A stretch of 64,000 nucleotides of DNA from the NCBI RefSeq assembly GCF_028288225.1, contig NZ_JAQBOC010000018.1:1-64000 (forward strand). Direction: 5' to 3'. A program made the translations under genes and the position numbers. Below the pieces are notes generated by a model. The model did not search any database and was not told the DNA's origin. It worked only from the letters and a program-made list of their open reading frames with translations. Below are positions 1 through 64,000 of this stretch, piece after piece (position 1 is the first letter of the stretch; the number at the start of each line of letters is the position of its first letter). Origin of the DNA: Mucilaginibacter sp. (lineage in GTDB: Bacteria > Bacteroidota > Bacteroidia > Sphingobacteriales > Sphingobacteriaceae).

Positions 1-290
1 GTTGAAATATGGAAAACTGAAGGAGTTTCCCACATTCCAACACGACAAAGAAACAACAACGTTTTCTTTAACATAAACCTTCTATAATTGTATTTAAAAA
101 CTGTCAACTTATTTTAGGGAAGGTCAAGCGGAACACCCCGAACGTTATGAAACATGTTCATTATCAGGCTGTTCAATTTTAACAAACCTGCAAATAACTG
201 ATAATCAAACGATTTCAAATAAGCGTTGCAGTCTCGTCCTGAAAAATTGGTTCGGTAACGAATAGTTTGGGTATGAACAGAGCTGGCAGA

Positions 291-448
291 TTTAACCACA
301 GAGGGCACTGAGAAATCACAGAGCGCACTGAGCTTGTCAATTCGAATTAATTTAACTGAACAACCCATAAAATACCTGCGGCTTCTCAACTTAAGATTTC
401 TTTTTCTCTGTGTTCTGTGTGTTTTCTCTCCGCGTCTCCGTGGTTAAA
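291..448. repeat. Imperfect inverted repeat of the 'TTAACCACAGAGG...CACTGAG / CTCTGTGTTCTGTG...CCGTGGTTAA' type
   Basis: 291-332 tttaaccacagagggcactgagaaatcacagagcgcactgag; 401-448 reads as its approximate reverse complement (tttttctctgtgttctgtgtg...ccgtggttaaatt). Confidence 0.75.
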
Positions 449-521
449 TTTCACTACTGACAAAACACTGTCAGCACATTAACGGCTGCAACCACTTAAA
501 TTTGTTGTAATCGTTATAACC

Positions 522-1913
522 ATGTCAACCAACCCATTTTCCGAACGCCCACCTATCATCGAGCAGCTGCGAGCCGAAAGCCGCGGTCTGCCATCCCGAC
601 CGGCTAAAAGAAAAAGACTACCCGAGCCCACGCGACCCAGTCCCGAAGACAGTCATCGCCTGTTTACCATTGAAAACGGGAACCGCTGGCTGGAGCTGGC
701 CCGGCGCGAACCCGAAGCCAAAATGCTGCTTGGCGAGCTTTGGCACCAGGGCGAACTGTGTATGCTGTTTGCGGATACCAATATCGGCAAATCGGTACTG
801 GCTGTGCAGCTAGGCGAAAGCATTGCACGCGGGCAAAGCGTTGGGCCTTTTGCCTGCCAGGCGCCGCCGGCTCGTGTGCTCTATATCGATTTTGAGTTGA
901 GCCAGGCCCAGTTTGGGCTGCGGTACAGCAATGGCGAAGAGGATCACCTGTTTTCGGACAGTTTTTTCCGCGCACAGTACAATTTCATCCCCGATCCGCC
1001 GCCCAATGTCGACGAAAACGACCTGCTCATTGCCGCCATTGAATATAAAGTACATCTAAGTAAGGCCACCGTGCTCATTATCGATAACATTACCTGCCTG
1101 CGCGGCGGCACTGAAAATTCGGCGGTGGCGCTTTCGCTCATGAAAAGCCTTAAAGCATTAAAAACCGACCACAACCTGTCTATCCTCGTACTCGCGCATA
1201 CCCCCAAACGGCGCAACGCCACACAACCCATCAGCGCCGACGACCTGCACGGCAGCAAGCTGCTCATCAACTTTGCGGACAGCGCCTTCGCCATCGGCAA
1301 AAGCACCATCGACACTGATCTCTGCTACCTGAAACAAATAAAGCAGCGCAACACCCGCCAGCGCTACGGTCACGATAATATATGCCTGTGCCGCATCCAA
1401 AAACCTGGCGCGTTTTTGCACTTCACATTCGAAGGTAACAGTGCCGAACGCCATCACCTGCTCAGCCGCACCGCCGCAGACCGCCGGCAATTGGCTCATG
1501 AAATAACCACCCTCTCCGCCGCCGGCCTCAGCCAGCGCGACATCAGCAAACAGCTAAATATAGGCCTGGCCACAGTTAACCGGCTTATCAAATGTGCGGA
1601 TGTGCGGATGCGTGGATGTGCGGATGAGGAAGGATCCGCGGATGATGAAAGATGTGCAGGTGAAGAAGGATATGCAGGTGCCCTAATGACCAATGACGTA
1701 ATGACCAATGACCAAAAAGCAACGCCCAGTGCGCGCCCCAACCCCGCCTGGGGCATGAAAACGTCAATAATTGACATGAAGCTCTCCCCGGCACTCCTTG
1801 AACACATAAAACAGACAACGATGCGCGAAAACTCCATCCAGGGAAAAAAGAGCAATAACTTTAATCAATCAATCACTTCAACGGGTGCCGAAGCGAATAA
1901 TGGCGGACCGTAA
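522..1913 (+). CDS. AAA family ATPase, RepA/DnaB-like (mobile-element type), with C-terminal HTH
   Basis: 463-aa ORF; P-loop-like FADTNIGKSVLAVQLGESIA, Walker B VLIIDNITCL, LAHTPKR; HTH-like GLSQRDISKQLNIGLATVNRLIK. Confidence 0.75.
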   Translation: MSTNPFSERPPIIEQLRAESRGLPSRPAKRKRLPEPTRPSPEDSHRLFTIENGNRWLELARREPEAKMLLGELWHQGELCMLFADTNIGKSVLAVQLGESIARGQSVGPFACQAPPARVLYIDFELSQAQFGLRYSNGEEDHLFSDSFFRAQYNFIPDPPPNVDENDLLIAAIEYKVHLSKATVLIIDNITCLRGGTENSAVALSLMKSLKALKTDHNLSILVLAHTPKRRNATQPISADDLHGSKLLINFADSAFAIGKSTIDTDLCYLKQIKQRNTRQRYGHDNICLCRIQKPGAFLHFTFEGNSAERHHLLSRTAADRRQLAHEITTLSAAGLSQRDISKQLNIGLATVNRLIKCADVRMRGCADEEGSADDERCAGEEGYAGALMTNDVMTNDQKATPSARPNPAWGMKTSIIDMKLSPALLEHIKQTTMRENSIQGKKSNNFNQSITSTGAEANNGGP

Positions 1914-2094
1914 AGCAATAAAATAATTAGTCCGTAGCTGGAAACTTTAGTTAGCGGGACTACGGTGAACCCACATCTTTTCAGAACCCCATCAGGGTTT
2001 AAGGTCGGTAGAAAAAGCACCCGATAGTTAGTTCGGGCCGCAGGTCATAGGTGTTCCAAAGATTAAAAAAGCGTTGGGATGTGCGATTCCCTCC

Positions 2095-2205
2095 CTTGGG
2101 AGGGCGGAGGGAGGGGTTTCTGCGCCATGCTTTTACGCATGATTATCAGCGGTATGCCAGTTCAAGAAACCCCACCCTTCCCCGCCCCAAGGCGGGAACC
2201 GACTT
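2095..2205. repeat. G/C-rich imperfect inverted repeat (ccctcccttgggagggcggagggaggggtttct ... agaaaccccacccttccccgccccaaggcggga)
   Basis: Arms agggaggggtttct and agaaaccccaccct are near-exact reverse complements. Confidence 0.65.
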
Positions 2206-2266
2206 TAGGAGCTCATGAATGCCTTAAAAACAAAACACTATATTCATAATCGCACAGGGCCACAGC

Positions 2267-2755
2267 TTGCATTGCTCGCCTACCCGCAACGCGGCACAAA
2301 AACATTTTCATAACCAATTAACCCCCAAAACCATGACCGGTGAATTTACTGCCTGGTGCAGCCAATACTACCACCTCACACAGCTGTTTTCAGCGCGCAA
2401 TGAACGCTTCAAAAACCTGTTAGACAATGCGCCGCCTTATACAGAGCAAAGCAATTTAAGCGACTTAGACGCCATAATCAGCTATAACCGCAAGGTACAA
2501 GCCGCTAAAGCCAAGGCAGACAAAACTTTTAAAGATCTGACAGATACCGGGCACACTATCCTGATGATTATGCAGTATTTTGAAATACCACCCCGCACCG
2601 TGCTCACCGGCGAAATACCCGGCGAACTGGAGTATGAGATCTGGGCCAATGAAAAGGATGAAATTTTTATCGGCAAAATCAGGGACCTGCCACAAGAGGC
2701 GGATAACCCCAATATTGTATATATCAAATGTTGGAATGGTAATAAGGGTGATTGA
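2267..2755 (+). CDS. Hypothetical protein (real start possibly internal, MTGEFTAWCSQYYH)
   Basis: 162-aa ORF, uninterrupted, no recognised domain. Confidence 0.5.
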   Translation: MHCSPTRNAAQKHFHNQLTPKTMTGEFTAWCSQYYHLTQLFSARNERFKNLLDNAPPYTEQSNLSDLDAIISYNRKVQAAKAKADKTFKDLTDTGHTILMIMQYFEIPPRTVLTGEIPGELEYEIWANEKDEIFIGKIRDLPQEADNPNIVYIKCWNGNKGD

Positions 2756-2804
2756 GGTTGATTGATAGTTTTGCACAGGAAGTCACGAATCGCATTTGCG
2801 CTTT

Positions 2805-2996
2805 TGCTAACCTTTCGGATGCTCGAAAGGGTGAATACTCTCATGGCGTCATTGCGAGGAACGAAGCAAACTCTGCACAGGACAATCAAGGAACCTCAAT
2901 GTTTGGGGAAGGATACCGCCGCATGCATCGTGGTTACTTAGCAGGCGGGGCACTAGTAGCCCACCTCTTTTGGCTTGCCCGGATACTAGCGCCAGA
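2805..2996. repeat. Composite of dispersed repeats (cgtcattgcgaggaacgaagcaa...; ccacctcttttggc...gcgccaga)
   Basis: 2960-2996 recurs inverted at 8903-8940 (shared tctggcgc and gccaaaagaggtgg blocks). Confidence 0.65.
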
Positions 2997-3005
2997 ATAA
3001 GGTGC

Positions 3006-6000
3006 TTATAAAGAAATCATTTCAAAAAGCTTTTCAACGAACTCCTCTTTACTATGCATCTCTTTTCCTTCGACAATGTCCAATGACCATTGAAGAAATG
3101 CCATGTCGGTTCCATTTTCGGGAATCATTCTAACCCTATCTAAAATCAGTGTTGAATATTTGTCCTCAAGGTCAACTAACCAAGATAACTCAACTGGCGA
3201 ATGCTGATCCAACCTTGCCCGAGATTCAGTCAAGCGCCATAGATCATAAATGATCGTTGTATAGACGGCCTTAACGTCATTTAGTGATGTCTTGGTAAAT
3301 TTGAGTTCCGGTAAAAAGAGCAGCGACTCTTCGTCCGGTAGAATTGGAATCGGCATCACGATATCCAAACCCGGTTCCGTGCTGACTTCCTCGATATAGT
3401 CTTTGGAAAATCTAAGGCCAGACCGTACAGTATCATTGTCAACAAAAAACACACTGTAAAAGTGAATATCCAAAACTTTAAGCGGCTTGAGTAATAAGCT
3501 AAATCTCAAAAGTTCGTAGCCATTGGTATGATCCAAATTTGCAACGCCGAACGTCGCAAAGGTTAATGTATCAGTTTCTTTAAGTTGTGTCGGCAGGTAA
3601 AACACCAGATCAGTTGACGAGGCTATTTCCTTAAGTATTTGTTTAACCCTATTCAACTTACGGTCATGAAAACTATCCCACCATTCGAAAACGGCATTTT
3701 TTCCGACCGCCTTAGGCTGCTGTGATTCTATTGGTTCATGGTGAAGAAAATACATGACTGTTTGATAGAGCCTGTTGTACCAATTTGCTTCATTGCTTAA
3801 AAGCTCTGAATTGTCAAAGTACTGAAAAGTAAGTTTTTCAATAGTGCTAAAAGCAACTTGCATCTTTTCGAGGTCGAAGTAAACTGCTTTCAAATTGATG
3901 GTGCCAATATTTCGGTCATTATCCTTTAAGGGATTAACTATATTCTGAAATTGGCTATTAAGATTTGAAAGATGTACGAGCCAACTATCGATAATTTTTT
4001 GGTCAGCCTCGTAAGTTTTTATATCAAATACTTTTGTTTTATAGCTTGGGAAAGGCTTTCTGACCGTTAAAAGAGCCGATAACTTTTCCCGTTGCTTGAT
4101 CATCGGTTCGATGGTCGCAAGTTGTTTCTTCCTATTTCTTTCGATCAGTGAATCTAGGAAACGAACGAAAGGTTTAACCGTTTCAATCGCTTCGGCCCTT
4201 ATATCTATGATGCCTTTTTGCCAATCAAAAACTGATGATGCCGCATAATTTTTAAGGATCGTTGATGACCAGATTACGTTAAGATTTACATCAAAAAGAC
4301 TTCCAATAGATTCGAGCGTCATTCCCTTGTTTGAGTTCATCCGTACGATGGATACCAATTGCTCGTTGGGAAACGGCAATAAAATAGCTTGGGTATTGTA
4401 TTTATCGTAGTAAGGCAGGAAAGATGAGATCGTTCTAATCCGGTCAACACTAAGGTCATTTGCCTGGTTAATCTCATCATCACGAAGGAAATAATTGATC
4501 GTTATTTCATCCCCCTCTTCCATGATCGTTATCGAATCTGTTTTAACTTTTAAAAGACTAATGATTTCAGATTTATTTTTATTTATAAAATCACGATACT
4601 TTTCAGGATTCTCAATCCTACAATAAACAAATAGGTCTTTGCTTTCCGTAACTGGCAAATCCACCAGCTGGCGAATCAGGTGTTCCCGCGTGGTTTCTAT
4701 TTTCAAATGGAATGTCAGTTCTAATTTGTTAAACCACTTGTACAAGAACTCCAGGCCTTCATAACTAACGATTGGTGCACTTCTTGACGGCAAAGCCAGG
4801 CTTAAGGCAGAACCAAATTGGGAAACCCCTGTGTCTTTCAATGTATATTCAGGGAGTTTTTCAGCGATCTCGGCAAGTTTGCGAAAATTCTGCCCGCCAT
4901 CATCGCCAAGCATTTCTCCGAATTTTTGCAGCGTTTTTAAATTTGCGAAAGGAATTGAGTCATAAACGAAGATCTCAATCCCTCCCCCGAACTGAGCTTG
5001 GTCAAAAAAAGACTTATTTTTCAACCAATATGTTTGCGGTTCACCATGAAGAATGCCATCAAAGGCGGCGGCCATATCAGCAAAGGACCCGTTGATCAAC
5101 AGACCTGCCAGTTCTTTGTAAAATGCAGGCCTTTCGGAGTCCTTAAGCATACCTGGTGCATTAGCAAAAAAGTCGTATTTATCCTCCCCAAGTAATGTGT
5201 AGACCACCATCAAAGTATCTGCAATAGATACGAAATCATGTAGGGCATTTTTTATGTGCTCCGATCTGACGGGATGTAAACCCTCTACATATTGTTGGTC
5301 AAAACGAATGAAATACTCGCTTTCCAATTCCTGGAAAATCGCACCGCGATCCTGTTCAAACCGTATCGTTTTATTAATATATGATATCAGTGTTTTGGTT
5401 TCTACCTTAAGGTTAAGGCAATCAGCGACGGCTACGATTCGCAGTATCTCCAATTTAGCCGCAGCGCTGCCCTGCCGGGTAAGCTCTTTCAACTGCTGCT
5501 TGATACGGTCTTCGATCATCTGGCCACGGGTCAACAGGTAGGTGTATTCAATCAGCAACCCGTGGTCTTGTACCTGCTCCCATACAGGTTGCCAGTTTAG
5601 TGAACCTGTATATAGTTTGTTTTTTTGTTTAAGCTGTTGATATATCTCTTTGGCCTCGGATTGGGACAATTGGATGTCTATTATTTGAAGACCGATCCTT
5701 GATATGTCCGCTCCGTACCGGTACCAATCTTCATATCTTGAAGTGATCAATAATTTTACGGGGAGGTCTGCTATTTTCTCTGCAAGAACTGACCAATAAG
5801 AAATTGTGCTATCTAATCCGTCAATAACGATTAACGGTTGCTCTCCGATGACAATCCTCGCCGTCAAAAATTCCTTGATAGCGTTTACTTGTTCCCAGTT
5901 CACGCATTGGTATAACTGGTAAATTTTATACTGTTTTGAAAGATCAAACCCCACCTGCCATGCTAATGTTGACTTACCTTGCCCGCTCGATGATCGGATC

Positions 6001-6905
6001 ACAACTGCATCGGTTTCATTCAGTTTGGTATTGATCTGTTGTTCCCAGCCTTTTCGTCGTACAGGCAACTGGTCGGCTATGTGTACCGGTTTGGCGGCCT
6101 TCCCTTCAAAATAATCATCATTAGACTTTCCTGTTGTCTGGTAAATTACCGGGGCGAGCCAATTGTGTCGCCAGGCAAGATTTACCGGGGCTTTGGAAAA
6201 TGAATCCGTAACCGTTATCAGTAACTGCTGGATATCCGTTCTGAAAATTTTTGAACGCCCCTTAGAGCGGGTAAAGGCAAAGTAAAATAGCGCTTTAAAG
6301 TACTGGTCTTCGGCACCGACATTTACATTCCAGTTTTTCAATAGTGATAACCGTATCTTTGAAAGAATATCGTTGAGATTATGTTTTTCGTAAGAGATGC
6401 GACTTAGGAACCTTGCAAAATCGATATGCCTGTATCGTTCTCCCAAGCTGTTTAATTTTTCTGCCCAAAAAGCAAATGCGCCACCAGTTATTTTCCCGGA
6501 GATCAGTGCATGAAGGTTTCCGTCAGAGATCTTCATATTATAAACTAACCTGAAATTGGCCGTCGGTTCCAAAGCATATACTTCAAGGAAATTTTGCAGG
6601 ACACCAAGTGTCCAAAATGTCCCTGCATTCAGCGGATTCTGTGACGATTTTAACTGTATATATTCTGCCTCTCTTGCATCGGGTTTACGCTCTGAAACAA
6701 CATCAAGATCTTCCAGCCCTTCCAGATGAACGTATTTGTCGCCACTGTCGGCATTAAGCTTATCTAAAAGGATTAATACTGCATAGGCGATCTGAAACTC
6801 TGTACCCCTAAAATTGACAGCACCACCGGATCTTTTGTGTTCGATCTGTTGCAAGTAAGAGGCGAGTATTTGTTGAGTGGTAGTTGATTCAGGCGGTAAA
6901 TTCAT
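3006..6905 (-). CDS. Putative anti-phage STAND NTPase with N-terminal Cap4/DUF4297-like nuclease domain (Avs-like)
   Basis: 1299 aa; N-term GTEFQIAYAVLILL...LEGLEDLDVV...EAEYIQLKSSQ (D-ExQxK nuclease pattern); P-loop VVIRSSSGQGKSTLAWQVGF; Walker B PLIVIDGLDS; LLITSRYEDW; long helical C-terminus. Confidence 0.7.
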   Translation of the reverse strand: MNLPPESTTTQQILASYLQQIEHKRSGGAVNFRGTEFQIAYAVLILLDKLNADSGDKYVHLEGLEDLDVVSERKPDAREAEYIQLKSSQNPLNAGTFWTLGVLQNFLEVYALEPTANFRLVYNMKISDGNLHALISGKITGGAFAFWAEKLNSLGERYRHIDFARFLSRISYEKHNLNDILSKIRLSLLKNWNVNVGAEDQYFKALFYFAFTRSKGRSKIFRTDIQQLLITVTDSFSKAPVNLAWRHNWLAPVIYQTTGKSNDDYFEGKAAKPVHIADQLPVRRKGWEQQINTKLNETDAVVIRSSSGQGKSTLAWQVGFDLSKQYKIYQLYQCVNWEQVNAIKEFLTARIVIGEQPLIVIDGLDSTISYWSVLAEKIADLPVKLLITSRYEDWYRYGADISRIGLQIIDIQLSQSEAKEIYQQLKQKNKLYTGSLNWQPVWEQVQDHGLLIEYTYLLTRGQMIEDRIKQQLKELTRQGSAAAKLEILRIVAVADCLNLKVETKTLISYINKTIRFEQDRGAIFQELESEYFIRFDQQYVEGLHPVRSEHIKNALHDFVSIADTLMVVYTLLGEDKYDFFANAPGMLKDSERPAFYKELAGLLINGSFADMAAAFDGILHGEPQTYWLKNKSFFDQAQFGGGIEIFVYDSIPFANLKTLQKFGEMLGDDGGQNFRKLAEIAEKLPEYTLKDTGVSQFGSALSLALPSRSAPIVSYEGLEFLYKWFNKLELTFHLKIETTREHLIRQLVDLPVTESKDLFVYCRIENPEKYRDFINKNKSEIISLLKVKTDSITIMEEGDEITINYFLRDDEINQANDLSVDRIRTISSFLPYYDKYNTQAILLPFPNEQLVSIVRMNSNKGMTLESIGSLFDVNLNVIWSSTILKNYAASSVFDWQKGIIDIRAEAIETVKPFVRFLDSLIERNRKKQLATIEPMIKQREKLSALLTVRKPFPSYKTKVFDIKTYEADQKIIDSWLVHLSNLNSQFQNIVNPLKDNDRNIGTINLKAVYFDLEKMQVAFSTIEKLTFQYFDNSELLSNEANWYNRLYQTVMYFLHHEPIESQQPKAVGKNAVFEWWDSFHDRKLNRVKQILKEIASSTDLVFYLPTQLKETDTLTFATFGVANLDHTNGYELLRFSLLLKPLKVLDIHFYSVFFVDNDTVRSGLRFSKDYIEEVSTEPGLDIVMPIPILPDEESLLFLPELKFTKTSLNDVKAVYTTIIYDLWRLTESRARLDQHSPVELSWLVDLEDKYSTLILDRVRMIPENGTDMAFLQWSLDIVEGKEMHSKEEFVEKLFEMISL

Positions 6906-6928
6906 ATTAATTTAGGATTTTAAATGGT

Positions 6929-8824
6929 ATGCAATATAATTCATTGTCACCAGTAAACAGTACATCGGTATTTATTGATTATTTTTATCACAAATATTTA
7001 AGCCTATTGGATACCGACATTTCATTATCAGAGCGAACGTTTTACGCCCTTGTAGATCAGGAAGAGATGCCTTACGCTGCTACTGATGCCATTGATCTAG
7101 CCAATGAGGTAGTTATCCTTTATAAGGACGAACCATTATTTGATCGAACGCCGATGGCGGTAGAGTTTTTTTGCTTTATGTCATTTCCCGATGACGAAGG
7201 GCATTTTAATAGCTTAACAGCTGCCGGAATAGAGCGACTATCGTCAGATGCCGCCGCTGTTTACTTAAAAAAGAGAATTACTCAAAGCCCCAACCTTTAC
7301 TCGATCAGCCGATACGGACATATTCTGTGGGAGTTTCACAAGTCATTCCAACATGTTAAAATAGCAATAGAATCCTACCTGCAGGTTGCAAGATCTTGTC
7401 TTTCAAAGCTTTCTAATGATGAAAAGTTTTTCAGCCCTTTTAAACAATCGTTTCAACAGGCATTGATATTAAGCCTGAATTTAAAATATAAATCAGGCGT
7501 TTCTGGCGCTACCAACATTTTAGAGAAGTTTATCCAAACGAGAACTGAGTTATGGATGAAAGAAATGATCATAGACCATTTACTTTCAAAAGCAAAAAAG
7601 ATCTTAAAGGCAGTCAACTTATTACCTTTTGTGGAAGAAGTCAAGGGCAATCCTGTGCTGAAGGGATATTTCCAGGCGAAAGAGATCCATCTTTGTGCCA
7701 TCAAGGTGGCCAACTACTATAAAACAGGCGATGCACTGCTACTTTATGAACAGTTGGGCGATAAAATAAGGGCTGATGCCAATGGCAGAAAAGACGATAA
7801 GACCGGACTGGTCGTCATCCCACACCTTGCCGAAGCAATGAAATATTACCGGTTCGCAAAGGCTGATGAAAAATTTAAGGCGACGGCCAATGAGCTTGCT
7901 TTGTTTAAGAAAAAAAGAAAACCGTTTGCCCGGGTCAGAATTCCCTTGAGTGATACGTTAGGGGTACAGCTATTCGCGATGAACGAGCGAATTATCAAAT
8001 GGATCAGCGCTGTACCGAATGAAGCGCGACTTGTTGTTTTAGGAAGTGACAATAGCTTTCTTCCCAGGTTCGGGACATCAGCGGCGGTACATAGCAGTAG
8101 ATCGTTAACGTCATTGTTTACGGTTTATCAATTCGATAAGAACCAAAATTCAAAACTTTTAAAAGACCAGGCTAAGCCGAAAAACGACGCCGATACGACG
8201 TATCACGCTCAATTTCAATTAACTGCCAAGCAAATTATAGTTACCATTATGCATGAACTCATTAAGAGCCGGCAGTTAACCGTCGAAAAGATGGACGAGC
8301 ATTTCAGAAATAATTGGATAGGAATCATTCATCAGGCGGAAACAGACGGAAAATCAACCCCGATATGTTTTTATGACTACATACGCCCAGCATTAATTCA
8401 TTATTTGGAACAAGTCACTAAATCTTTAACGAATTCAGGTGAGGCCGACTTTATTGTGTGTATCGATGCCATGGTCATCAGGTTGGAGTTTCTTTTGAGA
8501 AGTTTATTTAAACTCAAGGAAATCTCAACGACCACGATTGACACTGCGTCAAGCGAGTTACGGGAGATCTATTTGCCGGAATTGCTTGAACGGTCGAAAG
8601 AACTTAAGGTATTAGCTGATCAGGAGTATCAGGTATTAAATTACTTGTATACGAAAAGCGGGCTTGACCTGCGCAACAATATTGCACATGGCTATTTTGA
8701 TATAAAATCTTATACCATCGAACTGGCCGATATGGTTTTCTGGTCTATAGTAAAACTTGGAGAACATCTTTTTCCAGAGTTCAATTTAGACAAACAAGAC
8801 CATACAAACGCAAAAAAAATGTAG
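6929..8824 (+). CDS. DUF4209-like protein with C-terminal HEPN-type motif
   Basis: 631 aa; C-term KSGLDLRNNIAHGYFDI (Rx4H) followed by a hydrophobic helix, resembling DUF4209 'LRNxxAHG' proteins. Confidence 0.5.
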   Translation: MQYNSLSPVNSTSVFIDYFYHKYLSLLDTDISLSERTFYALVDQEEMPYAATDAIDLANEVVILYKDEPLFDRTPMAVEFFCFMSFPDDEGHFNSLTAAGIERLSSDAAAVYLKKRITQSPNLYSISRYGHILWEFHKSFQHVKIAIESYLQVARSCLSKLSNDEKFFSPFKQSFQQALILSLNLKYKSGVSGATNILEKFIQTRTELWMKEMIIDHLLSKAKKILKAVNLLPFVEEVKGNPVLKGYFQAKEIHLCAIKVANYYKTGDALLLYEQLGDKIRADANGRKDDKTGLVVIPHLAEAMKYYRFAKADEKFKATANELALFKKKRKPFARVRIPLSDTLGVQLFAMNERIIKWISAVPNEARLVVLGSDNSFLPRFGTSAAVHSSRSLTSLFTVYQFDKNQNSKLLKDQAKPKNDADTTYHAQFQLTAKQIIVTIMHELIKSRQLTVEKMDEHFRNNWIGIIHQAETDGKSTPICFYDYIRPALIHYLEQVTKSLTNSGEADFIVCIDAMVIRLEFLLRSLFKLKEISTTTIDTASSELREIYLPELLERSKELKVLADQEYQVLNYLYTKSGLDLRNNIAHGYFDIKSYTIELADMVFWSIVKLGEHLFPEFNLDKQDHTNAKKM

Positions 8825-8995
8825 GAGTTCAGTTTGCAGAACCCAACTACACCACAAACCTGCTGCAATACCTTGTTCAACCGGTGTAGTTGAACCCCCT
8901 CCTCTGGCGCGAGAATGCAGCCACGGCCAAAAGAGGTGGAGTTCTCGTGTACCGCTGACAGGTAGCAAGCTTTACTAACAAGCGTGCTACTTTAT
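8823..8995. repeat. Intergenic palindromic repeat cluster containing the inverted copy of the 2960-2996 repeat
   Basis: 8903-8940 tctggcgcgagaatgcagccacggccaaaagaggtgga; also ggtgtagttgaacccc / ggttcaac motifs. Confidence 0.6.
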
Positions 8996-9035
8996 TTATT
9001 ACCACTACCTCCTCTGCTCCCCCTTGCCGGAATAA

Positions 9036-9212
9036 TCAATCGCCTGACAAAGCCCAAATTAAACAAACCACCCATCCGGCTATAGTCCATCCGAAGAATG
9101 GATTGCAAAAGGCTATTGCGGTCGCATTTTTCTTTTTACGGCCAATAATAGCTGGCAGGAAATAGCATAGTCCGGCAACTATTAAAACTAAACAAGCCAA
9201 AAATATATTCAT
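9036..9212 (-). CDS. Small membrane protein, superinfection immunity (Imm_superinfect)-like, 58 aa
   Basis: Not in the ORF track. Translated: MNIFLACLVLIVAGLCYFLPAIIGRKKKNATAIAFCNPFFGWTIAGWVVCLIWALSGD*; typical TM-RKKKN-NPFFGWTxxGWxxxLIWAL layout. Confidence 0.7.
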   Translation of the reverse strand: MNIFLACLVLIVAGLCYFLPAIIGRKKKNATAIAFCNPFFGWTIAGWVVCLIWALSGD

Positions 9213-9266
9213 TGCAGCAAGGTTTATCCGAAGCTACTTAAACTTATCCAAATAACAAACTTCCAG

Positions 9267-9295
9267 GCCGGTTCAAGCAGCCCCCTTGAACCGGC
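9267..9295. repeat. 11-bp stem palindrome gccggttcaag-cagcccc-cttgaaccggc
   Basis: Perfect inverted arms; same core as the termini of the element at 17721-17971. Confidence 0.8.
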
Positions 9296-9376
9296 GTGGG
9301 TTGCGGGAATACGCAGGGTCTCCCCCACGGGAAACCCTGCTAAAACGGAGCATGTGCCACGAAGTTTTAAATCTTT

Positions 9377-10657
9377 TTATTGGATCTTTGGTTTAAACGA
9401 GATGTTACCGTTGCTCCAGTAAAACTGCATACCGGAAGCGGACCCTTGTTGCTGGCCGAATTTAATCTGTACATTTTCGTCCAACTGGAAAAAACCGGGC
9501 GAAATATAACGCAATTTAAAAACCTGGTTCCCGCGTTCCGGGTTTTCACAATACAGGGCACCCTCCTTTACATAAAACTTTAGCCCGCCCTCATAAGTTC
9601 CAAGGTAGGCTTGCACAGCCTGGGCGTCTACCGGCCGGTCAACGGCTTTATGCTGATTTGCAGCCCAGGAATTCGGGAATAAAGCTAAAGTGACATCGTC
9701 CAGCGATGCATCCCCCTTAAGTGCAATGTCAGGAATAACCCCGGTGCCTTCCCATTCTGTCCCGGTATGGATATTATACGTATGGGCAAACGGAATGCCC
9801 GCTACAAAGCCATGTCCCAAAAAAACCGGCCCTACCGGATGGGAGCCGCCTGCTGTTTTTTCACCTGCTATAGTTCCCCTTTTTGTCGCCTGCATCGCGT
9901 AGGCGAGATCTTCAGCCGCCGAAACCGTGTTGCTGCTGGTTAATACATACACCGGCATCCGCAGGATAAGCCCGTCGGTGGCTGTTGGGTCCGTCCAGCC
10001 CTTTGCGGTGTCACGCTTGTTGGGGACAATGATATCATTTACCCGGGTCTTGTCCGCAAAAAAATAACTCGCCACCTGTTTAACCATCTCCGGGCTGCCG
10101 CCATGGTTTTCCCGAAGATCGATGATCAATGCTTTGGTATGCCGTACAAAGCGAAAAGCCGCTGTAACGGTTTCTTTGGCGGCGGGGCTAACATCCATAA
10201 ACCCGTTAAATTTTACGTAGCCCACATTGCCTGGTAAAATTTCTGAAGCTGTGAACGCAAAATTACGCTCCGCCATATCGGCATTTCTAAGCGAATCCTG
10301 GTGCGGGTTGGGAGCACGCATTGGCGGAGGCGCACCCATTTGCGCTAGCCGGGGATCGAAATGGAAACCCATGTGCAGGTCAGGACAGGCAGTTTGCAGG
10401 TCGGCCGAGATCCGCGCGGCAAACTGCTGCGGGTCTTTGATAGCCCGGTAGGCGCCCTTTGCCAATTGCCCCTTAAGGTATTTACTCATAACCAGTGCTT
10501 TATCTGTGAAAACATAGTTAGTGATCAATGCTTTGGACAACGTATCGATCACTACCCGTGTGAGTTCCGGCGTCATTACAACGGCAGTAGCCTGCGGCCT
10601 TTCCTGCGCCATGCAGGCTAAGGAAATTGTTAAAAGGAACAATGTTATTTTTTTCAT
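9377..10657 (-). CDS. S41 family peptidase
   Basis: 426 aa; signal peptide; VKFNGF, KALIIDLRENHGGSPEMV, TSSNTVSAAEDLAYAMQATKRGTIAGEKTAGGSHP. Confidence 0.85.
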   Translation of the reverse strand: MKKITLFLLTISLACMAQERPQATAVVMTPELTRVVIDTLSKALITNYVFTDKALVMSKYLKGQLAKGAYRAIKDPQQFAARISADLQTACPDLHMGFHFDPRLAQMGAPPPMRAPNPHQDSLRNADMAERNFAFTASEILPGNVGYVKFNGFMDVSPAAKETVTAAFRFVRHTKALIIDLRENHGGSPEMVKQVASYFFADKTRVNDIIVPNKRDTAKGWTDPTATDGLILRMPVYVLTSSNTVSAAEDLAYAMQATKRGTIAGEKTAGGSHPVGPVFLGHGFVAGIPFAHTYNIHTGTEWEGTGVIPDIALKGDASLDDVTLALFPNSWAANQHKAVDRPVDAQAVQAYLGTYEGGLKFYVKEGALYCENPERGNQVFKLRYISPGFFQLDENVQIKFGQQQGSASGMQFYWSNGNISFKPKIQ

Positions 10658-10800
10658 GGTTTGATTGGTTTAAGATTCAGTTATTACCAGTTCCACACCA
10701 ACTCAGATCACTTGATTGTGCCTGTTGTATAAATTGCCACGGATGGGAACGTGCGGTAACCAAGGTAAGGAAATGTTTTCAATTCTGCATCACAATCCCG

Positions 10801-10855
10801 CTGTCCGTAGGTACTGTGTCTACGGACAAATTATACCCGTAGTCTATGACTACTG
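10801..10855. repeat. Interspersed double-hairpin repeat, copy 1 (ctgtccgtag..ctacggac + gtagtctatgactac)
   Basis: Same motif order at 14464-14517 and, degenerate, at 18107-18157; first hairpin only at 11262-11288. Confidence 0.75.
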
Positions 10856-10950
10856 TATGGCGGAAAGCAACTAACAGGATAATAGTGATGCTTTACAAAC
10901 GTCCTGCACAAATGCCTTTTAATGCTTATTTTCGAAAAAACCAATCCACC

Positions 10951-11238
10951 ATGAAAACTTTAGCCGAATTTAAAGCATCATTAAATTTAGAACAGCCCGC
11001 TAGTGAACTTTCTGTGCAGTTAAAAAGCCTTTGGTACGATGGCAAGGGCGATTGGCACCAGGCACATGCACAAGTTGATCACCTGGATGATCAGGCATCT
11101 GCGTGGGTACATGCCTACCTGCACCGTAAAGAAGGTGATATCCGAAATGCGGATTATTGGTACAGCAAAGCACGCCAAACCCGCCCGAAGCTTTCGCTGG
11201 AAAAGGAATGGGAGCAGTTGGTAGTACAGTTTCTTTGA
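10951..11238 (+). CDS. Hypothetical protein, TPR/Sel1-like helical; start moved from 10846 to MKTLAEFKASL
   Basis: Second half of the 10846-11238 ORF; internal ATG in a normal intergenic context. Confidence 0.55.
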   Translation: MKTLAEFKASLNLEQPASELSVQLKSLWYDGKGDWHQAHAQVDHLDDQASAWVHAYLHRKEGDIRNADYWYSKARQTRPKLSLEKEWEQLVVQFL

Positions 11239-11479
11239 GCGGACTTTTGGAAATCATGCCCGCTGTCCGGGACTGCGTCTACGGACAGTTGGGGGCGTTC
11301 AAACCAATTATCAAGCAAGTGGTTATAAAGGAATTCAAAAAAGGACAATATTCTGATGCAGTTTTTGTATTATTTTAACTAATATTGATCTTGATCTTAA
11401 TGTCGCCTTGGCAATAAGATTATACGGCTTAACCCGCCGGCAGTCCTAAACAATAATTTATCACAAAAAATTTAAAATT

Positions 11480-12496
11480 ATGAGCCAAAATCACAGAATC
11501 GACATCGCTCAACAACCATCGTTTATTCCAGCAGGATGGATTGGTGGTTTTTCCGAAAATCCGCCCAATCAGCCTTATCCAAACGCACAACTTCTTTCAT
11601 CACTGCCTTTTGAAGGAAATTTGGATCACATTCCAAACATTACGCGTATGTTGAGGGCTAAGTGGCCGGAATTTAGCTGGGAGCTAACTAAAGGAGATCC
11701 CGCTACAAGAATGTACCAAATGTTCGCGCCGGATATATCCAGGCTCGGGTATGATAATACCGGAAGAGTCTGGTCTATCATATGCCCTCAACAAGGCGTC
11801 TATTTTCCGACACTGGGTGCTACGATGAATATTGAAGTTACCGTTACCGGAAACAGGGGTTGGATTAACGAGACTGCACCTGAAGAACAGTTATTTGCAG
11901 CAGATATAACCATTAAACCTACCATTTGGTTTAGCCCGGACAGTGTTGACGGGAAGTTTTGGCAACTGCTGCTGAAGTTGGACGACAAATTGAATAACAA
12001 GCTGCCGCTCAGTAAACTTAAAGGAATCAGGATAAATGCAACTGATGAGGGTGGCAAAAATGACATACAAGTGCGGATGGGTGAACGCCCTGATTATCCT
12101 TTTCCTGACCGGGCCAAACATTGGAATGACTATGCATGGGCTGTTGCAAATTTAGCAGTGAGGATAGGAGATATCGATTCAACTTCTGACCCGAAAGCTG
12201 ATGATTTTAACAACCAGGTTATGGAAATTTTTAATTTAGGATCCGGTAATCTGTTACAGGCAGGCAATGTTTTGACCTGGAACCTCTGGGCTGGTTCGCC
12301 TGAGTTAGTAAATCAGGATGAATGGGCACATCACGCAGAATATTGGAGGCATTCAATTGATGTAAACCATCGCCCGCCCGTAGGCGAAGGAAGCGGCATA
12401 GGCGACATTAATGGCAAACCATTTAATGCTGATCAAATTGCTTTAGGTTTAAAAATTGCCGAATTTTCTGCATGGATAGCATGGGAGCTGTTATAA
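11480..12496 (+). CDS. Hypothetical protein, 338 aa
   Basis: Complete ORF with AT-rich upstream region and strong downstream terminator; no recognised family. Confidence 0.65.
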   Translation: MSQNHRIDIAQQPSFIPAGWIGGFSENPPNQPYPNAQLLSSLPFEGNLDHIPNITRMLRAKWPEFSWELTKGDPATRMYQMFAPDISRLGYDNTGRVWSIICPQQGVYFPTLGATMNIEVTVTGNRGWINETAPEEQLFAADITIKPTIWFSPDSVDGKFWQLLLKLDDKLNNKLPLSKLKGIRINATDEGGKNDIQVRMGERPDYPFPDRAKHWNDYAWAVANLAVRIGDIDSTSDPKADDFNNQVMEIFNLGSGNLLQAGNVLTWNLWAGSPELVNQDEWAHHAEYWRHSIDVNHRPPVGEGSGIGDINGKPFNADQIALGLKIAEFSAWIAWELL

Positions 12497-12537
12497 AAAC
12501 ATCGTTTAAAGCTGCCAAAATAGTTTTTAGATAGTAA

Positions 12538-12580
12538 CAAAATCCTGTAAATCGTTTGATTTACAGGATTTTGCGTTTTT
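12538..12580 (+). terminator. Intrinsic terminator, 16-bp stem
   Basis: caaaatcctgtaaatc-gttt-gatttacaggattttg followed by cgttttttg. Confidence 0.85.
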
Positions 12581-12773
12581 TGTCGGGACAGATTGTGGGG
12601 CACGAGTCGCTTTTGCACACCTGGACAGCTCCCAGACTCGCCTGAAAAGGGCCTTGTTGAGGGAACGCGCGAAACGGTGAACTTTTTGGTGGATTTGAAA
12701 GCCATACTGGCCAGGCTGAACAAACCAATAATAATAGATTGTCGCCCGCTCAGCCGCCTGCATCGGTGAAATA

Positions 12774-13343
12774 TTAGGATTTCAGCGGTCCAACGTGTCG
12801 ATAAGTGTTGATGAATAAACCTGTGGGCGTGGTCTTCGAGTCAACAAAAGCAAGTTCCCGGGCGTCAATACTGTCCGACAATAAGCGTTTACCCCGGCCA
12901 AGCAAAACCGGGTAGGTGATGAGCACAACCTCGTCAGCCAGTCCCTGGTCAAGCAGCACGGATGTTAGCGTCGAACTTCCAACCACGATCAGGTTGGGGC
13001 CGTCTGTCGACTTGAGATCGCGAACTGCCGCTATAACGTCCCCGCCCAAATGTTGCACCGGGCCCCATTCCAGGCTGTCGGGCCTGTGGGTTACGATGTA
13101 TTTCGTTGCAGCGTTTATAGCATTTGCCATTGGGAAATCTCCGGCAGTAGGCCAAAAGCCACTAAATATATCGTAGGTGTGGCGGGCAAGCAGCAGGTCA
13201 AAGTTCGGCCCGTATGCCTCCAATAGGATTGCCGCCCCGGCAGGGCTTCGATAGGGTGTCGTCCATGCGCCATAGGTGTAGTCTCCGTCATGTTCTATCA
13301 CGCCATCCAGCGAGATATGTTCAAAAATTCTGATCTTTCTCAT
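12774..13343 (-). CDS. Dihydrofolate reductase family protein (RibD C-terminal-like)
   Basis: MRKIRIFEHISLDGVIE..., LLARHTYDIFSGFWP, LIVVGSSTLTSVLLDQGLADEVVLITYPVLLGRGKRL. Confidence 0.85.
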   Translation of the reverse strand: MRKIRIFEHISLDGVIEHDGDYTYGAWTTPYRSPAGAAILLEAYGPNFDLLLARHTYDIFSGFWPTAGDFPMANAINAATKYIVTHRPDSLEWGPVQHLGGDVIAAVRDLKSTDGPNLIVVGSSTLTSVLLDQGLADEVVLITYPVLLGRGKRLLSDSIDARELAFVDSKTTPTGLFINTYRHVGPLKS

Positions 13344-13427
13344 TTTTTTATAATTAGTTTGTAGATGATTTGACATTAACACTCGTAGTTCGAAAATATT
13401 TATCGAAGCACTTTTTTACGATTATGT

Positions 13428-14303
13428 TTACTTCAAAAAGCCATCCAGGTAACCTAATATGGTACCCGACTGCATCATCACGCCAACATGACTCTGCGAA
13501 GGAACAACGGCCAAATGCGATTTTGGCATCGGTTGCATATCAGCAGATCCGCCACCTCCCAGTAATTGATAGGTTTTCGCCAACTCAACTTTATCCAGGC
13601 CATCATTGTCGCCTGAAATGATCAATACCGGCGATGTAATTTTCGCAATATTGCTGTCGCCCATGTCGAATGACGTAGCGAGAAAACCAAGCATCTGGTC
13701 TATGAACTTTGTCCATTTTGTTTTGTCAGGCGCTACTGCATCATATGCCGTTTTCATCGGGCTATTCGCAAACATTTCAGGCTTCATGTTTTTAAACGCA
13801 TTAGCTATTTGGGGCGCCCAACCCGTACTTTTATAAGTAGAAGAAATGATCACTAATTTTTTTACCCGTTTAGGGCTTTTTATGGTCAACTGGTAAGCCA
13901 CGGAACCACCCATGCTATATCCCACAACATCAGCACTGTCAACTTTTAAATAATTCATTACCCCATCTACATCACTTGCCAGGGTAGCCAGGTCTAATTT
14001 TCTGTCTGAATATGGTGTGTGCCCATGTCCCTGCATTTCAATGGCAATTACTTTTCGTGTTTTTGACAATTCAGGTATTAATTGCCCCCAGTTCCCCTCA
14101 ATGGTCATGAAAGCACCATGCAGCAAAACCAGAGGCGTACCCTCACCATATACTTCGTAATAAACTTTAATACCATTAACAGGTACATAGCCACTGTCGG
14201 CAGGTTTAAGCTGTTGCCCGTTAGACTGAAATACTGTAAAACAAAGCATAGCAATTATTAATACCGGTTTGAGGACATGAGGTCCTTTAAATACTCTTTT
14301 CAT
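13428..14303 (-). CDS. Alpha/beta hydrolase
   Basis: TPLVLLHGAFMT, VVGYSMGGSVAYQL, PVLIISGDNDG, SQSHVGVM. Confidence 0.85.
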   Translation of the reverse strand: MKRVFKGPHVLKPVLIIAMLCFTVFQSNGQQLKPADSGYVPVNGIKVYYEVYGEGTPLVLLHGAFMTIEGNWGQLIPELSKTRKVIAIEMQGHGHTPYSDRKLDLATLASDVDGVMNYLKVDSADVVGYSMGGSVAYQLTIKSPKRVKKLVIISSTYKSTGWAPQIANAFKNMKPEMFANSPMKTAYDAVAPDKTKWTKFIDQMLGFLATSFDMGDSNIAKITSPVLIISGDNDGLDKVELAKTYQLLGGGGSADMQPMPKSHLAVVPSQSHVGVMMQSGTILGYLDGFLK

Positions 14304-14463
14304 AAAATGTAATTTAAATTGTTTTGAGTTTATTGACAATACAAATATCGAAGTCATTTCAGGGTTTTACGCTGTGTAAAAACGACAAATTAAGGGTGGA
14401 ATCGAGACAAGATATTGCCGTTATATCGGAAAAAGAGTATCAGGGGTTCGACTGTAGTCGCCG

Positions 14464-14517
14464 CTGTCCGTAGAACGCGTCTACGGACTATTATGCCTGT
14501 AGTCTGTGACTACAGTA
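14464..14517. repeat. Interspersed double-hairpin repeat, copy 2
   Basis: ctgtccgtagaacgcgtctacggactattatgcctgtagtctgtgactacag. Confidence 0.75.
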
Positions 14518-14613
14518 TCTCAACTGCAACAATCCGACAGATGCGGGCAATTATAAAACTATATCATGGCGAAATGGAACTATGTAGTCCGTGCGCTGGA
14601 GACACAGTCTTCG

Positions 14614-14796
14614 CCGCCCGTTCAAGCGTGCCGCTTGAACGCCCCAAATTTAAGCATCCTGCTTAAATCACTAAATAACATGTAACGAAGTTCGGATTGG
14701 CCCTGCGTGTCCATAAAATAAAAGCAACAGACTTTTATTTTATGCGGGACGCTTAAATTTCTATATATCCAGGCGGCACGCTTGGACAGGCGGGGT
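14614..14796. repeat. ~180-bp interspersed palindromic element, copy A
   Basis: cgcccgttcaagcgtgccgcttgaacgccccaaatttaagcatcctgcttaaatcact..., 3' half tatgcgggacgctta...ggcggcacgcttgga; aligns along its length with 16949-17124. Confidence 0.85.
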
Positions 14797-14929
14797 TTAT
14801 ACAGTCGTTTAAAATTTGTAAATTGCCTGTATATTTAACCGTCAGCTTTAAACAGCTTCGTAACAAACACCTCAACCAGCACACCAATTGAGCCCAAAAA
14901 GACCATAAACCAAGTAAAACAGCTTAACG

Positions 14930-16321
14930 ATGAATAAAATCCTTTACATTATTTTAATTGTTTTTTTGGGTCTAACCACAGCCTCCGGTATATGGAACTT
15001 CATAATCGGGTTCAAAATGGGGCCGGAAATTTACAAGCTCGATTCCTACGTCCAGTGGTTTTTAGTGGGGAACATCACTGCCTTTATAGGATCAATATTA
15101 TTGTTGAAGTATTATTACGATCGAAACTACCGGTTGGCCTTTTTTACAGGAGTCATTGTCGTAATAACAAATCTCGGCTATACCACTGTCCTTTATATCG
15201 CCTTAACGTCAGGAGAATTAAGAAGCTATTATATGCCTGCAGTTCTTCTTAACTTATGCGCTATTATTGTATACGCTGTAGTCCTTATATTTTCAAATAC
15301 ACGAAAAAGATTCTGGTTAAAACTGGTAGGATTTTGCGGGTTGGTGATCGGCCTCGTTTTAGTGTCGGCACTTATTGGAGGCATGTATCCTAAAAATGCA
15401 TGGATTATTAACATATTTGGAAAAATCGCCCAATGGAGTCCGATTGCCTGGTACCTGGTTGATGTTATGTTTATCATGAATTTCGTGGGTGAGTTCAGAA
15501 CATTAAAGACCGAAAATGCGAATGTACCCAGGCAGAGATTTTTAGTAAGCATATTAGGTGTACTTGCGATAGCCGCTGTAGTATTTACAATAACAACTGG
15601 AAAATTATTGGTCAATGAAAGTGATTCGCAATATGATTGGCGAAAAGACACTGCTGTACAGGCGCAGCGATTGGTTTGGTTAGCAGGGGGAGCCAGAACT
15701 TTTGTTGACAGCGAAGGAGACAGCCTGCATTATCTTTTAATAAAGCCACAAAATTATGATAAGCAAAAGAAGTACCCGTTAGTTGTGTGCCTGCCTTATG
15801 GTGGTTACGAGGCCGGAGCGGCCGAGTTACTGTCAACTGATGGCCGCAGAAGTACATACCCTGCATTTATTTTTGTACCCTATTGCCCCGAAGGCGAAGG
15901 CTGGGGAGGTATTCCCGGGTGCGCTTCGCTGGATTTGTTGGTTTATGAAACCATTAGTGCGCTGACCGAGCCGGGAATAGATGTAAAAAGACGTTACGTA
16001 ACAGGTGTATCACGAGGTGGGTATGGAACCTGGCAATTTATTTGTAGCCGTCCCGATATGTTTGCCGCTGCTATGCCAGTTTGCGGAGGAGGCGACCCTG
16101 AACTTGCATCAAAAATTGTTAATATGCCTATATGGGCTTTCCATGGTGCAAATGATAAGAATGTGCCGGTCAGTGGCTCGCGAGATATAATTTCGGCGAT
16201 AAAAAAGGCCGGCGGACACCCGCGATATACGGAATATCCTGATGAAGCGCACAACATTTGGGACAAGGTTAGTGATACGCCGGGTTTATGGAACTGGCTT
16301 TTTGCGCAGAAACGGGAATGA
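14930..16321 (+). CDS. Multi-TM N-terminus fused to a prolyl-oligopeptidase/dienelactone hydrolase-like alpha/beta hydrolase
   Basis: Several hydrophobic helices then YPLVVCLPYGGYEAG, VTGVSRGGYGTWQ (GxSxGG), PIWAFHGANDKNVP, DEAHNIWD. Confidence 0.75.
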   Translation: MNKILYIILIVFLGLTTASGIWNFIIGFKMGPEIYKLDSYVQWFLVGNITAFIGSILLLKYYYDRNYRLAFFTGVIVVITNLGYTTVLYIALTSGELRSYYMPAVLLNLCAIIVYAVVLIFSNTRKRFWLKLVGFCGLVIGLVLVSALIGGMYPKNAWIINIFGKIAQWSPIAWYLVDVMFIMNFVGEFRTLKTENANVPRQRFLVSILGVLAIAAVVFTITTGKLLVNESDSQYDWRKDTAVQAQRLVWLAGGARTFVDSEGDSLHYLLIKPQNYDKQKKYPLVVCLPYGGYEAGAAELLSTDGRRSTYPAFIFVPYCPEGEGWGGIPGCASLDLLVYETISALTEPGIDVKRRYVTGVSRGGYGTWQFICSRPDMFAAAMPVCGGGDPELASKIVNMPIWAFHGANDKNVPVSGSRDIISAIKKAGGHPRYTEYPDEAHNIWDKVSDTPGLWNWLFAQKRE

Positions 16322-16366
16322 TAGAATTTTATGGTTTAGCCTGGCTAATGTTATCAAGACACCATA

Positions 16367-16410
16367 AACAACAAAGCCCGGCATCTCCATATCAGGCTTT
16401 TTGTTCGAAA
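16367..16410. terminator. Dispersed hairpin terminator-like repeat (acaacaaagcccg..caggctttttgttcg)
   Basis: Same hairpin family at 17668-17715 and 30370-30412. Confidence 0.6.
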
Positions 16411-16948
16411 ATTTGTCACCTTATCAGAATAAAAGTAAAAATTTGAAAATAGGGATTAATCAAACACCTTATGATGTAAGAGAGATTATCAAGAAAGACG
16501 GTTTGAAAGATATTACCGGCAACGGCATAGTTGACATTGAAATTGACTTCCTATGATTATGAACACATTCACGCCTATAGCTATGCTTTAAACACAAATA
16601 CCCCTAGGGGTTATATAAGAGGTTAATTGCTTACTAAGAGATTATTATGTCGTAACTGTTTTATTCAATAAAAACATTAATAACATTTGATCGTCTGTGA
16701 CGCCAATATCAATGTTGCATAATTGAATTTTTGTAATTATCTCGTTTATTAAGGAAGTGGTTTCCTGGTCGGTAAACCATGCTTTTATAATAGAATTTGT
16801 ATTCATGTGCACTAATCGAATTGTCAATAAAAAAACTAACCATTTAAAATGCGTCTGCTTTTAATAATTAGTCTTAGATTATACGTAATAGTCTAAAATT
16901 TAGTTACTAAAAAACAATAAAAGATTGACGATACCATTTTTTGTCCCC

Positions 16949-17124
16949 CCGCCCGTTCAAGCGTGCCGCTTGAACGCCCCAAATTCAAGCGTCCCGCTTA
17001 AATCACTAGATAACTTTTAACGAAGTTCTGATTAGCACTGCCTGGTCATAAAATAAGAGCTACAGGCTTTTAATTTAAGCGGGACGCTGCTTAATCCCAG
17101 GGTGCCGCTTGGATAAGCGGGGAC
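16949..17124. repeat. ~180-bp interspersed palindromic element, copy B
   Basis: gcccgttcaagcgtgccgcttgaacgccccaaattcaagcgtcccgcttaaatcactagataact..., 3' taagcgggacgctgctta...ggtgccgcttggataagcgggg. Confidence 0.85.
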
Positions 17125-17157
17125 GTCTATCTCTATATTTCTACCTTATTACGGACA

Positions 17158-17382
17158 TTAGTTGGATAGAATAAAATAAATTTTTTTATGCCTCTTGTTT
17201 CTGGCTATATAGAACCTATCTATTTGTATTACATCAAATTCATTCTTCGAGATGTTATTAAAGTTTAGAAACCAAATTGGTTTTTGTTTTATGTGAACAT
17301 TTACTTTTTTTTCAAACAATGAAAAATTTATTTTTCTTGTTTGAGGTTTTGTAAATGTTGTATCATAGAAACTATTGTTCAT
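17158..17382 (-). CDS. Hypothetical protein or remnant
   Basis: 74-aa ORF directly following 17383-17730 with overlapping taaATG. Confidence 0.3.
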   Translation of the reverse strand: MNNSFYDTTFTKPQTRKINFSLFEKKVNVHIKQKPIWFLNFNNISKNEFDVIQIDRFYIARNKRHKKIYFILSN

Positions 17383-17730
17383 TTAAGAAAATGATCCAAA
17401 TGCACATAATGAATCAAGACAAGAACTATTAAAAAGTTCATAAGCATCTTTAGAAACTATAGGTGGGAACCATCCTTTATTTCTTTGATTCACTTTGTTA
17501 AAGTCCTCGAAATTGTCATAATGTTGTTGATATTCCTGACAAGCAGAAAATAATAGCAGGAAGGGTTTTACTAGTGCTTGTTCTTTGGAGCCATTTAAAT
17601 TCAAATATATGCTAAAAAAAACACTTGATCCAACAAATACTTTGTCTCCGTAAGAATCCTTACTAAGCATAAACAACAAAGCCCGATCCATTTTGCGGAC
17701 CAGGCTTTGTGTCGATCCCCGCCGGTTCAA
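17383..17730 (-). CDS. Hypothetical protein or remnant; N-terminus overlaps a repeat element
   Basis: 115-aa ORF; its start codon region lies inside the repeat at 17668-17730, so the true start is probably MLSKDSYGDKV. Confidence 0.3.
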   Translation of the reverse strand: MNRRGSTQSLVRKMDRALLFMLSKDSYGDKVFVGSSVFFSIYLNLNGSKEQALVKPFLLLFSACQEYQQHYDNFEDFNKVNQRNKGWFPPIVSKDAYELFNSSCLDSLCAFGSFS

Positions 17731-17971
17731 GCGTCCTGCTTGAACCCCAACCCCGGCAGCGTCCCGCTGACGTCACCAAACAACCTTCAGCGGACGTTCC
17801 GGGTAAATACGTATATTCAATCTACCACGATTAGGGTCAAAGTGAGCTCGTCGGTTGAGGCGTTGCCTTGCATGGTAATAAATATGCAGCTATTTTTCCT
17901 ACATTGCAAAATGCCTCATGTAAGCGGGACGCTTACATTTGCCTGGATTCAAGCGGGACGCTTGAACCGGC
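17721..17971. repeat. MITE-like palindromic element with 24-bp terminal inverted repeats, copy C (related to A and B)
   Basis: Left gccggttcaagcgtcctgcttgaa; right ttcaagcgggacgcttgaaccggc (reverse complement with one mismatch); nested gcagcgtcccgctga / taagcgggacgctta. Confidence 0.8.
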
Positions 17972-18106
17972 AGGTGAAATATGCTGATAAAAATTCGAGT
18001 GGGAAAGTGAATAATCTTGCAATCTTCTTTTTAAAAGGGGTTCAATAAATTTAACACGCTCGATTTATTGAACACCTTTCTTGCGTTCTGCTGTAGTCTT
18101 TAACCC

Positions 18107-18157
18107 TCTGTCCGAAGTTTCCGATTATAGATGACTATGCTTGTAGTTTGTGACTAC
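18107..18157. repeat. Interspersed double-hairpin repeat, degenerate copy 3
   Basis: ctgtccgaagtttccgattatagatgactatgcttgtagtttgtgactacac. Confidence 0.55.
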
Positions 18158-18211
18158 ACTAAACACTCCAAACGCTGGGGACACAGTCCCGAACAGCGGG
18201 ATTTTCTTCGG

Positions 18212-18652
18212 TTAAATTTTTCCGTTATAATTTGGGTCAAATTCCACAATCCATTCAATCCCATATTTATCTCTAAACATTCCAGCGTATGTACCCCAGG
18301 GACCCTCGCCAATGGGCCCTTCAATATCTCCGCCTGCTGACAATCCATTAAATATTTTGTCTGCTTCTTCACTGCTTTCTGCACTAACTGATATTTTAGA
18401 CCTGTTTTCGTTTTCGCTTACCCGTCCCATAAATTCGGGAACATCATTGGCAATTAACACATTGTGTTTGCCAATAGGCAAAGCAATGTGCATTATTTTG
18501 TTTTCATCATGTTCCGCTATCGGAAATTCCGCGCTTGATAGTTCCTTGAAACGAACGATCTTTGTGAACTCTCCGCCAAAAACTGATTTGTAAAAAGTGA
18601 ATGCTTCTTCAGCATTTCCGTTGAAGTTGATCCAGGGATTAATTGTTCTCAT
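18212..18652 (-). CDS. VOC family / PhnB-like glyoxalase-fold protein
   Basis: NPWINFNGNAEEAFTFYKSVFGGEF...GGDIEGPIGEGPWGTYAGMFRDKYGIEWIVEF. Confidence 0.9.
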   Translation of the reverse strand: MRTINPWINFNGNAEEAFTFYKSVFGGEFTKIVRFKELSSAEFPIAEHDENKIMHIALPIGKHNVLIANDVPEFMGRVSENENRSKISVSAESSEEADKIFNGLSAGGDIEGPIGEGPWGTYAGMFRDKYGIEWIVEFDPNYNGKI

Positions 18653-18740
18653 AATTTTTATTGTTAAATTGTTAATTTTTTCTGTTTACGCTCTTCAGTT
18701 TTCAGCGTTGCCGTTGTCAATGTGATTATAAAATTTCTTC

Positions 18741-19241
18741 TTATTGTTTTCGTGATAAAGTGACCAACAGATATTCCAGATTTTTTAAGGTCATGGTGAA
18801 GCCTATTTTGAAGCCTTCCAATAATTTCTCCAATCGCTCAAACGATTCATTAAAAATGATAATGTTCACTTTGGTTATGTCATTTTGTTCGCTGAAATTG
18901 TAATCCCAGTCAGACCCCGGTAATTCCCGGTTTTCGTCTTTGTCTGCAAACGCGTTGTACATCTTAAAATTGGTTTTCGGGGTAATGGAAGTATATTCCT
19001 GGACTGCCCAACGCTCCTGCCCATCGGGGCTTATCATCGCATAAAACCGGCGCCCACCCACTTTAAAATCCATATACTTGGTTTTGGCGCGCATCGGTGC
19101 AGGTGCTCCCCATTGGTCCAGTAGTTCTGGTTTTGTAAAAGCATCCCATACCAAAGAAAGTCCGGCGTTAAACTCTCTTGTTATAAATACCGTTTTCGCT
19201 GCTTTGTCAACGTTAAAATCAAATAGCAAATCGTTGTTCAT
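18741..19241 (-). CDS. SRPBCC / AHSA1-like protein
   Basis: [32 protein letters not shown]...; overlaps the ArsR gene at its start. Confidence 0.9.
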
Positions 19242-19558
19242 TATTTCTGTTCTTTAATTGATGATAATAATCCGTCAAGTTGATTAAATTGCGTTTCCCA
19301 GTTTTTCCTGAACTGGGCTAACCAATTGTCAAATTCCTGCATTTTTTTTGCATTAAAGTGATAATAAATTTCTCTGCCAGACTGCTCAGGTTTAATCAAT
19401 TCACATTCGTGTAATACTTTAATATGTTTCGATACTGCCTGTCGGCTCATATCAAATTTTTCGGCCATAGCATTTGGTGTTAATGCTTGAATAGCAATTA
19501 AAGTTAATATCGCCCTGCGTGTTGGGTCAGCTATGGCCTGGAATATGTCTTGTTTCAT
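19241..19558 (-). CDS. ArsR-family HTH regulator
   Basis: [22 protein letters not shown]...[19 protein letters not shown]; start placed at the internal MKQD (ORF track gives 19606). Confidence 0.9.
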
Positions 19559-19856
19559 TTTGTAATGGCAAATTAAGCAACCTACAGGTTGCAAATATAT
19601 ATGCAACTTTTGAGTTGCGCAAATTTATTTGCTTTTATTTTTTGCCGGGGTAAGTTTTCTTTAAAGGTGTTCAAAGAAATTGACATGGGGGGTTCACACC
19701 TTGTAATTGTAAATTCATCAAGATTAATTACGAAACTCCTTTCCTCAATTCTATTAATTACAGGTTTGAAAAAACGCCTCCTTATTTGTAATTGATTGTT
19801 GAGACAAATATTTGTATTATTGGTCTAACTAACCAATAAACAGATCATAATTACTA

Positions 19857-22800
19857 ATGAGTACTAAAGAACCCGAGCTGTTTGACTATTTCAAATCTGT
19901 TAAAGATGTAAAATCACCAGCAACGCATGCCGCACATCAATTAGACTCACTAATACCTAATCTGTCACTTTGTATTAAACTATTGATTTTATTTATCAAT
20001 AGTACGGATAGCGATTCTTCTTTGGAAAGACTACCAGATGATTTCAATCAATATTGTAATGTGATTTTATCAGACAACCTTTCGGGTTATCCAGTGGCTA
20101 TAGAAGGTTTGTCTCAAAAATTCGAAGCCTTTTTAAAGAAGGTTGGTTACCTCCGTTATAAGAATACTATTTATTGGAGCGGAGATAGTAGTCATATAGG
20201 GATAAAGGAAACAACACTTAATAATCTTTGTGACGGTATACTTGTACCACAAAAAGGTATGCCTAAGGGCACTGGAGCTAGGCACTTGCCACATCCTTTA
20301 TTTGCTTTTACTGGATTTAATCATGATTTAGTAGAATTCCTAAGAAAGGAACTAAGAAATAAAGTACATCAGGCTCCCAATATTCCTAAAAGAGATCTTA
20401 TTACTTATGCCGAATATGTATTGTTAGCATATCTATTCGTTGTTCAAGACAATTTATCATTACTATCAGAAAACCTTTCGATCGAAAGTAAGCATAATTC
20501 CAAGCTTGCAACTTATTTTTCAAAATGGCAAAATCGGTATGTGCAAACGATCTTTATTGAAAAAGACACTAATGATCTGGTTGAGCTATCCCCTCATATT
20601 ATTGAAACGGATTGGGATGTAAACAACCAAGCGCAATCATTTGTGCCCAAACAGGGCAAAATTCTAGATATTCTGGGTGATCTTAAACAGTTTGTAATAA
20701 TTGGCGATCCAGGATTAGGAAAAACTACTACATTGCAATTTCTCGGCTATCACTTAGCACGGCAGGATAAAAATTTGCCTTTATATTTTCCAATAAAAAA
20801 CTTTGTACCTAAAAGAGACTTACTTTCACAAGTTGCAACATATGCGGAATTAAGTCAAGATGTTATAAGTTCTTACAGAGAATCAGGATTCCTAGCTTTT
20901 TTATTCGATGGCATTAATGAGGTTCTTATTTCGGCTGATCAAGTTGAGCTCAAAAATCAGATTAAAAGTCTCCTTAAAGATTACAAGCATAGTTGTTTCA
21001 TATTCACAACTAGACCATCAGCATATAAAAACGATTTCAATATACCTGTATTCGAACTTCAAGCGTTAAACGACATAGAAATCATAGAGTTCATTCAGAA
21101 AAACCATCCCGAAAAGGCTACAACCCTGGTTACAGAACTCGAAAAACAACCAAAATTAAAAGAATTATGCCGAAATCCATTGATTTTGGTAATACTGTGC
21201 TCGCTTATTCAGCAGGCACCTTTTACCATTCCGTCTAATAAAGGTCTATTGCTTAAAAACTTTATTGATGCTTTGTTAAAACGAGAGCAGCATAAAAATC
21301 AACTATTTGACTGCTATAAGTATTTTAATTATCTCCTTGCACTTGGCTTACAAACCAGGATTGACGAACGCATTAGTTTCGACACGCACTATGCAATAAC
21401 CATTATATCGAAAGCTGTAGAACAAATTGACCCATCGGCGGATCGCTCAAAAATATTAATAGATCTAATTGATATTGGCTTGCTTACCAAAAACAATAAT
21501 CAGATCAGCTTTACTCACGAATTATACCAAGAATATTTCGCTGCTGAAGGAATATTACAAAAAAATCTACCAGAATCCGAATTGCAAGCATTTGAAGCTT
21601 CGACAAATTGGGAACAACCTCTTATTTTATACTCAGGATTAGTTGAACGTTACGACGAATTCATCGGAAGCCTTTCCGAACGCAACCCGATTTTGGCATT
21701 AAAATGCTTTGAAAGTTCAATTAAAAACGATGATGCCATACTTGCTGTCATTACTAAAAATGCTTTCATTAACTCTCAGAAAGTAGATAATATAAAAACA
21801 GCATCAAACGGGTTGATCACTTTACTTCGCCTTGGAGAAGCAAAATTATTCAACGAGTCGTTGGCATCAAGTATTGGCAAACACGGGGAAATTGTTTTTA
21901 GGTTGTTGGGACAGATATCATCCGTACTCGTCAAAACTATTGACTTTAACTATCTATTTGATTCCATATCAATCGTGGTTAATCTTAATAAGTCTTTTAT
22001 CCCATCGATTATTCGAAATCTTGGCAGGCGTAATCCTGAGGAAATCGTTAAAATCAAAGACCAATTATTTGATTTGTTTAAAAAGGATTTTTTTACCTCA
22101 ATTAAACCATCTTTTTTATATCGTTTCTTTCGTCTAATAGATCTTACTAGCGCCGAAAAAGTTGGTAAATCAAATTTGGAAAACTATTGTATTAAGCTTT
22201 GTAAAAATGACAATGCCCATTCTATTGAAAGTACAAATACAGCATGGAACCTCGTATCCCAATTTAAACTTTTTGATGATTCTAAATTTGTAACAAAGGT
22301 TATAGGTATATTGGTGAATAATCGTAAAGCAAATCATGGCTTTATTAAGAAGCTTGCTGATCATTCGCCCAATCAATTAGATAATATTATTATCGCTTGT
22401 CTTGACTCTAAAAACATTACCTGTCATTGCGTTGGAATATACTTGAGTATAGCTAACGGAAAAGAAGCAGCATTTAAGGAAGCTCTAGAGAAGCTATTTA
22501 TTTACCGTAACGAAGCTATTAAGAAAAGAATAGTCTCGTCCTATAATGACAATATGCTTGCTGAGAGAATAAGCGTGATCTTTAATCACGAAGTTATAAG
22601 ACGCTTACTAATTGAATTTGAAAAGAACAAGGCGACCGTTTACAAATACAAAGTAAAGGATATAAAAGACCAAATGATTGTTATTCGAATTAGAGGTCTT
22701 CATGTCCAAGGAAAACTCTTAGAGGCCGAAAGAATTACTAAAAACATTAAAAAAGATCAAGCACTAACTGTAAAACTTGCATTTATAGATCCATTTGCGC

Positions 22801-23207
22801 AGGTTGTATATTTTACGGAAAAGGAAGATCCGTTTGAAAATTATTATAGTATATGTCAGTTACCTGCGCCAGGCTTGGAGGTTCGTGCCAAAATTTCTTA
22901 CATTAAAAACGATGAAGCAGAAGCTTTTATTCACGACAAATATATAGGCATAATAAAAGATAGTCGATTGAAAGACCAAAAACTCCTTGGAAAAAAAGTT
23001 TCTGCAATAATTATCAAACTCGAAGAAGGACGATATATCTTAGAATTAGCGCCACAAAAAGTTTCGAAATTCAAACCCGCTATAGAAAAAATTCCTCAAA
23101 TAAATAAAAGTCAAAAAATCACATCAAAGTTTTCGGGCAAGTCAAGACGAGAATCAGATTTTGCATTTCTGTTGAAAAATGCGTTGAAGAGTGATAATGA
23201 AGATTAA
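19857..23207 (+). CDS. Bacterial NACHT-domain (STAND) protein with C-terminal S1/OB-like region; candidate defence gene
   Basis: 1116 aa; Walker A VIIGDPGLGKTTTLQFLGYHLA; Walker B LAFLFDGINEVL; FIFTTRPSAY; L.NPLILVILC; helical repeats; C-term GLEVRAKISYIKNDEAEAFIHDKYIGIIKDS. Confidence 0.75.
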   Translation: MSTKEPELFDYFKSVKDVKSPATHAAHQLDSLIPNLSLCIKLLILFINSTDSDSSLERLPDDFNQYCNVILSDNLSGYPVAIEGLSQKFEAFLKKVGYLRYKNTIYWSGDSSHIGIKETTLNNLCDGILVPQKGMPKGTGARHLPHPLFAFTGFNHDLVEFLRKELRNKVHQAPNIPKRDLITYAEYVLLAYLFVVQDNLSLLSENLSIESKHNSKLATYFSKWQNRYVQTIFIEKDTNDLVELSPHIIETDWDVNNQAQSFVPKQGKILDILGDLKQFVIIGDPGLGKTTTLQFLGYHLARQDKNLPLYFPIKNFVPKRDLLSQVATYAELSQDVISSYRESGFLAFLFDGINEVLISADQVELKNQIKSLLKDYKHSCFIFTTRPSAYKNDFNIPVFELQALNDIEIIEFIQKNHPEKATTLVTELEKQPKLKELCRNPLILVILCSLIQQAPFTIPSNKGLLLKNFIDALLKREQHKNQLFDCYKYFNYLLALGLQTRIDERISFDTHYAITIISKAVEQIDPSADRSKILIDLIDIGLLTKNNNQISFTHELYQEYFAAEGILQKNLPESELQAFEASTNWEQPLILYSGLVERYDEFIGSLSERNPILALKCFESSIKNDDAILAVITKNAFINSQKVDNIKTASNGLITLLRLGEAKLFNESLASSIGKHGEIVFRLLGQISSVLVKTIDFNYLFDSISIVVNLNKSFIPSIIRNLGRRNPEEIVKIKDQLFDLFKKDFFTSIKPSFLYRFFRLIDLTSAEKVGKSNLENYCIKLCKNDNAHSIESTNTAWNLVSQFKLFDDSKFVTKVIGILVNNRKANHGFIKKLADHSPNQLDNIIIACLDSKNITCHCVGIYLSIANGKEAAFKEALEKLFIYRNEAIKKRIVSSYNDNMLAERISVIFNHEVIRRLLIEFEKNKATVYKYKVKDIKDQMIVIRIRGLHVQGKLLEAERITKNIKKDQALTVKLAFIDPFAQVVYFTEKEDPFENYYSICQLPAPGLEVRAKISYIKNDEAEAFIHDKYIGIIKDSRLKDQKLLGKKVSAIIIKLEEGRYILELAPQKVSKFKPAIEKIPQINKSQKITSKFSGKSRRESDFAFLLKNALKSDNED

Positions 23208-23404
23208 GCTTAGAAACTATCAAGGATTAAATTAATATTAAAGATTATTACATAGTTTAGTTCATAAAATCTATTTGAATACCTCAATTGACAATATAGA
23301 TTTATTAAAATTTGTAAGCCATTTTTTCTTGTCATTTAGGTGAACGCTCATAAATCAGTTTTTCATCTTTATTAAATTAAAAAAAGTGCATTTAATTCAA
23401 GAGA

Positions 23405-23548
23405 ATGGAAACAAAAAAAAGAAAAGCAAGAAGAACAACAGGTCGTCCAATCAAGAAGAAAGTTAGAGATAGTAATATTTATGCAGGTAGGGAGGAAGCA
23501 ATGTTAAATAAAGTTGTAGAAATAATAGTGAAGAAAAACGCGTTATGA
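23405..23548 (+). CDS. Small basic protein, 47 aa
   Basis: METKKRKARRTTGRPIKKKVRDSNIYAGREEAMLNKVVEIIVKKNAL*; below the track length cut-off. Confidence 0.35.
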   Translation: METKKRKARRTTGRPIKKKVRDSNIYAGREEAMLNKVVEIIVKKNAL

Positions 23549-24142
23549 ATCTATCCTGAACTTTTTTGACAACAGGACTACCAACGCCTCGGCAGAATCA
23601 TTCAACGCCGGAAAAGTTTTCCCTGTGCTGTCTTCATTCATCGCATCTCCATTTATGATATAATTTCGAAAGGATTTCCCATCGTAACGGCTTGCTCCTC
23701 CAAAAACACCGAACCAGATGTTGCCTTTTTTATCTTCATAAATACTACCAACATCATTATTAAGAAGTCCGTCCTTGGTTGTAAAATTTCGAAAGGATTT
23801 CCCATCGTAATAATAAACACCTGAGCCAACGGAGCCGAACCAAAAGTTGCCTTTCCTGTCTTCTAAAACAGAAAAGAAACGTGCCGAACTTACTTTACTT
23901 GTGATATTAGTAAACGATTTTCCGTCGTATCGAAAAATGCCCTCCCACGAAGCAATCCAAATGTTGCCCTTTCTATCTTGTATGATATTACGGGTGATAT
24001 TGTTAGGTCCGGCGGAAGTGATTACGCTTCTGGTTTCGGACTTAATACTGTCTTTTGGGAGGTCAGTTTTGCTTTGTCCTTTACAGGAAGTGCAAAAAAC
24101 AAATATTAGTAACAAAGAATAGACGGGAAGATATTTTATCAT
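23543..24142 (-). CDS. Two-component-regulator propeller (Reg_prop) repeat lipoprotein, short
   Basis: Lipobox-like LLIFVFCTSC; repeats RKGNIWIASWEGIFRYDGKSFTN / RKGNFWFGSVGSGVYYYDGKSFRN / KKGNIWFGVFGGASRYDGKSFRN. Confidence 0.8.
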   Translation of the reverse strand: MIKYLPVYSLLLIFVFCTSCKGQSKTDLPKDSIKSETRSVITSAGPNNITRNIIQDRKGNIWIASWEGIFRYDGKSFTNITSKVSSARFFSVLEDRKGNFWFGSVGSGVYYYDGKSFRNFTTKDGLLNNDVGSIYEDKKGNIWFGVFGGASRYDGKSFRNYIINGDAMNEDSTGKTFPALNDSAEALVVLLSKKFRIDS

Positions 24143-24201
24143 TTTATCTTTTTCTTTTTATGAACTTCAAAAAACCAAAAGCTTTGCGGGTTTGGAATTT
24201 T

Positions 24202-25305
24202 TCAACATCCTTTATTTGGTATGGCATAAATCACGTTGCCTGAAACAGATAAATTGAAGCCATAATTTTCTATAGCAGGAAGTAACAGTTTTTTCCATGT
24301 TTTGCCCATGTCAGATGACCGGAATATACCATCTGAGCCGCCACATATTAAATATTTACCCATTTGTTTAATTGATAAAATATCCGATGAAGATTTAAGT
24401 AAGCCTATTTTTTTCATTAATAAACTACTCCAGGAAGGTTGAAGTTCTTCGCCTATGGCATTCCAGGTTTTTCCACTATCCAGTGAAATGTGTATGCTGT
24501 TTGTTTGAGTTATTGTGTTGTTTACTATAGCAGCAAATCCTCCATCTATACGTTCCACAGCGATGCCAACACCCCCTTCACTAATCACACGATCCCAGTT
24601 TTCACCATCATCGGTCGATCTTAATATTCCCTTTGAGCTGGCAGCCAGCAGTACACCGTTTGACTCTACCATTTTCATTACCCAGCCTCCAACATGCACA
24701 TATTTCCAGGTTTTTCCACTGTTAGTGGATTTATAAAGGGCGTTGTTGGAGCCTACGAAAACTGTGCCTCCTATAGTTTCAAAAACGCTGGATACTTGTT
24801 TCTCTTTATAATTCGTGTACATCCAATCTATCGTTCTGTTAAGGCGTACGGCTTGCTCTTGAAAATTCGTGTACATGGGTGACCAATTATTCGTTCCGTT
24901 TATTTTTTGTAAAAATTGACCCCTGAAATTATATGCAAATATCCCATTCTTGCCAGGGGCTATGTTACGCTGTTCACCAGGGAAAATTTCTTTTGTCCAA
25001 AAACGAGTTGTGGAATTTGGTTCACTGTGATAAACCCCATTGCCAGCACGTAAATAGAGCCCACGGTCATTTGCAAAGAAACCATCACTCCGCACACCTT
25101 CTCTCTGCAAATTTTCGGGCAACCCTTCGCTAATGTCCTGCCATGTTTGTCCGCCATCAGCAGATTTAAAAATGATGTTGACAATCGCCGATGATTTGCC
25201 TTCTTTTATTGGTTTCTTTTTTGCTTCCTTTTCTTTTAGCACAAAAGAATTTAGTAGAAATAATACCAGGAAGATAGCCGGAACAAATACAAATAATCTT
25301 TTCAT
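24202..25305 (-). CDS. BNR/sialidase-like (Ycf48/photosystem-II-stability-like) beta-propeller protein
   Basis: Repeats SADGGQTWQDIS, STNSGKTWKYVHVGG, STDDGENWDRV, SLDSGKTWNAIG, SSDMGKTWKKL. Confidence 0.8.
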   Translation of the reverse strand: MKRLFVFVPAIFLVLFLLNSFVLKEKEAKKKPIKEGKSSAIVNIIFKSADGGQTWQDISEGLPENLQREGVRSDGFFANDRGLYLRAGNGVYHSEPNSTTRFWTKEIFPGEQRNIAPGKNGIFAYNFRGQFLQKINGTNNWSPMYTNFQEQAVRLNRTIDWMYTNYKEKQVSSVFETIGGTVFVGSNNALYKSTNSGKTWKYVHVGGWVMKMVESNGVLLAASSKGILRSTDDGENWDRVISEGGVGIAVERIDGGFAAIVNNTITQTNSIHISLDSGKTWNAIGEELQPSWSSLLMKKIGLLKSSSDILSIKQMGKYLICGGSDGIFRSSDMGKTWKKLLLPAIENYGFNLSVSGNVIYAIPNKGC

Positions 25306-25454
25306 TTTTTTAAATTTTAAGTAAAACATATGTTTCATAATCTATTTTATGATCCTATCAGAATTGATGCAGCAAAATTACTTTGATATATTTCAGCCTG
25401 AGGCATCAGGATTGTAAATAAAAATGTAAACTTTGTAAATAAAAACTTGACACT

Positions 25455-26351
25455 ATGCATCTCAGCCGAAACCTCCTCTTCGGGAAACGCAAGTACCTGT
25501 TCGGATTGATCTTACTCTTGTTTAGCGCTGTAATCTGCGTGGCTTTCAGTATGACCGGCAGTGACGACTTTGATCTCGCCAGAAGAGAAGTTTTGCTCCG
25601 CAGGATCGGACATGAACTACTCTTACAGTCTGGCGATAGTACATCAAGAGTGCTCCCGGTAAAAAAGATCGCAGAAAATGAATACCAAATCAGTTTTGAG
25701 AATGAACTCACTTTTCAACCTGCCTCCCTGGTGAATACTACCAGCCGTTTGTTGGCCAAAGCCCCCCTTGCAAATGACTATGTTGTTAACGTGCTAAACT
25801 GTGGCAACTCCGGTGTAGCTTATGGATATGCTATATCAAAAAATAAGAAAGATGATATTGTAGCCTGTATAGGAAGGAAGCAGCCCCGGGCATGTTACAT
25901 GATCAACATTAAATTCAAAGCGACGGGTATAATTACAGCAAAGAACGGATACCTTTTGGGCAGCCTGCCATTTTTAGCATTTGTTGGATTTATTTTTTTG
26001 AGATCTGTTAAGCCACGGAGAGCCTTGCCTGACGGTCAGTATACTGACATGTTAACTTTGGGCGCGGTGTTGTTCGATACGAAGAACAGGAAGCTCATTA
26101 TAAATGAAAAACCAATAGACCTGACCGGAACCGAAACCCGTGTACTGCGCATTTTCGCGTTATCTCCTAACGAGACTATAGAGCGAAGCCGGCTGCAAAA
26201 AGAGATCTGGGAAGATGAAGGTGTTATTGTGGGGCGCAGTCTGGATATGTTCATATCAAAACTTAGAAAAAAATTGGAACTTGATCCGAATATCAACATT
26301 GTTGTTATACGCGGCAAAGGATATAAGCTTGAAATTAGGGGTCAAATATGA
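25455..26351 (+). CDS. Membrane-anchored winged-helix (OmpR/PhoB-type) transcriptional regulator
   Basis: TM near aa 15-33 and ~165-183; C-term IDLTGTETRVLRIFALSPNETIERSRLQKEIWEDEG...RSLDMFISKLRKKL...IVVIRGKGYKL. Confidence 0.85.
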   Translation: MHLSRNLLFGKRKYLFGLILLLFSAVICVAFSMTGSDDFDLARREVLLRRIGHELLLQSGDSTSRVLPVKKIAENEYQISFENELTFQPASLVNTTSRLLAKAPLANDYVVNVLNCGNSGVAYGYAISKNKKDDIVACIGRKQPRACYMINIKFKATGIITAKNGYLLGSLPFLAFVGFIFLRSVKPRRALPDGQYTDMLTLGAVLFDTKNRKLIINEKPIDLTGTETRVLRIFALSPNETIERSRLQKEIWEDEGVIVGRSLDMFISKLRKKLELDPNINIVVIRGKGYKLEIRGQI

Positions 26352-26361
26352 CGCTTAAAAT

Positions 26362-27012
26362 TTAACCAGCAACTTTGATTTTTACATCGTAGTAAAAATC
26401 ATGCAAACTTTTATTTCTGCTCAAATATTTGGTCAAACGTTTTTCATCATTTGTGTTAAACTCTTTACTAAACTCAAAATAAAGCTGATAATCTGGCTTC
26501 ATCTTTCCTTGCCTGTAACCTTTTTTAAATTCAATTCTCTTTTTTGCATTGGCCGTTTTTGAAGAATCACGGTCCTCTAGTAGAGTCAATATCCATGCAT
26601 CCATTTCTTCTACGGAAATTGCATACAAGAATGTCGAACTTAAATCTTCACCAATCCATTCATTAATTTTATTAATAATGGATGATCTTATTTCCTTGCA
26701 ATAATTTGGCCCTTTTTCTGGTTGTACAATACCATAATCTGCACTTTCCGCAGTATCAAAATGAATTGCTATAAAATCGCTTTGTTCTTGCAGGAAAAAA
26801 TCATCGATAAAAATGCGATTCTTACATTCATCTTTGACTGAATTCCATCCTCCATGAATCTCTCCTCTTCCAGCAGCTAAATCCGTTGCGTCATATTTAT
26901 ATTGAGGTAGTAAAGGTTGGAAATCACTTTCATCCATGCCTGTTATTCCAGAAATAATATTTACTATAACAGCTCTATCAGAATGTCCTTCTGCTATTAT
27001 GCCAATTCTCAT
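26362..27012 (-). CDS. TOPRIM/DUF4276-like protein, putative effector nuclease
   Basis: MRIGIIAEGHSDRAVI (TOPRIM-like Glu), FIAIHFDTAESAD (acidic motif), VEEMDAWILTLLEDRD. Confidence 0.6.
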   Translation of the reverse strand: MRIGIIAEGHSDRAVIVNIISGITGMDESDFQPLLPQYKYDATDLAAGRGEIHGGWNSVKDECKNRIFIDDFFLQEQSDFIAIHFDTAESADYGIVQPEKGPNYCKEIRSSIINKINEWIGEDLSSTFLYAISVEEMDAWILTLLEDRDSSKTANAKKRIEFKKGYRQGKMKPDYQLYFEFSKEFNTNDEKRLTKYLSRNKSLHDFYYDVKIKVAG

Positions 27013-27015
27013 AAT

Positions 27016-28659
27016 TTAAAAGTTATCCGGGACACCTCCTAAAGACCCTCTCATCCACATTTCTGAAATTTTTAATGGCTTATCTTTTAAATCTTCTTTA
27101 AACTTCACGCGCCTGGTTTTTGTATGCCCTTCACTATTTCTATAAACGACAAATAATCTTTGTTCATCATCAAATAAATTTAGGCCATCTAAAACAGCTG
27201 GGTTGTGGGTAGTTATAATGGCTTGTTTTCCCCTTTCTTTTGATAAAATAGCCAATTCCATTATCAATCGTTGACATAACCTCGGATTTAATGCGGTTTC
27301 AATATTATCAATTCCGAACAGTTTTGGGGTTTTATTACTGATAAAAAGTGATAAATAAAACAACACATGTAATATCCCCTCATTGCTATTTTCAGCAGAG
27401 AGAACATTATTCTTTTTCAGCATGTATTTATCTGAAAAATATAGCGTTGAGGTACTCCTACCTGGTTTAAGCCCTAAAAGCTTATTTTTGTCATCTTTAT
27501 CACTTATTATTCCGTCCAACCACTTAAAAAACATTTCACTCTTTTTTAAATAATCCCTTTCGAAAGAGTTAAAACTTGAAATCAATAAATCTAACCCTTC
27601 TCCATTCAGCCCCAATGGAGTTTTCCTACTATCTGACGGGGTGATTCCTCTCAGAGACTTAGTATTCAAATCGAAAATCCCGTATTCTGAAAGAATCTCT
27701 ATATATCTATCAGACTTATTGGAAATTTTATATTCGGATTTCTCAAAAACCTCTTTGAATGCAGTTTCAAAATCAACGTTGATTCCACTTTTTTCATAAT
27801 CATAAATAATATTTCTAAAGCGAACTAAAAAGTCGCTTTCAACCTCCGGTAATACACCATCGATCCACTTAGTATAAATTTCATTTTTCTTTTCAGGATA
27901 AATTGAAGAATGACTTGTTGTTAGTCCTTGATTAGTATTAAACCCAACCTGGATATTAATTCTATCACTTTGTGTAGCTCCCAAAAAAGAACTCAGCATT
28001 AAATCAGGCCTAGCAATTCTGATACCCCTACTATAAAGTCCATCAAAATTTAAATCATTAGCTTTAGCGGCTCCAATAACCGCTATTGCTTCTAAAATAT
28101 TCGATTTCCCACAACCATTTTCACCAATAAATACATTAAATCTTCCGAGTTCAATTTTATCATTTAATATGGACTTATAGTTACTAATTTCAATAGAGCG
28201 TAATTGTGTAGTATCTATTTTATTATCAGGTGTTTGATTCTGCTTAAATTCTTGAACTGCATCGTTCCAATCTTTGCTGTTAAATTTCAAAATAGCCTTC
28301 AATGCTATATCAGATAAAGCATAATGTGTTTTTGAACTTGTCGTGCTTAATTCAGGATCGTCAGGATTTAAAACAGCGATGGTATTTTCTACAAAAGGTT
28401 TTAAAGCAAGTTTTCTAAATGATTCTCTCGAATTAGGCTTATAATCAGCTTTGTAATATTCATTAGCAAATTCCATTATATCTTTGGAAATAATCATGCT
28501 TCTTTTATGGGCATTTTTCCATTGGCTTTCGGGTTTTAAATTACTTAATGCAAGTAATGTTAACGCACAAATGCGATTTTGCAAATGTTTTTCCAATCCT
28601 AAATCAGATAAAATTTGTTGTGCTTCTGAAATTTTAGATTCAATATTTTCTTTACTCAT
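27016..28659 (-). CDS. AAA family ATPase (OLD/AAA_21-like)
   Basis: RSIEISNYKSILNDKIELGRFNVFIGENGCGKSNILEAIAVIG (Walker A); PKLFGIDNIETALNPRLCQRLIMELAILSKERGKQAIITTHNPAVLDGL. Confidence 0.85.
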   Translation of the reverse strand: MSKENIESKISEAQQILSDLGLEKHLQNRICALTLLALSNLKPESQWKNAHKRSMIISKDIMEFANEYYKADYKPNSRESFRKLALKPFVENTIAVLNPDDPELSTTSSKTHYALSDIALKAILKFNSKDWNDAVQEFKQNQTPDNKIDTTQLRSIEISNYKSILNDKIELGRFNVFIGENGCGKSNILEAIAVIGAAKANDLNFDGLYSRGIRIARPDLMLSSFLGATQSDRINIQVGFNTNQGLTTSHSSIYPEKKNEIYTKWIDGVLPEVESDFLVRFRNIIYDYEKSGINVDFETAFKEVFEKSEYKISNKSDRYIEILSEYGIFDLNTKSLRGITPSDSRKTPLGLNGEGLDLLISSFNSFERDYLKKSEMFFKWLDGIISDKDDKNKLLGLKPGRSTSTLYFSDKYMLKKNNVLSAENSNEGILHVLFYLSLFISNKTPKLFGIDNIETALNPRLCQRLIMELAILSKERGKQAIITTHNPAVLDGLNLFDDEQRLFVVYRNSEGHTKTRRVKFKEDLKDKPLKISEMWMRGSLGGVPDNF

Positions 28660-30311
28660 TATAACTTGATCTTTAGCTGCCTTGAAATAACTCCATCAAT
28701 AGATGTTTGGGTTATTTCGTTTTCATTTAAAACTTCTCTGCCAATCTCAATAATTTTTTTAATATTCGGCAATTTAATATCTCTTAATTCTGTGGCACTT
28801 ACATTTATATTACCATTAAATGTACGGAAATATCTATCGAAGAGTGTGCTATTTAAAAGAGCTGATAATCCAATCGTTTCTTCTATCGTTAACGATCCTT
28901 GTTTTTTATATATATAGTTTAAATGATTTTCAATTCCTATTTTATCAAATTCGTTTAGAGTGGTACTTAAATATGGCGCAGCAATCAATTTCCTTGAATC
29001 ATCTTTTGCGCTGAATCTTCTTAACAAAACGTAATTTAAATTGGGAACCAAAAGCTTATTTGAATCTTTATTGGATAGAAAATACTGTCTTTTCGGTTTA
29101 CCCTTTACTCCGTTTTCCGTAGGCCAATTATACTCCATGTATTTGATATTATGAAGCCAAAAAAGTGGAACAGAGTTGCCCACAGGATCTTTCAATATGA
29201 ATTCTTGGCTTCTAAAATCTACAATTTTCCCCGTAGAAACTTCCCAACCAAATTTATGTAATGTATTATCCCATTTTCTAAATACGTCAATTACTTTATC
29301 ATCTTCATTATTAGATGGTAAATGGAGTGTTTTTTGATAGCTATTTATATCTATAAGGGTTTCTGCTGAATAAAACATCCACGTACGTTTGTCTAAGTCA
29401 GACATTCCGGAGGAAGACGAAATAATTATTGAATCTTTTGAAATTTGATCAAATGGCAAATGTAATTGATTAGGAGAAGAATTCAGTTTAGCAGATGCAG
29501 CAATTATAAGGGTTTCTTGTAATACTTTATCTCGTTTAAATGTGGAAGATCTAGATTCAAATAGATGAATATTTTTAATATCCACCTGGGAGAAAAATTG
29601 TTCACGAAACATTCTAAAATAATTTCCGGAACAGAAACTTCTTGGAGTTATAAAAATCAGTTTTCCACCCGGTTTTAATAGTTTTGCCGCTATAAGAAGA
29701 AAAATAGAATAAATATTCGTCTGTCCATAAATAACAGTTTGAGCTGCTATCGAACGAGGATCATCCTTTGGCAATTTAAAATATGGAGGATTAGAAATGA
29801 TAAGATCATATTTTTCGTGAATATCTTCCCTGCCTGATAGAATATGTGAATTATGAAGTATGAAATCATTTTTACAAAGAAAGTAATTCAATTCTACTCC
29901 TTTTGAATACAACCATAATCGAAGATAATTAAAACACATTTCAGCAAGTGGAAGTAACTTAACATCTGTTTCAAAGGCAACAAGTTCAATTGTCTTTATT
30001 TGCGGGTTAATGAAAATAAAATCTTCTGCCATGGCAGCAGAAAGAATCCCTATTCCACAACCAGGATCTAATATTTTAACTATTTCGCCAGTACTAACCG
30101 CAAACTCTCCTATAAATTTTGCAATAGGAAGTGGCGTAAAAAATTGACCCGCTTTTTTTTTATGTTCGTCAGTTACAGTTGAGGCATAAATTATCCCTAA
30201 ACGATCGGCAAAAGCAGAGGGTAATTCATTCTCAAATGGAAAAATCTCAAAAGATTCAGTCTCTAAACTTGACATTTTTGTAAGATAAACGAATATTTGT
30301 AAAACTTTCAA
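28659..30311 (-). CDS. N6-adenine DNA methyltransferase (type II-like, class I SAM)
   Basis: KKKAGQFFTPLPIAKFIGEFA, KILDPGCGIGILSAAMAE, DLIISNPPYFKLP, C-terminal target-recognition-like region; start may be internal (MSSLETESF). Confidence 0.85.
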   Translation of the reverse strand: MKVLQIFVYLTKMSSLETESFEIFPFENELPSAFADRLGIIYASTVTDEHKKKAGQFFTPLPIAKFIGEFAVSTGEIVKILDPGCGIGILSAAMAEDFIFINPQIKTIELVAFETDVKLLPLAEMCFNYLRLWLYSKGVELNYFLCKNDFILHNSHILSGREDIHEKYDLIISNPPYFKLPKDDPRSIAAQTVIYGQTNIYSIFLLIAAKLLKPGGKLIFITPRSFCSGNYFRMFREQFFSQVDIKNIHLFESRSSTFKRDKVLQETLIIAASAKLNSSPNQLHLPFDQISKDSIIISSSSGMSDLDKRTWMFYSAETLIDINSYQKTLHLPSNNEDDKVIDVFRKWDNTLHKFGWEVSTGKIVDFRSQEFILKDPVGNSVPLFWLHNIKYMEYNWPTENGVKGKPKRQYFLSNKDSNKLLVPNLNYVLLRRFSAKDDSRKLIAAPYLSTTLNEFDKIGIENHLNYIYKKQGSLTIEETIGLSALLNSTLFDRYFRTFNGNINVSATELRDIKLPNIKKIIEIGREVLNENEITQTSIDGVISRQLKIKL

Positions 30312-30369
30312 GCCTTTTGCTTAATTGAAAAATATTTTTTTTCTATATCTAATTTTATTGATTATTTAA

Positions 30370-30412
30370 GACAACAAAGCCCGATATTTTCATACCAGGC
30401 TTCTTGTTCGAT
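30370..30412 (-). terminator. Hairpin downstream of tRNA-Leu (acaacaaagcccg..caggcttcttgttcg)
   Basis: Inverted repeat AACAAAGCC/GGCTTCTTGTT immediately 3' of the tRNA on the minus strand. Confidence 0.65.
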
Positions 30413-30420
30413 TCTAAATG

Positions 30421-30505
30421 TACTCAGAGCGGGAATCGAACCCGCACTCCGTTTACGGGAACAGGATTTTAAGTCCTGCGTGTCTACCAGTTCCACCATC
30501 TGAGC
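30421..30505 (-). tRNA. tRNA-Leu (anticodon TAA)
   Basis: Reverse complement GCTCAGATGGTGGAACTGGTAGACACGCAGGACTTAAAATCCTGTTCCCGTAAACGGAGTGCGGGTTCGATTCCCGCTCTGAGTA folds into a complete class II tRNA. Confidence 0.95.
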
Positions 30506-30514
30506 ATGGTTCCT

Positions 30515-30541
30515 TGTCTACCAGTTTTCGTCACCTGAGCA
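30515..30541 (-). pseudogene. Truncated 5' fragment of a tRNA-Leu
   Basis: tgtctaccagttttcgtcacctgagca vs tRNA tgtctaccagttccaccatctgagca. Confidence 0.6.
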
Positions 30542-30589
30542 GGTGATTAAACCTTTTAACAATAAATCCCTTCTTGTGGAAGGGATTTG

Positions 30590-30662
<73 letters not shown>

Positions 30663-30913
30663 ATTTTTTATTCTCCGCTTTGCTGATTTTCACTTGCTGA
30701 CTATCGTTTCTCGCTTGCGGAGTGCAAATATAGAGAGAAATGCCTATTCTGCAAATGAAAATTTTATTTTTTTTGATTTTGCGTTGATTGGTTTGAATTG
30801 CCTTTATTAAGTTATTGTTAGCTAAAGGCTTACGCTTAAAAAAAAAATTTACCTATTCAACATTCCAACCCAACCAACCCAATCCAACCCAATCAACCAC
30901 TCACCTAATCAAC

Positions 30914-31405
30914 CTAATCAACCCTTTCCCTTAAAACATCTAAAACAAGATCACTCTCATATCCGCGACTAAAAGCGTACTGCTGCAGTTTATATTGGCG
31001 TTTCCGGGGATCTTTTTCTGTTATTGTTTTGTCTTTTTTCTCCAAAAGCCTTTCCAGTGTTTTCAAATAATCGTCTCCTGCTATGGTCAGCAATGCTTTT
31101 TTTATCAAAACATCAGGCACCTTTTTTAATTTAAGCCCCTGTTTTATCTTGATCTTCCCCCACCCTTTTTGTTTAAACTTGCCCTGCACATAAGCTTTTG
31201 CAAAACGTTCCTCGTTTAAGAAGCGCCCTTCTATCAATAAGATAATAATATTTTCAACCGCCGCTTCCCACAGCCCCCACTCATAAAGCTTATTGCGTAC
31301 CTCCTGCTGCGAGCGTTCCTGGTAGGCGCAATAATGTTCGGCCTTTGCCAGGGCTACTTTTACATCAGTTATTTTATTTGTTTTTGGGCTGTCCATTAAA
31401 ACCAA
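30914..31405 (-). CDS. recX: Regulatory protein RecX
   Basis: KAEHYCAYQERSQQEVRNKLYEWG...RFLNEERFAKAYVQGKFKQKGWGKIKIKQGLKLKKV. Confidence 0.85.
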   Translation of the reverse strand: MVLMDSPKTNKITDVKVALAKAEHYCAYQERSQQEVRNKLYEWGLWEAAVENIIILLIEGRFLNEERFAKAYVQGKFKQKGWGKIKIKQGLKLKKVPDVLIKKALLTIAGDDYLKTLERLLEKKDKTITEKDPRKRQYKLQQYAFSRGYESDLVLDVLRERVD

Positions 31406-31454
31406 AAATCGTTAAAAATTCTTCTATCTACAGAAATATAAGCAAATTCGTACC

Positions 31455-33917
31455 ATGCTCAGCAATCAATACACCATTTCGGAGATCCAACAAATAATTA
31501 ATGCAGGCGGAGTTATTGTTAAAGAATACAATATCAACACCTTATTAACTGATAGCCGCCGGATCAGCAACCCTGCGGGTGGCTTGTTTTTTGCTTTGAG
31601 CGGCAGACGAAACGGGCACGAGTTTATTGCCGAAGCTTACGCTAGCGGTGTTCGGAATTTTGTAGTAAAGCAGGGTAATGAAATAAAAGCCCCTTCAGCC
31701 AACTTTTTAATGGTAGATGATGTACTTGCCGCTTTACAAACATTGACTGCTTATCACCGTACCCGTTTTAAGCTTGAAGTAATAGGCATTACAGGCAGCA
31801 ACGGCAAAACTATTGTGAAAGAATGGCTGTACCAGCTATTATCGCCCGATAAAAACATCGTACGGAACCCTAAAAGTTACAACTCGCAAATTGGCGTACC
31901 ACTTTCTGTATGGCAGATAAACGAAAAAAACGATCTGGGTATTTTTGAGGCGGGGATCTCTACTGTTGGTGAAATAGATAAGCTGGAAGCTATTATAAAG
32001 CCCTCTGTTGGCATATTAACACATATTGGGCCAGCACATGACGAGGGCTTTGAAAGCCGCGACCAAAAGGTACTGGAGAAATTAAGATTATTTAAAAATT
32101 GCCGGCTGCTGATCCACAATTACGATCAGCTAATTGACTTTAAAGATAAAATCCCTGTTAAAAACTGTTTTACCTGGAGCACCAAATTCAAGCAAGCCGA
32201 TCTGTATGTTTTCAGTGAAACTGTGATCTCAAAAAATTACTATTTAAGGGCAAAATATAAAGGTAAAGAGATTGAATGCCTGATCCCATTTTTGGACGAA
32301 GCTTCTGTTGAAAACGCTATAGTTTGCTGGGCCACTATGCTGGCCATGGGGTACACTGCCGTTGAGGCTGATAAAAGGATAGAACATTTAAATGCCGTTA
32401 GCATGCGGCTTGAGCTAAAAACGGGAATAAATGATTGTTCGGTTATTGATGATTCATACAACTCGGATATTCAGTCGCTGGAGATTGCATTAAATTTTTT
32501 AACACAGCAAAACCAGCATCATAAAAAAACATTGATCCTGTCGGATATTTACCAGTCAGGATTACAGGCCGATGTATTATACAGGCAGGTTGCCGATATG
32601 ATAAAGATTAAACAGGTGGATAAATTTATAGGCGTTGGCGAAGCGCTGTCAATTCACCAGGATTATTTTGATACGGCTGAAAAACACTTTTACCCGGATA
32701 CATCAGCCATGCTTCAACATTTGCGGGTGCTAAATTTCAGGGAAGAAACCATCCTGATAAAAGGGTCCCGTAGTTTTGAGTTTGAGCGCATAAGCCGTGC
32801 GTTGGTGCAAAAAGCTCATGAAACTATATTAGAGATCAATCTGAATGCCTTACTAAACAACCTTAATTTTTATCGCTCCAAATTAAAGCCGGGAGTAAAA
32901 GTAATGGCAATGGTAAAAGCATTTTCATATGGCAGCGGAACTTTTGAAATAGCCAACATATTGCAGTATAATAAGGTTGATTACCTTGCTGTAGCCTATA
33001 TTGACGAAGGTGTAGCTTTGCGTAATACCGGTATTAACCTGCCAATAATGATTCTTAACCCCGAGGCATCGGCATTTGATAAGTTAACCGAGTTTAAGCT
33101 GGAGCCTGTTATATACAGCTTTGGCTTATTTGACGAATACATAAAGTATGCACAGGAGAAAAACGTACTGGATTACCCTATCCACTTAAAAATTGATACC
33201 GGGATGCACCGGCTGGGCTTTGAAAATGCCGATGTGGAAACACTGTGCGATTTGCTGGAAGAAAACAGGTATGTGCGTGTACAATCAGTATTTTCGCACC
33301 TGGTTGCCAGTGAGGCAAAAGAACATGACGAATTTACAAAAAAGCAGATCCATAGTTTTGAAAAGGCTTACAAGCAGATAGAGAAAACTTTGGGCTATAA
33401 GGTGATCAAACACTTGAGTAACACATCAGGCATTATGCGCTGGCCCGGGGCTCATTATGATATGGTAAGACTTGGGATAGGATTGTATGGCATTGACATG
33501 GGGATGGCGACACCTGATACCGGCTTACAACCGATTGCAAGCTTAAAGACCAGTATTGCACAAGTAAAAAAAGTAAAAGCCGGAGAAACCGTTAGCTATA
33601 GCCGCAGCGGCAAACTGGCGAAGGATGGAAAGATAGCAACCGTACGCATTGGTTATGCCGATGGCTATCTGCGTGCTTTTGGCAACGGAGTTGGTAAAAT
33701 GCTTGTTAAAGGTACATTGGTGCCCACTGTCGGCAATATAACAATGGATATGTGCATGCTTGATGTTACAGGGATTGATGTAAGGGAGGGTGATGAGGTT
33801 ATAATATTTAATGAGCAGCAGCGCATTAATGAATTGGCGACACAAATTGGCACCATACCTTATGAAATTTTAACCAATGTTTCGCAACGGGTAAAAAGGG
33901 TGTACTTTTACGAATAG
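31455..33917 (+). CDS. Bifunctional UDP-N-acetylmuramoyl-tripeptide:D-Ala-D-Ala ligase / alanine racemase
   Basis: MurF part VIGITGSNGKTIVKEWLYQLL; Alr part VKVMAMVKAFSYGSG (PLP Lys), HLKIDTGMHRLGF, RIGYADGYLR. MurF-Alr fusions are known in Bacteroidota. Confidence 0.92.
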   Translation: MLSNQYTISEIQQIINAGGVIVKEYNINTLLTDSRRISNPAGGLFFALSGRRNGHEFIAEAYASGVRNFVVKQGNEIKAPSANFLMVDDVLAALQTLTAYHRTRFKLEVIGITGSNGKTIVKEWLYQLLSPDKNIVRNPKSYNSQIGVPLSVWQINEKNDLGIFEAGISTVGEIDKLEAIIKPSVGILTHIGPAHDEGFESRDQKVLEKLRLFKNCRLLIHNYDQLIDFKDKIPVKNCFTWSTKFKQADLYVFSETVISKNYYLRAKYKGKEIECLIPFLDEASVENAIVCWATMLAMGYTAVEADKRIEHLNAVSMRLELKTGINDCSVIDDSYNSDIQSLEIALNFLTQQNQHHKKTLILSDIYQSGLQADVLYRQVADMIKIKQVDKFIGVGEALSIHQDYFDTAEKHFYPDTSAMLQHLRVLNFREETILIKGSRSFEFERISRALVQKAHETILEINLNALLNNLNFYRSKLKPGVKVMAMVKAFSYGSGTFEIANILQYNKVDYLAVAYIDEGVALRNTGINLPIMILNPEASAFDKLTEFKLEPVIYSFGLFDEYIKYAQEKNVLDYPIHLKIDTGMHRLGFENADVETLCDLLEENRYVRVQSVFSHLVASEAKEHDEFTKKQIHSFEKAYKQIEKTLGYKVIKHLSNTSGIMRWPGAHYDMVRLGIGLYGIDMGMATPDTGLQPIASLKTSIAQVKKVKAGETVSYSRSGKLAKDGKIATVRIGYADGYLRAFGNGVGKMLVKGTLVPTVGNITMDMCMLDVTGIDVREGDEVIIFNEQQRINELATQIGTIPYEILTNVSQRVKRVYFYE

Positions 33918-33931
33918 AAACAGGAGTTAAG

Positions 33932-34528
33932 ATGAAGCAGATTGCAAGGGCACTTTTACGGTATTTTATTAAAGGTTTATTGATTGTAGTTCCGCTTGGC
34001 GCAGCTTTTCTTTTAATTTTCTGGGCAGTTAAAAGTATTGATAGTGCCCTGAATTTAAGCGATATGTTATGGACCGACCCAAAAACCGGAAAACCTGTAT
34101 ATATTCCGGGTTTGGGCATTTTAAATGTGCTGGTTATAATTTTAATAGCGGGCATATTGGTAACCAATGTAGTAACCGACCCTATAAAACGCTGGTTTAA
34201 CCGCTGGCTTAACCGTTTGCCGCTGTTTAAATTTTTATACTCCTCTATAAAAGACCTTACAGAAGCCTTTGTTGGCGAGGAAAAGAAATTCAATGAACCT
34301 GTATTGGTTGAAATAAATGAATTTGGGTTAAAGAAAATAGGGTTTATGGTACAAAAAGACCTTTCCGCGTTAAATCTGCCGGGAGAAGTTGCCGTTTACT
34401 TCCCCTACTCCTATTCATTTGCCGGGCAGGTTGTTATCATATCTGCCGAAAAGGTAAAACTTATAGATAGAAGCGCAGCAGATATGATGAAATTTGTGAT
34501 TTCAGGCGGTGTTAGCGGGTTGAACTAG
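33932..34528 (+). CDS. DUF502 domain membrane protein
   Basis: LLRYFIKGLLIVVPLGAAFLLIFW...KRWFNRWLNRLPLFKFLYSSIKDLTEAF. Confidence 0.85.
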   Translation: MKQIARALLRYFIKGLLIVVPLGAAFLLIFWAVKSIDSALNLSDMLWTDPKTGKPVYIPGLGILNVLVIILIAGILVTNVVTDPIKRWFNRWLNRLPLFKFLYSSIKDLTEAFVGEEKKFNEPVLVEINEFGLKKIGFMVQKDLSALNLPGEVAVYFPYSYSFAGQVVIISAEKVKLIDRSAADMMKFVISGGVSGLN

Positions 34529-34642
34529 TGTCGTGTCAATCATGAGTTAACGCTTAGTCTTGAGTCGAAAGTCTTGAGTTCTAAGCCGGAAAAACAATAA
34601 AATTCACTTATGACTTCCGACTAAAGACTTTTGACTTAACAC
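34527..34642. repeat. Low-complexity palindromic repeat (agtcttgagtcgaaagtcttgag...gactaaagacttttgactt), copy 1
   Basis: Direct counterpart at 35955-36070, starting with the same agtgtcgtgtcaatcatga. Confidence 0.85.
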
Positions 34643-35864
34643 CAGCTTGTTCAGTCTTTTTAAAGCTTCTTACAGCTATAAAAGCACTTATCAGCATTAA
34701 CGCTGAGGCAAGGAGATATGCACCTCCCGGAAAATAAACAATCGAGTCTTTGTGAGTGAAATATGAAAATACATAACCAAAAATGAGCGGCCCTATAATC
34801 ACGCTTAAACTATTAATAATTGTTATTGCGCCTTGCAGCTCACCTTGTTCTTTTTGAGAAACCTTACCTGTTGTAAGCCCTTGCAGTGCCGGGCCGGAAA
34901 TCCCGCCCAAACAATAAGGGATCATAAATACGTACATCATCCAGCCCTGGCTTGCAAAAGCTATTAGCGTTAATCCAATTGCATAAAATACCAACCCGGC
35001 TACAATATTTTTTTCCTGTCCGAATTTTGGTATCGTATACCTGATAAGCCCTCCTTGTATTCCTACCAGAAGTAGGCCTATAACAATACCGAGTGTACCA
35101 ACACTGCTTAATGTCCAATTGAATTTTTCGAATAAGTAGAATGACAGCAGGTATTCTACAGCTTTTTGGCCGATGTAAACCAATGTTATAGCACCTAACA
35201 AACCGGTTAAAGCCGGCTGTTTAGTAAAAACTCTTACCAGGGCCCCAACCGGATTGGCGCGTTTCCATTCAAACTTTCTCCTGTTTTTAAGCGGTAATGA
35301 TTCCGGTAAAACAAACAAACCATAAAGCCCGTTAAAAAATGCCAGCCCCGCCGCCGCTATGAAAGGGATTTTTATATCAATAGCGCCAAGGTATGCGCCT
35401 AAAGCAATACCTATTATAAACCCAAATCCAGATGCAGCCCCTACCAGTCCAAAATTTGAGGCTCTTTTATCGCCTGTACTAACGTCTGCTATATAAGCCG
35501 TAGCTGTAGCGTTACTTGCACCTGATATCCCGGCAATAAACCGGCCTACAAATAGCCATGCAATAGTTGGCGCAAAAGCCATAAACAGATAATCGATACT
35601 AAAACCGAAGAGAGAAATCAATAAAACAGGTCTTCGGCCATACCTGTCGCTAAGGTTACCCAATATCGATGCAAAAACTAATTGCATTGATGCATAGACA
35701 AAAGTTAACCAGCCACTATATTGTGATGCTATACTTATATCAATATGACCTAAGGTTTGCAATAACTTGGGCATTACGGGAATTATGATGCCTAAACCCA
35801 AAACATCAATAAAGATGGTTATAAAGATAAATCCCAACGCCGCAGATTGTTTAGGTTTTGCCAT
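34608..35864 (-). CDS. MFS transporter (TCR/Tet-like)
   Basis: [39 protein letters not shown]; 12 TM-like segments. Confidence 0.9.
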   Translation of the reverse strand: MAKPKQSAALGFIFITIFIDVLGLGIIIPVMPKLLQTLGHIDISIASQYSGWLTFVYASMQLVFASILGNLSDRYGRRPVLLISLFGFSIDYLFMAFAPTIAWLFVGRFIAGISGASNATATAYIADVSTGDKRASNFGLVGAASGFGFIIGIALGAYLGAIDIKIPFIAAAGLAFFNGLYGLFVLPESLPLKNRRKFEWKRANPVGALVRVFTKQPALTGLLGAITLVYIGQKAVEYLLSFYLFEKFNWTLSSVGTLGIVIGLLLVGIQGGLIRYTIPKFGQEKNIVAGLVFYAIGLTLIAFASQGWMMYVFMIPYCLGGISGPALQGLTTGKVSQKEQGELQGAITIINSLSVIIGPLIFGYVFSYFTHKDSIVYFPGGAYLLASALMLISAFIAVRSFKKTEQAGVKSKVFSRKS

Positions 35865-35954
35865 ATATTATTTCATAGTGAAAAGGCCCGATGAGTATAA
35901 AAGTTTTAGTTAGCATAAAATAAATATAGTATTAGAGATTAGAAATTAGAAGCT

Positions 35955-36070
35955 AGTGTCGTGTCAATCATGAATTGACGCTTAGTCTTGAGTCGAAAGT
36001 CTTGAGTTCTAAGTCAGAAAAAGACAAAATTTGACTTAAGACTTGCGACTTAAGACTGTTGACTTAACAC
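35955..36070. repeat. Low-complexity palindromic repeat, copy 2
   Basis: See 34527-34642. Confidence 0.85.
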
Positions 36071-36120
36071 TAGAGATCAGAGATTAGCTAATGTGAAAGT
36101 TGAAATGTCAATTTGGGATA

Positions 36121-37413
36121 TTAGGTAACTTTTTCTTTCGGACTTCCGGACTTCCGGACTAAATTTAAACTCTGATCTCTGGCCTCTGATCTCTTTTCCC
36201 CCCTAAAACTCCGTACAGCTAATATCGCCCTTAAAAGCATCAATATAGCACCTATTGCAAATGGCGCACCCGGGAATTGAAAAAACGGATTAGGCTTTGT
36301 AAAATAATAAAATGATTCAGTCATCAACAGCGGGCCGAATATAGAACTAATGCTTATTAAGCTTGTAAGGCCGCCCTGCAGTTCGCCCTGTTCGTTTGCA
36401 GGTACGCTATTACTCATATATCCTTGTATTGCAGGGCCCGCTATTCCCCCTAAGCAATAAGGAATCAGGATAGCAAACATCATCCAACCCTTAACAGCAA
36501 AAGCAAAAAAAGCAAGACCTGAAGCGTACAAAAGCAGGCCAATCCAAATGCTTCGTTCGGTTCCCAGTTTAGGCAATATTATCCTGATCAAACCTCCCTG
36601 CACAGAAGCCACCATCAAGCCCACAAAGCCAAGCGAGTAACCCACCATATCCTCATTCCAGTTAAATTTTTTGATTGTGTAATAAGTCCATACGCTTTGC
36701 ACGGCCTGTGCTGCAAAATAGATCAGGAACATGCATAATGCTAAACCTATTACAGATTTATATTTTTTTAGCTGGATTACCGAGCCGAAAGGATTTGCTC
36801 TTTTAATATCAAACGACCGCCTGTTCTCCGGCGCTAATGATTCGGGTAAGATAAAATAGCCATAAATTGCATTAAGTAATGCCAGGGCGGCGGCAGCGAT
36901 AAACGGATAATGAACATCATATTTTCCGAGAATACCGCCCAGAGCCGGGCCTATAATAAACCCAAGGCCGAATGCAACACCAACTAATCCGAAATTGGCT
37001 GCGCGTTTTTCAGGGTCGCTTATATCAGCAATATAGGCAGATGCTGTTGTAAAGCTGGCACCTGTTATACCCGCAACAATGCGACCCACAAACAACCAGG
37101 CTATAGTAGGCGCAAAGGCAGAAAATAAATAATCAACACTAAAACCCAAAAGAGAACATAGTAATACCGGCCTGCGGCCAAATTTATCACTAAGGTTACC
37201 TATAACCGGCGCAAATATAAATTGCATGCCCGCATAAGCGGCAGTAAGCCATCCGCCATACCATGAAGCATCGCTTACATCTCCATGAATTAAATGTTCA
37301 ATAAGCTTTGGTATAACTGGTATAATAATTCCCAGCCCGATAACATCAATTAGTAAAGTGGCAAAAATAAATCCAAGCGCTGCCTGTTTTTTAGGTTTGT
37401 GCATAGCCCGCAA
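36121..37413 (-). CDS. MFS transporter (TCR/Tet-like), paralogue of 34608-35864
   Basis: [39 protein letters not shown]. Confidence 0.9.
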
Positions 37414-37570
37414 AATAAAAATTATTATATAATTTTTTTAAATAAAACTTGCTTATAAATAAACAATCACTAACTTTAACTAATAATATAGTTATTACGA
37501 GGCCTTCATGATTTGTGATACAGGGCATCATTTTCAATATTGCTTCCTTAACCTTAAAAAAAACACTCGT

Positions 37571-39532
37571 ATGAAAAACATGAAAATCCTATTTGCATTA
37601 CCGGGCATCCTGGCCATGCAGTGTGCATTTGCACAAACCGAAACACATCTTAAACTGTCTGATGCCTACCCTTCTGCAGGCGAAAAGATAACTTTAACTT
37701 ATGATCCCGCAGGAACCGCATTGGATGGAAAAAAAGATCTTACCGCTGCCGTTTATTACCTGGATAATAAAGACTATCCCGTCGCTGACATCGACCTGAA
37801 AGCAAATGAAAAATTACTGACCGGTGAAGTTACGGTTCCGGCAACGGCTAAAGCTTTTTTTGTAAAAATAAGCGGTGGCGAACAGGTTGATAACAATAAT
37901 GATAAGGGGTATGTGTACCTTGTTTATAAAGATAAGCAGCCCGTTGAAGGCGCTTATGCCATGCAGGCATATTTGCTTTCGAGCGGAATGGGCACCTATT
38001 TTGCAAAAATAAAAACGGATAATGCCGCAGGAATCGACCTATACAAAAAGGAATTTGCAATGTACCCGCAAAGTGAAAAGGAGTACGAAGCAAATTATTA
38101 CTCATTTTTAGCCAGGACGCCTGCAAATAAAGCTGCGGTTGATGCCAAAATTACTGTTCTTGAAAAAAGCGCTGATGAAAAAGACCTGATGCTTGCAGCC
38201 AACCTCTTAAGCATGTCGAAAAAAACAGCAAGAGCTGATTCATTAAATGCAATAATCAAAACAAAATTCCCTGATGGATTAACCGTTAAAAACAGTTTAG
38301 GCAGAGCATTTTCTAAAGAAAAAGATCTTGCAAAAAAGGATTCTATATACAACGTTTATATTAAAAAGTATCCGGAAAGCCCTACTGACAAAAATACAAT
38401 ACAAGATAACCTCAGATTACAATTGGCCAGCGCATATCTTGAAAAAGGCGATATGGCCAATTATAATAAATATGAAGCTTTAGTTAAAAATAAAACAAAT
38501 TTAGCAGGATCATTAAATAATGTAGCTTATCCATGGGCGCAAAAAGGCGAGCATTTGGCTGACGCTGAGAAATTATCGAAACAATCGCTGGATATTATTT
38601 CAGAAAAGATCAGCAATCCTGTTGGAGCTGCATACACTTCTCCTTCGCAAATGAAAAAGAATTACGAGTATACCTACGATATGTACGCTGATACCTATGC
38701 CCTGATCTTACTTAAAGAAAACAAATTGGATGAGGCCCTTAAGTATGAACAACCCGTATTTGACCATAGCGGCAAAAACATTGAAGCTGAAGTATATGAG
38801 CATTACATACAGATACTAAGCGCTTTAGGACAATCCGCCAAAGTAAAACAAAATGCTGAAAATGCTATAAAAGACGGCAAAGGAACTGAAACAATAAAAG
38901 CCGAGCTCAAAAAGAACTATGCTAAAATAAAAGGCAATGACAGCGGGTATGAGCAATACCTGGCTTCGCTTGAATCGGCAGCAAAAAACAAAATACTGAC
39001 AGAGCTGGCTAAAACTATGATCAATCAGCCATCCCCTGCTTTTGCATTGAAAGACCTTGATGGTAAAACCGTATCACTGGCAGACCTTAAAGGCAAAGTG
39101 GTAATAGTTGATTTTTGGGCAACCTGGTGCGGCCCTTGTAAAGCTTCATTTCCGGGCATGCAAATGGCAGTAACCAAATACAAGGATGATCCTAATGTTA
39201 AGTTTTTATTTGTTGATGTATGGGAAACTGCAGCAAATTATACCGATGAAGTTAAAAAGTTCATTGCTGATAATAAATACACTTTCCACGTACTGCTGGA
39301 TGAAAAAAACGCAAGTGGCAAGCAGGACAAAGTAGTAAGTACATTCGATGTATCAGGAATACCAACTAAGTTTATTATTGATAAAAACGGGAATATCCGC
39401 TTTAAGTATGTGGGTTACATAGGTACACCTGAAAAACTGGTTGACGAAGTAACCAACATGGTTGATATGGCCGGTAATCCCGAAGCTTATGCCGCTCAAA
39501 AGCCAGAGGCCGCAAAAGCCGGTATGAAATAA
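37571..39532 (+). CDS. TlpA/thioredoxin-domain protein with N-terminal DUF4369-like/TPR-like region
   Basis: KDLDGKTVSLADLKGKVVIVDFWATWCGPCKASFPGM; FDVSGIPTKFIIDKNG. Start moved to the internal MKNMKILFALPG with signal peptide. Confidence 0.85.
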   Translation: MKNMKILFALPGILAMQCAFAQTETHLKLSDAYPSAGEKITLTYDPAGTALDGKKDLTAAVYYLDNKDYPVADIDLKANEKLLTGEVTVPATAKAFFVKISGGEQVDNNNDKGYVYLVYKDKQPVEGAYAMQAYLLSSGMGTYFAKIKTDNAAGIDLYKKEFAMYPQSEKEYEANYYSFLARTPANKAAVDAKITVLEKSADEKDLMLAANLLSMSKKTARADSLNAIIKTKFPDGLTVKNSLGRAFSKEKDLAKKDSIYNVYIKKYPESPTDKNTIQDNLRLQLASAYLEKGDMANYNKYEALVKNKTNLAGSLNNVAYPWAQKGEHLADAEKLSKQSLDIISEKISNPVGAAYTSPSQMKKNYEYTYDMYADTYALILLKENKLDEALKYEQPVFDHSGKNIEAEVYEHYIQILSALGQSAKVKQNAENAIKDGKGTETIKAELKKNYAKIKGNDSGYEQYLASLESAAKNKILTELAKTMINQPSPAFALKDLDGKTVSLADLKGKVVIVDFWATWCGPCKASFPGMQMAVTKYKDDPNVKFLFVDVWETAANYTDEVKKFIADNKYTFHVLLDEKNASGKQDKVVSTFDVSGIPTKFIIDKNGNIRFKYVGYIGTPEKLVDEVTNMVDMAGNPEAYAAQKPEAAKAGMK

Positions 39533-39581
39533 TAAAAACGCTGTTTTAAAAAAGAAGAGGCTGTATCAAAAGTAACTATGA

Positions 39582-39603
39582 AAGCCCCGGTAAACCGGGG
39601 CTT
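39582..39603. terminator. Hairpin aagccccggtaaaccggggctt
   Basis: Perfect palindrome downstream of the thioredoxin gene. Confidence 0.75.
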
Positions 39604-39844
39604 ATTTCCCTTTCCCGTTGGCTGTGTCCCCACAGCCAACCACCATGCTAATCGAAAATGTATTAGTTTGGAACAATATAAAATATAGAAAAAAGCCAAC
39701 GACATAAAGCTTATTAATATACGATATGAATATAGCGGGAATGTCCTGGTGGTTAAAAATTATTATATGACTTCTTCAAATTATAAATTTTAGCCTTAAA
39801 AAATGTAATTTGCCCCATTATAAACCATTTTCATTCATCCTGGC

Positions 39845-42190
39845 ATGAAAGCTTTTCCTCTATTTGTTTTGTTATTGATTGTAATGTGTAAGGCAAAGTC
39901 TCAATCCGTTGATCCTTACGCGACCCATATTATGCAAGGAATTAGCAATAGTAAAATAAATAATACAAATCCTTATGTAACAGCCGGAGACCGCGCCTAC
40001 CTCATAGGAACCCAGGATGGAAAATTTCCCGATATGGGTGATCATGTAAAGGGCGAAATGGCTGGCTTATGGTGTCCGCCTTTTAAACTTGCCGACGGTT
40101 TTTGGGTAAGTGTAACCGATAAAAGTACAGGCAAAGCCATGTGGTTAAACGCTGATAAATTTATAACCTATCCTTATGGTAATAAATTCATTTACAAATT
40201 ACCTTTTGATGGTATAAGCATTGAACGCTTTCAATTTTGCCCGGATGGTAAAACAGGAACCCTGGTAAAATATACTGTGAAGTATACCGGCAAGGCAAAG
40301 AGGGAGTTAAAGCTTTCATTTAATTTAAAAACGGATATCAGGCCAGTCTGGTTCACAGACACGGTCGATGTTGATTTTGCAGACAAAATATTATCAAAAC
40401 CAAAGGATGATTATTTTTTAGCCAAAGACAGTGTTAAACCATGGTACCTGGCAATGGTATCATCTGTAACAGCAAACGATCAGCAATTAAATTCAGGAAC
40501 AAACCTGCCATATAAAACTATTGGCCGTGGCGTTTCATATACTGCAGATTATGATTTTACCTTAGAAAATAATAGCACTAAGAGCATTACATTTTGCATC
40601 GCCGGATCAGAAAATGATCAAAATGCGGCAATACTATATTCCCGCAATATGTTAAAGCACTATAACGAATTATTAAAGGAGAAAATAAATAATTATAAAA
40701 AAGTTATTTCCCGTGCTCAAATTACCATTCCCGATGCACAGCTTCAAGATGTTTATAACTGGGTAAAGATAAACACTAACTGGCTGATAAGAAGTGTGCA
40801 GGGAACCGGCACGGGGCTCACGGCCGGGTATATGGAATATCCGTGGTGGTTTGGCTGCGATAACACCTACGCTTTGCAGGGTGTTTTAGCCACCGGGGAT
40901 TTTAAACTGGCAAAATCAACGCTCGGGTTATTATACAATAAATCAAAGGCTGTGAATGGAAATGGCCGTATAGTTCATGAAATATCCACAAGCGGCAAAG
41001 TATATAACAAAGGCAACACGCAGGAAACCGCCCATTTTATTATGTGTTCCGGAACTTATTTAAAATGGACAGGAGACACTGCTTTTATCAGGAAGATCTA
41101 CCCCTCAATAAAAGACGGGATCAACTGGCTCCTGAACACCATGGATACTAATCATAATATGTTTCCGGAGGGTTACGGCATTATGGAAGTAACCGGCTTA
41201 AATGCGGAACTTATTGACGTTGCTGTTTATACCCAGCAAGCCTTAAAAAATGCAGCTGAAATGGCAATGATAATGGGTGATAAAAAAACAGAAGAAAAAT
41301 ATAACTCACTGGCAAATAACTTAAAGGTTAAAATAAATAAGGACTTTTGGGATGAGGAGAGCCTGTCATACTGTGATTTTTATGGAACTAAACAACAGGC
41401 ACTATCTACATTGGATGGCGCTTTAAAACAACTGAAAATCAGAGAATCTAATACCCGTGATAAACAACAAAATGAAAGAGAAAATTTCTATAAAGAATTG
41501 CAGAAAAAAATTGGCTTGATGCCCGACACAAGCCGCGGCTGGTTAACAAATAAAAACTGGGTAATAAACACTCCTATGGAAACGGGAATCGCTCCACATA
41601 AAACAGCAATTATGGCACTTGACAAGATCCGACAAGAGAATTGTGGTGAATACGGGCCCTACTTATCAGCAGTGGAGAAGAAATACATGATGACCATAGC
41701 CACCGGGGTACAAGCTGTTGCCGAATGCCAGTATGGCCGGATAGACTCGGCGATGTGGTATGTAAAAAAAATAGCGGCAACGTTTAACCGGGTGCTACCC
41801 GGCTCCATTTCTGAAATGATGCCGGATTATGGTTGCTTCACACAGGCATGGACAAATTACGGCATCGACATACCACTGGTGAGCTATGTATTTGGAATAT
41901 CACCTGATGCCGTCAATCATACTGTAAATATCAAACCAAACTTACCTTCAACATGGAAAAACATCAATATCAAGAATGTACAAGTGGGGAGTAATAATTT
42001 AGCAATTGATGTAAAAACTAAAGGAAAGAAGTGTACTTATACAATCACTCAAAGCAAGCCCAAGTGGAAAGTTTTGTTTAAAGTAAATTCCAGGTCATCA
42101 TATTGTATTTTAAATGGCCAAAAAGTTAAATTAACTGACTCAGGACTTGTCCTCTTTGCTAAAACCAATATAGTTACAGTTTCCCTGTAA
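39845..42190 (+). CDS. Six-hairpin glycosidase / glycogen-debranching-like protein
   Basis: 781 aa; GLTAGYMEYPWWFGCDNTYALQGVLATGDFKLAKSTL; (alpha/alpha)6-barrel-like; FGISPDAVNHTVNIKPNLPSTWK C-terminal module. Confidence 0.75.
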   Translation: MKAFPLFVLLLIVMCKAKSQSVDPYATHIMQGISNSKINNTNPYVTAGDRAYLIGTQDGKFPDMGDHVKGEMAGLWCPPFKLADGFWVSVTDKSTGKAMWLNADKFITYPYGNKFIYKLPFDGISIERFQFCPDGKTGTLVKYTVKYTGKAKRELKLSFNLKTDIRPVWFTDTVDVDFADKILSKPKDDYFLAKDSVKPWYLAMVSSVTANDQQLNSGTNLPYKTIGRGVSYTADYDFTLENNSTKSITFCIAGSENDQNAAILYSRNMLKHYNELLKEKINNYKKVISRAQITIPDAQLQDVYNWVKINTNWLIRSVQGTGTGLTAGYMEYPWWFGCDNTYALQGVLATGDFKLAKSTLGLLYNKSKAVNGNGRIVHEISTSGKVYNKGNTQETAHFIMCSGTYLKWTGDTAFIRKIYPSIKDGINWLLNTMDTNHNMFPEGYGIMEVTGLNAELIDVAVYTQQALKNAAEMAMIMGDKKTEEKYNSLANNLKVKINKDFWDEESLSYCDFYGTKQQALSTLDGALKQLKIRESNTRDKQQNERENFYKELQKKIGLMPDTSRGWLTNKNWVINTPMETGIAPHKTAIMALDKIRQENCGEYGPYLSAVEKKYMMTIATGVQAVAECQYGRIDSAMWYVKKIAATFNRVLPGSISEMMPDYGCFTQAWTNYGIDIPLVSYVFGISPDAVNHTVNIKPNLPSTWKNINIKNVQVGSNNLAIDVKTKGKKCTYTITQSKPKWKVLFKVNSRSSYCILNGQKVKLTDSGLVLFAKTNIVTVSL

Positions 42191-42898
42191 TTAAAAGTTC
42201 GGTTTCAGCACATACTTCTCGTAAAACCGGAAAATATGTTCAGCTGCTTCCTCGGCAGTATCAACCAGCCTGTAAAGCATCAGATCGTCGGGATGGATAT
42301 TGTGTTCCTGGTCAAGCATTTTTTCCTCAACCCAGTTAAACAGTCCTTTCCAATAATCAACACCAACAAATATAATGGGGAACCGGGCAATTTTACCCGT
42401 TTGTATCAGCGTAATGGCCTCGAATGATTCATCCATAGTTCCAAACCCACCAGGTAAAACAATAAAACCCTGCGAGTATTTCATAAACATTACCTTACGG
42501 ATAAAAAAGTAATCAAACTCCAGAATCTTGTCCCTGTCTATATACTTATTATGAAATTGCTCAAAAGGCAATTCGATATTTAACCCTACAGATTTCCCGC
42601 CAGCTTCGTAAGCACCTTTGTTAGCGGCTTCCATAATACCTGGCCCGCCGCCGGAAATCACGCCATATCCCCTTTCGGTTAAGATCCGTGCAGCGTTTTC
42701 TGCTATCTTATAATACTTATTATCGTTATGTGTACGTGCCGAACCAAATATGGATACACATGGACCTATTTTTGCCAGCTTTTCAAAGCCGTCAACAAAT
42801 TCAGCCATAATTTTAAAGATCTGCCAGGAATCGGTTACTTTAATTTCCTGCCAATTTTTGTTCTCAAAAGCTTGTCTTATTTTCTCTTCACCTGTCAT
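42191..42898 (-). CDS. LOG family protein (TIGR00730-type Rossmann fold)
   Basis: VISGGGPGIMEAANKGAYEAGG; VLPGGFGTMDESFEAITLIQTGKI (GGxGTxxE). Confidence 0.92.
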   Translation of the reverse strand: MTGEEKIRQAFENKNWQEIKVTDSWQIFKIMAEFVDGFEKLAKIGPCVSIFGSARTHNDNKYYKIAENAARILTERGYGVISGGGPGIMEAANKGAYEAGGKSVGLNIELPFEQFHNKYIDRDKILEFDYFFIRKVMFMKYSQGFIVLPGGFGTMDESFEAITLIQTGKIARFPIIFVGVDYWKGLFNWVEEKMLDQEHNIHPDDLMLYRLVDTAEEAAEHIFRFYEKYVLKPNF

Positions 42899-42966
42899 AC
42901 ATCTTTTTTAGTCCGGAAGCCGAAAGTCGGTAAAGTCCGGTAAAAGTTAATTAATCTGCAATAATA

Positions 42967-44499
42967 TTACAATAAATCACCTGTTAAGTTTGCCCCCTCA
43001 ATATTATCAAAATTTCGGACTTCCAGTCGTTCGGATTTTTTTGAAGATGTAAGCCACAGACCAACAAATGTAATTAATCCATTAACTATTATTAGTTCGT
43101 TATCAAAAACATAACCGCCCAACAATTTGGCTGAATTAATACTTAGATAATAACATATTGCGGGAGAGATTAAACAAATAAAAGGCACTAACTTATCCTT
43201 AACCTGCCGGTTACCTAAAAATAATCCAAACGAATAAAGGCCAAGCAATGGCCCATAGGTATATGATGCCACTTTAAATATGGCATTAACAACTGCCGTA
43301 TTAGTTATAGCATTAAATATAATAATTGTTAACAGCATACAGCCCGAAAATGCGATATGCACATAATGGCGTACGTTTACCATTTCTTTGCTGTTGACAT
43401 TCAATTTTTTATTAAAGCCCAAAAAGTCTACACAAAAAGATGTAGTAAGTGCCGTTAAAGCTGAATCAGTAGTTGCAAAGGTAGCTGCCGTTAAGCCAAG
43501 CATAAATACCATTGCAGGGATCAGACCCAGGTATTTTAAGGCGATTGTTGGGTACAGGTAATCCGTTTTTTCAACTGTGATGCCATATTTTGCTGCGTAC
43601 ATATAAAGCAGGGCACCCACACACAAAAAGAAAATATTTATAACCACAAAAACTGCAGTAAAGCTAAACATGTTCTTTTTTGCTTCACGGATATTTTTAA
43701 GGCTCAGGTTTTTTTGCATCAGGTCCTGATCAAGACCCGTCATAGCCACTGTAATAAATAACCCACCTAAAAAAGCCTTGCTAAAATGGAATTTGCTGGT
43801 TAAAAAATTATCAAAGAAAAAGACCTTGGAGTAACTGCTTTTCTTTATTGCGTCGACAGCTTCAAAAATATTGTAGTGAAGGCTCTGGCAAATAAAATAC
43901 ATCGACAAAAATACCGACGACACTAAAAATAGCGTTTGCAGGCTATCTGTAATAATAATGGTTTTAAGGCCGCCTTTAAATGTGTACGACCATATCAGCA
44001 ACAAACATATTAAACCCGTTATAAAAAATGGCACATGGTAACTATCAAAAATAAATTTCTGTAAAACTATAACCACCAGGTACAGCCTGAATGATGAACC
44101 TATGATCCGGCTGATCAAAAAGATCCCAGCTGCAGTTTTATAGCTCCAGGCACCAAGGGCTCCTTCAATATAACTGTATATTGAAGTGAGTTTCAGTCGA
44201 TAATACAGCGGGAGCAAAACTGTTGCTATAACTACAAAACCAGCGGCATTACCCAAAACAAACTGAAAATATTCAAACTCATCGCCGGTTACAGCGCCAA
44301 CTTTGCCGGGTACCGATATAAATGTCACTCCGCTTAATGCGGTACCAATCATTCCAAAAGCTACTAGGTACCATTTAGAATTACGATTAGCCACAAAAAA
44401 AGTATCGTTATCTGATGACTTACGTGAGGTTAACCATGATATAATGAGCAATACTAAAAAGTAGCCGATGATAAATGTGAGTAGTACTCCGGGAGACAT
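42967..44499 (-). CDS. Sodium:solute symporter
   Basis: SSS-family topology; GMIGTALSGVTFISVPGKVG; ATFATTDSALTALTTSFCVDFL. Confidence 0.88.
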   Translation of the reverse strand: MSPGVLLTFIIGYFLVLLIISWLTSRKSSDNDTFFVANRNSKWYLVAFGMIGTALSGVTFISVPGKVGAVTGDEFEYFQFVLGNAAGFVVIATVLLPLYYRLKLTSIYSYIEGALGAWSYKTAAGIFLISRIIGSSFRLYLVVIVLQKFIFDSYHVPFFITGLICLLLIWSYTFKGGLKTIIITDSLQTLFLVSSVFLSMYFICQSLHYNIFEAVDAIKKSSYSKVFFFDNFLTSKFHFSKAFLGGLFITVAMTGLDQDLMQKNLSLKNIREAKKNMFSFTAVFVVINIFFLCVGALLYMYAAKYGITVEKTDYLYPTIALKYLGLIPAMVFMLGLTAATFATTDSALTALTTSFCVDFLGFNKKLNVNSKEMVNVRHYVHIAFSGCMLLTIIIFNAITNTAVVNAIFKVASYTYGPLLGLYSFGLFLGNRQVKDKLVPFICLISPAICYYLSINSAKLLGGYVFDNELIIVNGLITFVGLWLTSSKKSERLEVRNFDNIEGANLTGDLL

Positions 44500-44811
44500 G
44501 TTGCTTTGTTAGTCCGAAAGTCCGGAAAGTCCGGAAGTCCGAAAGATGAACTAATTATCGAAAGTACAATTTAACATTATTATTTTAAGGAGTTTTTTAA
44601 CCCATTATCATAACCAAAATTACTTCGCATTGTGCATAAATTTTAGAGAAATCAGGTTGATCAATTAGCCTGCAAACTCATAACATTAAATCCGGGCGAC
44701 AAGTTATCAAACAAAATGAAATTTATCCAATAATTTATTTTCGCCAAATTGCGCGTCATTTTTCGAACTTGCAGACTTCCGGACTTTCGGACTATTCCCT
44801 ATCTTCGCGAT

Positions 44812-45429
44812 ATGAACTTTTCATCAAGGTTGCTGGAAGATGCTGTAGCTGAATTTGCGAAACTGCCGGGGATAGGCCAAAAAACTGCTTTACGGTTGGT
44901 TTTGCACTTGCTTAACCAGGATAAGAGTGACGTAGAAAAGTTTAGTGCGACTATAAGCAAGCTGCGTAACGAGATCCAGTTTTGCAGGGTTTGTTTAAAT
45001 ATTTCCGATCATCCCGTCTGCCAGATCTGCTCTTCCCCAAAACGGGATCATAACCTCATATGTGTAGTCGAAGATACCCGTGATGTTATGGCTATTGAAA
45101 ATACCAACCAGTATAATGGTGTATACCATGTATTGGGTGGCTTAATATCGCCAATGGATGGCGTCGGACCGGCAGACCTTGAAGTAGATTCATTACTTGA
45201 ACGCTTAAAAGAAAATGACGTAAAAGAGATCATTTTTGCCCTTAGCGCTACAATGGAGGGCGATACCACTATTTTTTATTTAGATAAACGTTTAAAATCT
45301 TTTGATATAACCATCTCAACCATAGCTCGTGGCATAGCTTTTGGTGGTGAATTAGAGTACGTAGATGAAATTACCTTGGGCAGATCCATTGTAACACGCA
45401 TTCCGTATGTTAATTCATTGTCAAAGTAA
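44812..45429 (+). CDS. recR: Recombination protein RecR
   Basis: FAKLPGIGQKTALRLVLHLL; Cys4 zinc finger CRVCLNISDHPVCQIC; TOPRIM VVEDTRDVMAIE. Start moved from 44749. Confidence 0.95.
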   Translation: MNFSSRLLEDAVAEFAKLPGIGQKTALRLVLHLLNQDKSDVEKFSATISKLRNEIQFCRVCLNISDHPVCQICSSPKRDHNLICVVEDTRDVMAIENTNQYNGVYHVLGGLISPMDGVGPADLEVDSLLERLKENDVKEIIFALSATMEGDTTIFYLDKRLKSFDITISTIARGIAFGGELEYVDEITLGRSIVTRIPYVNSLSK

Positions 45430-45431
45430 AT

Positions 45432-46265
45432 ATGAAGCTATCAATAATCGTTGTTAACCGTAACACTTGTATATTGCTAAAGCAAGCAATATATTCTTTA
45501 ATTGATGCTTGTAAAAGCATTGATTATGAATTACTTATAGTCGACAATGCATCTACTGATCATTCATTACAAATGCTTGAGAATAATTTTCCAGATATAA
45601 ATGTTATTGCAAATGACGCCAACCTGGGAATAGCAAAGGCAAACAATCAGGCTATAAAACAGAGTACAGGTGAGTATGTTTTACTGGTCAGTCCGGATAC
45701 AATAACCATCAAAGATTCAATTGAAAAGATGATTGATTTTATGGACGGGCATGCTGATGCAGGTGGCACAGGTATAAGAATGCTTAGTCCGCAGGGTCGT
45801 TTTTTACCGGAGTCTATCCACGGTTTAACAAAAACATGGGGCGCATTTTTAAAACTTATCGGCTTTGCCAGGCATCTTTCTAAAACCCGTTTATATGATC
45901 GCAACCGTAAAGACTGGGTTGAAGAGTTCCAGGTGGCCGAGGTTGATATATTGAATGGCGCTTGCATGATGTTGCGCAGCTCGGCATTAAATGAAACCGG
46001 GATGTTTGATGAGCGCTTCTTTATGTACGGAGCTGATATTGACCTTTCATACAGGTTAAGGTTGGCTGGCTTTAAAAATTACTATTATCCAAAAACATAT
46101 ATCATCAATTTCGAAAACCATCATTTGGCCAAATTTAGCTGGAACTACATTAAGTATTTTTATGGCGCTATGTTTATATTCGCCGTCAAATATTTAATAA
46201 AAATGCCTGACATTAATTTGAAGGGCATACCGCAGTTATTCCCTTCAAATTATGAGGTTAAATAA
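45432..46265 (+). CDS. Glycosyltransferase family 2
   Basis: LSIIVVNRNTCILLKQAIYSL...LLIVDNASTDHSLQML...GACMMLRSSALNETGMFDERFFMYGADIDLSYRL. Confidence 0.9.
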   Translation: MKLSIIVVNRNTCILLKQAIYSLIDACKSIDYELLIVDNASTDHSLQMLENNFPDINVIANDANLGIAKANNQAIKQSTGEYVLLVSPDTITIKDSIEKMIDFMDGHADAGGTGIRMLSPQGRFLPESIHGLTKTWGAFLKLIGFARHLSKTRLYDRNRKDWVEEFQVAEVDILNGACMMLRSSALNETGMFDERFFMYGADIDLSYRLRLAGFKNYYYPKTYIINFENHHLAKFSWNYIKYFYGAMFIFAVKYLIKMPDINLKGIPQLFPSNYEVK

Positions 46266-46366
46266 AAAGTTTAACCACTTCTATCATCATAATTACTAAA
46301 TTTTATTAATTAACATTGATGATTAAGTTATACAATCAAAAAAAATAAAATTCTTAAATTTGAGGC

Positions 46367-46585
46367 ATGAAATTAGCGCTTCAATATTTGAGTGATGTAA
46401 ATGGCAACCCAAAAGCCGTCCAATTATCATTAACTGATTGGGAAAAGGTTTTGGCTAAACTTAAAAAGTACGAACAGACATTAAAAATCAAATCGGACTT
46501 AACAGAAGCTTTTAACCAGGTAGCTTTATTGAAAAATTCCAAAGAAAAAAAGCAAACCCTAACTGATTTTCTTAATGAGCTTTAG
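46367..46585 (+). CDS. Putative antitoxin of type II TA pair
   Basis: 72 aa, 11-nt overlap with the downstream RelE/ParE-like ORF. Confidence 0.65.
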   Translation: MKLALQYLSDVNGNPKAVQLSLTDWEKVLAKLKKYEQTLKIKSDLTEAFNQVALLKNSKEKKQTLTDFLNEL

Positions 46586-46910
46586 CATTATCCCCACAGA
46601 TAAATTTAAAAAAGAAGCTAAAAGACTTATTAAAAAATACCCTTCCCTTAAAAGTGAGCTCGTTGACCTCAACATTTATTTAGCAAATGATCCTACATCT
46701 GGGACATCATTAGGCAATAATACTTATAAAATTAGAGTTGCAATAAAGAGTAAAGGAGCAGGTAAAAGTGGCGGAGCCCGAGTTATAACGTATCTTTTAT
46801 CTAAAAACAAGGAGGTTTATTTGTTAACCATTTACGATAAAGGTGAGCTTGACTCTATTGACGATAAAGCTATTAAAAGCATCATAAAGCACTTAGACAC
46901 AGGCAAATAA
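46575..46910 (+). CDS. RelE/ParE-like toxin
   Basis: TDKFKKEAKRLIKKYPSL...YKIRVAIKSKGAGKSGGARVITYLL...VYLLTIYDKGELDSI. Confidence 0.75.
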   Translation: MSFSIIPTDKFKKEAKRLIKKYPSLKSELVDLNIYLANDPTSGTSLGNNTYKIRVAIKSKGAGKSGGARVITYLLSKNKEVYLLTIYDKGELDSIDDKAIKSIIKHLDTGK

Positions 46911-46924
46911 TACTTCATCAATTC

Positions 46925-47740
46925 ATGAACTTAACCAATAAAATAGTAATAATTACCGGCGCTTCTTCAGGAATAGGCAAATCTCTTGCCATAGAATTTG
47001 CCAAACGCGGTGCAAACCTTGTTTTGGGTGCAAGGCATTTTGTTAATTTATGCACAATTACACAACAGCTCGAGCAGCAATACAAAATAAAAGCTGTAGC
47101 TGTGCAATGCGATGTAACCATTGAAGGAGATTGTGAGCTTTTGATTAAGCAGGCCCTTGTTACTTTTGATAAAATAGATATACTGGTAAACAACGCAGGG
47201 ATCTCAATGCGGGCATTATTTAAGGATACTGATGTTAAAGTTCTAAAATCGGTAATGGATGTAAACTTTTGGGGTACAGTTTATTGTACCAAATATGCGT
47301 TACCAGAGATCTTAAAAACCAAAGGCAGTATTGTTGGCGTATCATCAATAGCGGGCTACAAAGGCTTACCCGGACGCTCAGGTTATTCGGCCTCAAAATT
47401 TGCCATGAATGGATTTTTAGATGCTTTACGGGTTGAGAACTTAAAAACAGGTATCCACATATTAACTGCATGTCCGGGTTTTACGGCATCAAACATCCGC
47501 AATACGGCTTTGGATAAAGAAGGTAATGAACAGCGGGAAAGCACATTAAACGAAGAAAGTATGATGACCAGCGATGAAGTTGCTAAAATTATTGCTAATG
47601 GTGTTGAAAGCCGGTCAAGAACGCTGATAATGACCGGGCAAGGAAAATTAACAGTATTGATAGGCAAATTTTTTCCTAAGCTACTGGATAAGCTGGTTTA
47701 TAATACTTTGGCGAAAGAAAGAAATTCGTTGCTTAGATAG
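46925..47740 (+). CDS. SDR family oxidoreductase
   Basis: IVIITGASSGIGKSLAIEFAKRGANLVL; NNAG; SSIAGYKGLPGRSGYSASKFA. Confidence 0.92.
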   Translation: MNLTNKIVIITGASSGIGKSLAIEFAKRGANLVLGARHFVNLCTITQQLEQQYKIKAVAVQCDVTIEGDCELLIKQALVTFDKIDILVNNAGISMRALFKDTDVKVLKSVMDVNFWGTVYCTKYALPEILKTKGSIVGVSSIAGYKGLPGRSGYSASKFAMNGFLDALRVENLKTGIHILTACPGFTASNIRNTALDKEGNEQRESTLNEESMMTSDEVAKIIANGVESRSRTLIMTGQGKLTVLIGKFFPKLLDKLVYNTLAKERNSLLR

Positions 47741-47763
47741 AAGCATCTGCTAAACCTAATGGT

Positions 47764-48729
47764 TTATTCCACCCCAACCTTTTCCAAATCAAATGGCACA
47801 TGCTCACTTATCTTGCTGATATCTAAAACTATCCGGCCGGTTTCATCACGGTCGAAAACAGGTTTAAATTTAGCACCCCAAATAATTTCATGAGCCTGGT
47901 ATTGTGTTCGTGAATGAACTGTTTGTGAAAAGGTATCATCAAACGCCCTTAAAAGAATAGCAAATCCTGCTTCTGATTTAATAAGCTCATCCTTCGTCAT
48001 GTCAATAAGTGGGCTATTTTCATCAAGCGGGTGCACAATTGTCCAGTTTAATGTTAACACGCTCACCTTGCGGCGTTCAAGTTCAAGGGGATAAAACCGG
48101 CGTACTGTTTTTCCATCCACGGTTTCATTGTATGAAAATATGATCTCAATTTCAAGGTCGATCAGCATATTTCTTCGCAGGTTGGCCAAACGGAACATCA
48201 CACCCCGGCCTGTATCCATGTAAGGCGCTACCAATATGTTTTTACTATATATAATTTGTGCCGATGGCCTCGAAAATCGCCCGTACAACAAGCCGGTTGC
48301 CAATGCAAATGCCAGTAGCCCCATCATTGACTCTAATGCAGCCACACTGTTTGTTGTCATCCCCCTTGGACTAATATGCCCGTAGCCTACAGTTGACATG
48401 GTTTGTGCCGAAAAAAAGAAGGCATCCATAAAATGATCGAACCTGGTATTTCCTGATGTTCCATCCAGGCTATGGGGGCCTATTGAAGTATAGATAAATG
48501 CAAATATTATATTGACAATTAAATAGCTGCTTAAAACAACCAACCAGAATTTTGTCCAGCTCATTGTAATTAGTGTATGGTAACTATTAGCTGTATTAAA
48601 AAATGACAGCCCTACACGTTTTACGTTGGGCGACCCGTCTTTATTCATTAAAGGCTGGTTTTTCATAACCGGCTGTGGACCAAAGCCTAGATCATCTTCA
48701 GGGTTTATTTTTCGTTTTTGGATAGCCAT
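47764..48729 (-). CDS. Inward-rectifier-type K+ channel (Kir/BacKir-like)
   Basis: SAQTMSTVGYGHISPRG selectivity filter TVGYG; C-terminal IRK-like domain; start placed at MAIQKRKI. Confidence 0.88.
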   Translation of the reverse strand: MAIQKRKINPEDDLGFGPQPVMKNQPLMNKDGSPNVKRVGLSFFNTANSYHTLITMSWTKFWLVVLSSYLIVNIIFAFIYTSIGPHSLDGTSGNTRFDHFMDAFFFSAQTMSTVGYGHISPRGMTTNSVAALESMMGLLAFALATGLLYGRFSRPSAQIIYSKNILVAPYMDTGRGVMFRLANLRRNMLIDLEIEIIFSYNETVDGKTVRRFYPLELERRKVSVLTLNWTIVHPLDENSPLIDMTKDELIKSEAGFAILLRAFDDTFSQTVHSRTQYQAHEIIWGAKFKPVFDRDETGRIVLDISKISEHVPFDLEKVGVE

Positions 48730-48812
48730 AATCAGATACATTAGCTTTATGCTTTGTAAAAATATCATTCTGCTTGCTTTTAGTAAAAACTATTTCCATA
48801 TTTGTGGCACAA

Positions 48813-48860
48813 ATGATAATAAAAGCAATAAACAATAATTGGTGGTGGCTTAACGAGTAA
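48813..48860 (+). CDS. trpL: trp leader peptide MIIKAINNNWWWLNE (un-annotated)
   Basis: atg ata ata aaa gca ata aac aat aat tgg tgg tgg ctt aac gag taa; three consecutive Trp codons, ~40 nt upstream of an intrinsic terminator, same strand as trpD. Confidence 0.88.
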   Translation: MIIKAINNNWWWLNE

Positions 48861-48900
48861 TCGTAAGGCAATTCCATTTATGTTTTTTCAAAATATTCAG

Positions 48901-48931
48901 AAGGGTTGCCATAATGGCAACCCTTTTTTTT
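48901..48931 (+). terminator. trp attenuator terminator
   Basis: aagggttgcca-taa-tggcaaccctt (11-bp stem) continuing into a T8 run. Confidence 0.92.
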
Positions 48932-49023
48932 GCCCCCCGGCCCCCTAAAGGGGGAGTTATTTGGAGGGTGAAATAGTAAACAATAAATAACCATTAAAAT
49001 CCCCCTTTAGGGGTTAGGGGCTT

Positions 49024-50013
49024 ATGAAGCAGATATTAAATCACCTTTTTGAACACAAAACATTTACCCGTGAGCAGTCAAAAGAAATTTTGACTGCTAT
49101 TGCACAGGGTAAATACAACAATTCGCAAATGGCAGCCTTTATGACGGCCTATTGCATGCGCAGCATTACCGTTAATGAGCTGGAAGGTTTTCGCGATGCT
49201 ATGCTTGAGCTTTGCCTGCCTATTGACCTTGAAACTGACCAGGTAATTGATCTGTGTGGTACTGGTGGTGATGGTAAGGATACTTTTAATATTTCAACAC
49301 TTGCCTCCTTTGTTGTTGCGGGAGCCGGTTATAAAGTTGCCAAGCATGGTAATTATGGCGTTTCATCTGGTTGCGGGTCATCAAATGTGATGGAATTTTT
49401 AGGTTGTACATTTACCAATGATACTAATAAGCTAAAAACAAATATAGACGAGGCGAATATTTGCTTTTTACACGCACCCCTTTTTCACCCTGCCATGAAA
49501 ACCGTTGCACCAATCCGCAGGGAGCTCGGGGTAAAAACATTTTTTAACATGTTAGGTCCATTAGTTAATCCGGCAAAACCAAAAAATCAATTGGTAGGTG
49601 TTTTTAATTTAGAGCTTGCCCGGGTTTATGCCTATCTGTATCAAAAATCGGATATTAAATACACTATAGTAAATGCACTGGAGGGTTATGATGAAGTGTC
49701 ATTAACCTGCGATTTTAAAACATTTTCGGGCGCTGGCGAAAAGATAAACAGTATTGAAAGTATGGGCTTTGAAAAACTTGACCCTAAAGATATTTTAGGA
49801 GGAAGTACGATCAGTGAATCGGCAGATATTTTTGTTGAAGTACTTAATAACCGCGCTACTGCAGCACAAAGCAATGTGGTTTTATGCAATGCGGCGTTGG
49901 CTATCAGCACAATAAATCCTCAAAAAAGCTTTGCTGATTGTTTTTATGAAGCAGAAGAATCACTGATCACCAAAAAAGCTTTGAAAAGCTTTGAAACATT
50001 AGTTGCTAACTGA
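49024..50013 (+). CDS. trpD: Anthranilate phosphoribosyltransferase
   Basis: DLCGTGGDGKDTFNISTLASFVVAGAGYKVAKHGNYGVSSGCGSSNVME. Confidence 0.95.
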   Translation: MKQILNHLFEHKTFTREQSKEILTAIAQGKYNNSQMAAFMTAYCMRSITVNELEGFRDAMLELCLPIDLETDQVIDLCGTGGDGKDTFNISTLASFVVAGAGYKVAKHGNYGVSSGCGSSNVMEFLGCTFTNDTNKLKTNIDEANICFLHAPLFHPAMKTVAPIRRELGVKTFFNMLGPLVNPAKPKNQLVGVFNLELARVYAYLYQKSDIKYTIVNALEGYDEVSLTCDFKTFSGAGEKINSIESMGFEKLDPKDILGGSTISESADIFVEVLNNRATAAQSNVVLCNAALAISTINPQKSFADCFYEAEESLITKKALKSFETLVAN

Positions 50014-50014
50014 G

Positions 50015-50641
50015 ATGAAGATAAAAGTTTGCGGTTTAAGAGATCCTGAAAATATAAAAGCTGTTGCAGCTTTAGAACCTGATTATGTAGGTTTTATATT
50101 TTATAACGGATCACCAAGGTTTATTGACGAATTGCAGGTTGAGGTTCTCGCGAATATTCCGGATACTATTAATAAAACCGCTGTTTTTGTAAATGAAAAC
50201 GCCGAAACCATTAATAAACTGATTGATAAATATGATTTTGATTTTATACAGCTGCATGGAAATGAGAACCCGGACTTCTGCAATTCATTCAGAGACAAAG
50301 CAATAGTGATCAAAGCATTTGGAATAAATAATGATTTTGATTTTGAGCAGCTAAAAGCGTACAAAAAGAAAGTAGACTTGTTTTTATTTGATACTAAAAC
50401 GGAAAGTCATGGCGGCTCCGGACAAACATTTGACTGGGACATCCTTGATAAATATGATTTAGAGATCCCTTTCTTTTTAAGCGGAGGAATAAGTCCTGAT
50501 AATATAGAAGAAGTAAAATACATCAATCATCCTCAATTTTACGGTGTTGATCTTAATAGTAAGTTTGAGATTTCGCCGGGACTAAAGAGCATTGAAAAAT
50601 TAGAAAAAGCATTTACTATTATTAAACAAAGCATAGAGTAA
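50015..50641 (+). CDS. trpF: Phosphoribosylanthranilate isomerase
   Basis: [17 protein letters not shown]...[13 protein letters not shown]...[11 protein letters not shown]. Start moved from 50003. Confidence 0.93.
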
Positions 50642-51822
50642 TGAAATACGGAGTTAATGAACAAGGGTATTACGGTGATTTTGGTGGAGCTTATATCCCC
50701 GAAATGCTGTATCCTAATGTGGAAGAATTACGCCAGCAATATTTAACTATCATTAATGATGATTCATTTAAGGCGGAATTCGACCAGCTTTTAAAAGATT
50801 ATGTAGGGCGCCCGTCGCCTTTGTATTATGCTAAAAGATACTCTGAAAAATATGGCGCCAATATATTTTTCAAACGGGAGGATCTGAACCATACCGGCTC
50901 GCATAAAATAAATAATGCTATCGGACAAATTCTTTTGGCAAAGCGCCTGGGTAAAAAGCGCATAATCGCCGAAACCGGTGCCGGTCAGCACGGCGTTGCA
51001 ACTGCTACCGTTTGTGCCCTTATGGGGATTGAATGTGTAGTTTATATGGGCGAGATAGATATGGCACGGCAGGCACCCAATGTTTCGCGCATGAAGATGC
51101 TGGGGGCCAAGGTTGTTCCGGCTATATCAGGCAGTAAAACATTAAAAGATGCCACCAATGAGGCCCTGCGCGATTGGATAGGCAACCCGGTTGATACACA
51201 TTACATCATAGGTTCTGTGGTTGGACCCTATCCATATCCTGACATGGTTGCACGCTTTCAGTCAATCATCTCTTTAGAAACCAAAAAACAGTTGCTTGAG
51301 CATACAGGTAAGGAATTACCGGAATATGTAATGGCATGTGTTGGCGGCGGCAGTAATGCAATGGGCATGTTCTATCACTTTTTGGATGACGAATCAGTAA
51401 AGCTGGTAGCCGTTGAAGCAGCCGGCAAAGGAGTAGATAGCGGTCATTCTGCGGCAACTACTTTCCTTGGTCGCGAAGGGGTTTTACATGGCAGCCGTAC
51501 CATATTGATGCAAACCGATGACGGGCAGGTGGTTGAGCCCTATTCCATTTCAGCCGGACTTGATTATCCGGGAATAGGCCCGCAACACGCCCATTTATTT
51601 AAAATTAACCGGGCACAGTATGTAAGTGTTACCGATGACGAAGCCTTACAGGCAGGCTTACTTTGCTGCCAGCTGGAAGGCATTATCCCAGCTATTGAAA
51701 CGGCACATGCACTTGCCCAGCTTGAAAAAATGGAGTTTAACCCAACTGACAATATAGTGATCTGTATTTCGGGCCGTGGGGATAAAGATTTGGATACGTA
51801 TATTAAATATTTCAATTTCTGA
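50641..51822 (+). CDS. trpB: Tryptophan synthase beta chain
   Basis: [46 protein letters not shown]. Confidence 0.97.
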
Positions 51823-51932
51823 ATCAGAATTCACTGAATTTAAGAATTTCCAAGATGCAATCGATGTTTAACACCAGACAATTTTGTTAATTCTAAAATC
51901 CTGTAAATTCTGATTCAGACAACTATAAAAAC

Positions 51933-52703
51933 ATGAACCGCCTTAATCAACTTTTCAATACAAAAAAGGATAATCTGTTATCCATCTACTATACAGCAGG
52001 TTACCCTGAACTGAACACTACTCTTGATATTGCCGAAGCTTTAGAAAAGGCCGGGGTTGATTTCCTGGAGGTGGGTTTCCCCTACTCTGATCCCGTAGCT
52101 GATGGCCCTACCATTCAACACAGCTCAGAAAAAGCTTTGGAAAACGGCATGACGCTTAATTTATTGTTTGAGCAATTGGCTGATCTGCGGAAACGGGTAA
52201 CTATCCCTATCCTGTTAATGGGCTATGCCAATCCAATGATCCAGTATGGTGTTGAGCGTTTTTGCAAAAAGGCAGCAGAAGTTGGTGTTGATGGCGTTAT
52301 TGTACCTGATTTGCCAATGTATGAGTATGAAACCTTATATGCTGATTATTTTAAAACCAATAACCTGAGCAACATTTTCCTGGTAACACCGCAAACATCC
52401 GAAGAGCGCATCCGCAAGATTGACGAATTGAGCAATAGCTTTATTTATTTACTTTCTTCGTCATCCATAACCGGCGGGAATTTACAGGTGTCTGTAAATA
52501 TCGAAGACTACTATAAACGAATTAAGGCGATGCAGCTAAAGAATCCGGCTATAATAGGTTTTGGGATCTCAGATAACAGATCATTTAACAAAGCCTGTGA
52601 ATATGCGGCAGGAGCTATTGTGGGCAGTGCTTTTGTTAAGTTATTGGGGGCGGAAGAGTATTTGGGTAAAATAGCAGGTTTTGTTAAGGAAATCAGGCCT
52701 TAA
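51933..52703 (+). CDS. trpA: Tryptophan synthase alpha chain
   Basis: DFLEVGFPYSDPVADGPTIQ; GVIVPDLP; GFGISD. Confidence 0.96.
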   Translation: MNRLNQLFNTKKDNLLSIYYTAGYPELNTTLDIAEALEKAGVDFLEVGFPYSDPVADGPTIQHSSEKALENGMTLNLLFEQLADLRKRVTIPILLMGYANPMIQYGVERFCKKAAEVGVDGVIVPDLPMYEYETLYADYFKTNNLSNIFLVTPQTSEERIRKIDELSNSFIYLLSSSSITGGNLQVSVNIEDYYKRIKAMQLKNPAIIGFGISDNRSFNKACEYAAGAIVGSAFVKLLGAEEYLGKIAGFVKEIRP

Positions 52704-52706
52704 TGA

Positions 52707-53327
52707 TTATAAATACATCTCCAACTCACCTTTACCCTCACGGATAACTTCAAAGTCGCCGCCGGTACAATCCACTACGGTTGACGGGATATTTTCGCCA
52801 TAACCGCCGTCTATAACCAGGTCTACAAGGTCTTCATACTTTTCGTGGATCAATTCTGGATCTGTTGAGTATTCGATGATCTCGTCATCATCTTTTATAG
52901 AGGTTGACAGGATGGGATTGCCCAACTGCTTTACTATCTCCCTGGCGATATCATTATCGGGCACCCTGATGCCTACTGTTTTTTTATTGGAACTTAGCAG
53001 TTTGGGCACATTATGATTGGCGTTAAATATAAAAGTAAACGGACCCGGCAATGCCTTTTTTAATACCCTGAAGGTGGTATTGTCAATCGGTTTGATATAA
53101 TCAGATATATGGCTCAGATCGTAGCAAATAAAAGAAAAATTAGCCTTATCTGGCTTAATATTCCTGATTTTACAGATGGCTTCAACTGCTTTATGGTTAG
53201 TAATATCACAACCCAACCCATAAACAGTATCGGTAGGATAAATGATAAGACCGCCTTTACGCAGCACATCCACAACTTGCTCAATTGCTTTTGGATTAGG
53301 GTTTTCGGGGTAGATTTTAATTAACAT
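52707..53327 (-). CDS. L-threonylcarbamoyladenylate synthase (Sua5/YciO/YrdC)
   Basis: [42 protein letters not shown]. Confidence 0.92.
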
Positions 53328-53365
53328 AATGATTTACAAATATATTCTGTAAAAGCTTACAAAGC

Positions 53366-53397
53366 AAAAAGCCATTCGCTTTAACAAATGGCTTTTA
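53366..53397. terminator. Hairpin aaaagccattcg..aatggctttt
   Basis: Inverted repeat between the yceI-like 3' end and the Sua5 start. Confidence 0.6.
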
Positions 53398-53446
53398 TAT
53401 CCAGGTCGACTTATCAACCTAATAAACTTATTCTAACTCAATCAAC

Positions 53447-53983
53447 TTACTTTTGCTTAGCAAACTGGATGTTGATGAGCAATTTTATATCCTCACCTAC
53501 TACAATTGAACCTGCTTCAGTAACACCATCCCAGGTTAAACCAAACTCTTTACGGTTAATTTTGCCTGTAACTTCAAAACCTGCCTTTGTGTTTCCATAA
53601 AAATCATCTGTTGAACCACCATATTCAGCAGCTAACTTAACCGGTTTAGTAACGCCTTTAACAGTAAGGTCGCCAAACAGGTCATACTCATCATCACCTG
53701 TTTTTTTGAACGAAGTTGATTTAAAAGTGATCTGCGGATATTGGGCGGCATCAAAAAATTCAGCCGATTTTAAGTGCTCATCTCTTTGTGTTTGATTAGT
53801 ATCAATGCTGTCGATATTTAAAGCAAACGAAATATTAGCATCTTCAAAGTCATCACCCGTAGTTTCTAATGTTCCCTCAAAGCTTTTGAAAAAACCGCTA
53901 ACTGTTGATATAACTAAATGTTTTACTTTAAACTGAACTTCTGAGTGCATTGGGTCTATAACCCATTTTGTTGCTGTTGCCAT
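53447..53983 (-). CDS. YceI family protein
   Basis: MATATKWVIDPMHSEVQFKVKHLVISTVSGFFKSFEGTL; FDAAQYPQITFKST. Start moved from 54043. Confidence 0.92.
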   Translation of the reverse strand: MATATKWVIDPMHSEVQFKVKHLVISTVSGFFKSFEGTLETTGDDFEDANISFALNIDSIDTNQTQRDEHLKSAEFFDAAQYPQITFKSTSFKKTGDDEYDLFGDLTVKGVTKPVKLAAEYGGSTDDFYGNTKAGFEVTGKINRKEFGLTWDGVTEAGSIVVGEDIKLLINIQFAKQK

Positions 53984-54182
53984 GATCTTATTTTTTTTGA
54001 TTGTTTTATTTAGATCAAATGTAAGTAATAGATGTTTAAACATCTAATTTCTTTATCAATATTACATTTGCTTTACAATGTTAAACTAAACACGTCAATT
54101 TCAGTTTTGTTGGGGTTAATTTAAATATTAATCGACTTTTACAATATCATTATCATAAGCTAACAATAACTGCACATACCAG

Positions 54183-55271
54183 CTATTTATTCATAAATTC
54201 AGCAAGTATGCGATGAAAATGATGTGTGCCCTGCTCACGTGTGACTGAGTAACGTCCATGCTTATAAAACCTTGAACGCACACCGCGCTGAACATTTTCT
54301 ACAATCTCTTCGTCCTCCTGTTCAACTTTATCAAGCCCTGCCCCTGCCCCTTTGTTTAACCTGGATGCGTCCCAAACGTAAGAGAAAAATTTCACCCTGC
54401 ATTCACCAACCGAAACAGGCTCAACAACGTTGACAGAAAGACCCCAGGGATAAAAATTAAACATCATATTAGGAAATACCCAAAAGTAGTAGGCGGCCAC
54501 ATTTTTACCATGATCAGGTGATGATACCGGTAATTCAAAACAATCGGCTGCACTTTTGGCCAGGCCTAATTGCAAACTGGAATATGGAAAAAACAATTCA
54601 GTAGCATATTCGCCAAAATCAATAACAGCATTTAAGCCGGCATGCACAAAGGGGATATGAAATCCTTCCAGGTAATTCTCGCAGTACAGGGCCCAGTTTG
54701 CTTTCACATTAAATACCCGCGATAATTGCGGGTCAAATTTAAACTCATCGAGCGGCATCCAGCTTACGCGCTCTATCATATCCCTAAAAAACAATTCCTT
54801 AGAGTATTTATTCCCCAGAGAAGCGAACAGCCATTTACTCCATTTAAATGTTTCCAGTTTGGGCAGATTGTCATCATCGCAGGGGAAATTCTCAACCTCT
54901 TTAAACTCTGGCATCGAAACAAATCTGCCATCAAGATTAAACATGCGCCCATGGTAGCGGCAGCGGAGGTTACTGAGTTTGCAGGCTTTATCAGCAACCA
55001 GGTTACCCCTATGTGTACAAACATTTGACATTAAGTGGACAGCCCCGCTTTTATCTCTTGTTAATAGTAAAGGTTCATCAAGGTAATTTTCTAAAAGGGT
55101 AAAAGGGTACACGTCGCCATTTTCTTTTACCAGGTCGGTATTTCCGATAAATTGCCATGATTGAGCAAATATTTTTTCCCGGCATTTCTCAAATACTATC
55201 GTGCTGGTATAAAAATCGGCATTTAATGTTTTGGCTTTGGCAATGTTGGGGTCTACAAAATAGTCAGGCAT
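54183..55271 (-). CDS. Rieske 2Fe-2S aromatic-ring-hydroxylating dioxygenase alpha subunit
   Basis: CTHRGNLVADKACKLSNLRCRYHGRMF; NWALYCENYLEGFHIPFVH. Confidence 0.92.
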   Translation of the reverse strand: MPDYFVDPNIAKAKTLNADFYTSTIVFEKCREKIFAQSWQFIGNTDLVKENGDVYPFTLLENYLDEPLLLTRDKSGAVHLMSNVCTHRGNLVADKACKLSNLRCRYHGRMFNLDGRFVSMPEFKEVENFPCDDDNLPKLETFKWSKWLFASLGNKYSKELFFRDMIERVSWMPLDEFKFDPQLSRVFNVKANWALYCENYLEGFHIPFVHAGLNAVIDFGEYATELFFPYSSLQLGLAKSAADCFELPVSSPDHGKNVAAYYFWVFPNMMFNFYPWGLSVNVVEPVSVGECRVKFFSYVWDASRLNKGAGAGLDKVEQEDEEIVENVQRGVRSRFYKHGRYSVTREQGTHHFHRILAEFMNK

Positions 55272-55602
55272 ATATGTTTAGTTTCAAAAGTTAAATTAGG
55301 CAATTGAAATCAAATCACCTAAATCATTTTATCAAATCTGGGATTATAAACCCCAAAATGAGCAACTAATCCCCTACTTTTAAAATTACAACCATTTTCA
55401 TAACATTTGCGTATTACACCTCCGGACGTTTTTAGTAGTAAAAATTACACACCATGTCGTTTTTTTGCTTGTAAGTTTAATTTTTATATATTTTCACTGC
55501 CTTGAGGCATTAAAATAGCTTATTTGATAAACGTTTTATCATTCAGTTTAAATCATAAATAATATTTGGCTTATTTATTGCCAATTTTGATGTAACATAA
55601 TT

Positions 55603-57735
55603 ATGAAAAGACTTTTAGTTATTATTTCATTTATACCACTCCTGGCCTTTGCTCAAACATCAGATCAACATTTGAAACTGGCTAACGACCTGTCTAATCA
55701 AAAAAATTACAAGGCTGCGATTCCTGAATTTACTAAAGCCATCGAGTTAAATGGCGATAATGTAAATGCCTATTTATATAGGGGAAATGCCTACAGCAAT
55801 AGCAAGGAATATGATGAAGCTGTTAATGATTATACCAAAGTTGTAGGGATAGATCCCGGCAACGCCAATGCTTTTTACTATCGTGCCAATGCCAACAGCA
55901 ACATCAAATCATACAAAAACGCAATAGATGATTATTCAAAGGCTATTGAATTAGGACTTCGGAATGCCGACATTTATCACTACAGGGCTAATGCCAAAGT
56001 TAACTCTGCCGATTATGCGGGGGCAATTGAAGATTTCAGCCGGGCTATAGAAATTACACCTAATGACCCTGAATTATACGAATATCGCGGCGTTGCAAAA
56101 ACAAATTTAAACGATAACAAAGGTGCTGTCCAGGACTATGATGTTTCCATTAGGTTAAATCCTAACAATGCGGATGCATATTATTACCGGGCCAATTCAA
56201 AAGGTACCATTGCTGATTATAACGGAGCCATTACCGATTATACTACAACGTTACAGATGAACCCTTCAAACGCCGAAGCTATCTTTTATCGCGGCAATAT
56301 AAAAACAAACTTAAGAGATTATAAAGGCGCTATTGAAGACTACAAAAAAGCAAGCACAATGAATCCTGGTTTGCATAACCTGTATTACTATTTGGCAAAA
56401 GCCATCAGCAATAGCTCGGATAACAAAGCTGCTATTGACTACTTTAACAAAGCAATTGTACAGGATCCTTCAAATGCAGAACTTTATTTATACCGGGGGA
56501 TCTCAGAAAGCAAGATGGACGACAAGGACGCTGCTATGGCCGACTATAATAAAGCCATTGAACTAAATTCTAATTTATCAGAGGCGTATCAAAACCGCGC
56601 GGACCTAAAAATAGATAAAAAAGACTTCCATGGTGCTTTAGATGATGCAAACAACGCTGTTAACTATGGCAAAAATCAGGATGGGTATGCCTATATAACC
56701 CGTGCAAAAGCAAAAAGATTTTTAAAGGATACGACCGGCGCACTGGATGATTATAACTCGGCTGTCCGGATCAACCCCAAAAATACCGATGGATATTTTG
56801 GCCGCGGTGAAATGAAAATACTGCTGGTTGATTACAGCGGTGCAATAGCTGATTTTACAACAGCCATCGAAATGTTCCCAGGTAATGCAGATGCTTATTT
56901 AAACCGCGGAATTGCCAAAAGCCGGATGGGCGATAAAGAGGGAGCCATAAAAGATTTTAAAAAACAGGTTGAACTCGACCCTAAAAACCAACAGGCCTAC
57001 ATAAGGCTTGGAAAAATATTACTTGATGACAGGCAATACTCCGAGGCATTAGTATTATTCAGCAAAGTAGTTACACCTTATACAAAAAACGGAAAACTTT
57101 TAGTCCTTCGCGGCGCGGCTATGGGGGGCTTAGGGGATAACAGGGGTGCTATGATTGATTTTGACAGAGCCATTGCTGTAGATTCTAATTCGATATCGCT
57201 GGCATACAGCGGCAGGGCTAATGTTAAAATGGGGCTTAAAGATTACGAAGGAGCCGCAAGCGACATCAGTAAAGCTATTGATAAGGATCAGAACAATGAT
57301 GACGCTTATTTTATAAGAGGCAATTTAAAAATGCTTCAGAAAAATTACGAGGGTGCTGTTTATGATTATATCAGCGTACTGTTAATTAATCCTGATAATA
57401 TTAAAACCTATGCTTACCGTGGTCTTGCAGAGGCTTATATACGTGATACCGCCGCTATGAATGGCGACTTTAAACAAGCCATGAAACTTAGTCCGGAGGA
57501 TGGTAATAATTACATCCAGCGCGCAAAAGCCAAAATGTTTATGCGGGATTACGAGAGCGGGTTAAGTGATTTTGCTAAAGCCATAGAGCTGACCCCCCGC
57601 AATTATGATACCTGGCTGAGCCGCGGAATAGCTAAGCTACAGGAGAATGATAAAACAGGCTGTGCCGACTTAAATAAAGCCGTAGAGTTGGGATCGAAAG
57701 ATGCTGTCGACGAGCTAAGAAAATATTGTAAGTAG
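55603..57735 (+). CDS. TPR repeat protein (about 19-20 repeats), secreted
   Basis: Signal peptide MKRLLVIISFIPLLAFAQ; tandem 34-aa units AIxDYxxAIExxPxNADAYYYRANxK. Confidence 0.92.
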   Translation: MKRLLVIISFIPLLAFAQTSDQHLKLANDLSNQKNYKAAIPEFTKAIELNGDNVNAYLYRGNAYSNSKEYDEAVNDYTKVVGIDPGNANAFYYRANANSNIKSYKNAIDDYSKAIELGLRNADIYHYRANAKVNSADYAGAIEDFSRAIEITPNDPELYEYRGVAKTNLNDNKGAVQDYDVSIRLNPNNADAYYYRANSKGTIADYNGAITDYTTTLQMNPSNAEAIFYRGNIKTNLRDYKGAIEDYKKASTMNPGLHNLYYYLAKAISNSSDNKAAIDYFNKAIVQDPSNAELYLYRGISESKMDDKDAAMADYNKAIELNSNLSEAYQNRADLKIDKKDFHGALDDANNAVNYGKNQDGYAYITRAKAKRFLKDTTGALDDYNSAVRINPKNTDGYFGRGEMKILLVDYSGAIADFTTAIEMFPGNADAYLNRGIAKSRMGDKEGAIKDFKKQVELDPKNQQAYIRLGKILLDDRQYSEALVLFSKVVTPYTKNGKLLVLRGAAMGGLGDNRGAMIDFDRAIAVDSNSISLAYSGRANVKMGLKDYEGAASDISKAIDKDQNNDDAYFIRGNLKMLQKNYEGAVYDYISVLLINPDNIKTYAYRGLAEAYIRDTAAMNGDFKQAMKLSPEDGNNYIQRAKAKMFMRDYESGLSDFAKAIELTPRNYDTWLSRGIAKLQENDKTGCADLNKAVELGSKDAVDELRKYCK

Positions 57736-57872
57736 ATAAGAGTCAAGACATCAAGAGTCAGGAATCAGGACGAGATTCAAGACGTCAGGAATCAAGATAC
57801 AAGAAGAATCAAATGAATGAATTTTCTTTCTTCCTATCTTGATTCTTGACTCTTGATTTCTTGATTCTTCGC
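57735..57872. repeat. Low-complexity inverted phrase repeat (gagtcaagacatcaagagtcagg... / ...ttgattcttgactcttgatttcttgattcttcg)
   Basis: Visible inverted phrase repeats between convergent genes. Confidence 0.75.
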
Positions 57873-57873
57873 C

Positions 57874-59202
57874 TTATCTTAATTTACCGCCAGAGGCATC
57901 ATTAAAATCATCTTCGTAATTTACCTTACCGTTTGATAGTTTAACATAATCAACCGAGCCTGTACCCTGAAAGGTGTAATCAATCCCTATTATTTTTGCT
58001 TTGATGATGTCCTCATTTACCGAATAAACCAGCTTACCATTCAAAAATATTTTCGCTTTCCTGTTTGCCGTTTCAATCCGTACTTTTACAAACGAGCTAA
58101 AATCGACCCCGAAGGCTGACAGATCTGCCTGTTTGCCGGAAGCATAATAATTTGTAAAAAGTAAATCGAGTGAGGAAATACAACCTTTACTGCAAAGCGG
58201 GATGTAAATGGCCGTGCCCTCGCACAAAATATAGATCTTACTGAGCTGGCATATTGATGCCCCTTCCTTATAATCGTTTTTTACAGACGTTTCAAAAATA
58301 AAATTATCACTGTAGATCTCGCCAAAGTCGCGTACGTTTGCATAAAGCACGTCAGGGGTAACAGGTTGCAGCTTGACATTTTTTGCCTGGACCTTTTCAA
58401 TTGGTAATGAAATTTTCCCGTTAACTATAACTTCTTCTTTTGAAAAATACACCGGCACAGGCGATTGTGTAACTGCGGTCAGCCAGCCATTTGATTTAAT
58501 TAAAAGCCGGTGCATGCTTACGATCTTCCCGCCCACAATAAGCTTTGCCTTATAATAATCAGGATAATAATAAATAGAAGTGTGCTGATGATCATTTTTA
58601 GAAACCTTTGTTTGCAGGTGCCTATCCCATGATTGCTGAATAATAACTGAATCGTAAGGTGATTTGGTAGCATCGTAATTAAATACTACCGAATTTGGCA
58701 AACCCTCTGAAACTACCTTTTTACTGCTGAATTTGTAATCGTTATCAGCAACTTTGGGCGGTGTATTTTTATTAGTGTAAGTTATGGCTGCAATTAAAGC
58801 TATAACACAAATAATAAAAAGAATGATCTTTAACCGGTTTGTACTTTTTCCGGTAGCTGGCTGTTCTTCTTTAATATCGCTTGCAACAGGAATCGGTATA
58901 ATATTTTCTGCAGGTGTTGTGCCGTTGCCATTTTGTGATTTAAAGCTGCGCCAGTTTTCGTACCCCAAAAACTGAACAAGCGTGTCAAGCGTATGCGTAT
59001 TCGGCAGGCTATCGTATTTTACCTTACCCCAAACCCTTTTTAGCGTAACATGACTAAGCGCAATACCAGTATGTTCCTGGATCTTTTCGCTCAGGATTAC
59101 AAAATCCTGGTTAGTCCACTCGCTGCTATCGCCCCAACCAGTATTTATTTCAAATAACTTTTTGGTTTTTTCTATAAAAAACTCGTCATTATGCATAGCC
59201 AA
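57874..59202 (-). CDS. HTH-like N-terminus + TM + concanavalin-like C-terminal domain, hypothetical membrane regulator
   Basis: N-term DFVILSEKIQEHTGIALSHVTLKRVWGKV; TM LKIILFIICVIALIAAITYT; C-term VRIETANRKAKIFLNGKLVYSV. Confidence 0.6.
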   Translation of the reverse strand: MAMHNDEFFIEKTKKLFEINTGWGDSSEWTNQDFVILSEKIQEHTGIALSHVTLKRVWGKVKYDSLPNTHTLDTLVQFLGYENWRSFKSQNGNGTTPAENIIPIPVASDIKEEQPATGKSTNRLKIILFIICVIALIAAITYTNKNTPPKVADNDYKFSSKKVVSEGLPNSVVFNYDATKSPYDSVIIQQSWDRHLQTKVSKNDHQHTSIYYYPDYYKAKLIVGGKIVSMHRLLIKSNGWLTAVTQSPVPVYFSKEEVIVNGKISLPIEKVQAKNVKLQPVTPDVLYANVRDFGEIYSDNFIFETSVKNDYKEGASICQLSKIYILCEGTAIYIPLCSKGCISSLDLLFTNYYASGKQADLSAFGVDFSSFVKVRIETANRKAKIFLNGKLVYSVNEDIIKAKIIGIDYTFQGTGSVDYVKLSNGKVNYEDDFNDASGGKLR

Positions 59203-59535
59203 AATTCAATATTGAAGCAAAAATATAATATATAGCCAAATGGTTTGGCTTGTACAAACTTGTACCAACTTGTATAAAATTTGAATAGCATTATCAGCTA
59301 TTTCTTCTTAAATTTATATATAATAAATATATTAAATCCTTTATAAATAAAAGGAGAGCATTGCCAATTATAAACCAAAATTATTTGCACTATTAATATG
59401 CGCTGTTGATTATAAACAACATGCACAATGGCTGTAAAATAAACAATGCTTTTAAATATGAGGATAAGCCAATTGCCCTCTTACAAGGTAACACTTTCCC
59501 CTAAAGAGTTTATTGTTATACTTAATCTTTTTGTT

Positions 59536-60768
59536 ATGCTTAGTAAAAATATACACCGGTTAATTTTTTGGCTGTTGTATTTAAATTGCTTTATTTTAAC
59601 AACAGCCTACGCTCAAACATTTGATATAAACAATCACCATAAAAAAGTATCCATACCATTCCGGTTGGTGAGGAATATGGTAATTATTCAATTGCAGATC
59701 GATAATAAAGGGCCCTTTAATTTTGTTATGGACACGGGTGTTGGATTGATGATAATTACCGACCCTCAATTAATTGATTCGCTAAACATACCGGTAAAAC
59801 GCATTTTAAAGCTGAGAGGGTTTGGCGAAAACGAATCGTACGAGGCATATGCCTCTCCTGTATTAAATATTGGGATCCCGGGGCTTACCAGCTATGGCGT
59901 TAGTGCAGCCATATTAAAAAAAGATCATTTTGGCTTATCAAACTATGCAGGAATGCCGATACATGGTTTGCTGGGATACGAATTTTTCAATAACCTGGCT
60001 GTAAAGGTAAATTTTAGTGATTCAACCATAACAGTATACAGGTCAAAGGATAAAAAGAAGTTTGCAAAAGGCGACAAGGTGCCAATAACCATTGAGGATC
60101 ATAAACCTTATATGGAAGCAATTGTTGTTATGCCCGATGGAAGTGCAAAGAAAAGCAAGCTGGTAATTGATCTTGGCGCCGGCCATCCGCTCTCCCTTGA
60201 AAACATATCTGACAAAAATGAATTACAAAAAAAATGTATCCGCGCTAATCTTGGTGTTGGATTTAGCGGGCCGATAAATGGGTTTATAAGCCGGGTGAAT
60301 GAAATTGGATTGGGAAAGTATAAGATCAAAAATATAATTTCTTCCTTTCCACAGGATGACTCTTTAAAAAACTATCTAAGCGTAAAAAGAGACGGAAACA
60401 TTGGCATTGGCTTGCTTAAAAAATTTGTCGTTGTTTTTGACTACCCTGGTAATGCCCTTTATTTGAAGCCCGGTCACAATTTTAAAGAACCATTTGAGCA
60501 GGATATGAGCGGCCTGGAATATTATGCCGATGGCGATGGTTTTAAGCGAATTATTATTAGCCGCGTAGAACCCGGCTCTGCAGGCGATAAGATAGGCCTT
60601 GCGAAGGATGATGAGATCGTATCTATAAATTTTAAACCTATCTCAAAAATGAGCCTTGAAGAAGTTGATAACCTGTTTAAATCACAGAATGACCGGAACC
60701 TTTTACTGGAGGTTTATCATGACAACCGGCACGACATGGTTGTGATGACGCTGAAGAGGAGGATCTAG
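59536..60768 (+). CDS. Retropepsin-like aspartyl protease with C-terminal PDZ domain
   Basis: GPFNFVMDTGVGLMIITD; KSKLVIDLGAGHPLSL; PDZ VEPGSAGDKIGLAKDDEIVSIN. Start moved from 59446. Confidence 0.85.
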   Translation: MLSKNIHRLIFWLLYLNCFILTTAYAQTFDINNHHKKVSIPFRLVRNMVIIQLQIDNKGPFNFVMDTGVGLMIITDPQLIDSLNIPVKRILKLRGFGENESYEAYASPVLNIGIPGLTSYGVSAAILKKDHFGLSNYAGMPIHGLLGYEFFNNLAVKVNFSDSTITVYRSKDKKKFAKGDKVPITIEDHKPYMEAIVVMPDGSAKKSKLVIDLGAGHPLSLENISDKNELQKKCIRANLGVGFSGPINGFISRVNEIGLGKYKIKNIISSFPQDDSLKNYLSVKRDGNIGIGLLKKFVVVFDYPGNALYLKPGHNFKEPFEQDMSGLEYYADGDGFKRIIISRVEPGSAGDKIGLAKDDEIVSINFKPISKMSLEEVDNLFKSQNDRNLLLEVYHDNRHDMVVMTLKRRI

Positions 60769-60801
60769 AGATTTGACAACTTTTAAAAAGTTGTCAAATC
60801 T
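60769..60801. terminator. Bidirectional hairpin agatttgacaactttt/aaaaagttgtcaaatct
   Basis: Near-perfect 16-bp inverted repeat between convergent genes. Confidence 0.85.
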
Positions 60802-60814
60802 AATCTTCAATATT

Positions 60815-61978
60815 TTAATTAACCTCCAGCTGATCCTTTGAAGGGAATACCGGGAAAGCTCCGTGGGGTTCACTTTGGTACCAAAATGCTACCGATGCCA
60901 AATCGTCCTGTAGTGGCATGTACCTTCCATCATGGTGCCAGCCCAAATCCTGCAGGGTTACTTTAAGGTCTTTTTCAAAACGGATAGGATCGGCAATGTG
61001 CCAGCGGTAAAGACCAAATCGCTGGGCTATTTCATAGTGCCCATCTCCTCTTAACACTTGCGGCAAACCAGTGTAAGGGCCGCTGAATTCAGTATATTCG
61101 CTGCCTTCAACACCAGCCGCGTTTTTATGCCGGCTGTCGAAATCATAAGCTCCGCAAAAATAGTCTTCGGTGCCCGTACCATTAATAGTCGGGAATTTAG
61201 TATCTCCATCCATAAAGAACTTGATCTCTCCTTCACCCCACCAGCCGTTTTTGTTTGAGCCATAGGCTAAATAGGTGCCTACATACTGTCCCTTACCTTT
61301 AATGCTGTCAACCATTACAAAATCTTTTTTAAATGGCAATGGGTTTACCCTGCGAAATTGAGCGTGAAAGTAACCGGCATCTTTAGGAACGTCAGTAAGT
61401 GTATAGTCTACCTGGTAATATAGCACCATATCTTCATTATCAATATTTTCCATGGTTATACGGCATTTTTTGCGAAAAGGCATAGGCCAATAGCAGTTTA
61501 ACCCACTACCCGGATTAACAACAACTGCTAATGACGTAACGGGTGCATATTTACCCCATCCCATACAAAAGAAATCGCCAACCGGCGCTTCTACAGATGG
61601 TGTAGTTTCATCGTCCCAATAAAAGCGAATGATAGAATAGCGCCAGTTACCTGTAGGTGTCATCCAGATATGCTGTATAGCACCTGACTCGTTTATCTCG
61701 GCAACAGTATATGTTGTGTGTTTTTTGATAACAACACTCGGGCTTACTTTCCAGGTTTGTCCCAACTCTCTTGATGGCGCTGCCCCCGTACCTGTGGTGG
61801 CCATACCACCCTTACCCTTTTCGCCATTAAAATTCTCAGGGCTGATAGACCTGGTTTTGGCATCAGACATCCGGTAAAGATTACCCATGTTTACACCAAG
61901 TCCATTAAATTTTTCCTGTGCCTGTACAGATAAGGAAACTAAAACTCCCGCTAAAACAAGTAAAGCTGATCTTTTCAT
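60815..61978 (-). CDS. DUF2961 family glycoside hydrolase-like protein
   Basis: NESGAIQHIWMTPTGNWRYSIIRFYWDDETTPSVEAPVGDFFCMGWG; NGTGTEDYFCGAYDF. Start moved from 62044. Confidence 0.85.
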   Translation of the reverse strand: MKRSALLVLAGVLVSLSVQAQEKFNGLGVNMGNLYRMSDAKTRSISPENFNGEKGKGGMATTGTGAAPSRELGQTWKVSPSVVIKKHTTYTVAEINESGAIQHIWMTPTGNWRYSIIRFYWDDETTPSVEAPVGDFFCMGWGKYAPVTSLAVVVNPGSGLNCYWPMPFRKKCRITMENIDNEDMVLYYQVDYTLTDVPKDAGYFHAQFRRVNPLPFKKDFVMVDSIKGKGQYVGTYLAYGSNKNGWWGEGEIKFFMDGDTKFPTINGTGTEDYFCGAYDFDSRHKNAAGVEGSEYTEFSGPYTGLPQVLRGDGHYEIAQRFGLYRWHIADPIRFEKDLKVTLQDLGWHHDGRYMPLQDDLASVAFWYQSEPHGAFPVFPSKDQLEVN

Positions 61979-61988
61979 CTTCATCAAT

Positions 61989-62822
61989 TTAATTAAGTTT
62001 ATAAAATTCAATAGCGTTGAGTCCCCAAAAGCGGGATTGCTCATTTATAGATAGCTTAGATATGTAATTCCGAACTATCGAGATCATTTTATCATATCCC
62101 CCGGCAACATTACAAACCGGCCAGTCGGAACCAAACATCACCCTTTTAGCGCCAAAAGCTTCAAATACTACATCAAGGTAAGGCTCAAAATCAGCTATTT
62201 TCCAGTTTTGCCAGTCGGCTTCAGTTACCATGCCTGATATTTTGCACCAAACATTTTCATGCTGAGCAATGATCTTCATGTTATTTGCCCACTTCTCAAT
62301 ATTCCCGTTTTTAATGTCAGGTTTGGCTATATGGTCAATGACATAGCGAACTCCTGAAATATTTTTTACAAACTGGTTAGTGTAACCCAACTGATCGGGG
62401 AAGATCAATATGTCATAGGTAAGATCATAATTTTTAAGGGCAGCAATACCTTTCATAAACTGCGGATTCAGCATATAGGCCCTGTCTGGTTCACCCTGCA
62501 AAACATGACGAATACCTTTGAGCTTTTTAAAGTTGCTATAATAAGCTATACGCTCCCTCACATGCGGATCCATCAAATCAATCCAGCCAACAACTCCTTT
62601 TATAAAATCATGTTTTTCTGCAAGGCTTAATAAAAATTCAGTTTCCGTTTCGCTTTGACCTACCTGTACAGCTATACAGCCATTAATATTATATTTATTT
62701 AATATTGGTTCTAGGTCTTGCGGGTAAAAGTCCTGCCGTATTGCAGCCATGGAATCATCAATCCAACTATCCCTAACCGGGTCAAATTTCCAAAAGTGCT
62801 GATGAGAATCTATTTTTAACAT
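61989..62822 (-). CDS. Amidohydrolase 2 family, fuconolactonase-like
   Basis: KIDSHQHFWKFDPVRDSWIDDSMAAIRQDFYP; MFGSDWPVC. Confidence 0.88.
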   Translation of the reverse strand: MLKIDSHQHFWKFDPVRDSWIDDSMAAIRQDFYPQDLEPILNKYNINGCIAVQVGQSETETEFLLSLAEKHDFIKGVVGWIDLMDPHVRERIAYYSNFKKLKGIRHVLQGEPDRAYMLNPQFMKGIAALKNYDLTYDILIFPDQLGYTNQFVKNISGVRYVIDHIAKPDIKNGNIEKWANNMKIIAQHENVWCKISGMVTEADWQNWKIADFEPYLDVVFEAFGAKRVMFGSDWPVCNVAGGYDKMISIVRNYISKLSINEQSRFWGLNAIEFYKLN

Positions 62823-62823
62823 T

Positions 62824-62930
62824 CGTTTAAGTTGATTAAGTTAGATTAGGTTGATTAGGTTGATTAGGTTTTGCAGGGTCGATAATCATAACTTAATCAA
62901 CCACTCTCCCAATCAACTCAATCAACTAAC
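62824..62930. repeat. Low-complexity phrase repeat (ttgattaggttgattaggtt / aatcaaccactctcccaatcaactcaatcaac)
   Basis: Repeated gattaggtt units and their reverse complement; same phrase family as 30856-30925 and 53405-53452. Confidence 0.7.
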
Positions 62931-62935
62931 CTCTG

Positions 62936-63724
62936 CTACGCATTCGCCAAAGCCCTGTCAAGATGCACATATCCCCCATCAACATATATCAATTGCCCGG
63001 TTGTATGGCTTGATCTTTCTGACAGTAAAAAGATAGCGGTATTTGCTATTTCTTCGGTAGTGGTCATCCGGCTTCCTAATGGGATCTTTGATTCAATTTC
63101 CTTTAGCTTTTCCTGCGGATTTGATAAAGTTTTTATCCAGGTCTCATATAGCGGCGTCCAGCATTCAGCAACAACTATTGCATTTACCCTTATTCCGTAT
63201 TTCAAAAGTTCAACTGCCCATTCGCGTGTTAATGCATTCCGGCCGCCGTTTGCCGCCGCATATGCGGATGTGTTTCCCTGTCCTGTATCTGCAGTTTTTG
63301 AGGTAATATTCAATATAGCTCCCTTTGATTTTTTTAAAGCAGGCAATGCAAAATGTGCCATCAGGTAATAATGAACAAGATTTTTATGCAGCGAAGCCAT
63401 AAATTGTTCATAATTGCCATTTTCAAGTCCTACACCATCATTTACACCTGCATTGTTAACAAGACCTTCAATCCGGCCAAAATGTTGCAGAACCTCGTTT
63501 ACTGCCTTTTCGCACGCAGCCGGATCGGTAAGCTCTGCAACAACCTGGTGAACTTTTCCTCCGGCTGCTTCAACTTCATGTACAACAACCATGTTATCTG
63601 CCTCAGTCCTGCCCACAATAACCGGGATAGCCCCTTCTGCTGCTAGTACCTTTACTATTCCTGCGCCTATGCCCTTAGCGCCACCGGTTACTACTATTAC
63701 TTTATTTGTTAATTGTAAATTCAT
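62936..63724 (-). CDS. SDR family oxidoreductase, L-fucose dehydrogenase-like
   Basis: KVIVVTGGAKGIGAGIVKVLAAEGA; NNAGVNDGVGLE; TGQGNTSAYAAANGGRNALTREWA. Confidence 0.85.
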   Translation of the reverse strand: MNLQLTNKVIVVTGGAKGIGAGIVKVLAAEGAIPVIVGRTEADNMVVVHEVEAAGGKVHQVVAELTDPAACEKAVNEVLQHFGRIEGLVNNAGVNDGVGLENGNYEQFMASLHKNLVHYYLMAHFALPALKKSKGAILNITSKTADTGQGNTSAYAAANGGRNALTREWAVELLKYGIRVNAIVVAECWTPLYETWIKTLSNPQEKLKEIESKIPLGSRMTTTEEIANTAIFLLSERSSHTTGQLIYVDGGYVHLDRALANA

Positions 63725-63787
63725 ATTATTAAAGTTTAAATTACACTCGCCTCACCCTGTCTTCTCCAAAGGAGAGGATTCAATTTA

Positions 63788-64000
63788 TTAATGGCTGCCA
63801 ACCATTTCCAATTTCTTAACTCTCAAATTTGTCGTCGCGAAATAGAGTATGTATGAAAAGCATACAATTGGCACCAGGTAAGCAAATTTAATATTACTTG
63901 CATCTGAAACCAGGCCCATTATCGGCGGAATTGTTGCACCACCCACTATTCCCATTATTATTAATGATGACCCAAGCTTGGTTTTTTGCCCCAGACCCCT
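63788..64000 (-). CDS. L-fucose:H+ symporter-like MFS permease, C-terminal part (runs off window)
   Basis: Translated: ...GLGQKTKLGSSLIIMGIVGGATIPPIMGLVSDASNIKFAYLVPIVCFSYILYFATTNLRVKKLEMVGSH*. Confidence 0.8.
   Translation of the reverse strand, partial: RGLGQKTKLGSSLIIMGIVGGATIPPIMGLVSDASNIKFAYLVPIVCFSYILYFATTNLRVKKLEMVGSH

Follow-up and report, generated by a model that had tools for sequence, protein, structure and literature searches.

A probable ribosome-mediated attenuator of trpDFBA transcription in Mucilaginibacter, orthologous to Bacteroid-trp elements

The window, a 64,000-nucleotide stretch of DNA from Mucilaginibacter sp. (contig NZ_JAQBOC010000018.1, positions 1 to 64,000 of the forward strand), carries a trp operon and, divergent from it, a potassium channel gene. 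A preliminary description, made from the sequence alone, placed an un-annotated trp leader peptide and an attenuator upstream of trpD, and the genes that follow are indeed trpD, trpF, trpB and trpA. The features of the locus are as follows.

47764-48768, minus strand: gene for a Kir-type inward-rectifier potassium channel, in divergent orientation to the trp operon (PF17655, PF01007)
48774-48804, plus strand: promoter-like sequence of the Bacteroidetes sigma-A type, with TTG at 48774-48776 and a -7 box, CATATTTG, at 48797-48804; predicted transcription start site at about 48809
48813-48860, plus strand: leader peptide ORF, MIIKAINNNWWWLNE, with ATG at 48813 and stop codon TAA at 48858-48860
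48840-48848, plus strand: three consecutive Trp codons, the putative sensor, within region 1 (sequence; predicted pairing)
48830-48885, plus strand: predicted extended 1:2 hairpin, with an apical stem (48849-48856/48861-48867) and a lower stem running through 48830-48885 (folding, pair counts)
48867-48874, plus strand: region 2, GGCAATTC, with its partner at 48903-48910 in the predicted antiterminator (pair counts, duplexes)
48899-48927, plus strand: hairpin of the intrinsic terminator, formed by regions 3 and 4, with 13 pairs and a TAA loop (folding z, covariation)
48924-48931, plus strand: eight consecutive T's closing the terminator (sequence)
49024-50013, plus strand: trpD, first gene of the putatively controlled operon (TIGR01245)
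50015-52703, plus strand: trpF (50015-50641), trpB (50641-51822) and trpA (51933-52703) (gene annotation, profile matches)

An inverted-repeat element of about 91 nt (48932-49022; core CCCCCTAAAGGGGG) separates the terminator from trpD, and its 3′ arm finishes directly before the trpD ATG. The element has 27 matching places in the genome, where its core occurs 36 times compared with 0 for a reversed control, and it is missing from the closest relative, L002. The trpE-trpG-trpC locus, which lies on another contig of the same genome, carries two copies (C72:21585-21671 and 22255-22339).

The leader ORF reads ATG ATA ATA AAA GCA ATA AAC AAT AAT TGG TGG TGG CTT AAC GAG TAA, which confirms the 15-codon peptide and the position of the three consecutive TGG codons as first described. 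TGGTGGTGG occurs once in the whole window, and as 0.34 occurrences on both strands are expected by chance, the TGG run by itself is weak evidence and takes its significance from conservation. That chance frequency is also what a constitutive terminator accompanied by an accidental WWW ORF has in its favour; the Trp run is conserved, however, and the pairings described below are conserved and covary across genera, which leaves this explanation with a negligible probability.

A scan with TrpD identified 80 relatives, ranging from Mucilaginibacter (at most 88% identity) to other genera and including Pedobacter, Sphingobacterium, Tenacibaculum and a Cyclobacteriaceae metagenome-assembled genome (MAG). 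Conservation of the Trp run and the terminator had been set beforehand as the point on which the attenuator reading could fail. Tandem Trp codons (WW or WWW) in a short leader ORF, followed by a terminator, were found in 79 of the 80, a count that leaves out, as biased, 29 loci recruited through the Rfam Bacteroid-trp model RF01692. The leader and terminator lie within 700 nt of trpD in 76 of the 80 relatives and about 2.1–2.3 kb upstream in L078, L079 and L081. The sole exception, L076, is a short MAG contig with no WW leader upstream of trpD; a different hairpin with a T-run lies upstream of its trpD, at 900-1290.

The peptide around the conserved Trp run often varies among relatives, and this bears on whether trpDFBA might answer to another tryptophan sensor, such as a T-box, TRAP or a TrpR-type repressor, with the leader ORF incidental. 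The run itself is kept in 79 of the 80 relatives, which speaks against an incidental ORF. The Rfam matches of the region include no T-box, and no mtrB or trpR gene was found: searches of the genome gave no match to TRAP and no TrpR over the cut-off, so that no competing known trp regulator is apparent. Control by another sensor is thus exceedingly unlikely.

Upstream of the leader ATG, a [TA][ACT]TTTG box is present in 69 of the 74 non-redundant relatives, compared with 8.9% of random 30-mers. Its distance to the ATG is 5–18 nt in 68 of the 74 loci, and an upstream TTG is spaced near-constantly, at 21–22 nt, in most relatives. The box in the window departs from the full TAnnTTTG consensus. In Flavobacterium johnsoniae, the G of this promoter box lies at -5 (PMC6847099), from which transcription is predicted here to start at about 48809, leaving a 5′ UTR of some 4 nt; 5′ UTRs across the F. 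johnsoniae genome are mostly longer than 10 nt (PMC6847099).

Downstream of the leader ORF, the hairpin originally described as an 11-bp stem, AAGGGTTGCCA-TAA-TGGCAACCCTT (48901-48925), is present and grows to 13 pairs. The T8 run, also as described, overlaps this stem, such that two to four of its T's double as stem bases. Folding of 48856-48935 yields −24.4 kcal/mol (z −4.5), and 0 of 200 shuffles were as good. In alignment A2, whose 74 non-redundant loci provided the pair counts and include about 21 drawn from RF01692-recruited loci or the same genera, 95.4% of cells in helix 3:4 are paired and 37 are double-change cells; the helix covaries at a score of 0.342, compared with at most 0.184 when it is slid. 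The hairpin ends no upstream gene, because the upstream neighbour is divergent. A simple terminator scanner run on the window did not list it, probably because the stem takes up part of the T-run. Matches of the hairpin to ctRNA_p42d, L20_leader, Phe_leader, csRNA and other weak Rfam candidates fall far below the cut-offs and were put down to generic terminator likeness.

The leader ORF and hairpins could in principle act through the translation of trpD or through RNA stability, rather than through transcription termination. The evidence on the element is comparative and a strong inverted-repeat element intervenes between hairpin and trpD start, both of which leave some room for such an effect. 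Nevertheless, relatives in which trpD begins almost immediately afterwards, such as L002, retain a G+C-rich hairpin that runs into T's, helix 3:4 covaries, and the conserved pairings exclude the trpD start region. An effect on translation or stability is therefore highly unlikely, and the hairpin is read here as a transcription terminator.

The helices that would compete with the terminator were found in part as first proposed. All four segments named in the preliminary description (48849-48856, 48861-48867, 48867-48871 and 48906-48910) lie at the positions given. The pairing of the first two as helix 1:2 is real and covaries, but it forms only the tip of the longer hairpin at 48830-48885; likewise, the proposed GGCAA/TTGCC antiterminator keeps its pairing and its position, as part of a longer helix 2:3 of 8 pairs (48867-48874 with 48903-48910). 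The proposed exclusivity of the two helices also needed the longer hairpin: the short 1:2 as originally written shares a single base, G48867, with 2:3 and is not mutually exclusive with it. In contrast, the extended 1:2 is predicted to pair UGG 48840-48842 with CCA 48874-48876 and UG 48846-48847 with CA 48869-48870; it thus overlaps region 2 and excludes 2:3. By coordinates and pair counts, 2:3 is also exclusive with the terminator helix 3:4.

Folding of 48830-48885 gives −16 kcal/mol (z −2.95), and the Trp codons are paired within the predicted extended 1:2 in all 74 loci, with z < −1.64 in 68 of them. The apical stem is paired in 78.8% of cells across the 74 loci and has 67 double-change cells; it scores 0.336 for covariation, compared with 0.148 for shuffled and at most 0.159 for slid helices. 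Within Mucilaginibacter, pairing is less regular in the lower stem (76.2% of cells) than at the tip (98.9%). RNAalifold returned no pairs, and hence no consensus 1:2 structure, from the cross-genus sequence alignment A3, probably because this alignment slips by one base between genera; the cross-genus support for 1:2 comes from pair counts on structures named in advance and from per-locus folds.

Helix 2:3 is paired in 85.4% of cells across the 74 loci, compared with at most 53.1% when slid. In 64 of the 74 its start lies 26–27 nt past the first Trp codon, with a mean z of −2.1 relative to shuffled region 2. As its covariation barely exceeds that of shuffles (score 0.189 versus 0.182) and, within Mucilaginibacter, is indistinguishable from them and not significant, the support for 2:3 lies in its kept pairing and position. 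Changes of partner are visible when genera are compared: Mucilaginibacter pairs GGCAAUUC with GGGUUGCC, several Pedobacter pair GUAACCCU with AGGGUUGC, and L092 pairs UGACA with UGUC. The check on helix covariation that was suggested at the outset thus found 3:4 and apical 1:2 covarying, and 2:3 conserved in pairing and position.

Taken with the downstream trp genes, conservation and covariation bear out the preliminary reading in outline, and 48813-48931 is very probably a ribosome-mediated transcription attenuator of trpDFBA, orthologous to RF01692 elements; from its sequence we infer that the operon is under Trp-dependent control. In the proposed mechanism, RNA polymerase would initiate at about 48809, and translation of the leader peptide would begin almost at the 5′ end of the transcript. 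With charged tRNA-Trp, the ribosome would reach the stop codon at 48858-48860 and mask region 2, upon which the terminator would fold and transcription would end near 48931. With uncharged tRNA-Trp, the ribosome would stall on the three Trp codons and open the 1:2 hairpin; the freed region 2 would pair with 48903-48910, in the 5′ arm of the terminator, while the 3′ arm is still to be made, and polymerase would then read through into trpD. Without translation, 1:2 would form and termination would be the default.

Masked folding, in which the edges of the ribosome footprint were assumed and the RNA was extended to 48912 or 48933, agrees with this sequence of events in partial RNA. In RNA to 48912, the probability of 2:3 was 0.84 with the assumed footprint on any Trp codon and 0.00 with it on the stop codon; with no ribosome, 1:2 had a probability of 0.67 and 2:3 of 0.21. 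In full-length RNA, to 48933, the terminator won whatever the mask, with a probability of 1.00 for 3:4. Since 3:4 wins at equilibrium, antitermination must be kinetic: the folds yield the on and off states as expected only with 2:3 acting as a kinetic intermediate, and by the same folds the outcome must be settled as polymerase moves from about 48912 to about 48927. The switch in the Escherichia coli trp leader is likewise held to be kinetic.

The E. coli trp leader has tandem Trp codons within region 1, alternative helices 1:2, 2:3 and 3:4, and an intrinsic terminator. It shares with the window a leader of 14–15 codons, tandem Trp codons, three alternative helices and the terminator, although its Rfam model, RF00513, scores 24.3 bits on the window and thus gives no match over its cut-off of 41. 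The window leader contains three Trp codons and that of E. coli two. Unlike E. coli, the Mucilaginibacter genome lacks a TrpR over the cut-off, and the predicted 5′ UTR of the window leader would leave no space for a Shine–Dalgarno site.

A closer counterpart is the Bacteroid-trp motif, which Weinberg et al. published in 2010 from computation (PMC2864571). With cmscan, the full RF01692 model (1-131) aligns to 48793-48910 at 44.5 bits (E 1.8e-4), falling 4.5 bits short of the gathering cut-off of 49 bits; this is the sole match at E ≤ 10 in the 6.77-Mb genome. Across the family, 67 out of 151 genomes match at E ≤ 0.1 and 8 exceed the cut-off, one of these at the Mucilaginibacter locus L087 (53.4 bits), whose leader region is identical in sequence to that of L003. 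The alignment, together with a Mucilaginibacter relative that passes the cut-off, assigns the element to a known kind, and on the strength of these sequence matches the window copy is regarded as a sub-threshold RF01692 orthologue rather than a curated member.

The homology extends end to end: the three Trp codons of the leader ORF occupy an identical model position, a long hairpin containing them is followed by the terminator 5′ arm, and in both cases a short ORF with a run of Trp codons precedes trp biosynthesis genes in Bacteroidetes. The model stops inside the terminator 5′ arm and hence lacks 3:4, which the window element has. The window copy also differs in heading trpD rather than the whole pathway, with trpEGC elsewhere. 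As a sub-threshold orthologue of a described motif, the element is of modest novelty. Bacteroid-trp is mentioned upstream of the Flavobacterium psychrophilum trp operon (PMC6414381), and the transcriptome of that species offers clues to leader-peptide attenuation at amino-acid operons (PMC9723704). F. psychrophilum belongs to the same phylum but another class, and the mechanism proposed at its amino-acid operons, including trp, is the same; the portions of PMC9723704 and PMC6414381 consulted contain no helix-by-helix covariation of the kind given here for the window. To the extent of these sources, the attenuator type is documented in the lineage by computation rather than by functional test.

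A second Trp-rich leader precedes trpE. This leader, MIKINHNNSWWHQLILAAG (L113 1341-1475; G000:C72), is of the WW type and distinct in sequence from the trpD leader. It is followed by a strong series of hairpins (z −4.86) and preceded by a perfect TTTG-N18-TAAATTTG promoter sequence, 8 nt before the ATG. Each of the 30 Mucilaginibacter trpE loci read has a leader and attenuator of this kind. Across the family, 28 genomes of 10 genera contributed 29 trpE loci that likewise have a Trp-rich leader with a terminator-like hairpin. In some Pedobacter-type trpE leaders (L156-L160, L163 and L172), the Trp codons are spaced, as W-L-W or W-Q-W, rather than adjacent. RF01692 gave no match to the trpE leader, and the element is unmatched in Rfam.

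The trpE terminator covaries, and region 2 changes along with it, pairing as GCAUCGGG with CCCGAUGC in L175 and as GCGUCGGG with CCCGACG in L169; these 2:3 helices were assessed as listed duplexes, since region 2 is out of register in the trpE alignment A4. The trpD and trpE leader ORFs both begin about 8 nt after a Bacteroidetes-type -7 box, and each is predicted to have a 5′ UTR of some 4 nt, which is unusual for the phylum. No prior description of the trpE attenuator or of the near-leaderless starts was found in the main text of open-licence literature.

It is conceivable, with chances slightly short of even, that the family senses tryptophan through two attenuators, one at trpDFBA and one, unknown to Rfam, at trpEGC, with both leader peptides translated from nearly leaderless, Shine–Dalgarno-free mRNA. 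The ribosome that reads the stall would then be one that initiated right at the 5′ end, and classical attenuation would, if this is true, have a distinct mode of initiation. The near-absence of a predicted 5′ UTR makes these leaders a good case for how leader ORFs are found in a phylum largely without Shine–Dalgarno sites. A pathway divided between two independently attenuated operons would supply a natural internal control, in which the same signal is read by different RNA sequences. With its helices defined and compared, a computational motif of 2010 that has had little follow-up becomes a mechanism that can be put to the test in a genus amenable to culture.
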